DNA of 64,000 bases from Anderseniella sp. Its GTDB lineage: Bacteria; Pseudomonadota; Alphaproteobacteria; Rhizobiales; Aestuariivirgaceae. Location: the NCBI GenBank assembly GCA_028289645.1, contig JANQOK010000015.1, positions 1 to 64,000 of the forward strand, in the 5' to 3' direction. The notes beneath the pieces are model-generated. The model was not told the DNA's origin. It worked only from the letters and a program-made list of their open reading frames with translations, and made no database searches. Positions 1 through 64,000 of the stretch are shown piece after piece. The translations under genes and the position numbers were made by a program. The number at the start of each line of letters is the position of its first letter. Positions within the stretch are counted from its first letter, which is position 1.

Positions 1-682
<682 letters not shown>

Positions 683-686
<4 letters not shown>

Positions 687-1957
687 ACAACCAGCTCCCC
701 GGCCAGATCATGTCCGGCTGACTGCAGCAGGCGCACCGACGCAACTTCGCCGGGTTTTTTCTCACATCCGGCAATGTCGACATTCAGATAATGCGGTGTG
801 CGGCCGCGCGTTTCAGTTTCAAACAACACATCTCTGGTTTGCCCAACCTGGGAGGCCACAAAGTCCGACAGCCGTCTTTCTCCAGCAGACCGCAATGCCC
901 TGGCACGGGACTTGATCTCTGTGCCACTGACCTGCGGCATCTTCGCCGCCGGGGTTCCTGGGCGAACCGAATAGGGAAACACGTGCAGGAAGGTCAGCCC
1001 GCAGTCTTCCACCAGCCGCATCGAGTTTTCAAACATCTGATCGGTTTCGGTGGGGAAGCCGGCAATGATATCCGCACCAAACACAACATCCGGCCGGCGG
1101 CGGCGCACATCGTCGCAGAACCGGATCGCGTCATCCCGAAGATGCCGGCGTTTCATGCGCTTCAGGATCATGTCGTCTCCGGCCTGCAGCGACAGGTGAA
1201 GATGCGGCATCAGGCGCTCTTCTTCTTCAATGGCGATGAGCAGGTCTTCATCGGCCTCAACCGAGTCGATGGACGAAATCCGCAGGCGCTGCAGCTCCGG
1301 CACGGTTTTCAGTATCCGCCGCACCAGATTGCCGAGGCTCGGCTGGCCGGGGAGATCCTTGCCGTAGGACGTGATGTCGACGCCCGACAGCACAACCTCG
1401 GGACAACCTGCCGCGACCAGCCTGCGGATCTGGGCGACAACTTCACCGGCCCCCACCGAACGTGAATTGCCACGGCCGTAGGGAATAATGCAGAACGTGC
1501 AGCGGTGGTCGCATCCGGTCTGCACCTGGACAAATGCCCGAGTGCGCTCACCGAACCCGTCAAGCATGTGCAGCGCCGTCTCGCGGACCTGCATGATGTC
1601 GTTGACCCTGACCGGGGTCTCATTGGCCAGGCCGAAATCCAGCGCGCCTGCACGCCAGGTGTCCGGCTTGAGCTTTTCCTCGTTGCCGACAACCAGGTCC
1701 ACTTCGTCCATGGCGGCAAATGCGGGCCCGTCCACCTGGGCAGCGCAACCGGTCACCACAATGCGCGCACCCGGGCGCTCTTTGCGCGCGCGCCGGATTG
1801 CCTGCCGGGCCTGGCGCTGGGCTTCCGCCGTAACCGCGCAGGTGTTGACGACCACGGTGTTTTCCAGCCCGGCGGCGTCAACATGAGACCGCATGACTTC
1901 CGCCTCGTAGGCGTTCAGCCGGCAGCCGAAGTTGATGATGTCGACCGGCTTGCTCAC
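683..1957 (-). CDS. mtaB: tRNA (N6-threonylcarbamoyladenosine(37)-C2)-methylthiotransferase MtaB
   Basis: UPF0004 N-terminal [18 protein letters not shown], radical-SAM [19 protein letters not shown]; adjacent to dapF. Confidence 0.93.
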
Positions 1958-2814
1958 AGGTTCGCATCTTCCAGTTGCGGCAGCTCGCCTTCAAAGTCAT
2001 AAGTCACCGGCCCGGTCATCAGGATGTGGCCGCGATCGTCCCACTCGATGAGCAGGTCACCGCCCGGCAGAGTGATCGTGACGACGCGCCCGGTTCGCTT
2101 GGTGCGCGCGGCAGAAACCGCAACCGCGCAGGCAGCCGTGCCGCAGGCCTTTGTCAATCCGACACCGCGTTCCCACACCTTCACTTCCACATGATCCGGC
2201 GATATCACCCGGGCCAGCGAGATATTGGCCCGTTGCGGAAACATCGGGTGGTTTTCCAGCAGCGGTCCGGTCTTTGACAGGTCGGTCACGTCCAGGTCGC
2301 TCACCCAGAATATCGCATGCGGATTGCCCACATTGACCACCGACGGCGTGTGCAGGATAGGGGCATCGATCGGTCCGATCTGCAGTTCGATGCCGCGGGT
2401 GTCGTGAAACTCTTCCGCCAGCGGGATATCCCGCCAGTCGAACTTCGGCACCCCCATGTCGACAGTGACCTGGCCGGCATCGGCGCGGCGGCAGACAAGA
2501 AACCCGCCTTTGGTGTCAATGGTCGCTGCCTCGGTGCCGGTCTCGGCAAACAGGATGTCGGCGACACAGCGCGTGGCATTGCCGCAGCTTTCCACTTCAT
2601 AGCCTTCGGCATTGTAGATGCGCATGCGCAAATCAGCCACGTCGGAGGCCTCCATCACGATGAACTGGTCACAGCCGATCCCGGTCTCCCGGTGCGACCA
2701 GGCATGAACCTGCTCCGGTGTGAATCCGCGCGGCTCGGAACGGCCGTCAACAATGATGAAATCATTGCCAAGCCCGTTCATCTTGCGAAACGGAATATGT
2801 GCGTTCGTGCTCAT
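1954..2814 (-). CDS. dapF: Diaminopimelate epimerase
   Basis: MNGLGNDFIIVD, ESCGNATRC, KACGTAACA catalytic motifs; start chosen at MSTNAHIPFRKMNGLGNDF. Confidence 0.95.
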   Translation of the reverse strand: MSTNAHIPFRKMNGLGNDFIIVDGRSEPRGFTPEQVHAWSHRETGIGCDQFIVMEASDVADLRMRIYNAEGYEVESCGNATRCVADILFAETGTEAATIDTKGGFLVCRRADAGQVTVDMGVPKFDWRDIPLAEEFHDTRGIELQIGPIDAPILHTPSVVNVGNPHAIFWVSDLDVTDLSKTGPLLENHPMFPQRANISLARVISPDHVEVKVWERGVGLTKACGTAACAVAVSAARTKRTGRVVTITLPGGDLLIEWDDRGHILMTGPVTYDFEGELPQLEDANL

Positions 2815-3095
2815 TACGCGCCTTATATGGTGAAATGCCCCCAACTTGCCAGAGCTAACAAGGTGTCGCGTTCATAACTGCGAAGCGGCGGGTAAAGCTG
2901 TTCAGCAACATAACATTGACCTTGAGCTGCAATTACCCTATTGAACCGGCCACTCCAGATGCCAAAATGAATTGGCAGGCTTACTGACACATGGGTGCAT
3001 GCATTTGTTCCCGGGGGGTCAGGGGTCCACATCCGTCCGCGAAGGTTCGCGCACGGGTGCCATTTTGCTTTGCGTAACCGGTTTGGGAAAACGAT

Positions 3096-4676
3096 ATGTT
3101 TGAAACACTTCAAGATCGCCTCGGCGGTATCTTCGACAAGCTGACGGGCCGCGGCGCCCTGTCGGAGGCTGATGTCGATACTGCCATGCGTGAAGTGCGC
3201 CGCGCCCTGATCGAAGCGGACGTGGCGCTGGAGGTGGTGCGCAACTTTGTCGAACAGGTCAAGGAGCGGGCCATCGGCAAGGAGGTCATCAAATCGGTGA
3301 CGCCCGGCCAGATGGTCGTCAAGATCGTCAATGACGCCATTGTCGACATGCTCGGCAAGGAACCCGAGCCGCTCAATTTCAAGGCCGCGCCGCCGGTGCC
3401 AATCCTCATGGTCGGCCTGCAGGGGTCCGGCAAGACCACGACAACCGCAAAAATCGCCAAGCGGCTGCTGGACCGCGACAAGAAGAAGGTCATCATGGCC
3501 TCGCTGGACACCAGGCGGCCAGCTGCCCAGGAGCAGCTCGCCATCCTCGGTGACCAGATTGCCGTCGACACCCTGCCCATCGTGAAAGGCGAAGATCCGG
3601 CAACCATCACCAGACGCGCCATGTCGGAAGCCAAAAAGGGCGGCTACGACGTGGTCATGCTGGACACCGCCGGGCGCCTCTTCATCGACGAAGAGCTGAT
3701 GGCAGAAGTCCAGACCGTGCGCGACATCGCCAAACCGGCTGAAACCCTCCTGGTCGCGGATGCGCTGACCGGCCAGGACGCGGTCAACCTGGCCCGTTCC
3801 TTCGACGAACAGGTGGGCATTTCCGGTCTCGTCCTGACCCGTATCGACGGCGATGGCCGCGGCGGCGCAGCCCTGTCGATGCGTGCCGTCACCGGCAAGC
3901 CGATCAAGCTCCTGGGCACCGGTGAGAAGCTGGACGGCCTTGAGGATTTCCATCCCGAACGCATCGCATCGCGCATCCTCGGCATGGGCGACGTGGTCTC
4001 CCTGGTCGAAAAGGCCGCCCAGACTATAGACCAGGACAAGGCGGCCAAGATGGCTGCCCGCATGAAGAAAGGGGTTTTCGATCTTGAAGACCTCGCCGAC
4101 CAGCTCAAGCAGATGCAGAAAATGGGCGGCATGTCGGGCCTCATGGGCATGATGCCCGGCCTCGGCAAGATGAAAAAGCAGCTTGAGGACGCCGATCTCG
4201 ACAATTCGGTACTCAAGCGCCAGCTGGCAATTATCTCGTCGATGACGCCGAAGGAAAAACGCAACCCGAAAATCATGAATGCGTCGCGCAAGAAGCGTGT
4301 CGCCAAAGGCGCAGGGGTTGAAGTCCAGGAGATCAACCGGCTGTTGAAAATGCACATCCAGATGGCCGGCATGATGAAGAAGATGGGCAAGGGCAAGGGC
4401 GGCCTGCTCGGCAAGATGATGGGCATGGGCGGCGGTGCCGGAATGCCGTCCGCGGAAGAGATGGAAAAGATGCAGGCCGAACTGGCCCAGATGGACCCGG
4501 ATGCGGTTCCGCCGGAACTGAAAGACCTGGCCGGCGGCAAGATGCCGAAACTGCCGGCTGGGCTGCCCGGCATGGGCGGCGGACTGCCGGGCCTCGGCGG
4601 CAAGGGCGGATTGCCCGGCCTCGGCGGTGGCGGCGGTTTCAAGGGCCTGCCCGGCTTTGCGAAGAAGAAGAAATAG
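3096..4676 (+). CDS. ffh: Signal recognition particle protein Ffh
   Basis: MFETLQDRLGGIFDKLTGRGALSEADVD, GLQGSGKTTTTAKIA, DTAGR, Met-rich M domain with Gly/Leu-rich C-terminus. Confidence 0.97.
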   Translation: MFETLQDRLGGIFDKLTGRGALSEADVDTAMREVRRALIEADVALEVVRNFVEQVKERAIGKEVIKSVTPGQMVVKIVNDAIVDMLGKEPEPLNFKAAPPVPILMVGLQGSGKTTTTAKIAKRLLDRDKKKVIMASLDTRRPAAQEQLAILGDQIAVDTLPIVKGEDPATITRRAMSEAKKGGYDVVMLDTAGRLFIDEELMAEVQTVRDIAKPAETLLVADALTGQDAVNLARSFDEQVGISGLVLTRIDGDGRGGAALSMRAVTGKPIKLLGTGEKLDGLEDFHPERIASRILGMGDVVSLVEKAAQTIDQDKAAKMAARMKKGVFDLEDLADQLKQMQKMGGMSGLMGMMPGLGKMKKQLEDADLDNSVLKRQLAIISSMTPKEKRNPKIMNASRKKRVAKGAGVEVQEINRLLKMHIQMAGMMKKMGKGKGGLLGKMMGMGGGAGMPSAEEMEKMQAELAQMDPDAVPPELKDLAGGKMPKLPAGLPGMGGGLPGLGGKGGLPGLGGGGGFKGLPGFAKKKK

Positions 4677-4730
4677 CGACGAATTCAGACAGTTTAACCA
4701 GACATGTGAACACCCAAGGAGAATTTGGAC

Positions 4731-5180
4731 ATGGCATTGAAAATCAGACTGGCCCGTGGCGGCTCGAAAAAACGTCCCTACTACCGTATCGTGGTCGCCG
4801 ACGTGAACGCACCGCGCGACGGCCGTTTCATCGAAAAGATCGGCACCTACAACCCGCTGCTGCCGAAAGATTCCGAAAACCGCGTCAACATCGATGTTGA
4901 CCGTGCGAAACACTGGATGAGCGTTGGCGCCAAGCCGACCGACCGCGTGCTGCGCTTCCTCGACGCGCTCGGCCTGGAAAAACGCGAACCCCGCAACAAC
5001 CCGAACAAGGCCAAGCCGGGCAAGAAGCGCCTGGAACGTGAAGCCGCCGAAGCAGAAGCCGCTGAAGCAGCCAAGGAGGCCGCAAAGGCCGAAGCGGAAG
5101 CACCGGCAGAAGAAGCTGCCGTTGAAGCGCCTGCAGAAGAGGCACCAGCCGAAGCCGCCGCCGAAGAAGCAGCTTCATAA
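4731..5180 (+). CDS. rpsP: 30S ribosomal protein S16 with Ala/Glu-rich C-terminal tail
   Basis: [44 protein letters not shown]; position between ffh and rimM. Confidence 0.96.
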
Positions 5181-5195
5181 GGGGTTTATACCCGG

Positions 5196-5717
5196 ATGCC
5201 CGAGCAATCGCGCATTGTCCTCGGCGTCATCACCGGCGTGCATGGAATTCAGGGTGAGGTGAAGCTGAAAAGCTTCACCGCCGACCCTGAAGCCATTGCG
5301 TCGTACGGTCCGCTGGATGCGTCCAACGGCATGGTGCTGCAGATCAAGTCGCTCAAGGCCCATAAGGACCAGTATCGCGCCCGCATCGACGGCGTGACCG
5401 ACCGCAACACGGCGGAGACCCTGAAAGGGCTTGAACTGTCCATTGCCCGCGACCGGCTGCCCGAGCCTGAAGACGACGAGATTTACCACGCCGACCTGAT
5501 CGGGTTGTCGGTGGTGGACCTGGCCGGCTCGCACATGGGCAAGGTTGTGCACGTCCTGGACTTCGGCGCCGGTGAACTGCTTGAACTGAAACTGCAGGAC
5601 AAGAAGTCCACCATACTGATGCCGTTTAACAGGCAAACCGTTCCGGACATCAATCTTGACGCTCGAACACTGAGCATCGATCCTCCTGCCGGACTGCTGG
5701 ACGACGATACTGAATGA
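5196..5717 (+). CDS. rimM: Ribosome maturation factor RimM
   Basis: ITGVHGIQGEVKLKSFT...YHADLIGLSV...ELLELKL...ILMPFNRQTVP; between rpsP and trmD. Confidence 0.94.
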   Translation: MPEQSRIVLGVITGVHGIQGEVKLKSFTADPEAIASYGPLDASNGMVLQIKSLKAHKDQYRARIDGVTDRNTAETLKGLELSIARDRLPEPEDDEIYHADLIGLSVVDLAGSHMGKVVHVLDFGAGELLELKLQDKKSTILMPFNRQTVPDINLDARTLSIDPPAGLLDDDTE

Positions 5718-5768
5718 CCGGGAATGGCAGCCGGTCACAGTGTCTTTGAATAAGGTAACCGCGCGACC

Positions 5769-6467
5769 ATGTCTTTTCTTGCGACAGTGCTGACGCTTTA
5801 CCCGGATATGTTTCCCGGGCCGCTTGGCCTGTCCATGGCCGGCCGCGGCCTGCAGGACGGCCTGTGGTCGCTTGCAGCCCATGACATCCGCACGCACGCC
5901 ACCGACAGGCACGCTTCGGTTGACGACACCCCGGCAGGCGGCGGTCCTGGCATGGTCATGAAACCCGATGTGCTGGCCCGCGCCATTGATGCGGCAAGCG
6001 CGGCGAACGACCCCCGTCCGCGCCTGTTGATGAGCCCGCGCGGACGCCCGCTGACGCAAGCCTATGTGCGCGAACTTGCCGCCGGCAGCGGCGTCGTCAT
6101 CGTGTGCGGCCGTTTTGAAGGCGTGGATGAGCGGGTGATCGAGGCCCGCAACCTGATCGAGGTTTCGGTGGGCGACTATGTGCTGTCCGGTGGCGAACCA
6201 GCAGCCCTGGTGCTTCTGGATGCAATTGTGCGCCTGCTGCCGGGCATCATGGGCAACGACGCATCGGGCAACGAGGAAAGCTTCGAGCACGGCCTCCTCG
6301 AACATCCGCAATACACCCGGCCGCGGCAGTGGGAGGGCCGTGAAATCCCGCCGGTTTTGCTGTCCGGCGATCACGCCGCCATTGCACGCTGGAAACGGCA
6401 ACAGTCGGAAAATCTCACCGAACAGCGCAGACCGGACCTCATTCGGCCCAAAGACTGGAAAAAATAA
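5769..6467 (+). CDS. trmD: tRNA (guanine-N1)-methyltransferase
   Basis: [66 protein letters not shown]. Confidence 0.96.
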
Positions 6468-6664
6468 CCTGGGGTCCGGACCCTAAATATGCGGATAGAC
6501 ATTGACTTTTGCACCGTCACACGGGTAAAGACCCGCATCGAAAGAACATCCGGCGGTCCGGCTCAAGCCAACGGATTGCTGAAAACCGATTGTATCTGAA
6601 AATGTTGGAGCGTTCTGTCCGCCTATAAAATGAATGCGGGCCGCACCAAGAAGGAATTCGTCCG

Positions 6665-7345
6665 ATGAACATTATCCAGCAGCTCGAGCTCGAGCAAGCT
6701 CAGGCAATTACTGCCAAACGCGAGATTCCGGATTTCGGCCCCGGCGACACTGTGGTTGTCGCTGTGCGTGTAACCGAAGGCGAACGGTCGCGTATCCAGA
6801 ACTATGAAGGTGTCGTGATCGCCCGTTCGGGTGCCGGCCTCAACGAGAACTTCACCGTGCGCAAGCTGAGCTATGGCGAAGGCGTGGAACGGGTGTTTCC
6901 GATCTACTCGCCTCTGGTTGAAGGCGTCAAGGTCCTGCGCCGCGGCAAGGTTCGCCGTGCCAAGCTGTACTACCTGCGCGGCCGCACCGGCAAACGCGCG
7001 CGCATTGCCGAGAAGAAGCGTTCAATCGTCATCCCCGGCGCCGCCGAAGCTGCAGCCGCCAAGGCCGAAGCCGCCAATGCGCCGCAGGTGGTAGATGATG
7101 TGTCCCTGATTTCCGGCGTGGGTGACGTGCTGGCCGAAAAGCTGGCCGGCGAAGGCGTGACCAGCCTGACCCAGATCGCCAAATGGAAAAAAGACGATAT
7201 CGCTGATTATGACGAAAAACTGTCACTCGGCGGCCGCATCGAGCGCGAAGAATGGATTGTCCAGGCCAAGGAACTGCTGGAAGGCAAGCCTCCACGCGCC
7301 AAGGTCGACCAGGAAGCAGCCGAAAAGACGGCTGACGAGGAATAA
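6665..7345 (+). CDS. rplS: 50S ribosomal protein L19 with C-terminal helix-hairpin-helix-like extension
   Basis: L19 core ([31 protein letters not shown]...[18 protein letters not shown]) followed by ~100 aa extension [62 protein letters not shown]. Confidence 0.95.
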
Positions 7346-7366
7346 GCCGTATCTTGAGGAAGTTTT

Positions 7367-7399
7367 AAAAAGGCCGGGACCAGTTCCCGGCCTTTTTCG
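7367..7399 (+). terminator. Rho-independent terminator after rplS
   Basis: AAAAGGCCGGGA-CCAG-TTCCCGGCCTTTTT hairpin with T-run. Confidence 0.85.
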
Positions 7400-7597
7400 T
7401 TGTCCTGACACTTGCATCCGTACACAGGATTGCCATTGCACGCACGCAAACAGAACCGCCTGCTAAAGGCCGAATCTGCGCTCTGACCTCAAAAACCCTT
7501 CAAAAATACCCTATTTCAGCCGTTGCATCGGCATATTGGAGTGCTGCAATGCGACAATCGAATGGGCTTGGGGGGCATGAGCAATGGAGAATTTGTC

Positions 7598-7864
7598 ATG
7601 GCCACAGACTATCAGAATGAGCACCACTCATCACATGCACCCGACTATCGCACCCGCTCCGGCGGTTCAAACGGCTGGCTGATCGGACTGGCTGTGGCGA
7701 TCCTGCTTGCAATGATTGCCTTCTTCTCATTTGCAGGCTCCGATCGCCCGGCGATAACCACGGGAACGACCAGTGAGCAGGTAACCGTCCCGTCTGCAAC
7801 GGAAAGCGCCCCGGCCGCCCAGGAACAGGCTGTTCCGCCGGCCACAACCGCACCTGCGCAGTAA
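7598..7864 (+). CDS. Hypothetical small single-pass membrane protein
   Basis: MATDYQNEHHSSHAPDYRTRSGGSNGWLIGLAVAILLAMIAFFSF...; one TM segment, Ser/Ala/Pro-rich C-terminus. Confidence 0.6.
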   Translation: MATDYQNEHHSSHAPDYRTRSGGSNGWLIGLAVAILLAMIAFFSFAGSDRPAITTGTTSEQVTVPSATESAPAAQEQAVPPATTAPAQ

Positions 7865-7960
7865 CTGCTCCAATAAGAGCGGCGCGGCCTGGAAGCGGCA
7901 TGGCTTCATATCGATCCATGCTGCCCAGGGCGCGCCGCTCCGTTCCATCCGGACCCTGAA

Positions 7961-8764
7961 TCACTTTTTCCGCCACAGCATGAACAGGCCCATCGGCGGA
8001 CGGGCCTCGGCCCGCTCCAGGTCAGCGCAGAAATTCGAAATATTGCGCCCGACCTCATGCATGTACTGCAGTTCAAGCCCAACCCTGGCGCCGGCATTCA
8101 CGATATCCGACATCTTGTGGGTGAACGAGTAATGCGGCTTTGAAGCGTATTGCTCATAGCCATAGTAGTCCAATCCTGTGGTTTCCACGAACGGCTCGGT
8201 CTGGAAATAAGAATGAAGCGGCCTGGACGGCCCGCCGTTTTCATCCGGTTCGTACATCATCAGCACCGGATGCATTTCTTCCATCACCCAGTGCCCGCCG
8301 GGAACAATGAGATCTGAAACCGCCCGGAAAAACCCATCCAGGTCAGGCATCCACCCCAGCACTCCGACCGTGGTCATCACAATGTCAAACTGCCGCTTCA
8401 ACCCGGCCGGCAGCGCATAGATGTCCGCCTCTATGAAACTCACGTCATCACCGTGCCCGGCAATTTCAGCAAGTTCGCGGGCCTGCTCCAGAAACGCCTC
8501 CGCCTGGTCAATTCCCAAACACCTGCCGGCCCCCATGTTCTTAAGCGACAGCAGATCCCGACCGTTATTGCAGGCGATCTGCACGGCGGATTTACCGGTA
8601 ACGCCGACGCGCTCCAACATGGCAACGACTTCTTCTGCCAGGCAACTGTAATTGCCGTCCGCAAACTGCCGGCACAGTTGCGCCTGGTTGCGGGCCGCAT
8701 GGCGCGGTGCTGCTTCATTCCAGGCTTGCCTGTTGGCGGCAACGTAGTGGTCACGATCACTCAT
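7961..8764 (-). CDS. Class I SAM-dependent methyltransferase
   Basis: VQIACNNGRDLLSLKNMGAGRCLGIDQAEAFLEQARELA...IEADIYALP methyltransferase motifs. Confidence 0.85.
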   Translation of the reverse strand: MSDRDHYVAANRQAWNEAAPRHAARNQAQLCRQFADGNYSCLAEEVVAMLERVGVTGKSAVQIACNNGRDLLSLKNMGAGRCLGIDQAEAFLEQARELAEIAGHGDDVSFIEADIYALPAGLKRQFDIVMTTVGVLGWMPDLDGFFRAVSDLIVPGGHWVMEEMHPVLMMYEPDENGGPSRPLHSYFQTEPFVETTGLDYYGYEQYASKPHYSFTHKMSDIVNAGARVGLELQYMHEVGRNISNFCADLERAEARPPMGLFMLWRKK

Positions 8765-8833
8765 GCGCTATGTTCTCCTGCGGGGGCCTAAAGCCCCTTC
8801 CCTTGTGTTTTGTTCCGCTGTAGCACACACGCC

Positions 8834-9553
8834 ATGTCCTTACCGCCCGATCTTACCGGCCTTCACCTTGTCGCTTTTGCCCTGCTGTTTGCAGCGTGGT
8901 GGCTGTATTCGCCCATTCTGTCATTGTTCGGGCGTGGCACATTGAACGCGCAGCTGGGTGTTGTGCGCCTGCGCTGGATGCGGCTGTCCACGCGCCGCGC
9001 GCAGCGGCCGTTCGATGCCATACTGCTCAACCAGATCATCAGCTCGGTGGCTTTCTTCGGCTCTGCTTCGCTGATTGTACTGGCGGCACTGCTCGGCACT
9101 TTCGCCAACGTCTCATCCGTACATTCAGTACTATCGCAGCTGCACTTTGTGGCGCCGATGAGCATTGAGTTGCTGGCGGCAAACCTGTCCGTGGTCATCT
9201 TGATCCTGGGCATCAGCTTCTTTGCCTTCACCTATTCGCTGCGCAAACTCATCTACACCGTCGCCCTGAGCGGCGGATTGCCGGACGAGGCGGAAGAAAC
9301 ACCGCAGTTCACCATACAGATCGAAGCCACCGCCACCGTGCTGACGGAGGCCGTTCGCAGTTTCAACAATGGCATCCGCGGCTATTACTACGCGGTCGCC
9401 GCCCTGTTCCTGCTGCTGGGGCCGGTGCCGTGTATCGCTGCAACGTGTACGGTCATGGCGATGTTGTTCTACCGCCAGACACTGACAACCACGGCCCGCG
9501 CCATCGGCACTTACGTGGATGCGATGAACGAGGAAGAACGCCCGCCCAAATAA
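8834..9553 (+). CDS. DUF599-family membrane protein
   Basis: Multi-TM; RRRWM/NQIISSVAFFGSASLIVLAALLGTF...IRGYYYAVAALFLLLGP pattern of the DUF599 family. Confidence 0.7.
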   Translation: MSLPPDLTGLHLVAFALLFAAWWLYSPILSLFGRGTLNAQLGVVRLRWMRLSTRRAQRPFDAILLNQIISSVAFFGSASLIVLAALLGTFANVSSVHSVLSQLHFVAPMSIELLAANLSVVILILGISFFAFTYSLRKLIYTVALSGGLPDEAEETPQFTIQIEATATVLTEAVRSFNNGIRGYYYAVAALFLLLGPVPCIAATCTVMAMLFYRQTLTTTARAIGTYVDAMNEEERPPK

Positions 9554-9555
9554 AA

Positions 9556-9583
9556 ACCCTGCAGGCCGAGAAGCCCGCAGGGT
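9556..9583. terminator. Hairpin between convergent DUF599 gene and csp
   Basis: CCCTGC...GCAGGG inverted repeat in the convergent gap. Confidence 0.5.
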
Positions 9584-9612
9584 CCAGAACCCGTAACTGA
9601 AAGCGTTTCGGC

Positions 9613-9825
9613 TTAAGAAGCGTCTTCCAGGTTGTCAGCCGACATCTTGCCGCTGCGCTGGTCGGTTACCAGCTCGAACTTCACCTTCTGGCCTTCGTTC
9701 AGGGTGCTCATGCCCGCGCGCTCGACGGCGGAGATGTGAACAAAAGCATCCTTGGAACCATCTTCCGGCTCAATGAAGCCGTAGCCTTTGGTTGTGTTGA
9801 AGAATTTTACTGTGCCTACTGGCAT
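9613..9825 (-). CDS. Cold-shock protein (CspA family)
   Basis: [41 protein letters not shown] motifs; 70 aa. Confidence 0.96.
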
Positions 9826-10070
9826 GATCGTTGTCCTTTCAAAGGAGACACCCGCTCATTCACACCTTGTGATGGCTGGGTTTGTACATTGCTCACATTG
9901 TCAGGAATAACGAAGTTAAACGGCGTACCGCATATCGAGGCATCATCAGACAAGTTCGGTCTATACACCAGCCTATATGGGTGATTACGACACAAATAGC
10001 AATTGACCAGCCGAAATAAACCTGAAATTGGCTAACCGCCGAACCCGGGTTGGAGGTCTCCGCCGCTGCT

Positions 10071-10307
10071 TCAAGCAGCGGCCTGGGATGCCGCCTTGTC
10101 CAGCACGATGATTTCAACAATTGCCGCCTTGGCAATCATTGATTCCCGACCGTCTGAATGCATGAATTCCAGTATCGGGCTGTCACCGCTCAACGCACGT
10201 TTGATGTCGCTGCTCATCGGCAGCATGAGTGTTCCTTGGACCGAGCGTCCGTCACTCAGCAGCAACTGCACATCGTAGCTTTTTCTATCGCTTTCATTGT
10301 TAAACAT
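10071..10307 (-). CDS. Hypothetical protein, 78 aa
   Basis: MFNNESDRKSYDVQLLLSDGRSVQGTLMLPMSSDIKRALSGDSPILEF...; plausible compact ORF without a clear competitor. Confidence 0.55.
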   Translation of the reverse strand: MFNNESDRKSYDVQLLLSDGRSVQGTLMLPMSSDIKRALSGDSPILEFMHSDGRESMIAKAAIVEIIVLDKAASQAAA

Positions 10308-10536
10308 CGTACCGCATCCCTGTTGTTATGCCGTTAGCTATACCGGTGAACGCTTTAAACATTCGTCTGCAAATTAGTGGCGATTTTATCAATTCAATCA
10401 GCGTTGCCCGTACTTGAGTATTGACCGCGCATCAACTGTCTGCCGGAACCGAATACTCACAGGCGGTGTGATTAAAACTTTCAGCCTGCGACAAAACGTG
10501 CCTTACTGAACGCGTACAGAGCAAAAGGAGGGTGCA

Positions 10537-10974
10537 ATGTCAGCCAAAATAGTAATTGGCCTTGACGGCAGCGGTTCAGGGGAACGAGCCGTTGCCTTCG
10601 CCAAGAAACAGGCCAAACAGATTGGGACGTGCGAACTGATTGTCGTCTACGTGATCGAATGGTCGCCGTACAGCTTTCAGACACCGGAGGAAAACGAACA
10701 GCGCCACAAGCGGCGCGAAGAAGAAACCACTGCCGCCAGCAGCCGCATCGTCCAGCCGGCTGTCGATGCCTTGAAAGCGGACGGACTGTCGGCGCGTGGC
10801 GTCGTGAGGCACGGCCATGTTGCCGACCTGCTGAACGCCGTGGCCGAAGAGGAAGGCGCAGACCAGATTGTCGTCGCGCGATCATCTGAAGGTGGATTTG
10901 CCAGCCGTGTGTTCGGCACCTCAACGGCAAATCTTGTCATGACAGCAACTGTCCCGGTCACGGTTGTCGGATAA
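10537..10974 (+). CDS. Universal stress protein (UspA family)
   Basis: KIVIGLDGSGSGERAVAFAKKQAKQ...VVRHGHVADLLNAVAEEEGADQIVVARSSEGG...GTSTANLVMTATVPVTVVG. Confidence 0.92.
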   Translation: MSAKIVIGLDGSGSGERAVAFAKKQAKQIGTCELIVVYVIEWSPYSFQTPEENEQRHKRREEETTAASSRIVQPAVDALKADGLSARGVVRHGHVADLLNAVAEEEGADQIVVARSSEGGFASRVFGTSTANLVMTATVPVTVVG

Positions 10975-10985
10975 GGAAACGTCTC

Positions 10986-12527
10986 ATGAAAAAACTTACC
11001 ATAACGGCCCTCGCGCTGAGCGCGGCAGGGTCAAGCACCGCTTTTGCACAGGAAGCCAGATCCATCGACCAGGCCGTGAATGAAACCTTCGCCACCTTAA
11101 CCGGCCCATTTGTGAGTTTCATCTTCTCGCCGTTTCCCGGCACGGATTTCCCATGGATCGTGATGTGGCTGGTTATCGCCGCATCCCTGTTCACAGTCTA
11201 TTTCGGATTCATCCAGATCAGGGGCTTCCGACATTCCATCCAACTCGTGAAGGGCGATTATTCCGACCCCAATGATGCCGGCGAGGTGAGTCATTTCCAG
11301 GCCCTGGCAACCGCACTGTCCGGTACCGTGGGTCTTGGCAACATTGCCGGTGTGGCTGTTGCCGTGGGCATCGGCGGTCCCGGCGCCACGTTCTGGATGA
11401 TCATGGCCGGCCTCCTGGGCATGGCCTCGAAGTTCACCGAATGTACGCTCGGCGTCAAATACCGCAACGAGTACGAAGACGGCACCGTCTCGGGTGGCCC
11501 CATGTACTACATGTCGAAAGGTTTTGCGGAACGCGGCCTGCCCGGCGGCAAGATTCTGGCTGTCATGTTTGCCATCTTCTGTATTCTCGGCGCCTTTGGC
11601 GGCGGCAACATGTTCCAGGCCAATCAGGCACACGCCCAGATCTCAAGCGTCGTGGGTGCCTATCCGGGCTGGATCACCGGGATCATATTCGCCCTGATTG
11701 TTTACGCAGTGATTGTCGGCGGCATCAAATCCATCGCCAATGTGACGGAAAAGGTGGTTCCCTTCATGGGCGTCATGTACGTCGTTACCGCACTGGTCAT
11801 CCTGCTGCTCAACTATGACAAGATCGGCTGGGCCTTCGGCCAGATCTTCGCCGGCGCTTTCACCGGCCTGGGTGTTGCCGGCGGGTTTGTCGGCGCCCTC
11901 ATCCAGGGTTTCAAACGCGCCGCGTTCTCAAACGAGGCAGGGGTTGGCTCGGCTGCAATCGCCCACTCGGCAGTGCGTACCAAGGAGCCGATCACCGAAG
12001 GGCTGGTGTCGCTGCTGGAGCCGTTCATCGACACGGTTGTGATCTGCACCATGACCGCGCTGGTCATCACCATTTCCGGACTGCTGATCGTTGATCCGGC
12101 AACCGGCAACTTCGTGCTGGACGGCGGCTCAATCGCCACCGTTGGCGGCGTATCAGGCGTGTCGCTGACCTCTGCAGCCTTCGCAACAGGCTTCAGCTGG
12201 TTCCCGTACATCCTGGCAATCGCCGTTGTGCTATTTGCCTTCTCAACCATGATCACCTGGTCATATTACGGGTTGAAAGCCTGGACATACCTGTTCGGCG
12301 AAGGCAAGACCAAGGAGCTGGTGTTCAAGATCATCTTCTGCGTCTTCGTTGTCATCGGCGCTTCGGCCAGCCTGGGTCCGGTGATTGACTTCTCCGACGC
12401 CGCCATCTTTGCCATGGCAGTGGTCAACATCACGGCACTGTATTTCCTGATGCCGATAGTGAAGCGGGAAATGAACTCGTACATGGACCGGTTGAAGTCC
12501 GGCGAGATCAAGCGCTTCAAGCACTAA
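10986..12527 (+). CDS. Sodium:alanine/glycine symporter (AGCS family)
   Basis: ALSGTVGLGNIAGVAVAVGIGGPGATFWMI, NEAGVGSAAIAHSAVRTKEPITEG, multi-TM. Confidence 0.93.
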   Translation: MKKLTITALALSAAGSSTAFAQEARSIDQAVNETFATLTGPFVSFIFSPFPGTDFPWIVMWLVIAASLFTVYFGFIQIRGFRHSIQLVKGDYSDPNDAGEVSHFQALATALSGTVGLGNIAGVAVAVGIGGPGATFWMIMAGLLGMASKFTECTLGVKYRNEYEDGTVSGGPMYYMSKGFAERGLPGGKILAVMFAIFCILGAFGGGNMFQANQAHAQISSVVGAYPGWITGIIFALIVYAVIVGGIKSIANVTEKVVPFMGVMYVVTALVILLLNYDKIGWAFGQIFAGAFTGLGVAGGFVGALIQGFKRAAFSNEAGVGSAAIAHSAVRTKEPITEGLVSLLEPFIDTVVICTMTALVITISGLLIVDPATGNFVLDGGSIATVGGVSGVSLTSAAFATGFSWFPYILAIAVVLFAFSTMITWSYYGLKAWTYLFGEGKTKELVFKIIFCVFVVIGASASLGPVIDFSDAAIFAMAVVNITALYFLMPIVKREMNSYMDRLKSGEIKRFKH

Positions 12528-12548
12528 GACCGGTTATCGCACGAATTG

Positions 12549-12585
12549 ATGCCGGAGCGGCCAAAACCGCTCCGGCATTTTTTTG
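12549..12585 (+). terminator. Rho-independent terminator after AGCS symporter
   Basis: GCCGGAGCGG-CCAAAA-CCGCTCCGGC-ATTTTTTT. Confidence 0.9.
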
Positions 12586-12635
12586 AGATACATGACTATG
12601 GTGTTCCGTGCCGTCTGAACAACACTTGGACAGTA

Positions 12636-13130
12636 TCAGCCGCCACTGAGCAGAATGCACCCAATCAGAAAACTGACTGACGAACCAGCAGAGGCAACTG
12701 TCCTGACATGGTTCCACCGGGTCCATGAAGCTTTATAGGCCCTCCAGTAGGATATTGTTTCCGCATCTTCATGGGCCATTTTGTCAAGCCGTCGGTTCAT
12801 GGGCACATTGCACGCCACAGTTACAATGAACACGCCGGCCAGATAGAGCGCGCATCCGGCAATGATCCACACCGCGGCCGGGCCAGTCATGTAAACGGCG
12901 GCAAACAGTGCCAGCACCACCGAGGCAATTGCCATGGCGAAAAGCAGTGCGAGAAAGACCGAGCCATAAACCTTGCGGTTGATCAGCTGCATGGCCTCGA
13001 CACCGCCGGCCGGACTGGCGGCGCCAAGCGATCTCATCACGAAATCCGAAAACGCCAGGAACACACCGCAGATGAGGCCGCTGGCGATAACTGCAACGGC
13101 GCAAGCTGTGAGCAGCAAATTTATTGTCAT
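12636..13130 (-). CDS. DUF1772 (anthrone oxygenase-like) membrane protein
   Basis: Four-TM profile, SGLICGVFLAFSDFVMRSL..., NVPMNRRLD...YWRAYKASWTRWNHVRTVAS typical of DUF1772. Confidence 0.75.
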   Translation of the reverse strand: MTINLLLTACAVAVIASGLICGVFLAFSDFVMRSLGAASPAGGVEAMQLINRKVYGSVFLALLFAMAIASVVLALFAAVYMTGPAAVWIIAGCALYLAGVFIVTVACNVPMNRRLDKMAHEDAETISYWRAYKASWTRWNHVRTVASAGSSVSFLIGCILLSGG

Positions 13131-13155
13131 GTTGGTTCTCCTGTGACCTGCATCA

Positions 13156-13743
13156 TCACGCCGCGGCTCTGGCGCCGAGGCGTTCTGCCTGGTTGATCCA
13201 GCCCGAGATTTTCTTCTCGCTGGCGGTTTTCACCGGCCCGAATTGTTTGATGCTGCGCGCCTTGATTCCGCAGAATCCCAGCACCTGGTTTTTCATCACC
13301 CGCCGTGCCGGCTTCATGTAGATCAACGTATCCAGTAGCGGCGGCGTGTCCGAGGTGATTATCGCGTCCGCGGATTTACCGGCGAGCAGCTTATCCCACT
13401 TCACGCCGCGCGAATGGTATTTGAAGCCGAACCCCGGCTCTAGTGCGCGGTCCAGCACGGCCTTGGCCTTTGTTGGCATGGCACCCCACCAGTACGGGTG
13501 CACAAACAACAGGTGATCGGCCCATGCCACATTGTCCTGCCAGGCTTTGAGGTCAGGCTCCAGTGGCGGCATGGCGTCGTCATAGCCGGAAAATGCATCC
13601 ATCCCGAATGCCATTTCACTCAGATCCATGCGCCGCACCTGCGAGCCTTTGCGTCCAGCCCCTGCCTGATAGGCGTCGGCCATGCCTGCACACAGGGATT
13701 TGGCCTTGGGGTGGCCGACCCAGATGAAAATCCGGTTTGTCAT
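13156..13743 (-). CDS. NAD(P)H-dependent oxidoreductase, flavodoxin-like (MdaB/KefF-type)
   Basis: WVGHPKAKSLCAGMADAY...WADHLLFVHPYWWGAMPTKAKAVLDRALEPGFGF. Confidence 0.88.
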   Translation of the reverse strand: MTNRIFIWVGHPKAKSLCAGMADAYQAGAGRKGSQVRRMDLSEMAFGMDAFSGYDDAMPPLEPDLKAWQDNVAWADHLLFVHPYWWGAMPTKAKAVLDRALEPGFGFKYHSRGVKWDKLLAGKSADAIITSDTPPLLDTLIYMKPARRVMKNQVLGFCGIKARSIKQFGPVKTASEKKISGWINQAERLGARAAA

Positions 13744-13759
13744 ATCGTTCTCCTTTAAC

Positions 13760-13815
13760 TTGACACCGTGTCAATTGACATGCTGTCAAGTACGATGTAG
13801 TTTACACCATGTCAA
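13760..13815. promoter_or_regulatory. Putative TetR-family operator: three 15-bp palindromes
   Basis: TTGACACCGTGTCAA (13760-13774), TTGACATGCTGTCAA (13775-13789), TTTACACCATGTCAA (13801-13815), between the divergent oxidoreductase and tetR genes. Confidence 0.8.
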
Positions 13816-14420
13816 GTGAAAATATGGAAACCCGGACCCGCATTCTGAACGCGACCTGGAAGCTGCTCGAGGCCCACCAGGGTAAAGGGGTCCGCATGGG
13901 CGATATTGCCCGCGAGGCCGGCATAAGCCGGCAGGCTGTCTATCTTCATTTCCCGACACGCGCGGAACTGCTGATTGCCACCACCCGTTATCTTGATGAC
14001 ATCAAGGGAGTGGAGCAGCGCCTTGCAACGAGCCGTGAAGCCACGAAAGGAGTGCAGCGTCTCGATGCCTTTATCGATGCCTGGGGAAACTACATTCCTG
14101 AAATCCATGGCATCGCCAGGGCCCTGCTGGCCATGAAAGACGCTGATGAAGCAGCGGAGCTCGCCTGGAACGATCGCATGCAGGCGGTTCGCCATGGCTG
14201 CGTCGCCGCCATAAACGCAATTGACAATGACGGCACTTTGGCGCCTGACCTGCCGGTGAAACAGGCGGCAGACATTCTCTGGACATTGCTGTCTGTGCGA
14301 AACTGGGAGCAGCTTACCCAGGACTGCGGGCAATCGCAGGCCCAGTACATTGCCACAATGAAGCGGACTGCACATCTCGCGCTCCTCAACAGTCCGGCTG
14401 TTCAGGAACTGAACCAGTAG
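13809..14420 (+). CDS. TetR/AcrR family transcriptional regulator
   Basis: N-terminal HTH: TRTRILNATWKLLEAHQGKGVRMGDIAREAGISRQAVYLHFPTRAELLIATTRYL. Confidence 0.92.
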   Translation: MSSENMETRTRILNATWKLLEAHQGKGVRMGDIAREAGISRQAVYLHFPTRAELLIATTRYLDDIKGVEQRLATSREATKGVQRLDAFIDAWGNYIPEIHGIARALLAMKDADEAAELAWNDRMQAVRHGCVAAINAIDNDGTLAPDLPVKQAADILWTLLSVRNWEQLTQDCGQSQAQYIATMKRTAHLALLNSPAVQELNQ

Positions 14421-14553
14421 ATCGGCCTGCCACCATGTGACGGTGCGAGAACTGGATCTTGCTGTTTGCAATCCGTTTCCGGATGACAAATGCGGCTAGC
14501 CTCGCTAGGTTGCCGCCAATTTCGAACACTTCCAAACTGATATGAGGATTTTC

Positions 14554-15963
14554 ATGGCTGGCCCGCGCACCCTGTATGACAAGATCTGGGACGACCACCT
14601 GGTTCATGAGGCTGAAGACGGCACTTGTCTGCTCTATATCGACCGTCACCTGGTCCATGAAGTGACCAGCCCGCAGGCGTTCGAGGGACTGCGCATGACC
14701 GGACGCACTGTCCGCGCCCCTGAAAAGACCCTGGCTGTCGTCGACCACAACGTCCCGACCACCGACCGTTCGAAGGGCATTGCGGAAGAAGAAAGCCGTA
14801 TCCAGGTTGAAACCCTGGCCAACAACGCCGCCGAATTCGGCGTGCAGTATTTTTCCGAAACGGACACGCGCCAGGGCATCGTGCACATCATCGGTCCGGA
14901 ACAGGGTTTCACCCTGCCCGGCACCACCATCGTGTGCGGCGACAGTCACACCTCGACCCACGGCGCCTTCGGTGCGCTGGCCCACGGCATCGGCACTTCG
15001 GAAGTGGAGCACGTGCTGGCAACCCAGACGCTGATTCAGAAAAAGGCCCGCAACATGAAAGTGCAGGTCGACGGCAAACTGGCCAAAGGCGCGACGGCCA
15101 AAGACATCATCCTGTCCGTCATCGGTGAAATCGGCACTGCCGGCGGCACCGGCAACGTCATAGAGTTCACCGGCGAAGCCTTCCGTGACCTGTCCATGGA
15201 AGGCCGTATGACGGTCTGCAACATGACCATCGAGGGCGGCGCCCGCGCCGGCATGATTGCACCGGACGAAAAGGCGTATGAGTACCTGAAGGGACGCCCG
15301 ATGGCGCCGTCAGGCGCCGACTGGGATGCCGCCATGGCCTATTGGGAAACCCTGTTCTCCGATGACGGCGCCCATTTCGACGAGGTCATCACCCTGGATG
15401 CCGCGGCGCTGCCGCCCATCGTATCATGGGGCACGTCGCCTGAGGATGTCATCTCGGTGGCCGGGGCCGTGCCGAACCCGGACGATATTGCCGACGAGGC
15501 CAAGCGGGCCTCGAAGCAGCGGGCGCTGGACTATATGGGCCTGGCTCCCGGCACCAAGATCACCGATATCGGCCTTGACGTCGTGTGGATCGGTTCATGC
15601 ACCAATGGCCGCATCGAGGATTTGCGCGAAGCCGCACGCATAATTGAAGGCAAGAAAATTTCCGAACGGCTCGACTATGCCATGATCGTGCCCGGTTCCG
15701 GTGTGGTGAAGGCCCAGGCTGAAGCCGAGGGTCTGGACCGCATATTCACCGCGGCAGGGTTTCAATGGCGCGAACCGGGCTGTTCCATGTGTCTCGGCAT
15801 GAACCCCGACCAGCTCAAGCCGGGCCAGCGCTGTGCATCCACGTCGAATCGCAACTTTGAAGGACGCCAGGGCTTCAAGGGCCGGACCCATCTTGTGTCC
15901 CCCGCCATGGCCGCCGCAGCCGCCATCGCCGGCCATTTCGTGGACGTTCGCACGCTAACTTAA
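14554..15963 (+). CDS. leuC: 3-isopropylmalate dehydratase large subunit
   Basis: [73 protein letters not shown] Fe-S cysteines. Confidence 0.97.
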
Positions 15964-16124
15964 GGGTGTCTGTAAACTAACTTGAGATAAGTCGCGGTTC
16001 GCCCTTGCGGATCGCCCGCGAATATGTTGCAAACCTAGTTAATCCGGCTTGGGGCAACTGCCGGTCAAAACGAATTTGCGTACCACTCGTGAGCCAGTTC
16101 GTGATTTTGGAGTATGGGGGCCTT

Positions 16125-16244
16125 ATGTCCACGACGACACCTGCTGCCGACACCCGTTTTCTGCGCCGTGTCCTGATCTTTCTTGTTGCGGCAACACTTG
16201 CATCCGGCGCCATGATGGCCTATGCCGCTGCCAGCATGTCCTGA
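16125..16244 (+). CDS. Hypothetical small membrane protein (39 aa)
   Basis: MSTTTPAADTRFLRRVLIFLVAATLASGAMMAYAAASMS; one TM segment; not independently verified. Confidence 0.35.
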   Translation: MSTTTPAADTRFLRRVLIFLVAATLASGAMMAYAAASMS

Positions 16245-16375
16245 CTATTCCTGACGCTTCGAGCACAGCTTGCGCGGCGGGAAAAGTCGCAACACTAAGA
16301 CCGACAGCACGATGTAGCGATCAGGCCGGACAAACGTTCTGGTAATAGGTGCGCCGTGCTGGCATCATTGAACTC

Positions 16376-16801
16376 ATGAACTCACCGTTCCACAATGACA
16401 GCCGCTGGTCGCACATGCGTGCGCCGTCAGCTGCAGATATCTCCCACCTTGCCCGCAAGACCTGGGAGAAGGTGCCGCATTCCCTGCGCAAGATGACGGG
16501 CGAGATTGCCATCACCGTCGAGGAGTTCCCCGACGACGAAACCATGGACGAGGTTGGCAGCGAGACGCCGTTCGACATCATGGGACTGCTGCGCGAATCC
16601 GATGCCGGTCATCCGGTGCTGGTGTTATACCGCAGGGCGGTGCTGGACTACTGGGTCGAACAGGGCGACGAGCTGTCTGCTGTCCTGACCCAGGTCATGG
16701 TCCACGAGGCAGCTCACCAGCTTGAATTGTCTGAGGAACTGGTTGCCCAGCTCGAAGCCGAGATCGAAGCGTCAGCGCCGCAGCCGCGTACGGTGCAGTA
16801 A
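16376..16801 (+). CDS. Zincin-like metallopeptidase family protein (PF06262/DUF1025-type)
   Basis: ITVEEFPDDETMDEV...FDIMGLLRE...LVLYRRAVLDYW...LTQVMVHEAAHQLELSEE; HExxH motif. Confidence 0.75.
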   Translation: MNSPFHNDSRWSHMRAPSAADISHLARKTWEKVPHSLRKMTGEIAITVEEFPDDETMDEVGSETPFDIMGLLRESDAGHPVLVLYRRAVLDYWVEQGDELSAVLTQVMVHEAAHQLELSEELVAQLEAEIEASAPQPRTVQ

Positions 16802-17025
16802 TGGCGCGCAAACCCGATCGCAATGAAGAAGCTGTCCGCAAGGCTGAAGCAGATCTCAAGCGTCTCGGTGAGCAGTCAGAAAAGCTCCTCGGCACTGGCA
16901 CAACCTCGGAGCAAGAACCCGAGGACAACATCGAGATATGGGGAAAACGCATTGGGCGTGCCGTTGCCTATGTGCTTGGCGCCTACCTGATCTATTATTT
17001 CCTGCGCCGCTACGGCGTCATCTGA
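16801..17025 (+). CDS. Hypothetical protein with C-terminal TM segment
   Basis: Translationally coupled (TAATG) to the preceding gene; MARKPDRNEEAVRKAEADLKRLGEQSEKLL...IGRAVAYVLGAYLIYYFLRRYGVI. Confidence 0.65.
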   Translation: MARKPDRNEEAVRKAEADLKRLGEQSEKLLGTGTTSEQEPEDNIEIWGKRIGRAVAYVLGAYLIYYFLRRYGVI

Positions 17026-17042
17026 CCTGACAAGACCAATTG

Positions 17043-17828
17043 ATGACAACTGCATCCGCCAAAGTTTGCCTCGTCACCGGTGCTGCCCGGGGCATCGGCC
17101 TCGCGACGGCCAGGCTGTTTCTTGAAAACGGCTGGCGTGTCGCGCTGATCGACAACAATCGCGAAACGCTGCATGCTGCCGAAAAGACCATTCCCGATGA
17201 CACCGGTCTGTGCATCGATTGTGACGTGTCCGATCCCGGCCAGGTCGAGCGCGCCGTCGATCAGACCGCAGCCCACTTCGGCCGCCTCGACGGCCTCGTC
17301 AACAATGCCGGCATCGCCGACTTCGGCCCTATCGCCCAGACCGGTTTTGACATCTGGCAGGCCATAATGGCCACCAACCTGTCGGGTCCGTTCCTGACCG
17401 TTCAGGCTGCAGCACCTGTCATGCTGCGCTCCGGCGGCGGCGCGATTGTCAACATCGCATCCATCTCAGGGCACCGCGCCTCCACCTTGCGGGTCGCCTA
17501 CGGCACCTCAAAGGCAGGTGTTATTCACCTCACCAAGCAGCAGGCGGCCGAATACGGCAATCAGGGCATCCGGGTGAACTGCGTATGTCCTGGCCCCGTC
17601 GACACCGAGATGGCGAAAAAGGTCCATGATGCCGTCATCCGGCAAAGTTACCACGACTCAATTCCGCTCAACCGCTATGGCGAGGAACGCGAAATTGCCG
17701 AAGCGATTTACTTCCTGGTTTCCGACAAGGCCAGCTTCATCAACGGCCAGATCCTGTCCGTTGACGGCGGCTTTGAATCAACCGGCATCGGCCTGCCCGA
17801 CCTTAGGGCGAAACAAGGCAATACTTGA
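17043..17828 (+). CDS. SDR family oxidoreductase
   Basis: CLVTGAARGIGLATARLFL, NNAGIADFG, YGTSKAGVIHLTKQ, NCVCPGPVDTEM, INGQILSVDGG. Confidence 0.93.
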   Translation: MTTASAKVCLVTGAARGIGLATARLFLENGWRVALIDNNRETLHAAEKTIPDDTGLCIDCDVSDPGQVERAVDQTAAHFGRLDGLVNNAGIADFGPIAQTGFDIWQAIMATNLSGPFLTVQAAAPVMLRSGGGAIVNIASISGHRASTLRVAYGTSKAGVIHLTKQQAAEYGNQGIRVNCVCPGPVDTEMAKKVHDAVIRQSYHDSIPLNRYGEEREIAEAIYFLVSDKASFINGQILSVDGGFESTGIGLPDLRAKQGNT

Positions 17829-17923
17829 CCTTGTGCAAATCACACGGCACACATCGGTAAAGCCTTCCCGTTGATGCTCGGCGAGGCGCAAATTTTTTTG
17901 ATCTCAGCTGAAGGACCAGCCTG

Positions 17924-18529
17924 ATGGAAAAGTTCACTACACTGACCGGCGTCGCCGCACCGCTGCCGACCACCAATGTCGACACTGACATGATCATCCC
18001 GAAACAGTTCCTGAAAACCATCAAGCGCACCGGCCTCGGCAAGTCGCTGTTCTACGAAATGCGCTACAATGACGATGGCTCGGAGAACCCCGATTTCACT
18101 CTGAACCAGCCGGCCTGGCGCAATGCCCAGATTCTGGTGGCGGGCGACAATTTCGGCTGCGGCTCATCACGCGAGCACGCCCCCTGGGCACTGCTCGACT
18201 TCGGCATCCGCTGTGTGATCTCAACATCGTTCGCCGACATCTTCTACAATAACTGCTTCAAGAACGGCATCCTGCCCATCAAGCTGCCCCAGGAAGACGT
18301 GGACAAGCTGATGGACGACGCGCGCCGCGGCGCCAACGCCACGGTAACGGTCGATCTTGAGGCCCAGGAGATCCGCGGGCCCGACGGCGGGATTGTGAAA
18401 TTTGACCTCGACCCGTTCCGCAAGCACTGCCTGCTCAACGGCCTGGACGACATTGGCCTGACATTTGAAAAAAAGGCCTCAATTGATGCCTATGAAGCCA
18501 GGATGGCCGAGGCCCGCCCCTGGGCCTGA
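17924..18529 (+). CDS. leuD: 3-isopropylmalate dehydratase small subunit
   Basis: [50 protein letters not shown]. Confidence 0.97.
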
Positions 18530-18551
18530 TTATCGTCAGGAGACATCTCAC

Positions 18552-19733
18552 ATGATGCGCACGGTTACCGCTGCCCTGGCTCTGACCCTTTTGGCGGGTA
18601 TGAGCCTTCCCGCACATGCCAAGGTGACCAAGGGCTGCATTGCCAACATCAAGAAGACCGTCAAGCGCGCCGGCGTGAGGCCGTCGCTCGTCGACAAGGC
18701 GCTGGACGGCGCCAAGTTCAATGAGAAGGTCGTACGATTCTCACGCTCGCAACCGGAGTTCAGGACCAGGATCTGGGACTACATGGCCTTCCTGGTTGAC
18801 CCGGCCCGTATCGCCGATGGCAAGGCGAACATGAAGAAGCACGCGTCAACCCTGGCTGCGGTGGAAAAGAGGTATGGCGTCGACCGCTACATCATCGCCG
18901 CGCTTTGGGGAATTGAGAGCGACTATGGCCAGATAAGGGGCGAGTTCTTCCTGCCCCACGCCATGGCCAACCTGATTTGCGCCAATCGCAAGAGGCGCCT
19001 GTTTACCCGCCAGCTGATCGCCGGACTGAAGCTGGTGCAGAAGGGCGATGTCCGCCTCGATGACCTGTACTCGTCCTGGGCATCGGCTTTCGGCCAGACC
19101 CAGTTCATTCCCGAAACCTACCGGCGGCTCGCGGTTGATTTCGATCGCGACGGGCGCCGCGACCTGGTCAACTCCATACCGGATGCGCTTGCCTCCACCG
19201 CCAACTTCATGGTCAAGGCCGGATGGCGTTCCAATGAACCATGGGGGTTCGAGGTCAGGTTGCCGAAAGGCTATCGCGGCCCCAGCGGCCGCAAGCGCCG
19301 GGCATCCGTCCAGACCTGGGCAAAGCGCGGCCTGACCAATGTCGACGGGTCCCCGCTCAGGAGCAACTACTCGGCGGGCCTGCTGTTGCCGGCCGGCAAG
19401 TCTGGCCCGGCCTTTCTGGTCACTCGCAACTTCAATGCGCTGTACTCCTACAATGCCGCTGAATCCTATGCGCTTGCCATCGGACACCTGTCCGACCGGC
19501 TGAAAGGCAGGGGCCCGCTGGTCAAACCCTGGCCGACAAACGACCCCGGCCTCACCCGGGCCCAGCGCCTGCAACTGCAGAAACTGCTGCTGGCCGCCGG
19601 CTATGATATCGGCGAGGCCGACGGCAAAATCGGCCCGATCACCACCCGCGCCATCAAGAAAGTGCAGGCCAAGGCCGGCATGAAACCCAACGGCAGGCCG
19701 TCAATGGCAGTGCTGAAGGCACTGGGCGGCTAG
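18552..19733 (+). CDS. Lytic murein transglycosylase (MltB-like, SLT_2 + PG_binding_1), secreted
   Basis: Signal peptide MMRTVTAALALTLLAGMSLPAHA; IIAALWGIESDYGQIRGEF, SWASAFGQTQFIPETY; C-terminal peptidoglycan-binding repeat. Confidence 0.92.
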   Translation: MMRTVTAALALTLLAGMSLPAHAKVTKGCIANIKKTVKRAGVRPSLVDKALDGAKFNEKVVRFSRSQPEFRTRIWDYMAFLVDPARIADGKANMKKHASTLAAVEKRYGVDRYIIAALWGIESDYGQIRGEFFLPHAMANLICANRKRRLFTRQLIAGLKLVQKGDVRLDDLYSSWASAFGQTQFIPETYRRLAVDFDRDGRRDLVNSIPDALASTANFMVKAGWRSNEPWGFEVRLPKGYRGPSGRKRRASVQTWAKRGLTNVDGSPLRSNYSAGLLLPAGKSGPAFLVTRNFNALYSYNAAESYALAIGHLSDRLKGRGPLVKPWPTNDPGLTRAQRLQLQKLLLAAGYDIGEADGKIGPITTRAIKKVQAKAGMKPNGRPSMAVLKALGG

Positions 19734-19754
19734 AGGATTAGCTTGGGTTCTGTT

Positions 19755-20074
19755 TATCGCTCACGCAATCAGCCGCTTGTTGGTGGTCGAACAGCTTTGT
19801 TCGCTTCGCTCAGGCCGTTCTCCGTGCCTGAAACTCTGTTGAACCTTACAATATCTCATCATTGTCACCCTCGGGCTTGTCCCGAGGGTCCACTGCAACG
19901 GTGTATGGATCCTCGGGACAAGCCCGAGGATGACAAACTGAGACGCTATCTGGACCGGAACAACGGTTTTGATGAACGCCTCCGAGGCACATAGTGCCGA
20001 GGCAAGGCCGACTGGCCGCCGCACGAAGTGCGCCCTAGCGGAGCGCAGCCGTCAGGCTGCTTGCGTGAGCGATA
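19755..20074. repeat. Intergenic structured repeat, copy 1 (~320 bp), with terminal inverted repeats
   Basis: TATCGCTCACGCAA...TTGCGTGAGCGATA ends; internal sequence shared with 20650-20940, including TGGTCGAACAGCTTtgTTCGCTTCGCTCAGGCCGTTCTCCGTGCCTGAAACTCTGTTGAACCTTACA. Confidence 0.9.
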
Positions 20075-20100
20075 TAAACCAACCAACCCCACAAACAAAA

Positions 20101-20126
20101 ACACCGCCGGAAACATCCGGCGGTGT
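20101..20126 (-). terminator. Hairpin terminator for the small minus-strand gene
   Basis: ACACCGCCGGA-AACA-TCCGGCGGTGT followed on the minus strand by TTTTTGTTTG. Confidence 0.75.
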
Positions 20127-20153
20127 CTTCATTTCAATTCGCTCTGGCGTCAA

Positions 20154-20441
20154 TCAGTAGCCGCGGCGGTACATGCAACGCTCCCAGCGCCATGTGTGCC
20201 AGCCAAAGCGGCGGGCGCAGCGCCGTGCCGAACGGCGGTAGTGGCGGCCGCCGCGATAGCCATGGCCGGGATCGCCGTAATAGCCGCCATGGGCGTGGGC
20301 AGCAGCAGCAAGACCCAGGGCTGTGACCGCGCCGAAACCGAGGAAGATCTTTTCCTTCTTGGACAGGGCCTGTGCAGGTGAAGCCGATGCGGCAGCAATG
20401 GTCAGTGCGGCAATGGCGGCAATGGCGGTTTTCTTGAACAT
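20154..20441 (-). CDS. Small secreted Gly/His/Arg-rich protein
   Basis: MFKKTAIAAIAALTIAAASASPAQA signal peptide then HAHGGYYGDPGHGYRGGRHYRRSARRCARRFGWHTWRWERCMYRRGY. Confidence 0.75.
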   Translation of the reverse strand: MFKKTAIAAIAALTIAAASASPAQALSKKEKIFLGFGAVTALGLAAAAHAHGGYYGDPGHGYRGGRHYRRSARRCARRFGWHTWRWERCMYRRGY

Positions 20442-20649
20442 CTCTCGTCTCCTAAAGTCTCGTTATCTGTTCTTTTCTTGCCTGACGCCCCGGTGCCGGA
20501 GCGGCTGGTCTTCAAATCAACTGTCCCCAATCTAGTAGGACAGCCCTGAACCAAACCTGAGCCGGGCGTTCACATGAGGTTCATGTGGGCAGAGAGGTCT
20601 TGGGCGGAGTTATTCAGAGAGGTTTGGTTGTGAGGCAAGGAGTGTTTTA

Positions 20650-20940
20650 TTCCGCTCACGCAAGCAGCCTGGCGGCTGCAGCATGTTTTGTGGTCGAACA
20701 GCTTTCTTCGCTTCGCTCAGGCCGTTCTCCGTGCCTGAAACTCTGTTGAACCTTACATTATCTCATTGTCACCCTCGGGCTTGTCCCGAGGGTGACAAAT
20801 GGAGAAGGTATCTGAACCGGAACAACGGTTTTGATAGGCCCCTCAGAGGCACGCGAGTGCCGAGGCAAGCGCGACTGCGCGCCGCACGAAGTGCGCCCCC
20901 GCGGAGCGGTTGGCGCAAGCCAACTCGCGTGAGCGATGTA
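20650..20940. repeat. Intergenic structured repeat, copy 2 (~291 bp)
   Basis: Same order and core sequence as 19755-20074; contains TTGTCACCCTCGGG-CTTGT-CCCGAGGGTGACAA perfect hairpin; ends CGCTCACGCAA...CGCGTGAGCGATG. Confidence 0.9.
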
Positions 20941-21039
20941 ACTAAGCCCATTCCACCGCCCTTGCCTCTTGCCAAGCCGGCCGTCACACAGTACCCAGAC
21001 GCCAGCAGTTAAATCCCCACGACAAAGGCTGAAACGATC

Positions 21040-22149
21040 ATGGCTACCCACACGCTTTTCCTTCTTCCCGGTGACGGCATTGGCCCGGAGGTTATGGGCG
21101 AAGTCCGCCGGGTCATTCAGTGGTTCCAGGACAAGGGAGTTGCCTCCTTTGAGCTGGATGAAGGACTTGTCGGCGGCGCGGCCTATGATGCGCACGGCGA
21201 AAGCATCTCCGATGCCGACATGGCAAAGGCCATGGCAGCCGACGCCATCATCTTCGGCGCTGTAGGGGGCCCCAAATGGGACACGGTCCCTTATGATCAA
21301 CGGCCGGAGGCCGGCCTATTGCGGCTGCGCAAGGATCTCGCGCTGTATGCCAATCTGCGCCCGGCCATCGTCTACCCGGCGCTGGCCGACGCGTCATCGC
21401 TGAAAAAGGAACTGGTTGAGGGCCTCGACATCCTCATCCTGCGCGAACTCACCGGCGGTGTATATTTCGGCGAGCCAAAGGAAATTACCGAACTCGGCAA
21501 TGGCCAGAAGCGGGCCGTCGATACCCAGGTTTACGAGAGCTATGAGATCGACCGCATTTCGCGCGTCGCCTTTGAACTGGCCCGCACCCGCAGCAATGCC
21601 GTGTGTTCCATGGAAAAGCGCAATGTCATGAAATCCGGTGTGCTGTGGAACGAGATCGTGACCCAGACCCACAAGGACGGCTACGAGGACGTCGAGCTGT
21701 CGCACATGCTGGCCGACGCCGGCGCCATGCAGCTGGTGCGCACGCCGAAGCAGTTCGACGTCATCCTCACCGACAACCTGTTCGGCGACATCCTGTCTGA
21801 TGTTGCTGCCATGCTGACTGGATCGCTTGGCATGCTGCCGTCGGCCTCGCTCGGTGCAGTCGACGAGAAAACCGGCCTGCGCAAGGCGCTGTACGAACCC
21901 GTACACGGTTCTGCCCCCGACATCGCCGGCCAGGGCCTGGCAAACCCCATCGCCATGATTGCATCATTTGCCATGTGTCTGCGCTATTCGTTGGGCATGG
22001 GCGAATGGGCTGGCAAGATCGAGACCGCCATTGCTTCGACCCTCGACAGGGGCCTGCGCACCGGCGACATCATGCAGGACGGCATGCAGCAAGTCGGCAC
22101 CGTCGAGATGGGCGATGCTATCCTGGCCGAATTGGAAGCACTCACTTAA
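21040..22149 (+). CDS. leuB: 3-isopropylmalate dehydrogenase
   Basis: [57 protein letters not shown]. Confidence 0.97.
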
Positions 22150-22241
22150 GCAAACAAGACACTCTTCATTGACTGTTTGACGAAAACTGGTACAAGCCGG
22201 ATTGTCCACAACGGGACACGTCGCAAGGAAATGATCCGACC

Positions 22242-22352
22242 ATGCAGATCAGGGCACTCACCAGCTTCACCATCACCGCCGTTACCGGCGGCACAATGAC
22301 GGCTGACCTGGTCACGACGGCCAAATCCAAACCGGTCAAAACACCCACATAA
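22242..22352 (+). CDS. Possible small ORF (36 aa) between leuB and asd
   Basis: MQIRALTSFTITAVTGGTMTADLVTTAKSKPVKTPT with upstream AAGGAA; short, so tentative. Confidence 0.25.
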   Translation: MQIRALTSFTITAVTGGTMTADLVTTAKSKPVKTPT

Positions 22353-22468
22353 CCTTGCGTTCACTCCCGGCCTTTCTCTCCCGTGGGAGGGTGCGCCGGA
22401 AGCCAAGACCCGAAAGGCCTCTCAAAATACATGAGGCGGGAGCAGGGTCATCCTGGAGACAAGTTCAG

Positions 22469-23509
22469 ATGAGCTACAATATCGCTATCGTTGGTGCCAC
22501 CGGCAATGTTGGCATGGAAATGATGAATATCCTCGCCGAGCGCGAGTTCCCTGTTCGCGAGGTCCACGCTATCGCCTCGCGCCGGTCCGTCGGCCGTGAA
22601 GTGTCGTTTGGCGACAAGACCCTGAAATGCCAGGATCTGGAAACGTTTGATTTCTCCAAGGTTGATTTCGTCCTGATGTCCGCCGGCGGCGAGACGTCAA
22701 AGCAGTGGTCGCCGAAGATCGGCAAGATGGGTGCGATTGTCATCGATAACTCGTCGGCCTTTCGCTATGACGCCGAAGTGCCGCTGATCGTGCCCGAGGT
22801 AAATGCCCACGCGCTCGAAGAGTACATGGCGCGCAACGACCGCAAGAACATTATTGCCAACCCCAACTGTTCGACAGCCCAGCTTGTGGTGGCCCTAAAA
22901 CCGCTGCATGACGCGGCAAAGATCAAGCGGGTGGTGGTCGCCACCTACCAGTCCGTATCCGGCGGCGGTAAGGCTGCCATGGACGAATTGTGGACCCAGA
23001 CCAAGGGCATTTTCGTTACCGATCCGCCAACGCCTGAAAAGTTCACCAAGCAGATCGCCTTCAATGTCATCCCACACATCGACGTGTTCATGGATTCCGG
23101 CGACACCAAGGAAGAATGGAAGATGGTGGCCGAGACCAAGAAGATACTCGACCCCAAAATCAAGCTGACCGCGACCTGCGTCCGGGTGCCGGTGTTTGTC
23201 GGCCACTCCGAAGCGGTCAATATAGAGTTTGAGCGCGAGATCACCGCCGATGAGGCACGCAGCATCCTGCGTGAGGCGCCGGGTCTGCTGGTAGTCGACA
23301 AGCGCGAGGACGGCGGCTATGTGACGCCGGTCGAGTGCGTCGGTGACTACGCCACCTTCGTCTCGCGCATTCGCGAAGACGCGACCATCGACAATGGCCT
23401 GAACCTGTGGTGCGTGTCTGACAATCTGCGCAAAGGGGCCGCACTGAACACCGTGCAGATTGCCGAAACCCTGGTCAATCGTGGCCTGATGCAGCAGAAA
23501 GCCGCTTAA
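22469..23509 (+). CDS. asd: Aspartate-semialdehyde dehydrogenase
   Basis: MSYNIAIVGATGNVGMEMMNIL, NPNCSTAQLVVALKPLHD, TYQSVSGGGKAAMDEL. Confidence 0.96.
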   Translation: MSYNIAIVGATGNVGMEMMNILAEREFPVREVHAIASRRSVGREVSFGDKTLKCQDLETFDFSKVDFVLMSAGGETSKQWSPKIGKMGAIVIDNSSAFRYDAEVPLIVPEVNAHALEEYMARNDRKNIIANPNCSTAQLVVALKPLHDAAKIKRVVVATYQSVSGGGKAAMDELWTQTKGIFVTDPPTPEKFTKQIAFNVIPHIDVFMDSGDTKEEWKMVAETKKILDPKIKLTATCVRVPVFVGHSEAVNIEFEREITADEARSILREAPGLLVVDKREDGGYVTPVECVGDYATFVSRIREDATIDNGLNLWCVSDNLRKGAALNTVQIAETLVNRGLMQQKAA

Positions 23510-23531
23510 CGTCTGGATCATGCTCCAGTCA

Positions 23532-23560
23532 CAGGCCCCGGGCACCAAACCCGGGGCCTG
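23532..23560. terminator. Hairpin between convergent asd and phoD
   Basis: CAGGCCCCGGG-CACCAAA-CCCGGGGCCTG. Confidence 0.7.
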
Positions 23561-23566
23561 AATGTT

Positions 23567-25147
23567 TCATATGGCCTGCGACCGCTTCGGTTCCAGGTCC
23601 ACGGACCACAACGAGGCATCGTCTGCGTCCCGCAAGGTCACCGTCATGACCTCCGATTTGCCGTCAATCCTGACATGGCCGAAGAACTGCAGCCCGAACG
23701 ACGGCGGCAAGTTCACCTGGCCCGGTTCCGGAGCCTTGACGTACTTCACCTCCGGACCAAACGTATTGTCCAGCTTGTTGGGCCCGAAACTGCCGGCATG
23801 CAGCGGGCCGGACACAAACTCCCAGAACGGCGCGAAATCCTGGAACTGGGCCTTGTTCGGATCATAGTAATGCGCCGCAGTGTAATGAACGTCCGCTGTT
23901 AGCCAGACCGTGTTGTGAATGTCGTTCGCCTTAATGAACGACAGCACCTCGGCAATGTCGAATTCCCGGCCGCGAACCGGACCATCGCCATTTGCACCGT
24001 TCTCGAAATTGTCGCCATCGCCGACCACCAGGCCGATCGGCATGTCGGAGGCAACAACCTTCCAGGTTGCCTTCGAGGCCAGCATTTCCCGTTTCAGCCA
24101 GTCGAGTTGTTCGCGGCCCAGGAAGCTGGTATCGGCGCTGCGCTGGTCCTGGTCATTCTTCGAGTTTTTGCCTCTGTAGGTGCGCATGTCGATCATGAAG
24201 ATTTCCAGCATCGGTCCATAGGATATCTTGCGGTACACCCGATAGGGCTCGTGTGGGTTCACCGCGATTGGGTTCATCTCGTGAAAGGCCTGTGTCGCAC
24301 GGGCGGCCAGCAGGGATGCCGATTTCACCTTGTAGCGGTCGTCGGATGTCAGCATCTCGCCCGGATACCAGTTGTTTGTGACCTCGTGGTCATCCCACTG
24401 CACGAACATCGGCACTGCCGCGTTGAAAGCCCGCACGTTCTCGTCCATCAGGTTGTATTTGTACTGCCCGCGAAACTCATTGAGGGTCTCGGCGACCTTG
24501 GCTTTTTCCTCGATGGTCACCGATTTCCAGATACCCCCGTCCGGCATTTGTTTTTCCGCCGTGACCGGATTGTCGGCATAGATGGTGTCTCCGGAGTGGA
24601 TGAAGAAGTCAGGCGTATGGCCGGCCATGGTGCGGTAGGTCTTCATACCGCCGCGGTCCACATCAATGCCCCAGCCCTGCCCCGCGGTATCGCCGGACCA
24701 GACAAATGAAATGTCGCGTTTGTTCATCGGTGCGGTGCGGAACTTGCCTGTCATCGCCTGTCCGGTGGTGGAAAAGTCCGCCAAGTCTAGCAACTCGATC
24801 CTGTAGTGGATGTCCTGGTCGGACGGCAGGCCGACCAGTGGCAGCTTGCCGGCGAAGTCCGTGCCGTCGATCAGATCGAGAGGCTGAACACGCGTAGCAT
24901 TGGCAAAACTTTCCGTGGTGGACCATTCCACCATCATCCGGGCCGGCCTGTCGGCGCGTGCCCAGACGACACCGGAAGAGCCGGTGACGTCACCCGATTG
25001 CAATCCGTGGCTGATGATCGGGCGGTCCGCAGCACGGCTGATGGACGGCGCAAACAGGCAGCCGGCCGCAAAGCAGGCTGAGCCGGCTGCGCCTGTGCGC
25101 AGCACGTCGCGACGACTGAGGGAGAAACGATTGATCTTGTTGGACAT
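23567..25147 (-). CDS. phoD: Alkaline phosphatase D (PhoD family), Tat-exported
   Basis: Tat motif SRRDVLRTGAAGSACFAAG; SGDVTGSSGVVWARADRPARM; WSGDTAGQGWG, HSGDTIYAD, WDDHEVTNNW. Confidence 0.93.
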   Translation of the reverse strand: MSNKINRFSLSRRDVLRTGAAGSACFAAGCLFAPSISRAADRPIISHGLQSGDVTGSSGVVWARADRPARMMVEWSTTESFANATRVQPLDLIDGTDFAGKLPLVGLPSDQDIHYRIELLDLADFSTTGQAMTGKFRTAPMNKRDISFVWSGDTAGQGWGIDVDRGGMKTYRTMAGHTPDFFIHSGDTIYADNPVTAEKQMPDGGIWKSVTIEEKAKVAETLNEFRGQYKYNLMDENVRAFNAAVPMFVQWDDHEVTNNWYPGEMLTSDDRYKVKSASLLAARATQAFHEMNPIAVNPHEPYRVYRKISYGPMLEIFMIDMRTYRGKNSKNDQDQRSADTSFLGREQLDWLKREMLASKATWKVVASDMPIGLVVGDGDNFENGANGDGPVRGREFDIAEVLSFIKANDIHNTVWLTADVHYTAAHYYDPNKAQFQDFAPFWEFVSGPLHAGSFGPNKLDNTFGPEVKYVKAPEPGQVNLPPSFGLQFFGHVRIDGKSEVMTVTLRDADDASLWSVDLEPKRSQAI

Positions 25148-25252
25148 GGTTTGAGCCTCTCATGTTGAAACAGAGGGGTCAAACCTGCCGCACGATCATC
25201 TCAGTTGTTCAACCGGTCTGTGACAGGTCCATGATGACTGCATGACGCAATC

Positions 25253-27136
25253 TCATTCATACACCTGCTGCATCAGCTTCGACAGGCGTTCGGCAAACCT
25301 GGCCGCGTCCGCCGGCACCTCCCCTTCCAGGATAACCGCCTGGTCGAGCAGCAGGCTGGCCGCTTCGCTCATGTCTTCGCCCTTGCCGGCCCGTTCCGCC
25401 AGCTTGGCAATCAGCGCATGGTCGGGATTGATCTCCAGCACCGGTGCGGAGATCGACGTCTGTCCCTGCTGTTGCGCCAGGTACTTCTCCAAAGTCCGGT
25501 CAAAGCCCTGGTCGCCTGCCACGATACAGACCGGAGACGATGTCAGCCGGGTCGACTTGGCAACATCCTGAACCGCATCGCCCAGTGCCGTTTTCAGGGC
25601 CGTCACCAGGGTAGCGGTGGCGGCATCGTCTGACTTGTCCTTCTTATCCTTCTTGTCCTCGAGCGGAATCTCATCCAGGTCAGCGCCGCCCTGGGTCACC
25701 GACTTGAATTGCTTGCCGTCATAGCCAAGCGACGTGCGCACCCAGAATGCATCCACCGGATCGGTCAGCAGAAGCACTTCGATGCCGCGCGCCTTGTAGC
25801 CCTCGAGCTGCGGGCTGACTTCCGCCTTGGCCGCATCGTCGCCGGTGAGATAATAGATCCCGGTCTGGTTTTCCTTCATCCGCGACACATAGTCGGCCAG
25901 CGTCACGGTCTCCTCGCCCTCGCTGGACGTGGATCGGAACCGGCAGATGTCATAGAGCTGGTCGCGGCGCTCCATGTCCTCATAAAGGCCTTCCTTGATC
26001 ACCGGGCCGAACGCCGACCAGATGTTGGTGAACACTTCCGGCTTCTTGTCAGCGCATTTCTTGAGCTCGTTGAGCACCCGCTTGGTAACAGCCTTGCGGA
26101 TGGCGTGAACGGTCGGATTGTCCTGCAGCATCTCGCGGGAGATGTTCAACGGCATGTCCTCGCTGTCGATCACGCCGCGCACGAAGCGCAGATAGGACGG
26201 CAGCATCTCCGCCTCGTCGGTGATGAAGACCCGGCGCACATACAGTTTCTGCTTGCCCTTGCGTTCCGGATCAAACAGGTCGAATGGCTTCTCGCCGGGC
26301 ACATACAGCAGCACCGAGTACTCGTTGCGGCCCTCAGCGCGGTAGTGAATGGTCATCGCCGGGTCGCCGATGACGCCGGCCACATGACCGAAGAACTCGC
26401 GATGCTGTTCTTCGGTGACGTCCGACTTGCCCCGCGCCCAGATGGCGCTGCCGGAATTGACCTGCTCTTCGCCCAGGTAGATCGGATGACTGACATGATC
26501 GGAATAGGTCCGCACCACATACTGCAGCCGCTGATCTTCCAGAAACTCCTTGGCATCCTTGCGCAGCTTCAGCCGGATCGATGTTCCGCGTTCAGGTGCA
26601 TCGTCGCCCTTGTATTCTGAAACCGTGTAGGTGCCGGTACCGTCGGAGCTCCACACGTTGACCCGTTTTGCGCCGGCCTTGCGCGACACCACGTCGACAT
26701 GTTCGGCAATCATGAACGAGGAATAGAACCCGACGCCAAACTGGCCGATCAGGTTGACGTCCTTGTCGCCCTTCTTCTTGGCCGCGGCCTCCATCTGTTC
26801 CATGAAGGCCTGCGTGCCGGAGCGCGCGATAGTGCCCAGGTTGTCCGCCAGTTCCTTTGCATCCATGCCGATGCCGGTATCGGCGATGGTCAGCGTCTTG
26901 CTCTTCTTGTCCAGGCTGATGGTGATGCGCAGATCACCACCGGCCTGCATCAGCTTGTCGTTCTTGAGGGCTTCGTAGCGAAGCTTGTCGCAGGCGTCCG
27001 AGGCGTTGGAGATCAGTTCGCGCAGAAACACCTCTCGCTCGGAGTAGACCGAATGCACCATGAGGTGCAGGAGCTTGGCCACCTCGGCCTGGAACTGCTT
27101 TGGCTTGGCGCCTGACTGCGTTGTGCTGCTGGACAT
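25253..27136 (-). CDS. htpG: Molecular chaperone HtpG (Hsp90)
   Basis: FQAEVAKLLHLMVHSVYSEREVFLRELISNASDACDKLRYEAL, DTGIGM, GQFGVGFYSSFMIA. Confidence 0.97.
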   Translation of the reverse strand: MSSSTTQSGAKPKQFQAEVAKLLHLMVHSVYSEREVFLRELISNASDACDKLRYEALKNDKLMQAGGDLRITISLDKKSKTLTIADTGIGMDAKELADNLGTIARSGTQAFMEQMEAAAKKKGDKDVNLIGQFGVGFYSSFMIAEHVDVVSRKAGAKRVNVWSSDGTGTYTVSEYKGDDAPERGTSIRLKLRKDAKEFLEDQRLQYVVRTYSDHVSHPIYLGEEQVNSGSAIWARGKSDVTEEQHREFFGHVAGVIGDPAMTIHYRAEGRNEYSVLLYVPGEKPFDLFDPERKGKQKLYVRRVFITDEAEMLPSYLRFVRGVIDSEDMPLNISREMLQDNPTVHAIRKAVTKRVLNELKKCADKKPEVFTNIWSAFGPVIKEGLYEDMERRDQLYDICRFRSTSSEGEETVTLADYVSRMKENQTGIYYLTGDDAAKAEVSPQLEGYKARGIEVLLLTDPVDAFWVRTSLGYDGKQFKSVTQGGADLDEIPLEDKKDKKDKSDDAATATLVTALKTALGDAVQDVAKSTRLTSSPVCIVAGDQGFDRTLEKYLAQQQGQTSISAPVLEINPDHALIAKLAERAGKGEDMSEAASLLLDQAVILEGEVPADAARFAERLSKLMQQVYE

Positions 27137-27394
27137 GTCGAACAATTGCCTCCCGGTTGAACATATCATGCCAAAGGACCGCAAGCCCGGACAGGGTTCT
27201 GGCCGGATTTGCGGAAACGATGATTCGGTGTAGCAGAATATTGGAATATTGCGACGTTAGATCAAGTCCGTCGCAAAACTTCCGCCGACAAAAGAAAACA
27301 GCGGCACCAAAGGCGCCGCCGGATCTTACTCACTTAGCTGACTAACACGCCCTACCGGGGCTGTAATCAAACACTACTCACAAACTCACTAACT

Positions 27395-27480
27395 TTAAAA
27401 ACAGGTCCGGCTCCTAATTCGCCACGGGGGGCTGGGGGGCTGAGATATCCGAAACGATCTGGAGCCGGACCTTGAGGCAA
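27395..27480 (-). ncRNA. Candidate small RNA / terminated leader upstream of htpG
   Basis: Minus strand AAGGTCCGGCTCC-N46-GGAGCCGGACCTGTTTTTAAAG: 12-bp perfect stem, C-rich loop (AGCCCCCCAGCCCCCC), terminal U-run; no ORF covers it convincingly. Confidence 0.4.
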
Positions 27481-27668
27481 CAGGTGAATACTGTTCCGCG
27501 TTCCTGACGATTCTTGGGTCTATTTGTGTCTGGAATTGGGCAGTTTCATTATCTTTGCGTGACACATCTGGCGCTTTCGCTACCCCGGACGATCAAACGG
27601 TCTTGACTGAACTCGCATTCGCGCCAAAGATATTACAGTCTTAATACAAACAGTTAAGCGGAGGTTGG

Positions 27669-28070
27669 ATGAGCGAAGAGCCAGAGATTGTTGCGCTGGG
27701 GGCCGCATATGGCGGCCCGCAGGCGAACGATGACACGCAAGAAAAGCAACCCCTACATGCAAAAAAGACTACCCAGATCGCATTTAACAGGACAGAACTT
27801 GCAACAATCCTCAATTTGTATGGAAGCAAGGTAGCAGCCGGAGAATGGCGTGATTACGCCATGGATTTCACCAAAGATTGCGCTGTATTCGCCGTGTTCC
27901 GCCGCAGCTCCGAACAACCGCTCTACCGCATCGAAAAGAACCCCAGGCTTGCCCGCAAACAGGGTGCCTATTCCGTCACCGCACCCGGCGGGTTGATTCT
28001 GCGCCGTGGCCATGATCTCGGGCAGGTGCTGAAGGTATTGCTGAAGAAACCTAAACTGGTCAGCGCCTGA
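27669..28070 (+). CDS. DUF2794 domain-containing protein
   Basis: IAFNRTELATILNLYGSKVAAGEWRDYAMDFTKDCAVFAVFRRSSEQPLYRIEKNPRLARKQGAYSV. Confidence 0.88.
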   Translation: MSEEPEIVALGAAYGGPQANDDTQEKQPLHAKKTTQIAFNRTELATILNLYGSKVAAGEWRDYAMDFTKDCAVFAVFRRSSEQPLYRIEKNPRLARKQGAYSVTAPGGLILRRGHDLGQVLKVLLKKPKLVSA

Positions 28071-28107
28071 GTTTATCTCCACGTTTGCGCACTGTTTCCC
28101 AAACAGA

Positions 28108-28141
28108 AAACCCCCGCCGTACAGCAGCACGGCGGGGGTTC
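28108..28141. terminator. Bidirectional hairpin between DUF2794 gene and Bax inhibitor-1-like gene
   Basis: AACCCCCGCCGT-ACAGCAGC-ACGGCGGGGGTT. Confidence 0.85.
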
Positions 28142-28172
28142 GATGTTTCTGACGTGATCAGATGATCCTACA

Positions 28173-28898
28173 TCAGTCCGAGTTCATGATCCCGAGAATG
28201 TTCAGGATGTGGATGAACATGGTGATGAAGCTGCCATACAGCATGAAGGCGCCGAAGATCGACTTGCCACGTGCTGCGACCGTGCCATCGCCTTCAACGT
28301 ACATTTCCTTGATCATCTGGGTCTCGTAAGCGGTGATGCCGGCAAACAGCAGCACCGTGATGATTGAAACGACTAGGCTGAACCCGACCGATCCGATGAA
28401 CAGTGCGTTCACGACCATCGCGATGATGATGCCGATGGTGGCGATCATGAAGAAGGTTCCAAGCCCGGAGAGGCTGCGCTTGGTGACGTACCCGAACAGG
28501 CTGGTGGCGCCGAATGTGACCGCAGCGATACCGAAGGCCTGCACGACCATGCCGGGGCTGACCCCCATATAGTGGCCCACCATCGGTGCGATGCCCAGGC
28601 CCCAAAGCGCGCAGTAGCCCCAGAAAGCACCATGGGCGACGGCTGCACTGTTGGAAAAGATCATGCGTGGAGCAAGGAAGCCCATGCCCAGAATGCCGAT
28701 GAAGAATACCCATTTCAGCGAGCTGACCACCGCAAGCAGTGCAGGTGAGGACGCCACGAACAGGGTTATGATGGCCGTAGCCGCCACGCCAAGCGCCATA
28801 TAGTTGTAGACGCCGAGCATGTAGGACCGCAGGCCCTCGTCAATCTCTTGCGCCTGCCTGCCTGCAGGTGCCTGGGATTGGTATTTTAGGTCTGCCAT
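28173..28898 (-). CDS. Bax inhibitor-1/YccA family membrane protein
   Basis: MADLKYQSQAP...LRSYMLGVYNYMALGVAATAIITLFVA; multi-TM; TVLLFAGITAYETQMIKEMY. Confidence 0.93.
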   Translation of the reverse strand: MADLKYQSQAPAGRQAQEIDEGLRSYMLGVYNYMALGVAATAIITLFVASSPALLAVVSSLKWVFFIGILGMGFLAPRMIFSNSAAVAHGAFWGYCALWGLGIAPMVGHYMGVSPGMVVQAFGIAAVTFGATSLFGYVTKRSLSGLGTFFMIATIGIIIAMVVNALFIGSVGFSLVVSIITVLLFAGITAYETQMIKEMYVEGDGTVAARGKSIFGAFMLYGSFITMFIHILNILGIMNSD

Positions 28899-29000
28899 TT
28901 TCAACTCCCTTGGAGAACGGATTAATACAGGTCTGAATATGAGCACAAACAGCATGCCTGACAAGTCCGGTCAGGATTAAGTTTTGTTTAGCTCAAATCG

Positions 29001-29294
29001 TTAACTGGTTACAGTTTTATTCATGAATTGTGCCAATTTGACATCAAGGTCAGTTACCCCGCCAGCATCGTGCGTTGCAAGCGTTACTTCAACAGTTTTG
29101 TACACGTTACTCCACTCAGGATGATGGTTGAGTTTTTCCGCCTGCATGGCAACACGGCTCATCCAGCCGAACGCCTCGTTGAAATTGCCGAATACGAAGG
29201 TTTTCGAGATTGCGTTCCTGCCGTCCACATCGGCCCACCCGGTGAGGTCAGCCAGTGCCTTTACCCGTGCCGGGCCTTGAAGTTTTTCTGCCAT
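29001..29294 (-). CDS. phhB: 4a-hydroxytetrahydrobiopterin dehydratase
   Basis: [56 protein letters not shown] (PCD family). Confidence 0.93.
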
Positions 29295-29340
29295 TGCTGA
29301 TGATCCTTTAATTTTTTCAACAAGGTTACCGAATCCGCTC

Positions 29341-29817
29341 ATGAAAAGCATCCTACTCGTCTGCCTCGGCAACATCTGCCGCTCGCCCATAGCCGAAGGC
29401 GCGGTGCGCCAGGTTCTCGACAAGGCGGGCATGACACACATAGAAACCGACAGCGCCGGCACCAGTGGCTGGCATGTCGGCGGTCCGCCGGACCCGCGCG
29501 CTGTCAAAGCCGCCTTGATGCGCGATATCGACATATCTGCGCAGCGCGCCCGGCAGGTCGAAGCCGCAGATTTTGACCGCTTCGACATCATTGCCGCCAT
29601 GGACCGCAACAACTATGCCCGTTTACGGGAACTGCAGCCGGATGGATCGACCGGCAGGGTGCATCTGTTCCTGGAGTTCGCCGGAGAACTGCCCGTGCGC
29701 GAAGTCCCCGATCCCTATTATGGTGGCGAAGACGGCTTCGACCATGCGCTTGACCTGATAGAACAGGCTGCCCGCGGCCTCGTCACTCACATCGCCGCCC
29801 GGGCGAGATCAGGATGA
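29341..29817 (+). CDS. Low-molecular-weight protein-tyrosine phosphatase
   Basis: [17 protein letters not shown] (CX5R loop), [31 protein letters not shown]. Confidence 0.94.
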
Positions 29818-29907
29818 TTTTGGTTGGTATAACCAAAATCATGAAGCTGATCGTTTGTTAGAGTGTTCGAGCAGCTTGATGGGTTCCACTGAACCCGTGT
29901 TGCTCGA
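29807..29907. repeat. 101-bp two-hairpin repeat, copy A (inverted relative to copy B at 50894-50995)
   Basis: GATCAG..ATGATTTTGGTT-GGTAT-AACCAAAATCAT..CTGATC then TCGAGCA..GGGTTC-CACT-GAACCC..TGCTCGA. Confidence 0.85.
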
Positions 29908-30436
29908 GAGGATAAACCTCCTCGCGCCCGTAAGGGCCACCGCCACGCGATGCGCGCGCCGAAAACAGCACAAACTGGCTGACATCGAAAACCCGCGATC
30001 GATACAGGTTGTGGGCGCCGACATAGGCCTGGACCTGCCTTGGCATGGCCCCGCGCACCCGAGCAATGGTCACATGCGGGGTGAACTTACGCTGCTCAGG
30101 CGGCATTCCCAAAGACTGGCACACCCGTTCATGCATGGCCTGCAAACGCCTGAGATCCGGGCTTTCCTCGACTTTCACATACAGGGAATGCGGCTTCTTC
30201 GTTCCAAACACGCCCATGCCGGCAAGCGAGATGTTGAATGCGGGCATCGCCACCACGCGCTGCAATTCAGCCGTCAGTTCATCGGCTGCCCGGTCGGAAA
30301 TATCACCGATGAACCGCAAGGTGAGATGGTAGTTGTCCGGGTCAATCCAGCGGGCGCCTTCTATGCCGCCCTGCATGATTGCCAGATCCTGGCCCACGTC
30401 TGATGGAAGTTCTACGCCAGTGAACAGTCGAGGCAT
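29858..30436 (-). CDS. thpR: RNA 2',3'-cyclic phosphodiesterase (ThpR / LigT-like)
   Basis: MPRLFTGVELPSDVGQ, HLTLRFIG and HVTIARVR (two HxTx motifs). Confidence 0.93.
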   Translation of the reverse strand: MPRLFTGVELPSDVGQDLAIMQGGIEGARWIDPDNYHLTLRFIGDISDRAADELTAELQRVVAMPAFNISLAGMGVFGTKKPHSLYVKVEESPDLRRLQAMHERVCQSLGMPPEQRKFTPHVTIARVRGAMPRQVQAYVGAHNLYRSRVFDVSQFVLFSARASRGGGPYGREEVYPLEQHGFSGTHQAARTL

Positions 30437-30540
30437 TGTCAGTCCCTCCTGTGCTATCGCCGAATCATTGTCGCATCCCAAGGCTAGCGCAAGTTTCTGT
30501 CACATTAAATCGCTTAGCCCCAGCACATGACAATCTCAAG

Positions 30541-31185
30541 TCATGATGCCAGAGAGCGGATAAGCTTGTCGACCATCGGCGACAGTCGCTCGACAATAAC
30601 GTCGGTACCGGCGGCATTGGGGTGGATGCCGTCGGCCTGATTGAGTTTTGGATCAGCCGCCACCCCGTCGAGAAAGAATGGATACAGCTCCACCCCATGC
30701 TTTTCCGCCAGTTCCGGGTAGATCGCGTTGAAGGCGTTCTCGTACTCCGTGCCCATATTCGGTGGTGCCAGCATGCCGGCGAGCAGCACGCTTATGCCGC
30801 GCCGCTTGAGCCGTGTAACGATTGCATCAAGGTTTTTTGCGGTTTCTGCCGGCGAGATGCCGCGCAGCGCATCATTGGCGCCCAGTTCGACAATCACCAG
30901 GTCGGATCCATCCGGAACCGACCAGTCAACCCGCGCCAGCCCGCCTTTGCTGGTGTCTCCGGAGACACCAGCATTGATAACTTCGACATTCAGCCCGTTC
31001 TGTGTAAGGCGCTGTTCAAGTCGTGTGGTAAAGGCATCTTCCGGCGGCAGGCCATACCCGGCAGTCAGACTGTCGCCAAGCGCAACGATTGAAAAAGGTG
31101 TTTCCGCAAACGCAGGCACCGTTACCGGTGTCAGCGAGCCGGCCGCCAGCAGTTTGACCGCTTGCCGTCGAGAAATTGATTGCAT
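30541..31185 (-). CDS. Arylesterase / GDSL-type lysophospholipase (TesA-like), exported
   Basis: IVALGDSLTAGYGLPPEDAF, GVSGDTSKGGLAR, ELGANDALRGI, DGIHPNAAG. Confidence 0.93.
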   Translation of the reverse strand: MQSISRRQAVKLLAAGSLTPVTVPAFAETPFSIVALGDSLTAGYGLPPEDAFTTRLEQRLTQNGLNVEVINAGVSGDTSKGGLARVDWSVPDGSDLVIVELGANDALRGISPAETAKNLDAIVTRLKRRGISVLLAGMLAPPNMGTEYENAFNAIYPELAEKHGVELYPFFLDGVAADPKLNQADGIHPNAAGTDVIVERLSPMVDKLIRSLAS

Positions 31186-31291
31186 GATGCGTCGGAATCC
31201 CTTGCATGATTACGTCTGCTACACACATAGAAGTCAAACTTAGCCGCAACAAGACGTGGTCTGAACCGGACACACAAACGTTAGGAAGCTC

Positions 31292-32029
31292 ATGGACGCT
31301 CGTGTAGACAAAATAGAATCCGGCATTTCAGGCGTTGCCGGCACGGCGGAGGCTGTGCGCCTTGACGGCGTCGAGGTCACCCTGCCGTCGCGTGCCGGGC
31401 CCGTTGAAATCCTCAAGGGCATAGACTTAACCATTTCAAACGGTGAAGCCGTGTCTGTTGTTGGTCCGTCCGGCTCCGGCAAGACAACGCTTCTCATGGT
31501 CATTGCCGGTCTCGAAGCAGCCACCGGCGGCACCGCGCAGGTCGCTTCACAAACACTGAACGGGCTCACTGAAGACCAGCTGGCCGTGTTTCGCCGTGAC
31601 AATATCGGCATCGTGTTCCAGTCATTCCATCTGATCCCGGCCATGACCGCCCTTGAAAATGTCGCCGTGCCGCTGGAATTGCGCGGCACCGGCGATGCAT
31701 TCGACATGGCCCGCAAACAGCTCCAGCGGGTGGGCCTCGACCATCGCCTCGACCACTACCCGGGTCAGTTGTCCGGCGGCGAGCAGCAGCGCGTGGCAAT
31801 CGCCCGGGCACTGGCGGCTGGCGCCAGGATCATTCTGGCCGACGAACCCACCGGCAATCTCGACCAGGAGACCGGCCATACCATCATGGACCTGTTGTTC
31901 GACCTGCAGTCTGACGGCGACACCACGCTGGTGCTGGTCACCCACGACCCGAACCTCGCAGCGCGCTGTTCCAGAAGAATCGAGATCAGGGATGGCCTGA
32001 TCCATTCCGACAGTAGCGCGGCCTCATGA
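31292..32029 (+). CDS. ABC transporter ATP-binding protein (YbbA/LolD-like)
   Basis: VVGPSGSGKTTLLMVIAGLE, LSGGEQQRVAIARALA, ILADEPTGNLD; next to a YbbP-like permease and tesA. Confidence 0.94.
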   Translation: MDARVDKIESGISGVAGTAEAVRLDGVEVTLPSRAGPVEILKGIDLTISNGEAVSVVGPSGSGKTTLLMVIAGLEAATGGTAQVASQTLNGLTEDQLAVFRRDNIGIVFQSFHLIPAMTALENVAVPLELRGTGDAFDMARKQLQRVGLDHRLDHYPGQLSGGEQQRVAIARALAAGARIILADEPTGNLDQETGHTIMDLLFDLQSDGDTTLVLVTHDPNLAARCSRRIEIRDGLIHSDSSAAS

Positions 32030-34557
32030 TGCACCTGCTGTCAACGGCGCTGCGCCTTGCCCTGCGTGAACTGCGCTCCGGACTGCAGGGTTTTCGCATA
32101 TTCCTGGCCTGCCTGATCCTTGGTGTCAGCGCCATCGCCGTGGTCGGCGCCCTGTCGTCCGCCCTCAACACCGGCATCGCCAACGAGGGACGCTCGCTGA
32201 TGGGCGGCGATATCGAGTTTTCCACGCTCTACGACACCCCCAGCAGCGAGCAGAGCAGCTTCATCGCCGAAGCCGGCCAGGTCAGCAAGGTTGCAACGCT
32301 GCGGGCAATGGCGGCGGTTCCTGACAAATCGTCGGCCCTGGTTGAACTGAAGGTCGTTGACGAGGCCTACCCGCTGTATGGCCAGCTGCAGCTCGAACCG
32401 GAAATGCCGCTTGATCGCGCACTGCGCACCGACCCGTCAGGCCGCGCCGGCACAGTCGTTGAGAAAACCCTGCTGGCACGTCTCGACGTGAAGGTCGGAG
32501 ACATTGTCCGGGTGGGTAATTCCGATCTCGTCATCAATGCCGCAATCGTGCGTGAACCGGACCGGATTTCGGACGGCTTCGTGCTCGGCCCGCGGTTGAT
32601 GATTGCAACCGATGCACTGGCTGCAACAGGCCTGTTACGCCCCGGCAGCCTGATCAACTGGCGCTACCGGGTAGCCCTGCCGCAACCGGCGAACAACGCC
32701 ATGGTCAAAACCATCGTGGACCAGGCCGGGCCGCTGCTTCAGGACCAGGGCTGGAAGGTACGCTCGCGCGAGAATGCCGCGCCCGGTGTGCGCCGCTTCA
32801 TCGACCGGCTGACGTTTTTCCTGTCCCTTGTCGGCCTGACGTCACTCATTGTTGGCGGTGTCGGGGTGGCAAATGCAGTCAAGGCGTTTCTGGAACGGCG
32901 CACCAGGAACATCGCAACGCTGAAATGCCTCGGCGCTTCGGCGCGGCTGGTGTTCTGGACCTATTTCATGGAGGTGTTCATCGTTGCCACCGGCGGCATC
33001 ATCATCGGTGTGCTGGCCGGGCTTGCCACGCCGCCACTGGCGGGCGCCTTGCTGTCGGGCCTGCTGCCCATACCGGTGTCCGTCGGCATCGAACCATGGC
33101 CGGTCATCCGCGCCGGGCTGTTCGGTTATCTGATCGTCATCGCTTTTGCGGTATGGCCGCTGGCGCGCGCCGGGCGGATTCCGCCAAGTGCCTTGTTCCG
33201 CGACATGCTGACCAGCAGGATAGCCTGGCCGGGGCCGGCCTCGTGGCTGGTCATTGCGATCGCGCTTGCGTGCATTTTCATACTAACGCTTACAGCGTTT
33301 CCGGATCCGCGCGTCACTTACGGCTATGCCGCCGGCATCCTGGCCAGTTTCGCCATACTGACCGGTATGGCCAGGCTGATGATGTGGCTTGCCTCGCGCT
33401 CCACCGGTGCCCGCTCCGCCGTGACGCGCCTCGCCATTGCCAATCTGCACCGGCCCGGCACCCCGACGCCATCTGTCGTCTTGTCACTCGGCCTGGGCCT
33501 GACGCTGTTCGTCAGCCTGTCGCTCATCGACAGCAACATCTCAAAGGAACTGCGTGACAACCTGCCTGACCGGGCCCCCAGCTTCTTCTTCCTTGACGTG
33601 CATTCCAGCGAAGCCGACCAATTCGGCGACACGCTGACAAAATCCGGGGCTTCGTCAGTCAGCCGGGCGCCGATGCTGCGCGGCCGCATTGTCAAGGTGA
33701 ACGGCGTACCTGCCGGCAAGGTCAAGGTCAGCGCGGATGCGGCATGGGCGCTGCGCGGGGATCGCGGCATTACCTATTCGGCCACCGCGCCGGAAGGCGG
33801 CCAACTGACCGCAGGTGAATGGTGGCCGCCGGACTACGCTGGCAAACCCCTGGTATCGTTTTCCGCCGACATTGCCGAAGGTGTCGGCCTTGAGATCGGC
33901 GACACCGTCAGTGTCAACGTGCTGGGCCGGGAGATCACCGCCGAAGTGGCCAACTTCCGCGCCGTTGACTGGCGGTCCCTGCAGATCAACTTCGTCATGA
34001 TGTTCTCGCCCAACACCTTCGCCGGCGCACCGCACATGTTCGTGGTCACGGCTCAGGCCGACCCGGAACGCGAACTCGACATCCTGAAGGCTGTATCCAG
34101 CCCCTACCCGACCATCACGTCGATCAGGGTGCGGGATGCGCTGGATGCCATTAACTCCCTGATGGGCAAGCTCATCACCGCCATTCGCGGCGCCAATGCC
34201 GTGACCGTGCTGGCCGGCATTCTGGTGCTCGGCGGCGCGCTGGCCACGGGATTGTCCGGTCGAATCTACGATGCGGTGGTTCTGAAAACCTATGGCGCAA
34301 CCCGGTCGCAGTTGTTGCGGGCGCTGGTCATCGAATATGCCCTGCTTGGGCTGGCGACGGCAGCATTCGCCATCATCGCCGGGGGCTTGAGCGCTTGGGC
34401 GATCATCACCCAGATATTGGGACTTGAATGGCAGTTCTCCGGGCTGATCGCTGTGGCAACCGCGCTGGTGGCACTGGCCGTCACGGTGGCTGCAGGCCTG
34501 ATCACCACATGGTCGGCCCTGCGCGCCAATCCGGCGCGGGTTCTGCGGGTAGACTGA
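32026..34557 (+). CDS. FtsX-like ABC transporter permease (YbbP-like)
   Basis: 843 aa; multi-TM; LVGLTSLIVGGVGVANAVKAFLERRTRNIATLKCLGAS; overlaps upstream ATPase stop (ATGATG). Confidence 0.92.
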   Translation: MMHLLSTALRLALRELRSGLQGFRIFLACLILGVSAIAVVGALSSALNTGIANEGRSLMGGDIEFSTLYDTPSSEQSSFIAEAGQVSKVATLRAMAAVPDKSSALVELKVVDEAYPLYGQLQLEPEMPLDRALRTDPSGRAGTVVEKTLLARLDVKVGDIVRVGNSDLVINAAIVREPDRISDGFVLGPRLMIATDALAATGLLRPGSLINWRYRVALPQPANNAMVKTIVDQAGPLLQDQGWKVRSRENAAPGVRRFIDRLTFFLSLVGLTSLIVGGVGVANAVKAFLERRTRNIATLKCLGASARLVFWTYFMEVFIVATGGIIIGVLAGLATPPLAGALLSGLLPIPVSVGIEPWPVIRAGLFGYLIVIAFAVWPLARAGRIPPSALFRDMLTSRIAWPGPASWLVIAIALACIFILTLTAFPDPRVTYGYAAGILASFAILTGMARLMMWLASRSTGARSAVTRLAIANLHRPGTPTPSVVLSLGLGLTLFVSLSLIDSNISKELRDNLPDRAPSFFFLDVHSSEADQFGDTLTKSGASSVSRAPMLRGRIVKVNGVPAGKVKVSADAAWALRGDRGITYSATAPEGGQLTAGEWWPPDYAGKPLVSFSADIAEGVGLEIGDTVSVNVLGREITAEVANFRAVDWRSLQINFVMMFSPNTFAGAPHMFVVTAQADPERELDILKAVSSPYPTITSIRVRDALDAINSLMGKLITAIRGANAVTVLAGILVLGGALATGLSGRIYDAVVLKTYGATRSQLLRALVIEYALLGLATAAFAIIAGGLSAWAIITQILGLEWQFSGLIAVATALVALAVTVAAGLITTWSALRANPARVLRVD

Positions 34558-34626
34558 CCCTGCGCAGATGCGTACAGTCCGGCAACTCCGCAACGTGTAC
34601 CAACCGACAGGCAGGATGCTGGCATT

Positions 34627-35226
34627 ATGGTGGTTCTGAACAAGATTTATACCAAGACCGGGGATGACGGAACCACGGCGCTGTCCACCGGCCAGCGGCT
34701 GCCCAAGTTCCATGCCCGCATCGCCAGTTACGGCACGGTTGACGAGGCCAATTCAATCCTGGGCGTCGCCCGTCTGCATACCACAGGCGACGGCATGAGC
34801 GAGCTTGACGCCATGCTGGCGCGTATCCAGAACGACATGTTCGACCTGGGCGCCGATCTGTGCACACCCGATACCGGCGAGGAACTTGCCTGGGAACCAC
34901 TGCGCATCAAGCAGACCCAGGTTGACCGTCTGGAGGCTGAAATAGACCAATTGAATGAAGATCTGGAACCGCTGCGCTCTTTCGTGCTGCCCGGTGGCCA
35001 CCCCGCAGCAGCCTATCTGCACCAGGCCCGCACCGTGTGCCGACGCGCCGAACGCCACATTGTCGAGCTGGCCTCCATCCCCGGAGAGCAGGTGTCGGCG
35101 GAAGCCTCGACCTACCTTAACCGGCTGTCGGATTTCATGTTTGTAGCGAGCCGTTGGGTGAATGCTCGCCACGATGGCGATGTGTTGTGGCAACCCGGCG
35201 CAACCCAGAGTCAGAACGCCGGCTGA
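34627..35226 (+). CDS. Cob(I)alamin adenosyltransferase (PduO type)
   Basis: KIYTKTGDDGTTALSTGQRLPK, YGTVDEANSILGVAR, LPGGHPAAAYLHQARTVCRRAER, YLNRLSDFMFVASR. Confidence 0.94.
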   Translation: MVVLNKIYTKTGDDGTTALSTGQRLPKFHARIASYGTVDEANSILGVARLHTTGDGMSELDAMLARIQNDMFDLGADLCTPDTGEELAWEPLRIKQTQVDRLEAEIDQLNEDLEPLRSFVLPGGHPAAAYLHQARTVCRRAERHIVELASIPGEQVSAEASTYLNRLSDFMFVASRWVNARHDGDVLWQPGATQSQNAG

Positions 35227-35327
35227 CCTTGTGAAGTTGTCCTGACATATCGGCGACAATCAGCCTTAAGCCTATGCAAGGCCGACGACTCTGATGGTTC
35301 GATGCTGAAGCCGGCGGGGCGTGCCAA

Positions 35328-35951
35328 TTAGTCCTTCGCTGCAACGACGTGTCTGACCAGGTCCACGAGTTCCTGCCGAAAAGCCGGTTCATGCAGGTGT
35401 TCCTCGTTGATGAACAGCGTCGTCCGGATGTTTCCCAGCATGGTGCCCAGCATTATCCTGCATGACAAATCCGTCGGCTCGCGGAAGCGTTTCGGATCAA
35501 TTTCGACCAGGCGCTGCTGCACAAGGCGCATCATCTGCATGTTCGCGGTGTTTGCCTTGGCGACCAGGTCGGCTTCATTTATCAGCCCCATCAGCATTCT
35601 CTTGCGAACCCGGCTGCGGCTGATGAACGGTTCCATCATGACGCCCACCACAAGGTCTATGATCTCATCGGCGGACGCGGAACCATCAGGCGCAAGTATC
35701 TCACTCATCTTTTGATCTTGCCGCTGCAGCGTTGACTCGACCATGGCCCGCAGAATTGCCTTCTTATGCGGAAAGTAGCGATACAGCGTACCGATCGAGA
35801 AACCGGAACGTACGGCGATGTGATTGGTGGTGAAATTGTCGTTTCCACCGCGCTCCAAAACCTGAGCAGTTGCTTCCATGATTGTGTCCATGGTGTCGCG
35901 CGCCCGCTTCTGGCGGGGATTTATTCGTTTTTTTTCAGAGCGTTGTCGCAT
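35328..35951 (-). CDS. TetR/AcrR family transcriptional regulator
   Basis: RARDTMDTIMEATAQVLERGGNDNFTTNHIAVRSGFSIGTLYRYFPHKKAILRAMVEST. Confidence 0.92.
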   Translation of the reverse strand: MRQRSEKKRINPRQKRARDTMDTIMEATAQVLERGGNDNFTTNHIAVRSGFSIGTLYRYFPHKKAILRAMVESTLQRQDQKMSEILAPDGSASADEIIDLVVGVMMEPFISRSRVRKRMLMGLINEADLVAKANTANMQMMRLVQQRLVEIDPKRFREPTDLSCRIMLGTMLGNIRTTLFINEEHLHEPAFRQELVDLVRHVVAAKD

Positions 35952-36056
35952 CTCTCATGAACAGGATTGTGGCACCGGAAACCGAGTAGCAAACATCGAA
36001 AACGACGACTAGTTGTAGATGCAGAAAGTGCCTAACCACAAACAAAGGAAGACACG

Positions 36057-36326
36057 ATGAAGTATCTTATCACATTCGCAGTTGTCCTACTACCGGCCAC
36101 CGCACTGGCAGGAAAAGTCGAGGCGGAAACTTGCGCTGCGTCGCTTTCGCCGCCCGCCAAGCAGATTTACGACGCCACCGCCCCGAACGTGACAGCCACG
36201 TCCAATCTTCGCCAACTGGTAACTGAAGAGACCCGTGCTCTCGTGCGGTCCGGCAAGGTGAGCCGCGCCGACGCAAGAGCCAATGCCCGGGCCGCCGGAC
36301 AATGCCTGCAACAGCTGAAAACCTGA
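36057..36326 (+). CDS. Hypothetical secreted protein (89 aa)
   Basis: Signal peptide MKYLITFAVVLLPATALA; two Cys; short helical protein. Confidence 0.65.
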   Translation: MKYLITFAVVLLPATALAGKVEAETCAASLSPPAKQIYDATAPNVTATSNLRQLVTEETRALVRSGKVSRADARANARAAGQCLQQLKT

Positions 36327-36411
36327 CTACGTCACACCGGGAGGCTGCAGCAGGCAGCACAGACCCGCTGCCTTCCCGGCCGCATGCAACATACAATCAG
36401 GAGTATCTACA

Positions 36412-37020
36412 ATGAACAGAAACGCCATTTTTGCCTCTCTGGTGGTCCTCACCGCATTTGCCTCGCCTGCCCAGGCGGCGAATTCGGCAACAATCACCAC
36501 TGATCTCAATCTTCGCGCAGGACCGTCGACCCAGTATCCCGTTGTGACCACAATACCGGGATCGAGTTCGGTGCGGATCTACGGATGCAATTCCAGCGCG
36601 TCCTGGTGCGACATCTCATATAGCGGCCACCGGGGCTGGGCATCCGCCAACTATATCGCTGTCTCCAGCGGCGGCACGGCCGTCATCGTGACACCCACCG
36701 CTTTCCGCGCGGTCGGCCTTCCTGTTGTCACTTATAACCAGGTCTATTGGAACACCCATTACAAGTCCTATTCCTGGTATGGCTCGGGCCCCAACTACTA
36801 CAGCCGCGGCAGGGCAGGATGTGTCGGAAGCGCCTGCGGCGCCAGGCAGACAGCGACCGGCGCCTACGGCGGCAGCGCTGCGCGAAGCGGTGGCTGCTAC
36901 AATGGCAAGTGCGCCGGCACAAAGAGGGTGACCGGCCCGGCCGGGCGCACATACCGCAAATCCGGCGGCTGCAATGCGAACACCGGGAACTGCCGGATAC
37001 GGCGGTCATACCGTCGATGA
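36412..37020 (+). CDS. Secreted bacterial SH3 domain protein with Cys-periodic C-terminal repeats
   Basis: Signal peptide; SH3b ITTDLNLRAGPSTQYPVVTTIPGSSSVRIYGCNSSASWCDISYSGHRGWASANYI; tail CVGSACGARQ.../CYNGKCAGTK.../CNANTGNCRI. Confidence 0.85.
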   Translation: MNRNAIFASLVVLTAFASPAQAANSATITTDLNLRAGPSTQYPVVTTIPGSSSVRIYGCNSSASWCDISYSGHRGWASANYIAVSSGGTAVIVTPTAFRAVGLPVVTYNQVYWNTHYKSYSWYGSGPNYYSRGRAGCVGSACGARQTATGAYGGSAARSGGCYNGKCAGTKRVTGPAGRTYRKSGGCNANTGNCRIRRSYRR

Positions 37021-37172
37021 CTGGAACGGCACAGCCCCTGCTGACCCTATCACGCTAGAGGGCTGTTGCGCGGGCGCCGACCGCAATGGCGGTTCGGTCG
37101 GGGCTTCTTGCAAATGCACCGGTTGCCGGCTTGATTCATCTGCCAACCGGCCTACCCCCGCGGTGCATTGCC

Positions 37173-37208
37173 GGAGCAACATGACCTTTAACGAGGTCAT
37201 GTTGCTCT
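37173..37208. repeat. Perfect intergenic hairpin, GAGC-rimmed
   Basis: GGAGCAACATGACCT-TTAACG-AGGTCATGTTGCTCT. Confidence 0.8.
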
Positions 37209-37285
37209 AACACTTTGCCGGCGATCCTGCTAATGATCCTAACTGATCAGGTTCGAATCGTACTTAGCCGGCGAAGGTCCATCAC

Positions 37286-37975
37286 ATGTTTCTGCCCCTG
37301 CATGACAACACGCCCCTGACAGTCATCCGCTTCCAGTTCGTGACCGGCGCGCTGATCGTGGCCAATGTTGGTGTGTTTCTGATGATGCAGTATGGCAATC
37401 TCGGCATGAGCCAGCTTGCCTTTGCAACATCTCTCGGCCTGGTGCCGGGCGAAATCGGCGATCTGTCGTTCAGTGAAATCTCGCTGGCCGATATTCCCGA
37501 ACCGCTGACGCTGATCACCTACACGTTCATTCATGGCGGCTGGATGCATCTCCTTGCAAACATGGCGTTCCTGTGGGTTTTTGCCGACAATGTGGAAGAC
37601 GCGTTCGGGCATGTCGGTTTCCTGGTGCTTTACTTCGTCTGCGGCATCGTTGCGGCCAGCGCCCATGTCATCGCCAATCCGGACTCAACCGCACCTCTGG
37701 TCGGCGCCTCCGGTGCCGTTTCCGGCATCTTGGGGGCCTACCTGGTGCTCTATCCCAGGGCTCGGGTGTGGGTCTTGCTGTTCATGAAGGTGCCGCTGCG
37801 TATATCCGCCGGCTGGGCGCTGGCGGCCTGGATCGGATTTCAGTTCCTGTCGCTCTATCTGGATAACTCCAAGGGCGAGGTCATTGTGGCCTGGTGGGCA
37901 CACATTGGCGGATTTGCAGCGGGTTTTCTTGTCACCGCGCTGTTCCGGAGCACCCTGGGAACAAGAGCAGCCTGA
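37286..37975 (+). CDS. Rhomboid family intramembrane serine protease
   Basis: TYTFIHGGWMHLLANMAFLWVFADNVEDAFG, LVGASGAVSGILGAYLVLYP (GASG catalytic Ser), WWAHIGGFAAGF. Confidence 0.95.
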   Translation: MFLPLHDNTPLTVIRFQFVTGALIVANVGVFLMMQYGNLGMSQLAFATSLGLVPGEIGDLSFSEISLADIPEPLTLITYTFIHGGWMHLLANMAFLWVFADNVEDAFGHVGFLVLYFVCGIVAASAHVIANPDSTAPLVGASGAVSGILGAYLVLYPRARVWVLLFMKVPLRISAGWALAAWIGFQFLSLYLDNSKGEVIVAWWAHIGGFAAGFLVTALFRSTLGTRAA

Positions 37976-38182
37976 CGCGGGCTTCAGGTCAGGCCAATTA
38001 TGCCGAAAAATTGTGACCAGAGGTCGCAATTGACCCCAAATTGACGAATATCGCATTGACGGACCCGGCAACTCGACCATAGGGTCCCGCCCACGCCTCG
38101 CAAAATTTTGCGTGTGGCGACTGATTGCACGGGCGCTACCCGACTGGGCAGCTGTTCCCACTAACGAGAGAGATTGCCTCAA

Positions 38183-38932
38183 ATGAAAGTACTGGTCGCT
38201 GTCAAGCGGGTGGTTGACTACAATGTCAAGATCCGCGTCAAGGCCGATGGTTCGGGTGTCGAACTGGCCAATGTCAAGATGTCGATGAACCCCTTCGACG
38301 AAATCGCCGTCGAAGAAGCGCTTCGCCTCAAGGAAGCCGGCACCGCAAGCGAAGTGATCGCCGTGTCGGTCGGCCCTCAGCAGGCCCAGGAAACCATCCG
38401 CACCGCACTTGCAATGGGTGCCGACCGCGGCATTCTGGTCAAGCATGACGAGTATGTCGAGCCGCTCGGTGTTGCCAAGCTGCTCAAGGCTGTCATTGAA
38501 GAGGAAAAACCTGACCTGGTTATCCTCGGCAAGCAGGCCATTGACGACGATTGCAACCAGACCGGCCAGATGCTGTCGGCGCTGATGGGCTGGTCACAGG
38601 CCACATTCGCCTCGAAGATCGAACTGAACGGCGACAGCGCGGATGTCACCCGCGAAATCGACGGCGGTCTGCAGACCATAAAGGTCAAGATGCCGATGAT
38701 CGTCACCACCGATCTGCGCCTAAACCAGCCGCGTTACGCATCGTTGCCGAACATCATGAAGGCCAAGAAGAAGCCGCTTGATGAAAAGGTCGCCGCAGAC
38801 ATGGGCGTTGATCTGGCACCGAAACTGAAAGTTGTAACCACCGTTGAACCACCGGCACGCCAGGGCGGCAAGAAAGTGGCATCGGTTGCCGAGCTTGTCG
38901 ATAAGCTCAAGAACGAAGCAGGAGTTATCTGA
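38183..38932 (+). CDS. etfB: Electron transfer flavoprotein subunit beta
   Basis: [73 protein letters not shown]. Confidence 0.97.
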
Positions 38933-38934
38933 TC

Positions 38935-39876
38935 ATGGCCATTCTCCTCATTGCCGAGCACGACAATGCCGGCCTCAAGGACGCGACCCACAAGGCACTG
39001 ACCGCCGCCGCGCAGATGGGCGGTGACATCAATGTGCTGGTGGCAGGACACAATGCAGACGGCGCTGCCAAGGAAGCCGCCGGCCTGGACGGTGTGAAGA
39101 AGGTTCTGCATTGCGACGACGCAATGTTTGAGCGCCCGCTGGCCGAACCAATGGCGGCGCTCATCGTCGGCCTGATGTCGGACCACGACGCCATGGTCGC
39201 GCCCGCAACAACCAGCGGCAAGAACATTTCTCCGCGGGTTGCGGCCCTGCTCGACGAAATGCAGGTGTCCGGTATCACCGCGGTGAACAGCGCCGATACC
39301 TTTGAACGCCCGATCTACGCAGGCAACGCGGTCCAGACCGTGCAAGCGACAGGTGCCAAGAAAATCATCACCGTCCTGACTGCTTCGTTTGATGCGGCCG
39401 GCACCGGCGGCTCCGCATCCATCGAAAAGGTCGATGCGCCTGCCGACCCGGGCCTGACCTCCTATGTCAGTGAGAACCTGTCCAAGTCCGACCGGCCGGA
39501 ACTGACATCCGCCGGCATCATCGTGTCCGGCGGACGCGGCATGCAAAACGGCGAAAACTTCGCCATGCTGGAAAAGGTCGCCGACAAGCTTAATGCCGCC
39601 GTCGGCGCATCACGCGCCGCAGTTGATGCCGGTTATGTGCCGAACGATTACCAGGTCGGCCAGACCGGCAAGGTGGTAGCCCCGGATCTGTACATCGCCG
39701 TAGGTATCTCCGGCGCCATTCAGCACCTTGCCGGCATGAAGGACTCGAAGGTCATCGTGGCCATCAACAAGGACGAGGAGGCGCCGATCTTCCAGGTGGC
39801 GGACTACGGCCTGGTCGCTGATCTGTTTGATGCCGTGCCGGCCTTCGACGAAGAACTCACGAAAGCCGGATACTGA
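38935..39876 (+). CDS. etfA: Electron transfer flavoprotein subunit alpha
   Basis: [72 protein letters not shown]. Confidence 0.97.
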
Positions 39877-39917
39877 CCGGCAAACCGGGGCCGAAAAGGT
39901 CTCAAAAATCCCATGCC

Positions 39918-39950
39918 AACCCGTCTGACGGAAACGTCAGGCGGGTTTTA
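39918..39950 (+). terminator. Rho-independent terminator after etfA
   Basis: AACCCGTCTGACG-GAAA-CGTCAGGCGGGTTTTA. Confidence 0.85.
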
Positions 39951-40036
39951 TATTGCAGTGCGATAAACTCTCTTGCCGCGCGGCAGCACCCGCGATAGGC
40001 TCCAGAACTTCGCGGTATGAAAAGACACAGAAGAAT

Positions 40037-40912
40037 ATGACGATCAAGAAAATCGGGGTTATCGGTGCGGGTCAGATGGGATCGGGCATCGCACATGTAT
40101 GCGCGCTGTCCGGCTATGATGTGGGTCTGTACGATATATCGACGGAAAAGATCGAAGAAGGCCTTGCGACCATAAATGGCAACATGGCCCGGCAGGTCAA
40201 ATCGGAAAAGATTACCGAGGCCGACCGCAAAACCGCGCTTGAACGGATTTCGCCGTACAACAGTTTCGATCAATTTGCCGATGTCGACCTGGTTATCGAA
40301 TCCGCAGTTGAGGATGAAGATGTAAAGCGCAAGATTTTCAATGAGCTTTGCCCGCACCTGAAGCCGGAAGCCCTGATCGGCTCCAATACGTCGTCGATCT
40401 CCATAACCCGGCTGGCTGCCGGAACCGACCGGCCGGAACGGTTCATGGGTATCCATTTCATGAACCCTGTGCCGGTGATGGAACTGGTGGAGCTCATTCG
40501 CGGCATTGCCACCGTCGACGAGATTTTCCAGGAGGTGCGTGAGTTTGTTGGCACCATGGGCAAATCTGTGGCGGTTGCAGAAGACTTCCCCGCATTCATC
40601 GTGAACCGGGTCTTGCTGCCCATGATCAATGAGGCCGTCTACACGCTGTACGAAGGTGTCGGGTCTGTTGAAGCCATCGACAAGGCCATGAAACTGGGTG
40701 CAAATCACCCAATGGGACCGCTGGAACTGGCCGATTTCATCGGACTTGATACCTGCCTGTCCATCATGCAGGTACTGTTTGACGGACTTGCCGACAGCAA
40801 GTACCGGCCGTGCCCGTTACTGGTCAAATATGTCGAGGCTGGATGGCTTGGCCGCAAAACCAATCGTGGATTCTACGACTATCGCGGCGAGACGCCCGTG
40901 CCGACCAGATGA
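40037..40912 (+). CDS. 3-hydroxybutyryl-CoA dehydrogenase
   Basis: [70 protein letters not shown]; next to etfBA. Confidence 0.95.
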
Positions 40913-40977
40913 CGAATTGCCCATGAGGCAGTTTTGTGGTCAACTGATGCTGAGGGATTTGGTACGGGGGTACATTT

Positions 40978-41613
40978 ATGTCTGAAGAAGCGACATCCGG
41001 CCGCGGTATTGCCGGTCTTGTGGGGGCATTGGGATGGCTGGCCGTGCTTGGTGGCGGAGGTCTTGTCGGTTACGGCATCTACCTGTTGACGCAGAGTGAT
41101 TTCGGCATCGCCGCCGGCGGACCCTTGCTGGCGGGCGGCGCGGCAACCCTGACACTCGGCCTGCTGTGCGTGATCAGCGCAACCATGGCCAGGGCGATGA
41201 TCACCACGGCCAACAATACCGCAAGGCTGCTGGACAGCAGCGCAACTGCCGGCAGCGCATTGGTGGTTGCTTCAACCGGCGATGGCGATCTGCCGCCGAT
41301 GAAACCGGCAGCACCGGCAGAAGAAGACACTGCGGCGCCGGAGCCTGGCAGCGCCGCCAACGAGAGCACCGGCGCAGACGAAGCTCCGGAGCAGGAACCG
41401 TTTCAGCCCGCCCCCTATGCGCCGCCGCCGCCAATCGTGCCGGACACGACTGACCCGCGCAGCTGGCCACTTGCCATTGACGAATTCAACATCGACGGGC
41501 ACCTGGCAATGACGCTGGAAGACGGCTCCATCGCAGTGGAAACCCCTGTCGGCTGGCGCCGCCTGCCAAACCTGGACACGGCACGGAGCTGGCTCGCGCA
41601 GCAGCCCCGCTGA
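40978..41613 (+). CDS. Hypothetical two-TM membrane protein
   Basis: GIAGLVGALGWLAVLGGGGLVGYGIYLL...GLLCVISATMARAMITTANN then acidic/Pro-rich cytosolic tail. Confidence 0.7.
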   Translation: MSEEATSGRGIAGLVGALGWLAVLGGGGLVGYGIYLLTQSDFGIAAGGPLLAGGAATLTLGLLCVISATMARAMITTANNTARLLDSSATAGSALVVASTGDGDLPPMKPAAPAEEDTAAPEPGSAANESTGADEAPEQEPFQPAPYAPPPPIVPDTTDPRSWPLAIDEFNIDGHLAMTLEDGSIAVETPVGWRRLPNLDTARSWLAQQPR

Positions 41614-41643
41614 AGCGGCCTTCTGGCAACGCTGCCGAAGCGC

Positions 41644-42324
41644 TCAGGACTGCGGGTTTTCCGCTATTGCCGCTTCTATCAGCCGCTTGGCTTCTTTGCC
41701 CGCCCAGTCAGCCGGGCCAAGCAGGCGGCCGATCTCACGGCCCTGACGGTCGACCAGCACTGTCAGGGGCAAGCCATAGGCACCCAGTTTTTTCATGGCC
41801 TTGGTGGTCTTGTCGACATAAAGAGCAAGATTGTCGGCCTTGATCTCTTTCAGGAATGCAGCCGAGGCATCGGCGCCTTTAAGATCGACGCTGAGCGCCA
41901 CAACTTCAAACTGCTCGCCGCCGTACAGTTCCTGCAACTTGGCCAGATGCGGCATTTCTGCGCGGCAAGGACCACACCAGGTCGCCCACAGGTTGACCAG
42001 TGCAACCCGGCCTTTCCAGTTGCTCATGTCGATTGTCTCACCGGCGGCATTCTTGAAATCGCCGGTCACAACCTCCGGCCGGTCCTGTTTGAACACAAAA
42101 GCGGCCATCGCGCCGGAAGACAGCGATTTGTCCAGTTTCGCAACCGTGCCGTCCGAAACGGCAGGCGCAGTCACCGCAGCCACGCTCTGGGCAACCTCTT
42201 CATTGCCATTGCTGCCCAACATCGCGTAAACCCCGACCACGGCAACGCCAAGACCGGCAGCAACGATGCCAAGCATCTTGTTGCGGGATGATGATGGTTG
42301 CGGCTTCTGGCTGTCACTGGTCAT
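41644..42324 (-). CDS. TlpA-family thiol:disulfide reductase
   Basis: Thioredoxin-like VALVNLWATWCGPCRAEMPHLAKLQELYGG; N-terminal TM anchor; LTVLVDRQGREIGRLLGPADW. Confidence 0.93.
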   Translation of the reverse strand: MTSDSQKPQPSSSRNKMLGIVAAGLGVAVVGVYAMLGSNGNEEVAQSVAAVTAPAVSDGTVAKLDKSLSSGAMAAFVFKQDRPEVVTGDFKNAAGETIDMSNWKGRVALVNLWATWCGPCRAEMPHLAKLQELYGGEQFEVVALSVDLKGADASAAFLKEIKADNLALYVDKTTKAMKKLGAYGLPLTVLVDRQGREIGRLLGPADWAGKEAKRLIEAAIAENPQS

Positions 42325-42376
42325 GGTATTTCCGGGCTCTGGGTTCTTGAACATGCAAACTGATGGCAGGTCATAG

Positions 42377-43756
42377 ATGACAAATAAGATGTGGGGCGGC
42401 AGGTTCAACACCGGTCCCGATGAGATAATGGAAAAGATCAATGCCTCGATCAGCTTTGATCAGCGTCTTTTTGCACAGGATATCGCAGGATCGATAGCCC
42501 ATGCCACCATGTTGGGGGAATGCGGCATCATTGCCAAATCAGATGTCCGTGACATCGTGCGCGGCCTCAAGGCCATCGGCGACGATATCGATGTCGGCCG
42601 GTTCACGTTTTCCGCTGCCCTGGAAGACATTCACATGAACATTGAAGCCGCGCTGAAAGACCGTATCGGCGACGCCGCCGGCAGGCTGCACACAGCGCGC
42701 TCGCGCAATGATCAGGTTGCGACGGATTTCAAACTTTATGTGCGTGATTGCCTGGACATGTTTGATCGGCAACTATCCGGCCTGCAGCGCGAGCTGGCCA
42801 CCAAGGCTTTGGCACATGCAGACGCGGTGATGCCGGGTTTCACCCACCTGCAGACGGCGCAGCCGGTCACCTTCGGTCATCACCTTCTGGCCTACGTGGA
42901 AATGATTGCCCGTGACCGCTCACGGTTTGCCGACGCCCGCAAGCGGCTCAACGAATGCCCGCTCGGAACAGCCGCGCTTGCTGGCACATCGTTTGCCATT
43001 GACCGCACCATGACCGCCAATGCGCTCGGGTTCGACCGCCCGACACGCAACTCGCTGGACAGTGTGGCAGACCGGGATTTCGTGCTGGAAACACTTGCTG
43101 CGGCGTCGATCTGCGCCATGCACCTGTCGCGGTTTGCCGAAGAGCTGGTAATCTGGTCAACGCCGCAATTCGGATTTATCCGCCTGTCCGACCGGTTCAC
43201 CACCGGCTCGTCAATCATGCCGCAAAAGAAAAACCCGGATGCCGCCGAGCTGATACGCGCCAAACCGGGCCGCATTCTGGGGGCGTTCACCGGTCTTCTG
43301 CTGGTCATGAAGGGATTGCCGCTTGCCTATTCCAAAGACATGCAGGAGGACAAGGAACCGGCGTTTGACGCCATTGACGCCATGTCGCTGGCAATTTCGG
43401 CGATGACCGGGATGGCAGCCGACATGGAACCGGTCACCGACAGGATGGCCGCCGCTGCCGGCGCCGGATACTCAACTGCGACCGATCTGGCCGACTGGCT
43501 GGTGCGGGTTCTTGCCATGCCATTCCGCGACGCCCACCATGTCACCGGTTCGCTGGTGGCCATGGCGGAGAACCAGGGCGTGGAACTGGACGCGCTCAGT
43601 CTGGACGACATGCAAGGCGTTGAGCCGCGCATAACCTCAGACGTATTCAAGGTTCTGACGCCAGGCGCATCCGCCGCCTCACGCCGGAGTTTCGGCGGCA
43701 CCGCCCCTGTCAACGTGAAACGCGAGGCCAGGCGCTGGTTGAAGAACCTGGCCTGA
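42377..43756 (+). CDS. argH: Argininosuccinate lyase
   Basis: [61 protein letters not shown]. Confidence 0.97.
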
Positions 43757-43779
43757 TCACGAGGCCGTATCGTCACCGG

Positions 43780-44697
43780 TCAAGCGGCAGGACCATTGCC
43801 CAGTTCAAGCAGGACGATCTCGGGCGGTGAGCCAAGTCTTACCGGCGCAATCGAGCAACCAAGCCCGCCCGAGACGATCAGGTGCCGACCGTTCTCCACC
43901 ACATGCCCGTAGGCATACCGGTTCTTGTACCGGGACGGCACCACCGGCGAATATCCGAAAAGCCGGATCTGTCCACCATGGGTGTGACCGGACAAGGTCA
44001 GCGAGACACGGTGCGGAATGCGGGGAAAGATATCCGGCTCATGCGCCATCAGCAACACTGGTGCTGTGTCGGTTATCTTGGCGAGAGTGCCATCGAGATC
44101 ATCCATTCCCTGCCAGTTGCGCCGGCCATATCTCCTGTGCGGCCGCAAGGCCAGCTGATCGCCCAGGCCGGCGACCCAGAATGCCCTGTCATCCTTGATC
44201 AGCCTGACGGCATCGTTTTCCAGAACCGGTATTCCTTCTCTTTGCAGGGCCAACTGGCCAAACGTGGGTCCGTGCCCGGCCTGTTGGGCGGTTTTGTCCT
44301 CCCACCAGTCGTGATTGCCGAGGATCGAGTAAACGCCTAATGAGGCTTCAAGCTTTCCCAGCGCCGGGCCCCAGTCCGCGGAGTGCACATGATCGGTCAC
44401 CAGGGTCATGCCGGAACTGTAGTCGCCCAGCAGCAGGGTCACGTCCGGCTTGAGATCATTGGTCTGCGCCACGATCTCCTCAATGCGTTCAAGCGTCATC
44501 CAGGGTTTGCAGGCGTGAATATCGGCAATCACCGCAACCCGCAGGTTCAGGCCGGTGCTCCAGTTCGGCGGCGCTATCCTGTAGGTGGTCAGCCGCAGCC
44601 GGTACAGTGGTTCTATGGCAAACGCATAGGTGCTCAAAGCTGCCGATGCGATGAAGCCGCCGCCCATGAAGCTGAGGAATTGCCGCCGTGAAATCAT
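43780..44697 (-). CDS. Metallophosphoesterase (exported/anchored)
   Basis: VAVIADIHACKPWM, LLGDYSSG, ILGNHDWW, LMAHEPDIFPRI, LTLSGHTHGGQIRLFG. Confidence 0.94.
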   Translation of the reverse strand: MISRRQFLSFMGGGFIASAALSTYAFAIEPLYRLRLTTYRIAPPNWSTGLNLRVAVIADIHACKPWMTLERIEEIVAQTNDLKPDVTLLLGDYSSGMTLVTDHVHSADWGPALGKLEASLGVYSILGNHDWWEDKTAQQAGHGPTFGQLALQREGIPVLENDAVRLIKDDRAFWVAGLGDQLALRPHRRYGRRNWQGMDDLDGTLAKITDTAPVLLMAHEPDIFPRIPHRVSLTLSGHTHGGQIRLFGYSPVVPSRYKNRYAYGHVVENGRHLIVSGGLGCSIAPVRLGSPPEIVLLELGNGPAA

Positions 44698-44877
44698 TTT
44701 GAAAATCCAAACAACCTCAATTGCCCGTTATCACCAAGATATCATCAATGGCGGGTTTTCAAACCTGCTCACTACGATGGATGTTTGGCCGCACTGCGCA
44801 TGAATTGCATAGCGGAGCGTTAATGACTAAGTGATTGGGGCCGAGCAACGAGTTTTTGGCCGGGAGAGAGGTAACGC

Positions 44878-45504
44878 ATGCGCTGGCTGGTAATCTATCT
44901 GCTGCTGATCGCCATAATCTGGCTGTTCGTCACCAACAGAATGTGGCGGCGGGGGTTGCTGGCGTTCGCTACCATCGTGTTCGGTGTGTTCATGCTGATC
45001 TTCACGCTGACCCAGCGCGAAATCGAAGCCGACATAAAGACCGCCGACCGGTTTTCCGAGGTTCGCCGCCAGGAGACCGTGACATTCACGGCGGTGAAGA
45101 AAACCGACATTGCCATTGGCCAAACAAGCCTGACCAATCCGAACCGGACGGTCTTTGACAGCGCCGGCAGGGAACGCGTTGAACCTGATCTGTTCAGATG
45201 GCAATTGCAGACAATGCTGACCAACCGCTCCACCGAATTCACCGTCGCCAGCGTCACGTTGCGGGTAACTCTGTTTTCCTGCCCAGTGTTTTATGATGTG
45301 GAACAGGCGGATGTTGATCCTGGCAAGCTCAACGCCAACTGCACCGTCATCGGCACGCGCACCGTCGGCTTTGACCCATTGGACCTGAAGCCCTCCGGCA
45401 GCTATCAGGGCGACCAGATTGTCACCTTCCCCAATCAGCCGGAACCGCGAAACCCGCGGTACTGGATTGAAGTGCAGACAGTCACCGCCAAACGGGGCGA
45501 ATAA
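44878..45504 (+). CDS. Hypothetical membrane-anchored protein
   Basis: MRWLVIYLLLIAIIWLFVTNRMWRRGLLAFATIVFGVFMLIFTL then periplasmic-like beta domain. Confidence 0.7.
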   Translation: MRWLVIYLLLIAIIWLFVTNRMWRRGLLAFATIVFGVFMLIFTLTQREIEADIKTADRFSEVRRQETVTFTAVKKTDIAIGQTSLTNPNRTVFDSAGRERVEPDLFRWQLQTMLTNRSTEFTVASVTLRVTLFSCPVFYDVEQADVDPGKLNANCTVIGTRTVGFDPLDLKPSGSYQGDQIVTFPNQPEPRNPRYWIEVQTVTAKRGE

Positions 45505-45619
45505 CAGCCAAGGAAATAGTTGCCTGCTTTGGCGTGCGGTGCAGATTGCCACTTTGCCTGCGGCCCCGGTTTAGGGTACAACATGTCAACTGATAGAAGT
45601 GTTGTTTGGAATCGCACCT

Positions 45620-45769
45620 ATGGACCTGCGCAAACTTGTTGTTCTCGCCCTGCTGGCGTTGTCGCTGTCGGCTTGCGGTGTGCGTGGTCCCCTGGAACCG
45701 CCACCCGGCGCTGCGGCACCGGACCCCGATGACCCCGCTGCCATTGATCCGCTCATAAAACCGTACTGA
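45620..45769 (+). CDS. Small lipoprotein, LptM/YifL-like (49 aa)
   Basis: MDLRKLVVLALLALSLSACGVRGPLEPPPGAAAP: lipobox LSAC followed by GxRGPLExPP; upstream of lysA. Confidence 0.8.
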   Translation: MDLRKLVVLALLALSLSACGVRGPLEPPPGAAAPDPDDPAAIDPLIKPY

Positions 45770-45895
45770 GAGGCGACCCCGTCATTGCGTGGTCGTACGG
45801 CCACGGCAACCAGGATACGCATGCCCGCCAACACGCGTTCGGATGAACGCCCAATTGCCCGACACTCTTGATCCAGCAGTTACACTGATTGTCCC

Positions 45896-47164
45896 ATGCA
45901 TCATTTTACCTACAGAAACGGCAGCCTGCACGCCGAGGATATTGATCTTGCCGAGCTGGCCGAAGACGTGGAAACGCCGTTCTACTGCTATTCTACAGCA
46001 ACGCTTACCCGGCATTTTGAGGTTCTGAAAGCCGCTTTTCACGATCTCGACCTGACCATCTGCTACGCCATGAAGGCCAACTCCAACCAGGCGGTTATCA
46101 AGACGCTCGCCGACCTGGGCGCCGGCATGGACGTGGTGTCAGAAGGCGAACTGCGTCGCGCCCGTGCCGCCGGTGTGCCGGCTCGCAAGATTGTATTTTC
46201 CGGCGTCGGCAAAACCGCTGCGGAAATGTCATATGCCCTGCGCGAAGGTATTGCCTGCTTCAACGTCGAAAGCGAACCTGAACTGGAGCTTTTGTCAGAA
46301 ATTGCCCGTCGCCTTGGTGAGACGGCCACCATATCCATCCGGGTCAACCCGGATGTTGACGCCAAGACCCACGCCAAGATCACCACGGGCAAGTCGGAAA
46401 ACAAGTTCGGCATATCGATGAGCCGGGCACGGGAAATCTACGCCCGCGCCGCATCGCTTCCGGGCCTGCGGATCAGTGGTATCGATGTCCACATCGGCTC
46501 CCAGATCACCACCCTTGAGCCCTACCAGCAGGCATATACGCTGCTCAGCGAGTTGGTGCAGAACCTGCGTGAAGACGGTCACAGCATCACCCACATTGAT
46601 TTTGGCGGCGGCCTGGGTGTTCCTTATCGCGGCACCAATGACGTCCCGCCACACCCGGATGAGTACGCCGCGGTGGTGCGTGAAACACTTGGCCATCTGG
46701 ATTGCAAATTTGTCATGGAACCGGGCCGCATGATCGCCGGCAATGCCGGGATCCTTGTCACACGCGTGATTCACGTCAAGCACGAAGAAGGCAAGACGTT
46801 CATCATCGTCGACGCGGCCATGAACGACTTGATCCGGCCGACACTGTATGACGCCTGGCACGACATTCTCACCGTATCTGAGCCTGATGGTGCCGTTGAA
46901 ACGTCACTCGCCGACGTGGTGGGACCGGTATGTGAATCCGGCGACTACCTGGCCCAGAACCGCAAGATGCCGCCGGTAAAGGCAGGTGATCTCATTGCCG
47001 TCATGACCGCCGGCGCCTACGGTGCAGTGCAGGCCGGCACCTATAATTCGAGATTGCTGGTGCCGGAAGTGCTGGTCAATGGTGACCGGTTTGCCATTGT
47101 ACGGCCCCGGCAGACCTACGACGCCCTGATCGGCATGGACAGGCTTGCCGGATGGCAGCAATGA
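45896..47164 (+). CDS. lysA: Diaminopimelate decarboxylase
   Basis: TPFYCYSTATLTRHF, CYAMKANSNQAVIKTLADLGAGMDVVSEGEL, HIDFGGGLGVPY, EPGRMIAGNAGILVT. Confidence 0.97.
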   Translation: MHHFTYRNGSLHAEDIDLAELAEDVETPFYCYSTATLTRHFEVLKAAFHDLDLTICYAMKANSNQAVIKTLADLGAGMDVVSEGELRRARAAGVPARKIVFSGVGKTAAEMSYALREGIACFNVESEPELELLSEIARRLGETATISIRVNPDVDAKTHAKITTGKSENKFGISMSRAREIYARAASLPGLRISGIDVHIGSQITTLEPYQQAYTLLSELVQNLREDGHSITHIDFGGGLGVPYRGTNDVPPHPDEYAAVVRETLGHLDCKFVMEPGRMIAGNAGILVTRVIHVKHEEGKTFIIVDAAMNDLIRPTLYDAWHDILTVSEPDGAVETSLADVVGPVCESGDYLAQNRKMPPVKAGDLIAVMTAGAYGAVQAGTYNSRLLVPEVLVNGDRFAIVRPRQTYDALIGMDRLAGWQQ

Positions 47165-47266
47165 CCTGCGCCTGAAAACCGTCGTGATCACTTTTGCGTT
47201 TATGAGGTAATCATAGGGCCATTATGGCCCCTTGCTTTCGCCTTGTTATGCTAGAATGATTAGGCA

Positions 47267-49867
47267 ATGAAATTCGATCCGGCTCAGATAATCGCCCGCA
47301 AAGTCACCCTCGCCAAGATTTCGATCTATTGGGAGCGACTGCTTGAACGGCTTTTCCCTGCCATGATGATTGCCGGGTTTGTGTTGCTGTGCATGCTGTC
47401 CGGCGTGTTAAACCTGCTGCCGGTCTGGTTGAAGATGACCGTGTTTGGCGCCGCCGGGGCCGGTTTTTTGTATTCCTTGAAAAATCTTGCCAGCCTGTCC
47501 TGGCCGTCAGAGGAAGCCGCCCTTGCACGCATCGAACGCAAGTCCGGCAAAATGCATCGCCCGGCAACGGGCTGGACCGACACCCTGGCGGATGAGCCTT
47601 CTGCCAGCCCGGAGCAGAAAGCGCTGTGGCAGGCCCACCGTCGGCGCATGGCGAAGCAGTTGCACGACCTGAAAGCCGGAGCGCCGCGTTCACCTTTGCC
47701 GCGGGTCGACCAGAACGCCCTGCGCAACGCGCTGGCGGTCGCGCTGATTGCGGCCGGCGTGCTGAGCGCTGGCACATGGCGTGAAAGAATTGCCGAAGCC
47801 GTTGCGGTGACCGCACCGGTTCCCGTCAATGCAATCGCCATGGACGCTTGGCTGAACCCACCGTCCTACACGGCCAAACCGCCTGTTCTGCTGACGCGCC
47901 GTGCCCAGGTCGCGGCAGATAGCAATGAGGTCTCCGTCATCTCCGTCCCACAGGGTTCGGAGCTTGTGGTGCGGCTGAACGGTGCTGACGACCTCAAGGT
48001 CACGCTGTCCGATCCCGCATCTACCGCCGATACGCCGCAGGTGTTTGAAACGCTTGCCGCTGAAGTGCCCGCAACCGATGCCGAAGCCGGCACAGTGGCA
48101 ATAGCCGCGGAAACCCAGGAACTGCGCACAAAAGTGCAGAAGTCGGCTGTTGTCTCGGTCACAGGCGCCGGCCGCGAGCTTGGCATATGGACCGTGAACG
48201 TCATCGCGGATCTGCCGCCCGTTGTCACCGTGCCCGAACCGATACAGATCACACCGTCCGGAGCGTTCTCGCTGCCGTGGAAAGTCGCCGACGACTATGG
48301 CGTGACGTCGCTGTCCGGCAGGGCCACCCTGCGCCGCGACGGCCTCGACCTGGACAGGATCGATGTCGACAGTCCGTTCCTGGCTGAGGCGCCGGAGTTT
48401 GCCATTTCGATGCGCAAGGTCAATCCGCGGCAAGCGGAAGGCAAGAGTTTTCAGGACCTGACCGCCCATCCCTGGGCCGGGCTGCCGGTTGAAATCGTCA
48501 TCGAAGGCACGGACCAGGCAGGACAGTCCGGGCGTAGTGATATTGTGAAGCTGGCTCTGCCCGAACGCGAGTTTACCAAACCGCTTGCACAGGCCCTGAT
48601 CGAGCAGCGCAAGAACATCTTTTTCCAGCCGGACAATCATCGCGACGTGGTTCGCGCACTGTCCGCGATCCTGGTCTGGCCGCAAGGCGTGGTCGAAAAG
48701 TCCGGTGTTTATCTTGGCATCAGGCATGCCGCGGCCAAGCTGTACCGCGCCAGCACCCATGAAGAGTCGCAGCAGGTTGCGGATACGCTCTGGGAAATTG
48801 CACTGACCATCGAAAGCGGCAACCTGCATGATTCGCTGAAGAAGCTGCAGGCCATCAAGAAAGAGCTTGAAAAGGCGCTCGCGGAAGGCGCATCGGAAGA
48901 AAAGATCGCCGACCTGATGAAGCAGTTGCGGCAGGCCATGAATGAATACCTGCAGGCCATGCAGCAGCAGATGCAGGAAAACCAGCGCAACAATCCGCAG
49001 GCCCAGAACCAGCAGCAGCAGAACCGCGCCCAGCAGGAAATCCGCTCGCAGGACCTGCAGCGCATGATGGACATGATCGAAAATCTGGCCAGGTCGGGTG
49101 CACGCGACGCCGCCCAGCAGATGCTGTCCGAACTGGAGAACATCCTGCAGAACCTGCAGCCCGGCCGGCGCCAGGCCAATCCGCAGCGCACCTCGCCCAT
49201 GGCCAGGATGCTCGACCAGCTGTCGGACATGATGCGCCGCCAGCAGCAACTGATGGACCAGACCTTCCAGATGCCACGCAACGGCCAGCAGCGCTCGGGC
49301 GATCAGAACCAGGCGCAGCAGCAGGGCGAGGACGGCCAGGAACCGGGCGGCCGCGGCCAGTCGGAACAACAGATACCGGGCAATGGCCAGTTGTCACAGC
49401 AGCAAGGCGATCTGGGCAAAATGCTGGAACGCCTCATGCAGCAGATGCAGCAACAGGGCCTGCAGTCGCCAGATGGCCTGGGACGGGCCCAGCAGGAGAT
49501 GGGCGAAGCCGCCGGCGAACTGGGCCAGGGCCAGCGCGATGAGGCATTGGGCAGCCAGGGCGAGGCCATGCGCGGACTTCGCGAAGGCGCCCGCAACATG
49601 GCCCAGCAACTCATGCAGCAGGGCACCGGCAATGAAGGCAATGTCGGCCGCCACGGAGAAGGCCGCGGCGAGCAACGTGACCCGCTGGGCCGGCCGTTGC
49701 CGTCCCAGGGCGAAGAATATGGCCAGCGTAACAACATGGTTCCACAGGAAGCCGAAGTGGAACGCGCCAGACGGATTCTCGATGCGCTGCGCTCGCGCGC
49801 CAATGAAGCCGGCCGGCCGAAACTCGAACTGGATTATATCGACCGCCTGCTCAAGGGTTTGTACTAG
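47267..49867 (+). CDS. TIGR02302 family (DUF4175) membrane protein
   Basis: Two N-terminal TM segments; KPLAQALIEQRKNIFFQPDNHRDVVRALSAILVWP; long Gln-rich coiled C-terminal region; 866 aa. Confidence 0.85.
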   Translation: MKFDPAQIIARKVTLAKISIYWERLLERLFPAMMIAGFVLLCMLSGVLNLLPVWLKMTVFGAAGAGFLYSLKNLASLSWPSEEAALARIERKSGKMHRPATGWTDTLADEPSASPEQKALWQAHRRRMAKQLHDLKAGAPRSPLPRVDQNALRNALAVALIAAGVLSAGTWRERIAEAVAVTAPVPVNAIAMDAWLNPPSYTAKPPVLLTRRAQVAADSNEVSVISVPQGSELVVRLNGADDLKVTLSDPASTADTPQVFETLAAEVPATDAEAGTVAIAAETQELRTKVQKSAVVSVTGAGRELGIWTVNVIADLPPVVTVPEPIQITPSGAFSLPWKVADDYGVTSLSGRATLRRDGLDLDRIDVDSPFLAEAPEFAISMRKVNPRQAEGKSFQDLTAHPWAGLPVEIVIEGTDQAGQSGRSDIVKLALPEREFTKPLAQALIEQRKNIFFQPDNHRDVVRALSAILVWPQGVVEKSGVYLGIRHAAAKLYRASTHEESQQVADTLWEIALTIESGNLHDSLKKLQAIKKELEKALAEGASEEKIADLMKQLRQAMNEYLQAMQQQMQENQRNNPQAQNQQQQNRAQQEIRSQDLQRMMDMIENLARSGARDAAQQMLSELENILQNLQPGRRQANPQRTSPMARMLDQLSDMMRRQQQLMDQTFQMPRNGQQRSGDQNQAQQQGEDGQEPGGRGQSEQQIPGNGQLSQQQGDLGKMLERLMQQMQQQGLQSPDGLGRAQQEMGEAAGELGQGQRDEALGSQGEAMRGLREGARNMAQQLMQQGTGNEGNVGRHGEGRGEQRDPLGRPLPSQGEEYGQRNNMVPQEAEVERARRILDALRSRANEAGRPKLELDYIDRLLKGLY

Positions 49868-50198
49868 GATCCGGAGCGCAAGCCGCACAGGCGCCGGACA
49901 CAAAAAACCAACAAAAACAATAGGTTATGTAACCCTACCCAACACCGGCGCCGCGAGGTGTTGCCTTCCTGCATTGCCCATCTGATGCAATCTGACGGCT
50001 GATTTTGAACACTCTGTTAGCAATGTGATAAATTGCACATCTGCGAAACGTAAGCCTTTCTATGGTCACTACCAACAGAAACGCAAACCGCTCACACCCC
50101 TCAAGCAACAGCGTTTCTTCACCCTCTCACCGGTTTTCCCTGGCCGGTCAGAAAAGACGGCCCGGCAGGTTGCCCCTCTCCTGCTGGTCCCAAAACGG

Positions 50199-50236
50199 AA
50201 AAGGCAGCTTATCCTCCACGGAAAGCTGCCTTTTTC
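50199..50236. terminator. Bidirectional terminator downstream of hpt
   Basis: AAAAGGCAGCTT-ATCCTCCACGGA-AAGCTGCCTTTTT. Confidence 0.85.
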
Positions 50237-50277
50237 AGTTTTGCCGGCGGTTTCGTGCGCCGTTTCAGGGCAAGTGC

Positions 50278-50829
50278 CTACTTGGGATTGGTCACATAGC
50301 CGACAAACGGCAATTCCCGGAAGGCGTGGGCCATGTCCATGCCATACCCGACAACAAACTTGTCCGGACATTCAAAGCCGGTGAAATCGGCATCCAGTTC
50401 CGCGGCCCGGTGGCCGGGCTTGTCAAGCAGCACCGCGGTCAGCACCTGCTTGGCGCCACGCGCCGCCAGCAGATCCTTGGCAAAGGCCAGCGTCCGGCCG
50501 GATTCAAGTATGTCGTCGATCAACAGCACATCGCGGTCCGTCACATCGGTCTGGATGTCGCGCAACACCTCCACCTGGCCCGACGACGAGGTCTGCGCAC
50601 GGTAACTGGCCAGCATCATGAAATCAACCTCAGGCGACAGCCCGGCTCCATGCATGGCGCGCAGCAGGTCGGCGGCGAATATGAAACTGCCTTTCAGGAC
50701 CGGAACAACCAGCAGCCGTTCCGGGTCACGTCCGGCAACAGCAGCGGCAATTTCCGCCACCCGGGCCACAATCTCGGCCTCGCTGAACAGGATCTCGATA
50801 GTATGCCCGTCAATCTCAATACCACTCAT
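50278..50829 (-). CDS. hpt: Hypoxanthine phosphoribosyltransferase
   Basis: VVPVLKGSFIFAADLLRAM, DVLLIDDILESGRTLAFAKDLL (PRPP motif), VGYGMDMAHAFRELPFVGYV. Confidence 0.94.
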   Translation of the reverse strand: MSGIEIDGHTIEILFSEAEIVARVAEIAAAVAGRDPERLLVVPVLKGSFIFAADLLRAMHGAGLSPEVDFMMLASYRAQTSSSGQVEVLRDIQTDVTDRDVLLIDDILESGRTLAFAKDLLAARGAKQVLTAVLLDKPGHRAAELDADFTGFECPDKFVVGYGMDMAHAFRELPFVGYVTNPK

Positions 50830-50893
50830 CGCCGTTCATCCCGCAAACAGAAACTGTCTCATCTGGTCACAGACAAGATCGTCTCAGTTGAAT

Positions 50894-50995
50894 TGGAGCG
50901 ACATGGGTTCAATTGAACCCATAAGGTTGCTCCAGCACTTCAGAAGCGATCAGTTTTATGGTTTTTGATTGCCTAAATCAAAAACCATCCTGATC
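50894..50995. repeat. ~102-bp two-hairpin repeat, copy B
   Basis: TGGAGC..ATGGGTTC-AATT-GAACCCAT..GCTCCA then GATCAG..ATGGTTTTTGATT-GCCTA-AATCAAAAACCAT..CTGATC. Confidence 0.85.
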
Positions 50996-51007
50996 TTGAG
51001 CAGCAGT

Positions 51008-51721
51008 TCAGCCGATTTCGCCCGGCCTGGCAAAGCGAATCTCAACACTCTCCACACCCGCAGGCGGGGCAGCCAGCCGGGTCACGAACGCCGACACGGC
51101 ACCGGCACCAATCGGGCCCTTGCCGACGCTGTTCAGTGTCCAGGTATGCAACTGTTTGCCGTCGGCGTTTCTCAGCACAAACCTGAGCGGCGGCACGCGC
51201 CGGTCCTGTTCGGTGATATTGGCGATACGTCCGCGCAGGGCCAGTACCGGCTGGCCGTTGACGATCATGTATTTCTGCTGGATAGACGAGATGCTGAGCC
51301 CGTAGACATTCACCGTCTTGCCGGCAAACGAGTACAGTTTCGCCGCGGCAGGCGCTGCCTGCACAATCCGCTCAGGCATGGCAACCACGGCACCAAGCAC
51401 CAGGCATATGCCGGCGGCAAGCCCGGTCCAGCCCCTGATTTGTGCGCTGCGCCGCTGCCGGGCGGTCTTGGCCTTGTGCTCTGCAATATGGGCTGCACGG
51501 GCGATCTTGCGGGCTTCGGCAATGATGCGCGCCTCCGTATCGTCATCGTCGGCCTCGACTCTGGCCCCTGGCGCGTCAACAGGCACGATGTCGCTTACCT
51601 CGGTGGCATGTGCCTCGATCCAGCCGTGCCCGCAGTTCCCGCATCGCATCACCGTCGCCTCGGCACCCGGTTCGACCGGCATTTCAAACTTGGTTGCGCA
51701 TGAGGGGCAGGAGACTATCAT
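51008..51721 (-). CDS. MJ0042-type zinc-ribbon membrane protein
   Basis: MIVSCPSCATKFEMPVEPGAEATVMRCGNCGHGWIE; TM region; C-terminal DUF3426-like domain. Confidence 0.88.
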   Translation of the reverse strand: MIVSCPSCATKFEMPVEPGAEATVMRCGNCGHGWIEAHATEVSDIVPVDAPGARVEADDDDTEARIIAEARKIARAAHIAEHKAKTARQRRSAQIRGWTGLAAGICLVLGAVVAMPERIVQAAPAAAKLYSFAGKTVNVYGLSISSIQQKYMIVNGQPVLALRGRIANITEQDRRVPPLRFVLRNADGKQLHTWTLNSVGKGPIGAGAVSAFVTRLAAPPAGVESVEIRFARPGEIG

Positions 51722-51914
51722 CTGTCACGTCCGGTTCCGGTGATTCGGCTCGATCTGGTATAAGGCGCCAGTGACTGCGGTTTTTTGCCTGACCAGAGAA
51801 ACCTTGCTTCTCGATACCGACAGTAAAACGGAAATACGGTTAATTCAGCGTAAATACCGATCCGGTATCAAACCACTGCACGTGGCATGGGCCACCCGAT
51901 ACTGAGGACCCCGC

Positions 51915-52577
51915 TTGTCGATCGTACGATTTGAAAATGTCGGTTTGCGCTACGGTACCGGGCCGGAAGTCCTGAAGGATCTCAACCTGACCCTTGAGAC
52001 CGGATCATTCAATTTTCTGACCGGCGCGTCGGGTGCCGGCAAGACCTCGCTGATGCGGATGCTGTTTCTGGCACTCAAGCCAACCCGTGGCATGATTTCA
52101 CTGTTTGGAGAGAACACCAACGGATTGCGGCGCGGAAAAGTGCCTGACGTGCGGCGCAGGATCGGCGTGGTGTTTCAGGAATTCCGGCTCCTGGATCACC
52201 TGACCACGTTTGAGAACGTGGCGCTGCCTTTGCGGGTGCGCGGCAACAAGCTCAATGACTATCGCGAGAATGTCCTCGAACTGCTCGACTGGGTCGGCCT
52301 GGATCAGCATATCAACGCCTACCCGCCGGTTCTGTCCGGCGGTGAGAAACAGCGTGCCGCCATCGCCCGCGCGGTCATTTCGAGCCCGGAGCTGCTGCTC
52401 GCCGACGAGCCGACCGGAAACGTCGATCCTGAACTGGCATTGCGGCTGATGCGCCTGTTCCAGCAACTCAACCAGTTCGGCACAACGGTTCTGATCGCCA
52501 CCCATGATACCCATCTGCTCGACACCATAAAGGCGCCCGTGCTGCGGCTCGAAGACGGCAGGACGAGATGGCAGTGA
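51915..52577 (+). CDS. ftsE: Cell division ATP-binding protein FtsE
   Basis: IVRFENVGLRYGTGPEVLKDLNL, GASGAGKTSLMRML, LSGGEKQRAAIARAVI, ADEPTGNVD; followed by ftsX. Confidence 0.95.
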   Translation: MSIVRFENVGLRYGTGPEVLKDLNLTLETGSFNFLTGASGAGKTSLMRMLFLALKPTRGMISLFGENTNGLRRGKVPDVRRRIGVVFQEFRLLDHLTTFENVALPLRVRGNKLNDYRENVLELLDWVGLDQHINAYPPVLSGGEKQRAAIARAVISSPELLLADEPTGNVDPELALRLMRLFQQLNQFGTTVLIATHDTHLLDTIKAPVLRLEDGRTRWQ

Positions 52578-53533
52578 ACAACAACATCACCAGGGCTGAT
52601 CATAATGTGTCCGATCTCGGCGACGGCGCGCAGCTGCAGGTTGTCGGCAAGACGCGCTCCAAGGTCATACCCCAGGCCACGGCGCCCCACATGACACTGA
52701 TGACGGCAATGGCGGCCATGTGCTATCTCGCCGTGCTGGCAATCGGTGCCCTGTTAATGACCGCCACAGCCGTTGACAACTGGACGTCGCAGATCGCCAG
52801 CCAGGTCACGGTGCAGATTTCCGCAGCCGACGGGGTCGATGTTGACGGCGATGCCGCAAAGGTCACCGACATTCTGCGCGCCACGGCAGGCATTGCCGAC
52901 GTCGATGTCGTCAGTCCCGAGGCAGCGCGCAAACTGCTCGAACCCTGGCTCGGCAAGTCGGGCATACTCGATGATCTGCCGATACCGCGCCTGATCAATG
53001 TCAGCATCGACAAGTCGTCGCCGCCCGACCTTGAATTGCTGCGCGCCACGCTCGCCACCGAAGTCCCGTCCGCCACCCTGGACACCCATCGGCGCTGGCA
53101 GGCCGAACTGGTCAGCATGGCCGGTTCCCTGACCTGGCTGGCCGTTGCCGTGCTCAGCCTGATCGCAACCGCCGCGGTTGTGCTGGTCATCTACGCAACC
53201 CGTGCGGCCATGGAAGCAAACCGGGAAGTTATCGAGGTCCTGTATCTTGCCGGCGCCCGCGACAGCTTTATCTCGCGCGAGGTGCTGTGGCGCTTCTGGC
53301 TTACCGGCCTCAAAGCCGGTCTGATCGGATCCCTGCTCGGTTTTGTTACTTTCGTCATCCTGGGCCTGGGCGATGGCAGGCTGTCAGAACCGGTCCGGGC
53401 GCTTCTGTATCATCCCCTGGACACCAGCAGCGCCAACTACGCCGCCTTTATTGTGGTGCCGATTGTTGCTACACTGATCTCACTTATCACGGCGCGTATT
53501 TCCATATCACGGGTCTTGAAGGCCATGTTCTGA
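52568..53533 (+). CDS. ftsX: Cell division permease FtsX
   Basis: Four-TM ABC permease; overlaps ftsE; IYATRAAMEANREVIEVLYLAGARDSFISREV. Confidence 0.93.
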   Translation: MAVNNNITRADHNVSDLGDGAQLQVVGKTRSKVIPQATAPHMTLMTAMAAMCYLAVLAIGALLMTATAVDNWTSQIASQVTVQISAADGVDVDGDAAKVTDILRATAGIADVDVVSPEAARKLLEPWLGKSGILDDLPIPRLINVSIDKSSPPDLELLRATLATEVPSATLDTHRRWQAELVSMAGSLTWLAVAVLSLIATAAVVLVIYATRAAMEANREVIEVLYLAGARDSFISREVLWRFWLTGLKAGLIGSLLGFVTFVILGLGDGRLSEPVRALLYHPLDTSSANYAAFIVVPIVATLISLITARISISRVLKAMF

Positions 53534-53607
53534 CACGGCATAAACCTTTGCTGCGCCGTGAAAATTCATGGAGTGGCAGGAGCGTTGTTTGACCCGGTGA
53601 TGTTTTG

Positions 53608-54231
53608 ATGTCTGATCCTTCCGGCAAATCCAGCACTGAGACGCATCTTCCGGATGCACCGCCCAGACGCGCCTCTGGCTGGTGGATCGGACTGGGCATC
53701 TTGTTGTGTGTGCTTGTTGTCGCAACCGCCGGATTTGCCTCCTTCGCAGAACGTTCGCGCAAGATCGCCAGGCCGATCAACATGTCGGTGGACGCGATTG
53801 TGGTGCTCACCGGCGGGCCGGAACGTATTTCCGCAGCGGTTCGCCTGCTCGAGCAGAAGGTAGCCAGGCGACTGTTGATTTCCGGCGTTTACCCGGCCAC
53901 CACGGCGCAGCAACTGAGCCGCATTACCCAGGCTGAAGCCAGCCTGTTCAAATGCTGTGTCGACCTGGACAAGCGCGCGCCCGACACCCGCGGCAACGCG
54001 GCGGAAGCCGCGGACTGGGCGACCAGGCACGGATTCACCAGGATCGCCGTCGTGACCAGCGACTACCATATTCTGCGGGCCATTGTTGAGTTTTCGCGCG
54101 CCATGCCCAATGTCGAGCTGGTGGCTTATCCGGTCGCCAGTCATGACGCCGGCACGCCGGCAGTTTCATTTCCGATGCTGCGCTTGTGGATCAGTGAATA
54201 TGTCAAATACCTGCTTGCTCGGCTGCTCTGA
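53608..54231 (+). CDS. YdcF family (DUF218) membrane protein
   Basis: MSVDAIVVLTGGPERISAAVRLLEQKVARRLLISGVYP...TRGNAAEAADWATRHGFTRIAVVTSDYHILRA. Confidence 0.93.
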   Translation: MSDPSGKSSTETHLPDAPPRRASGWWIGLGILLCVLVVATAGFASFAERSRKIARPINMSVDAIVVLTGGPERISAAVRLLEQKVARRLLISGVYPATTAQQLSRITQAEASLFKCCVDLDKRAPDTRGNAAEAADWATRHGFTRIAVVTSDYHILRAIVEFSRAMPNVELVAYPVASHDAGTPAVSFPMLRLWISEYVKYLLARLL

Positions 54232-54266
54232 CAGGGCAACCACAACCAGGTCGCGGTAAGGGAGAA

Positions 54267-54995
54267 TTGGGTGTGCTGGCGTTTCGGTCCTTGCTGTTCA
54301 ATGTGGTTTTCTACATCAACCTCGTAGTGTTTCTGGTGCTCGGCTTCTGGTTCATGTTCACGCCGCGAAGCTGGTCCATGGCCGCGCTGAAAACCTGGGC
54401 CAGGTCGTCACTGTGGTGGATGAGGCTGATCACCGGCACGAAGATGGAGGTTCGCGGCCGCGAGCACATGCCGCAGGCAGGTGGTCTGCTTGCCGGCAAG
54501 CATCAGTCGGCCTGGGACATATTCGCCCTGCTGCCGCTGATGGCGGATCCGGCCCTGGTGCTGAAACGGGAATTGACCTTCATCCCGGTGTTCGGCTGGT
54601 TCTGCCTCAAGTTCAAGATGATTGCGGTGGACCGGGCGGCGGGCCCGTCGGCCCTGAAGAAGATGATTGCAGACGCAAGACAGGCGGTCGCCGACCAGCG
54701 TCAGATCCTGATCTTCCCCGAAGGCACGCGCAAGGCGCCCGGTGCCGAGCCGGACTACAAACCAGGCGCCACCGCGCTCTACATGCAGCTCGGCGTACCG
54801 TGCACGCCATTTGCACTGAACTCCGGCCTGTATTGGCCGAGACGGCAGTTCATCCGGCGGCCCGGCACCATCATCGTGGAGTTCCTGCCGCCGATCGAAG
54901 CCGGCCTGCCCCGCAAGGAATTCTCAACCCGCCTGCAGGCGCAGATCGAAGACGCAACCAACAGACTGGTTGCGGAAGGCAGCGACCTGACCTGA
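54267..54995 (+). CDS. 1-acyl-sn-glycerol-3-phosphate acyltransferase (PlsC family)
   Basis: GLLAGKHQSAWDIFALLPLM (HX4D), ILIFPEGTRKAPGAEPDYKPGATALY. Confidence 0.94.
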   Translation: MGVLAFRSLLFNVVFYINLVVFLVLGFWFMFTPRSWSMAALKTWARSSLWWMRLITGTKMEVRGREHMPQAGGLLAGKHQSAWDIFALLPLMADPALVLKRELTFIPVFGWFCLKFKMIAVDRAAGPSALKKMIADARQAVADQRQILIFPEGTRKAPGAEPDYKPGATALYMQLGVPCTPFALNSGLYWPRRQFIRRPGTIIVEFLPPIEAGLPRKEFSTRLQAQIEDATNRLVAEGSDLT

Positions 54996-55000
54996 AGCCG

Positions 55001-55909
55001 TCATTGCCGAAGCGCCAGCACTCCCGCCAGAACGATCATCGTCATGCCCAGCACCGACGGCAAATCCGGCACTTCGGCAAAAAACACCAGCCCCCACACA
55101 ACGGCGAAGCCGACATAGGCAAAGTCAAACGTCCCGATGATTGTCGGCGGGCCGTTCTGGTAGGCAATCGCTGTCCCGACACTTCCGATCAGGATTGCTG
55201 TCGCCAGCAGCGTCATGGAGATCCACTCGGCCCGTCCCATGTCTGCCCACGGCGCCAGCAGGAAACCTTCTCTCGGTTCAGGGAAAACGGCCAGGATTGT
55301 GAGCGCGGCCGCTGAACCGACAACGACAAAACTCAGGTTCAGCGCAATCGACAGGATCAGCGGATGCACCGCGCGGCATCTTGTTCGGGTCAGGATCATC
55401 GCCAATGCATAGAGCACGGCGGACACCAGGGGTAACAGCGCATAAAGGTTGAATTCCCCGGTCTTGGGCCGGAGAATCAGCAGAACCCCAGCAAATCCGA
55501 TAAACACCGCAGCCCATCCAAGACCGCTGATCCTGTCGCCAATCAGAATTGCGGAAAACAGTGTGATGAAGATTGGAAGCGTGTAGTAGGCCGCTGCCGC
55601 GATCGACAGGTCCAGTTTCGGCAAGGCCAGATAGTAGGCAACCCACATTGCCACCAGCATCAGGCTGCGAAGTGCGGTCCAGCCTATCGCAGGCGGGATG
55701 GAGAACGCTTCCGGCGCCTTGAACTTCAACAGCACCAACAGGACGGGCAGCACCAAAAGCGAGCGCAGCACAAAGATCTGCCAGATGACAAACTCGCCGC
55801 TGGTGAACTTGATCAGTGCGTCACCCAAAGAAAGTGCCAAGACGGTCAGAACAATCACAACCACAGCCAGTGGGGTGTTGTCTGGCGATTTTTCTGTCTG
55901 TTTTTGCAT
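55001..55909 (-). CDS. EamA/DMT-superfamily transporter
   Basis: Ten-TM profile; two EamA repeats (WQIFVLRSLLVLPVLLVLL...; ...YVGFAVVWGLVFFAEVPDLPSVLGMTMIVLAGVLALR). Confidence 0.9.
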   Translation of the reverse strand: MQKQTEKSPDNTPLAVVVIVLTVLALSLGDALIKFTSGEFVIWQIFVLRSLLVLPVLLVLLKFKAPEAFSIPPAIGWTALRSLMLVAMWVAYYLALPKLDLSIAAAAYYTLPIFITLFSAILIGDRISGLGWAAVFIGFAGVLLILRPKTGEFNLYALLPLVSAVLYALAMILTRTRCRAVHPLILSIALNLSFVVVGSAAALTILAVFPEPREGFLLAPWADMGRAEWISMTLLATAILIGSVGTAIAYQNGPPTIIGTFDFAYVGFAVVWGLVFFAEVPDLPSVLGMTMIVLAGVLALRQ

Positions 55910-56005
55910 TACCTGAACTTCATGAAAACATCTGTTTGGCCACCTATATTCCCAATTTCTCGAGCGGAAAATTTACTTCTCGTTCCTGATGCATTACCAT
56001 GAGTT

Positions 56006-56908
56006 ATGCAAAATTTGAGAATGGCGCTCCCTCCCCTCGCCAGTCTTCTGCCGTTTGAAGCAGCGGCAAGGCTCGGCAGCATCACCAAGGCCGCAGAGGA
56101 ACTGGGACTGACGCAAGCTGCTGTCAGCAGACAGATACGGGCCCTGGAAGACCATTTGGGGACGAAAATGTTTGAGCGCCGAAATCGCGCTGTTCATCTC
56201 ACCGAAGACGGACGGGCATTCAGCCAAACCCTGACCCGGTCCCTGCATGAAATCGGCAACCACGTCCACGAACTACGCCATTCGCGAGATGGCGGAGAGG
56301 TTCTGCTGCGCTCGCAACTGTGCGAGGGCCTGTATTGGCTGATGCCGCGTCTGTCGGAATTCTATCAAAAGCACCCGGATATCGGCGTTCGGGTTATCAC
56401 GTCCACCCGCCCGTTGACCGAGACAACTGAGCGTTTCGACCTGGCCCTGCAGACGGTCGGGCGTGAAGCCACAAATGCCGATCTGGTGTTTGCCGTTTCC
56501 GACGATGTCTTTCCGGTCTGCAGCCCGAAATTCCTGGCAAACCAGACCCAGCCTCTGTCATTGGAGAAATTGCCGGAATACCGTCTGCTTCATCATAGCA
56601 GCTCTCCTCCGGATTGGCTGGGCTGGGACAGCTGGTTTGAACGCATGGGTGTTGATGCCCATGTGAGCCGTGCCGGTGAAATCTACGACAGCTATCCGTT
56701 GACGATGCAGGCGGCGGTTGAAGGGCATGGCATAGCTTTGGGCTGGAAACGCGCCAGCGAGCGGTTGCTCAGTTCCGGCGAACTGGTCAGGCCGTTCAAG
56801 CAGCATGTCAGCGTTCCCGACAGCTTTGGCGTCTACAAGCCCAGAAACTGGAAATCAAAACCTCACACCTCCAAAGTCCTGGACTGGATCAGGAGCGAGT
56901 TAGACTAG
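56006..56908 (+). CDS. LysR family transcriptional regulator (GcvA-like)
   Basis: LPPLASLLPFEAAARLGSITKAAEELGLTQAAVSRQIRALEDHLGTKMFERRNRAVHLTEDG. Confidence 0.94.
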   Translation: MQNLRMALPPLASLLPFEAAARLGSITKAAEELGLTQAAVSRQIRALEDHLGTKMFERRNRAVHLTEDGRAFSQTLTRSLHEIGNHVHELRHSRDGGEVLLRSQLCEGLYWLMPRLSEFYQKHPDIGVRVITSTRPLTETTERFDLALQTVGREATNADLVFAVSDDVFPVCSPKFLANQTQPLSLEKLPEYRLLHHSSSPPDWLGWDSWFERMGVDAHVSRAGEIYDSYPLTMQAAVEGHGIALGWKRASERLLSSGELVRPFKQHVSVPDSFGVYKPRNWKSKPHTSKVLDWIRSELD

Positions 56909-57018
56909 CGGCAGCACAGTGAAGGCCATGACCGGCATCGCCTCCTGGAGCTATGAGGAGGCGCGAATGATTGCCCGGAGTCCAATCCAGCCGTCAATCA
57001 ATATGTTACCGTGCCGAT

Positions 57019-57507
57019 ATGAATGCGACGAGCCGATATACCTTTGAAAATGCAAGCGCCGCTGATCTCGATCTGCTGCTGGAGTGGCAGTCCCGGCCCC
57101 ATGTTTGCGAATGGTGGGATTCAGTAGAACCAGGTGACGCCAGGGATTTCGAAGACAAGCGTGTAAGAAGGTGGATTGTCAGTCTAGCTGGAAGGCCTTT
57201 TGCCTACATGCAGGACTATACGGTTCATGGATGGGAGGATCACCATTTCTATCATCTTCCAAAGGGTTCTCGAGGCATCGACCAGTTCATTGGTGAGCCC
57301 GACATGACCGGAGAGGGGCACGGCCCCGCCTTCATCGCAGAACGTCTGAAGATGCTGTTTGACGAAGGTGTCCCGATGATCGCAACTGACCCGCACCCGG
57401 ACAACACCCGCGCCATTGCAGCGTACAAGAAGGCGGGATTTGAGGCGTTAGGCCCGGCCCGGGAAACACCATGGGGCCTGATACTTCCCATGGCCGTCAG
57501 CGGCTAG
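57019..57507 (+). CDS. GNAT family N-acetyltransferase (AAC(6')-like fold)
   Basis: DLDLLLEWQSRPHVCEWWD...IDQFIGEPDMTGEGHGPAFIAERLKMLFDEGVPMIATDPHPDNTRAIAAYKKAGFEALG. Confidence 0.88.
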   Translation: MNATSRYTFENASAADLDLLLEWQSRPHVCEWWDSVEPGDARDFEDKRVRRWIVSLAGRPFAYMQDYTVHGWEDHHFYHLPKGSRGIDQFIGEPDMTGEGHGPAFIAERLKMLFDEGVPMIATDPHPDNTRAIAAYKKAGFEALGPARETPWGLILPMAVSG

Positions 57508-57599
57508 GCGATGACAATTGCCATTAGGTCTGTGGGCGTCAACAACAGCAATGTGTCATCAACAGAGTCACCGAACTCAACCCAACGGTATGCAAGCGC

Positions 57600-58163
57600 C
57601 TACTTGATTATTGACCAGGATTTAAAAAACACGCCGTTTTCCTGGCCTGAGTTCGAATTCGGCAATTGCCGAGCTCTCCAGTTTTGGTTGAAGGTTTCGA
57701 TCTTTTTCATCTTTTGATCGTTTGACAGGCTTTGGTCAGCGGTGATTTTTTCCAGTTCCTGCAGGTACAGGCCGGATTTCGTTTCGCCGCCTATTGCAAC
57801 TTGCGCGTGGGCCGGACTGACAAGCGAAAGCGCGGCCCCATTGGTGCCTGGCCGCCGTTCAATTTGATTGGCAAGGTTGCCCGACCCCATGGCGACACAG
57901 AAGATGATCAGGGAATTCAACACATAGTATACGCCCTTTTGCAGCCATGACCCTGTCGTCGCAATGACGAGGGTCCCAAACAGCGCACTGATTGCAAGTC
58001 CCGTCAATGCGACCGGAATTACAAAAATTGCGCACAAGGCGTTTGTAATCATCATTGTGACCCCGCCGGCAAAGCCCGGCGTGAGCATTGAATTCGGATT
58101 AAGAAAATCCGTCGCTATTGCATCATTATGTTTGTCTGTATTTGTCTCCACTATATCTGACAT
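57600..58163 (-). CDS. Hypothetical membrane protein
   Basis: TM segments GGVTMMITNALCAIFVIPVALTGLAISALFGTLVIATTG and GVYYVLNSLIIFCVAMGSG; 187 aa. Confidence 0.6.
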   Translation of the reverse strand: MSDIVETNTDKHNDAIATDFLNPNSMLTPGFAGGVTMMITNALCAIFVIPVALTGLAISALFGTLVIATTGSWLQKGVYYVLNSLIIFCVAMGSGNLANQIERRPGTNGAALSLVSPAHAQVAIGGETKSGLYLQELEKITADQSLSNDQKMKKIETFNQNWRARQLPNSNSGQENGVFFKSWSIIK

Positions 58164-58465
58164 GCTTCACCTCCATCATTGTATGGAACCGATACCAAAT
58201 GAATACTATTTGGTTATTTGCATGAGCGCTGTGACAATCACCACATTCGGCCGGTCACATCAGCCTGGCTCAGCGAACTCTTCGGCGGCTAAACTTGCGG
58301 CGGCTTACGAGCATTTGACTAGTTGAACCGAGAAGATCGGGATGAACCGCGCGATCACGCTTGTCCCCTTGCAGGTTAACCGGATGGCAACCTATTTTTA
58401 GGTAGAACAAACCATGAATATATGGGATGATGTTCCGTCCAGCACACCAGTTGTGAGCAACCGTC

Positions 58466-60799
58466 GTGGCTACAGACACCGCACTTGATCCGATTTCCCG
58501 CGAAATCTGGGACATGAAGTACCGCTTCAAGTCGCCGGACGGTGCAGCCGTTGATCAGACCGTTGACGACACCTGGGACCGGGTTGCAAAGGCGCTGGCC
58601 GCACCTGAGAAGCCAAAGCTCAGGGCCCGCTGGGAACAGGCCTTTGCCGAGGTCATGTCCGGGTACAAGTTTCTCCCCGCAGGCCGCATCATTGCCGGCG
58701 CCGGCACCGACCGCAATGTGACGCTGTTCAACTGCTTCGTCATGGGCACCATCGAAGACGACATGGGCGCCATCTTCAACGGATTGCGCGAGGCCGCGCT
58801 GACCATGCAGCAGGGCGGCGGCATCGGCCACGACTTCTCAACCCTCCGGCCCGAGGGCGCGCCGGTCAGGGGTGTCGGCGCGGATGCCTCCGGGCCGTTG
58901 AGCTTCATGGATGTCTGGGACGCCATGTGCCGCACCATCATGTCGGCCGGTTCGCGGCGCGGCGCCATGATGGCGACCATGCGCTGCGACCATCCCGATA
59001 TCGAGGATTTCATCGCCGCCAAGCAGGAGGCGCAGCGCCTGCGCATGTTCAACCTGTCGGTGCTGGTCACCGATCCGTTCATGGCGGCGGTGAAGGCCGA
59101 CGAGGACTGGTCGCTGGTGTTTGGCGGCACCGTCTTCAAGATCGTCCGCGCCCGTGACCTGTGGAACAAGATCATGCAGGCAACCTATGCCTATGCCGAG
59201 CCCGGCGTGATCTTCATCGACCGGATCAATGCGCGCAACAATCTGTCTTACTGCGAAACCATTCACGCCACCAACCCGTGCGGCGAACAGCCACTGCCGC
59301 CCTATGGCGCCTGCCTGCTTGGCTCGATAAACCTTGCCAGCCTGGTGACGGCACCGTTTTCGGACGCCGCGCAACTGGACATGAAGGAACTTGAGCGCAT
59401 CACCTGCATCGCCGTGCGCATGCTCGACAATGTGGTTGATGTCTCCAAATACCCGCTTCCCGAACAGGCGGCCGAGGCCAGTGCCAAGCGGCGCATCGGC
59501 CTCGGTGTAACCGGGCTTGCCAATGCCCTTGCCATGTGCGGGCTGCGCTATGGATCCGATGACGCTGCAGGCGCCGCCAAGAGCTGGATGCAGGCAATCG
59601 AGCGCGCTGCCTATCTGGCAAGTTCCGGACTTGCAGCGGAGAAAGGCTCGTTCCCGCTGTTCGACAGCGAGGAATATCTGGCATCGGGACATGTCCGCGA
59701 TCTTGACGACGACGTGCGCGCCGCCATCCGAAAAGACGGCATCCGCAATGCGCTGCTCACCTCCATCGCGCCGACCGGCACCATATCGCTGTTTGCCGGC
59801 AATGTATCATCGGGCGTCGAGCCGGTGTTTTCCCTGAACTACAATCGCAAGGTACTGCAGCCGGACGGCAGCCACAGCATTGAACAGGTTGAAGACTATG
59901 CGCTGCGGGCCTTCCGCGCATTGCGCGGCAGCGAAGCGCAGTTGCCGGATGCGTTCGTCACCACGGCAGACCTCACACCACACGACCACCTGGTCATGCA
60001 GGCTGCCCTGCAGGCGCATGTCGACAGCTCCATCTCCAAGACCGTCAACTGCCCGCAGGACATCTCTTTCGAGGACTTCAGCGATGTCTATCTTGAGGCC
60101 TGGGACCTGGGCCTGAAAGGATGCACGACCTACCGGCCCAACGACATTACCGGCTCGGTCCTGTCTGAGGTCGACACCGACGAGACATCGGAAGCGCAAA
60201 CCGCATTGCCGCTCGAAGCACCTGCGGCACCGGTCGGCCACAATGAAGCCGGTATCTTCTACATGCGCCAGCCGCTGGATCGCGATCCGGTGCTGCCGGG
60301 GTTCACCTACAAGCTGAAATGGGGTGACAGCGATCACGCCATATACATCACGCTCAACGACATCATCGAAAATGACCGCAGGCGGCCGTTCGAGATATTC
60401 ATCAATTCGAAGAACATGGAGCACTATGCCTGGACTGTGGCGCTGACCCGCATGATCTCCGCGGTGTTCAGGCGCGGTGGCGACGTGTCCTTTGTTGTCG
60501 AGGAACTGAAGGCGGTGTTTGATCCGCGCGGCGGCCACTGGATGGAAGGCCGCTATGTACCGTCGCTGCTGGCCGCCATCGGAGGCGTCATCGAAAAGCA
60601 CATGCTGGCGACCGGATTTCTGAAGGATGTGAAGAACCTGTCCGGTGCGGATCCGGCCTCCGTTGACGCCCGGCGTCTGGCCGTCGGCGACAATACCGGG
60701 CGTGCCGGCCCACAATGTCCGAAATGCAACGAATTTTCCCTGGTTTTCCAGGAAGGATGCGCCACCTGCATGTCCTGCGGCTACTCAAAATGCGGCTGA
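58466..60799 (+). CDS. nrdJ: Adenosylcobalamin-dependent (class II) ribonucleoside-diphosphate reductase
   Basis: GIGHDFSTLRPEGAPVRG, MFNLSVLVTD, NPCGEQPLPPYGACLLGSINL, IAPTGTISLFAGNVSSGVEP; C-terminal CPKCNEF...CATCMSCGYSKCG; GTG start. Confidence 0.94.
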   Translation: MATDTALDPISREIWDMKYRFKSPDGAAVDQTVDDTWDRVAKALAAPEKPKLRARWEQAFAEVMSGYKFLPAGRIIAGAGTDRNVTLFNCFVMGTIEDDMGAIFNGLREAALTMQQGGGIGHDFSTLRPEGAPVRGVGADASGPLSFMDVWDAMCRTIMSAGSRRGAMMATMRCDHPDIEDFIAAKQEAQRLRMFNLSVLVTDPFMAAVKADEDWSLVFGGTVFKIVRARDLWNKIMQATYAYAEPGVIFIDRINARNNLSYCETIHATNPCGEQPLPPYGACLLGSINLASLVTAPFSDAAQLDMKELERITCIAVRMLDNVVDVSKYPLPEQAAEASAKRRIGLGVTGLANALAMCGLRYGSDDAAGAAKSWMQAIERAAYLASSGLAAEKGSFPLFDSEEYLASGHVRDLDDDVRAAIRKDGIRNALLTSIAPTGTISLFAGNVSSGVEPVFSLNYNRKVLQPDGSHSIEQVEDYALRAFRALRGSEAQLPDAFVTTADLTPHDHLVMQAALQAHVDSSISKTVNCPQDISFEDFSDVYLEAWDLGLKGCTTYRPNDITGSVLSEVDTDETSEAQTALPLEAPAAPVGHNEAGIFYMRQPLDRDPVLPGFTYKLKWGDSDHAIYITLNDIIENDRRRPFEIFINSKNMEHYAWTVALTRMISAVFRRGGDVSFVVEELKAVFDPRGGHWMEGRYVPSLLAAIGGVIEKHMLATGFLKDVKNLSGADPASVDARRLAVGDNTGRAGPQCPKCNEFSLVFQEGCATCMSCGYSKCG

Positions 60800-60874
60800 T
60801 CCCGCACATTTGATCTTGACCTTACAAGCATTTTGTTCTACTTTTGTTCTCATCAGAACAACAGGAGAATAGCC

Positions 60875-61303
60875 ATGGGTTTTAGCGCGAGCGCCGAGCT
60901 GGAAAACGAGTTCAGTGACAGATTCTGGTTCTGGACCGGATCGTCCGGCAAGCGCTATATCCATTCCGTTTACAGCATCGAAGACTGCCCGCCATTGCCC
61001 GGTGCCATTTATGTCATGGTCCGCCGCCTTGAGAGCGGTGCCCGGGTGCCGGTTCGCATGGGGCGGTTTTCACCCTTATGGGATTTTCCGCTGCCGGCCG
61101 AGATGACCGATGGTGCCTGTGAAATTCATGTGCACCTGCTGGCTGGCGATGAAAGCCAGACATTGCGGGCGTATGACGACCTTGCCGCATCGCTTGAACT
61201 GGATGCCGCCGCTGCTCCATCTGTGTGCCGCCCGCTGCCGGCTCGCGATACCGCCCGGTTTGTTCAGGCGACGCTGCCGCTGTTTTCAGATATGGCTGCC
61301 TGA
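60875..61303 (+). CDS. Hypothetical protein (142 aa) downstream of nrdJ
   Basis: MGFSASAELENEFSDRFWFWTGSSGKRYIHSVYSIEDCPPLPGAIYVMVRR...; RBS-like AACAGGAG upstream. Confidence 0.75.
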   Translation: MGFSASAELENEFSDRFWFWTGSSGKRYIHSVYSIEDCPPLPGAIYVMVRRLESGARVPVRMGRFSPLWDFPLPAEMTDGACEIHVHLLAGDESQTLRAYDDLAASLELDAAAAPSVCRPLPARDTARFVQATLPLFSDMAA

Positions 61304-61310
61304 ACCGTTC

Positions 61311-61360
61311 CTGGAGCGCATTGAGGTTAGACTAAAGCATCTGGCCTCATTGTGCTCTAG
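61311..61360. repeat. GAGC-rimmed intergenic hairpin between convergent genes
   Basis: CTGGAGCgcatTGAGG-N18-CCTCAttgtGCTCTAG. Confidence 0.7.
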
Positions 61361-61880
61361 CAAGCGCCAGCACTTCCGAAAGATGCCTGTCCTCGAACCC
61401 AAGCTCCTCGATGTGATCGAGCGTTGAGGCGATATAGTCGATGCAGGGGCCGCCAATGCCGTGTCCCTGCAGCACAAACGGCAGCAGGTCTTCGGCTGAT
61501 CTCTTGCCTGCATATTGCGCATGGTCCTGATCGACCAGGTAGACCAGCGCATTTACCTTGTGAGCTGTTCCGTCCCGGTCGACCAGCATGTCACGCCAGC
61601 GTTCCTTGTAGATCATCGTCACCTGTTCGCGCTCGCGTAAATAAGCGATGGTGTCGTCGCGCCTGCTGTCGGCAACACGGTAGCCAATCCCTCTGCACGA
61701 CCCGCCGCGGTCAAGCCCCAGCACCATGCCGGGCCTGTCCGGCGTGCCGCGATGCACATGTGAATAGATGCACAGCCGCCGGTGAACACCATGCATGACC
61801 GCGCCACGGCGTTCTTCAAACTCAAATCCCGGCCGCCACATCAGCGACCCGTATCCAAACACCCAGAAATCCGTGGTCAT
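61347..61880 (-). CDS. Gamma-glutamylcyclotransferase (ChaC family)
   Basis: FWVFGYGSLMWRPGFEFEERRGAVMHGVHRRLCIYSHVHRGTPDRPGMVLGLDRGGSCRGIGYRV. Confidence 0.93.
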   Translation of the reverse strand: MTTDFWVFGYGSLMWRPGFEFEERRGAVMHGVHRRLCIYSHVHRGTPDRPGMVLGLDRGGSCRGIGYRVADSRRDDTIAYLREREQVTMIYKERWRDMLVDRDGTAHKVNALVYLVDQDHAQYAGKRSAEDLLPFVLQGHGIGGPCIDYIASTLDHIEELGFEDRHLSEVLALARAQ

Positions 61881-62004
61881 CCGCTTACCAAATATTCATC
61901 CGTTCCGCTGCTTAGCAGTTGCGCTGTTTCCGCTCCGGCAGACACCATGATAAATTGCCAGAGAATCACACGTTCAACCATCTAAATCTGCCGGTCCTGG
62001 TGCT

Positions 62005-62817
62005 ATGAACAACCCGCTTGAGATCAAACGCGTGTCGCCCCTGAAGATGATGGCTCCGCTTATCGTCTTTTTGTGCATCGCCCTGGCCTGGAGTGTCTAC
62101 TGGTACATTGCTTTGGGAGCTGCCCAGCAGCGACTGGCGGAATTGGAGTCCGACCACCTCGCGCTGAAATGCAATGAACGCAGCTGGGGTGGTTATCCGT
62201 TCCGTATCCATTTCGACTGTGCCGGCATGTCCACCGAACTCGCCGGCGGCAATCTGCAGGCCGACAAGCTGCGCCTGATCGGCCAGGCATGGAACCCAAA
62301 CCACATCATTGGCGCGCTGTTTGGCCCGGTGAACCTGGACAATGTCAGGATTTCCGGCGATCCGATCCGTTTTTCCTACCGTGTCGAGGACGGCAACCTG
62401 GCGCTTGCTTCCCTGCTGGCTGAAAACCAGACACTCGCCCTCGCCAATAAGAAACAGCTCCAGATCAGCAAGGCGGAATCCCATCTGCGTCCGGCGTCGG
62501 ATACGCAGCGCCTCGACCTGATGGCCACCCTGTCAGGCCTGTCCACCGAGACAGCACAGCTTGAAAACTTTGTGGTCACCGGCACCCTCGCCAGCGAAAT
62601 ACCCACAGAGGGAAGTCTCGATCTCCTGTCGGAGCCTTCCAATTACCTCGATGCCATATGGATCGTGCAATACCTGGGCGACCTGGGTGATGCTGAAATG
62701 AATGCCGCCCGGGCGGTGATCAACCCGCTGCTCAAGGCCAACGACAACAAGCTGCCCATCCAGCTTAAGGGCCGGACCTGGTACTGGGGACCGTTCGCGG
62801 TCGCCGGCTCAGACTAG
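62005..62817 (+). CDS. DUF2125 domain-containing protein
   Basis: N-terminal TM; CNERSWGGYPFRIHFDCAGMSTELAGGNLQADKLRLIGQAWNPNHIIGALFGPV typical of DUF2125. Confidence 0.85.
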   Translation: MNNPLEIKRVSPLKMMAPLIVFLCIALAWSVYWYIALGAAQQRLAELESDHLALKCNERSWGGYPFRIHFDCAGMSTELAGGNLQADKLRLIGQAWNPNHIIGALFGPVNLDNVRISGDPIRFSYRVEDGNLALASLLAENQTLALANKKQLQISKAESHLRPASDTQRLDLMATLSGLSTETAQLENFVVTGTLASEIPTEGSLDLLSEPSNYLDAIWIVQYLGDLGDAEMNAARAVINPLLKANDNKLPIQLKGRTWYWGPFAVAGSD

Positions 62818-62820
62818 AAA

Positions 62821-63774
62821 TTAGTCCCTGCCGTCAGCGGGAGCAGTAGTCTCGCTGTGCTGCGATCCACGGCCGAAATCCGGTTCGTCGGTGTCCTGGC
62901 CCGCTTCGATAATACGCTGGCGAATGCCGCGCGCGCGCGTGAACGTGTCGAACAGCATGTCACCATCGCCCCAACGGATGGCTCGCTGCAGCGCCGACAT
63001 GTCTTCCGAAAACCTGCCCAGCAGTTCCAGCACCGCCTGCTTGTTGTTCAGGTAGACATCGCGCCACATGGTCGGGTCGGAAGCGGCAAGGCGGGTAAAA
63101 TCCCGAAACCCGCCGGCGGAATACTTGATGACCTCCTGCTGCGTCACCTCTTCGAGGTCTGCCGCCGTCGTGACGATGTTGAACGCAATCAGTTGTGGCA
63201 GGTGGGACGTAATGCTCAACACCCGGTCATGATGGTCGGCGTCCATTATATCGACATTGGACCCGCACGCCTTCCAGAACGCCGTCAACCGCGCTGTGAC
63301 ATCCGCATCGGTTCCGCCCAGCGGCGTCAGGATGCACCAGCGGTTTTCAAACAGAGAGGCAAAGCCGGAATCCGGACCGGAATACTCGGTGCCGGCAATC
63401 GGATGCCCGGGCACAAAATGGACATTGCCAGGAATATGCGGTGACACCTCGCGGATGACCGCCGACTTGACTGACCCCACATCGGTTACAATCGCTCCAG
63501 GTTTCAGCGCTTTGCTTATTGCCTCCGCCACCGGCCCGCACGCCCCGACCGGAACGCACAGCACGACAAGGTCCGCATCGCGTACCGCGTCCGCAGCATG
63601 TTCATGCATGGTATCAGCCAGGCCCAGTTCCATGGCCCGCTCACGGGTTGCGGCGGACCGGGCATGGCCTGATATCGACGTGGCCAGTTTTTCCCGCCGC
63701 ATGACGTGCGACAGCGACGAGCCGATCAGGCCCAATCCGATCAGGGCGACTTTCTCAAACGGTGCAAATGCCAT
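62821..63774 (-). CDS. Prephenate/arogenate dehydrogenase (TyrC-like)
   Basis: KVALIGLGLIGSSLSHVMRREKLATSISGHARSAATRERAMELGLAD; HFVPGHPIAGTEYSGPDSGFASLFENRWCILTP; next to an aminotransferase. Confidence 0.94.
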   Translation of the reverse strand: MAFAPFEKVALIGLGLIGSSLSHVMRREKLATSISGHARSAATRERAMELGLADTMHEHAADAVRDADLVVLCVPVGACGPVAEAISKALKPGAIVTDVGSVKSAVIREVSPHIPGNVHFVPGHPIAGTEYSGPDSGFASLFENRWCILTPLGGTDADVTARLTAFWKACGSNVDIMDADHHDRVLSITSHLPQLIAFNIVTTAADLEEVTQQEVIKYSAGGFRDFTRLAASDPTMWRDVYLNNKQAVLELLGRFSEDMSALQRAIRWGDGDMLFDTFTRARGIRQRIIEAGQDTDEPDFGRGSQHSETTAPADGRD

Positions 63775-63779
63775 GCCGG

Positions 63780-64000
63780 TCAGTCCGCCATAAACGATCG
63801 AAGTGTATCGACAAACGCGTTGCACCCGGCCTCATCGCCAATCGACACCCGCAGGGCTCCCGGCAGGCCATAGGCATCCATACGCCGCACAATCACATTG
63901 TTTGAGGCCAGAAAGGCATCCGCCTCCGCAGCCGTTTTGGAGCCGTCCACCGGAAACTGAACCAGCACGAAATTACCGACGCTCGGGATCACCGTCAGGC
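63780..64000 (-). CDS. hisC: Histidinol-phosphate aminotransferase, C-terminal part (partial, runs off right edge)
   Basis: Open minus frame to window edge: LTVIPSVGNFVLVQFPVDGSKTAAEADAFLASNNVIVRRMDAYGLPGALRVSIGDEAGCNAFVDTLRSF; hisC-tyrC adjacency. Confidence 0.8.
   Translation of the reverse strand, partial: LTVIPSVGNFVLVQFPVDGSKTAAEADAFLASNNVIVRRMDAYGLPGALRVSIGDEAGCNAFVDTLRSFMAD

Follow-up and report, generated by a model that had tools for sequence, protein, structure and literature searches.

A modular folded repeat with inverted ends on both sides of a small Anderseniella gene, and its relatives across the Alphaproteobacteria

Repeats that fold are a familiar sight between bacterial genes, and here we describe one with a complex, modular anatomy. 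It was found in a 64,000-nucleotide stretch of the Anderseniella sp. genome (contig JANQOK010000015.1, positions 1 to 64,000; "the window"), where two intergenic stretches are probably copies of a folded repeat with inverted ends that is non-autonomous and dispersed over the chromosome, a selfish element of the REPIN/MITE kind. The first-pass annotation of the window had proposed either a non-autonomous mobile element or a dispersed folded RNA or ssDNA repeat. Dispersal, inverted ends, presence or absence at sites and covariation all fit that proposal. The core of the repeat ends composite elements that carry two END hairpins in inverted orientation, and these elements are present at a given site in some congeners and absent in others, occur either way round at orthologous sites, and form tandem arrays. 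The fold and the distribution are the strongest parts of our account, and the mechanism of movement is the weakest.

Two composite copies and the grammar of the element

The two copies lie between a lytic transglycosylase gene on the left (SLT_2, PF13406) and an Iso_dh-family gene on the right, which is leuB by context. All strings and coordinates quoted in the first-pass annotation were located in the window sequence. The two copies, described there as sharing an ordered core, match in four gap-free blocks of 80, 80, 53 and 31 nt, which follow each other in the same order with 80-100% identity. These matches are far above chance expectation, and BLAST aligns copy 1 with copy 2 at E = 3e-56. 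As had been claimed, no ORF accounts for the element; the listed ORFs overlap in several frames, as expected of GC-rich DNA, and neither copy contains a long conserved one.

Copy 1 (19755-20074, plus strand) can be read as a partial left END followed by C-D-d-A-END. Its edges are the previously noted TATCGCTCACGCAA (19755-19768) and TTGCGTGAGCGATA (20061-20074). The left terminal inverted repeat is a shortened END (TATCGCTCACGCAATCAGCC, 19755-19774, minus strand) that pairs with 20055-20074. Then follow, all on the plus strand, module C (TGGTCGAACAGCTT-hairpin-CCGTTCTCCGTGCC, 19784-19845), an inserted inverted pair of CGTC-type REPs (module D d, 19862-19936, with arms 19862-19892 and 19906-19936 that are 94% complementary), the hairpin H4 (GGCAC-ATA-GTGCC, 19986-19998), which has stem variants among other copies, and the core (19999-20073). 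The core hosts hairpins H3 (20006-20017), H2 (20021-20031) and H1 (20045-20060), and scores 93.2 bits with covariance model R1 (E=1.4e-19).

Copy 2 (20651-20938, plus strand) has the order END(inverted)-C-D-A-END and is likewise bounded by an inverted repeat, with CGCTCACGC on the left and GCGTGAGCG on the right. Its left END is a hairpin (CGCTCACGCAAGCAGCC-TGGC-GGCTGC, 20651-20679, minus strand). On the plus strand lie module C (20691-20752), a lone inserted CGTC-type REP (module D, 20763-20798), H4 (GGCAC-GCGA-GTGCC, 20848-20861) and the core (20862-20937; model R1, 97.6 bits, E=1.3e-20) with H3 (20869-20880), H2 (20884-20894) and H1 (20909-20924). Besides the two cores, nothing in the whole window scores above 16 bits with the covariance model. 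Elsewhere, window positions 3015-3067 match the ffh sRNA family of Rfam (RF01793).

The hairpin pairs that had drawn attention to the locus were located as H3 (GGCC-GACT-GGCC in copy 1, GCGC-GACT-GCGC in copy 2) and H1 (GCAGCC-GTCA-GGCTGC and GTTGGC-GCAA-GCCAAC). The middle part, CACCCTCGGGCTTGTCCCGAGGGT, had also been counted to the element. It is present, but it is not the element's own: it belongs to a separate, widespread CGTC-type REP that has been inserted.

Copies read by eye, together with modules annotated with profile HMMs, give the grammar e-b-C-L-A-E, or in reverse e-a-l-c-B-E. E is the END hairpin of ~45 nt, which stands at both sides in inverted orientation. Module C, a hairpin, may be repeated in tandem 44-bp arrays, L denotes a linker, and the inner modules A and B are alternatives to each other. 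The inverted CGTC-type REP pairs (D or R), each unit with a stem of 8-9 bp, a 5-nt loop and a CCA tail, are inserted between C and A. Tandem A-E arrays with a period of ~95 bp are found in the congener G001 and in other genera. In its terminal inverted repeats, lack of coding capacity and high copy number (~40 loci), the element resembles a MITE.

Some loci depart from this scheme. Module C occurs alone in short tandem arrays with a period of 44-45 bp (L081 1609-1810; L091 3366-3600; G004:C77:2605-2784), and in Oricola nitratireducens (L241 2871-3229) four near-identical core units stand in tandem with a period of ~94 bp. At L012 (G000:C6:708.8-709.0k) the inverted repeat runs ~17 nt past the usual END into the flank (GGTTGGTGACTTGATATCGC... 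/ ...GCGATATCAAGTCACCAACC).

Dispersal and the conserved fold of the core

The first-pass annotation had placed both copies at one locus, which is correct as far as it goes; as a local pair they are misread, for they are two among ~40 dispersed loci. A BLAST search of the 4.8-Mb genome they come from (G000) with copy 1 returned 99 pieces at roughly 40 loci. The suggested search of relatives found the element in all five Anderseniella congeners searched, e.g. with 70 core matches to the covariance model in G001.

Among 298 genomes from 123 genera of the order (Hyphomicrobiales for Anderseniella in the NCBI taxonomy), 64 genomes and 45 genera carry the core, and copy counts per genome are often to be read as "at least". 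One Tepidamorphaceae genome holds 136 matches, and a Rhodospirillaceae genome of 1.3 Mb holds 40. Named hosts of the core include Mesorhizobium, Pseudaminobacter, Roseibium, Oricola, Aurantimonas, Brucella oryzae, Rhodobium, Erythrobacter and one Caulobacteraceae genome. A phylum-wide sample of 399 genomes contained 15 positives, all of them Alphaproteobacteria, with no match outside that class. Phages gave no core match, plasmids one weak match and a viral collection matches on 3 of 2.9 million contigs. With phage and viral matches nearly absent, the element is therefore not phage-borne.

The core spans ~75 nt and folds into the three hairpins H3, whose GACY loop hardly varies, H2 and H1; the blocks GCAAG, GCGGAG and GTGAG are fixed. 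The first-pass annotation had described the stem changes between the two window copies as compensatory, and this is borne out by strong covariation across 130 distinct sequences. Our first alignment held 28 cores, distant genera included; it was made without a model, and the structure was picked by eye from the same alignment. Its covariation was 0.536, compared with 0.144 for shuffles and at most 0.063 for slid partners. A covariance model built from it returned 167 matches in 100 loci. The 130 distinct sequences among these, once aligned, gave a covariation of 0.581 (shuffled 0.128, slid partners at most 0.044), with 93% of cells paired and double changes in 13 of the 14 pairs, although this alignment leans towards the structure because it was fitted to the model. 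A long-range pairing between GCAAG and CTTGC was dropped, as the partner turns into CTGGC while GCAAG stays.

From the covariation we can conclude that something acts on the folded strand, but not that a function is under selection, because imperfect palindromes that are repaired from a template can in principle covary too.

The loops carry further information. That of H3 is GACT or GACC in 99 of 102 hairpins, on stems with several GC arrangements, and H1 has 55 different stems in the class-wide core set. At the level of the genus, the top-strand loops of H1, H2 and H4 are almost all G-N-A or G-N-N-A. Class-wide, H1 loops have the form G..A in 36 of 59 distinct hairpins and T..C in none (p = 2.9e-11, for hairpins that are partly non-independent). 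In the G-N-N-A loops, pyrimidines are as common as purines at position three, so these are not GNRA loops. Hairpin loops of the types G-N-A and G-N-N-A are especially stable in DNA, and for this reason they hint at single-stranded DNA, while being compatible with RNA too. Nearest-neighbour energies computed for both strands do not favour the top strand: with RNA parameters the strands are equal, and DNA parameters slightly favour the bottom one.

Site dynamics, genomic contexts and movement

G000 and G001 have some 20 occupied sites in common, and congeners share most of their sites. Where the flanks are collinear, ~8 of 18 elements at shared sites are inverted between the two species and ~10 are not. 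This is a manual count with L096 and L135 added, in which some calls are based on one flank and the two window-type right-hand sites are counted once because they evolve together. In nearly all of the inverted pairs, at least one of the two species has ENDs in inverted orientation at both edges of the element, and recombination between the ENDs may therefore turn elements around in place. Independent insertion in opposite orientation could also produce such differences.

Empty sites, which the first-pass annotation had named as a check, do exist: three G000 elements have counterparts with contiguous flanks in relatives. One element is absent from all four congeners tested (G001, G003, G004 and G005). 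G001 and G004 also lack the other two, but G003 and G005 show gaps of element size there; gain versus loss is polarised at just one of the three sites. The empty sites gave no clear target-site duplication. TCAT stands on both sides at one of them, with flanks too diverged to judge; flanks differ by ~20% between the species, so that a clean duplication is not readable. The element is a dispersed and at least historically mobile repeat.

The gene between the window copies adds another aspect of these dynamics. It encodes a small secreted protein of 95 aa (20154-20441, minus strand) that belongs to no Pfam family, and we found no evidence that it serves the element. A paralog in G000 (C8:314653-314937, L081) is flanked by elements as well, and the homologous block around gene and paralog ends inside the elements. 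The two gene copies are 97.2% identical in G001 and 88.4% in G000, compared with 80-81% between G000 and G001. Since identity within a species exceeds that between species, the cassette between the repeats evolves in concert in each species, and the repeats form its borders.

Could the repeat have spread with no transposition at all? An old repeat may have been carried around by gene conversion, unequal recombination and template switching, with covariation arising from palindrome-templated correction. Template switching is known to act on inverted repeats, and the many sites common to congeners, the tandem arrays and the concerted evolution of the cassette between ENDs would all be expected. 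We nevertheless consider this unlikely, given the element that is absent from four congeners, the insertions into uvrD, uvrB and glyS described below, and loops and linkers that are fixed class-wide, which templated correction alone would not preserve.

Elsewhere in the class, copies are also found inside genes and operons. Cores lie in frame inside UvrD in Oricola (two copies) and two Mesorhizobium, inside UvrB in Roseibium (three copies) and Aurantimonas, and inside the GlyS beta subunit in Aurantimonas. All of these inserts are read in one and the same frame, like GKRDRAPAGQAAPAE...VSE. In Mesorhizobium huakuii, Pseudaminobacter and Brucella oryzae, other copies occupy the spacer between 23S and 5S rRNA and are antisense to the rRNA. 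The core also lies 5 nt from the 3' ends of one tRNA-Ala and one tRNA-Thr gene, and several copies sit directly after stop codons. As a side observation, Rhizobiaceae-type genomes have few core copies, seemingly mostly in the 23S-5S spacer and antisense to rRNA (L190, L231, L257; G333, with four equal-scoring copies).

Placements like these, next to rRNA and tRNA genes or behind stop codons, together with strong covariation and the near-invariant GACY loop, are what a family of functional structured RNAs under RNA-level selection might show, e.g. 3'-UTR stabilisers or processing or termination signals. That said, the core is sense in protein genes but antisense in the rRNA and tRNA contexts, orthologous sites carry it in both orientations, its copy number ranges from 0 to 136 with patchy occurrence, and its G-N-N-A loops differ from GNRA. 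A functional RNA family is, on balance, quite improbable.

If the repeat is moved, by what? A transposase with matching ends had been suggested as a search target, and our search, which covered Y1 transposases, found none. The Y1_Tnp domain (PF01797; IS200/RAYT) was not found in any of the eight genomes G000-G005, G008 and G052, some of which are incomplete, while the controls were positive. Over the order, a manual count gave Y1_Tnp in 14 of the 64 core-bearing genomes and in 27 of the 234 others, a weak association, and it is absent from 15 of the 18 genomes holding at least 10 cores. ORFs do lie between neighbouring cores 0.4-2.6 kb apart at 10 loci. The copies in G001 have no replication-direction bias (~14 versus 16 clusters, counted manually), which counts against a strict lagging-strand inserter, unless inversion has erased the bias.

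These figures bear directly on whether we are looking at ordinary REPs or REPINs mobilised by a RAYT, a Y1 transposase of the IS200/IS605 type. The inverted pairs, clusters and small hairpins look the part, intragenic copies in uvr genes have been reported for REPs (PMC3733652), and Y1 is somewhat commoner in core-bearing genomes. Against this stand the missing Y1_Tnp in the eight genomes and in most of those rich in cores, a core that carries neither a GTAG nor a CGTC tag, and its size of ~75-95 nt with three to four hairpins versus 20-40 nt. We therefore regard ordinary RAYT-moved REPs as having a low probability. We give next to no probability to a local copy of a single sequence that then mutated at random, for which the ~0.6 kb between the copies might speak: there are ~40 dispersed loci, and the stems covary strongly. 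Neither outcome that the first-pass annotation had named as refuting its proposal occurred, be it just two copies genome-wide with no significant covariation or a local duplication whose stems are broken by mutation in relatives.

Returning to a selfish, non-autonomous repeat, we propose the following scenario. An enzyme of the host or of a mobile element would move the repeat in trans, recognising the folded strand with its G-N-A and G-N-N-A loops, probably as ssDNA during replication or recombination. Recombination between the inverted ENDs would flip the interior. Recombination together with gene conversion may build the arrays, swap modules A and B, and homogenise flanked gene cassettes. 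Persistence in genes and in rRNA and tRNA operons would then reflect insertion where it is tolerated, with an open frame on one strand and spacers for the other. A bolder version is that a single ancient selfish lineage spans the Alphaproteobacteria, that its folded single strand, with GACY and G-N(N)-A loops, is recognised by an undescribed non-RAYT enzyme, and that it inverts in place via its hairpin ends; we put this forward tentatively, as a possibility with the odds somewhat against it.

Relation to known repeat families

Rfam 15 contains no relevant family for the element in either gathering or E-value mode. The novelty of the element rests on this and on its absence from the open-access papers searched, and a subscription paper could name it otherwise, with CIR or Bru-RS as the likeliest names.

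A close parallel is with REPs, BIMEs and REPINs with their RAYTs (GTAG superfamily, PMC3733652; REPINs, PMC3116915). These too are high-copy folded intergenic repeats with inverted pairs and clusters, some of them in repair genes, uvr included (PMC3733652), and they are thought to be moved as folded single strands. The element differs in its core of three to four hairpins, whose loops and linkers are conserved class-wide. Membership of the GTAG REPs and REPINs was rejected: there is no GTAG at the hairpin foot, the core blocks are GCAAG, GACY, GCGGAG and GTGAG, and no RAYT was found in the genus. CGTC REPs are abundant in Alphaproteobacteria (PMC3733652). Module D/R of the window copies is of this type, as a guest inside an element that itself lacks the CGTC tag.

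The Caulobacter CcrM-associated intergenic repeats (CIR; Chen & Shapiro 2003), as they are described in PMC2229807, are multi-armed, ~110 bp long and absent from genes, with GANTC in a terminal loop and stops in all frames. The likeness lies in size range, multiple arms, conservation across Alphaproteobacteria and a mostly intergenic location. Going by that description, CIR was set apart: GANTC is found in 2 of 130 cores and in neither window copy, and the element has an open frame through UvrD, UvrB and GlyS, unlike CIR as described there. Bru-RS1 and Bru-RS2 of Brucella (103-106 bp, palindromic, 35-40 or more copies) resemble the element in size, palindromic make-up, copy number and a related host group. 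Compared by description, they differ in that, of eight genomes from the genus that includes Brucella oryzae, only two carry the core, with 4 and 1 copies; classical Brucella may lie outside this sample.

In its insertion behaviour the element resembles the Rickettsia palindromic elements (RPE), which lie in frame in protein genes and are read in one frame (reviewed in PMC10969869), as are the inserts in UvrD, UvrB and GlyS. RPE hosts belong to a different order, and the element is mostly intergenic and modular. The Correia elements of Neisseria, a MITE for which inversion has been reported (as cited in PMC10969869), are similarly bounded by inverted repeats, form hairpins and are able to invert. 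On that account they offer a precedent for inversion of the element, which we deduce from species comparison, in an unrelated host and with unrelated sequence.

Among these systems, we place the element as a variant of the REP/MITE kind that is modular and spans a class. Families of short folded repeats are mostly described at the level of a species or genus, whereas this core keeps its fold, loops and linkers across a class, so that covariation and loop statistics give access to its likely active strand and to the features that are recognised. Two questions also become open to test: which agent mobilises palindromic repeats where a genome has no RAYT, and at what frequency elements of this kind invert or join essential proteins and rRNA operons.
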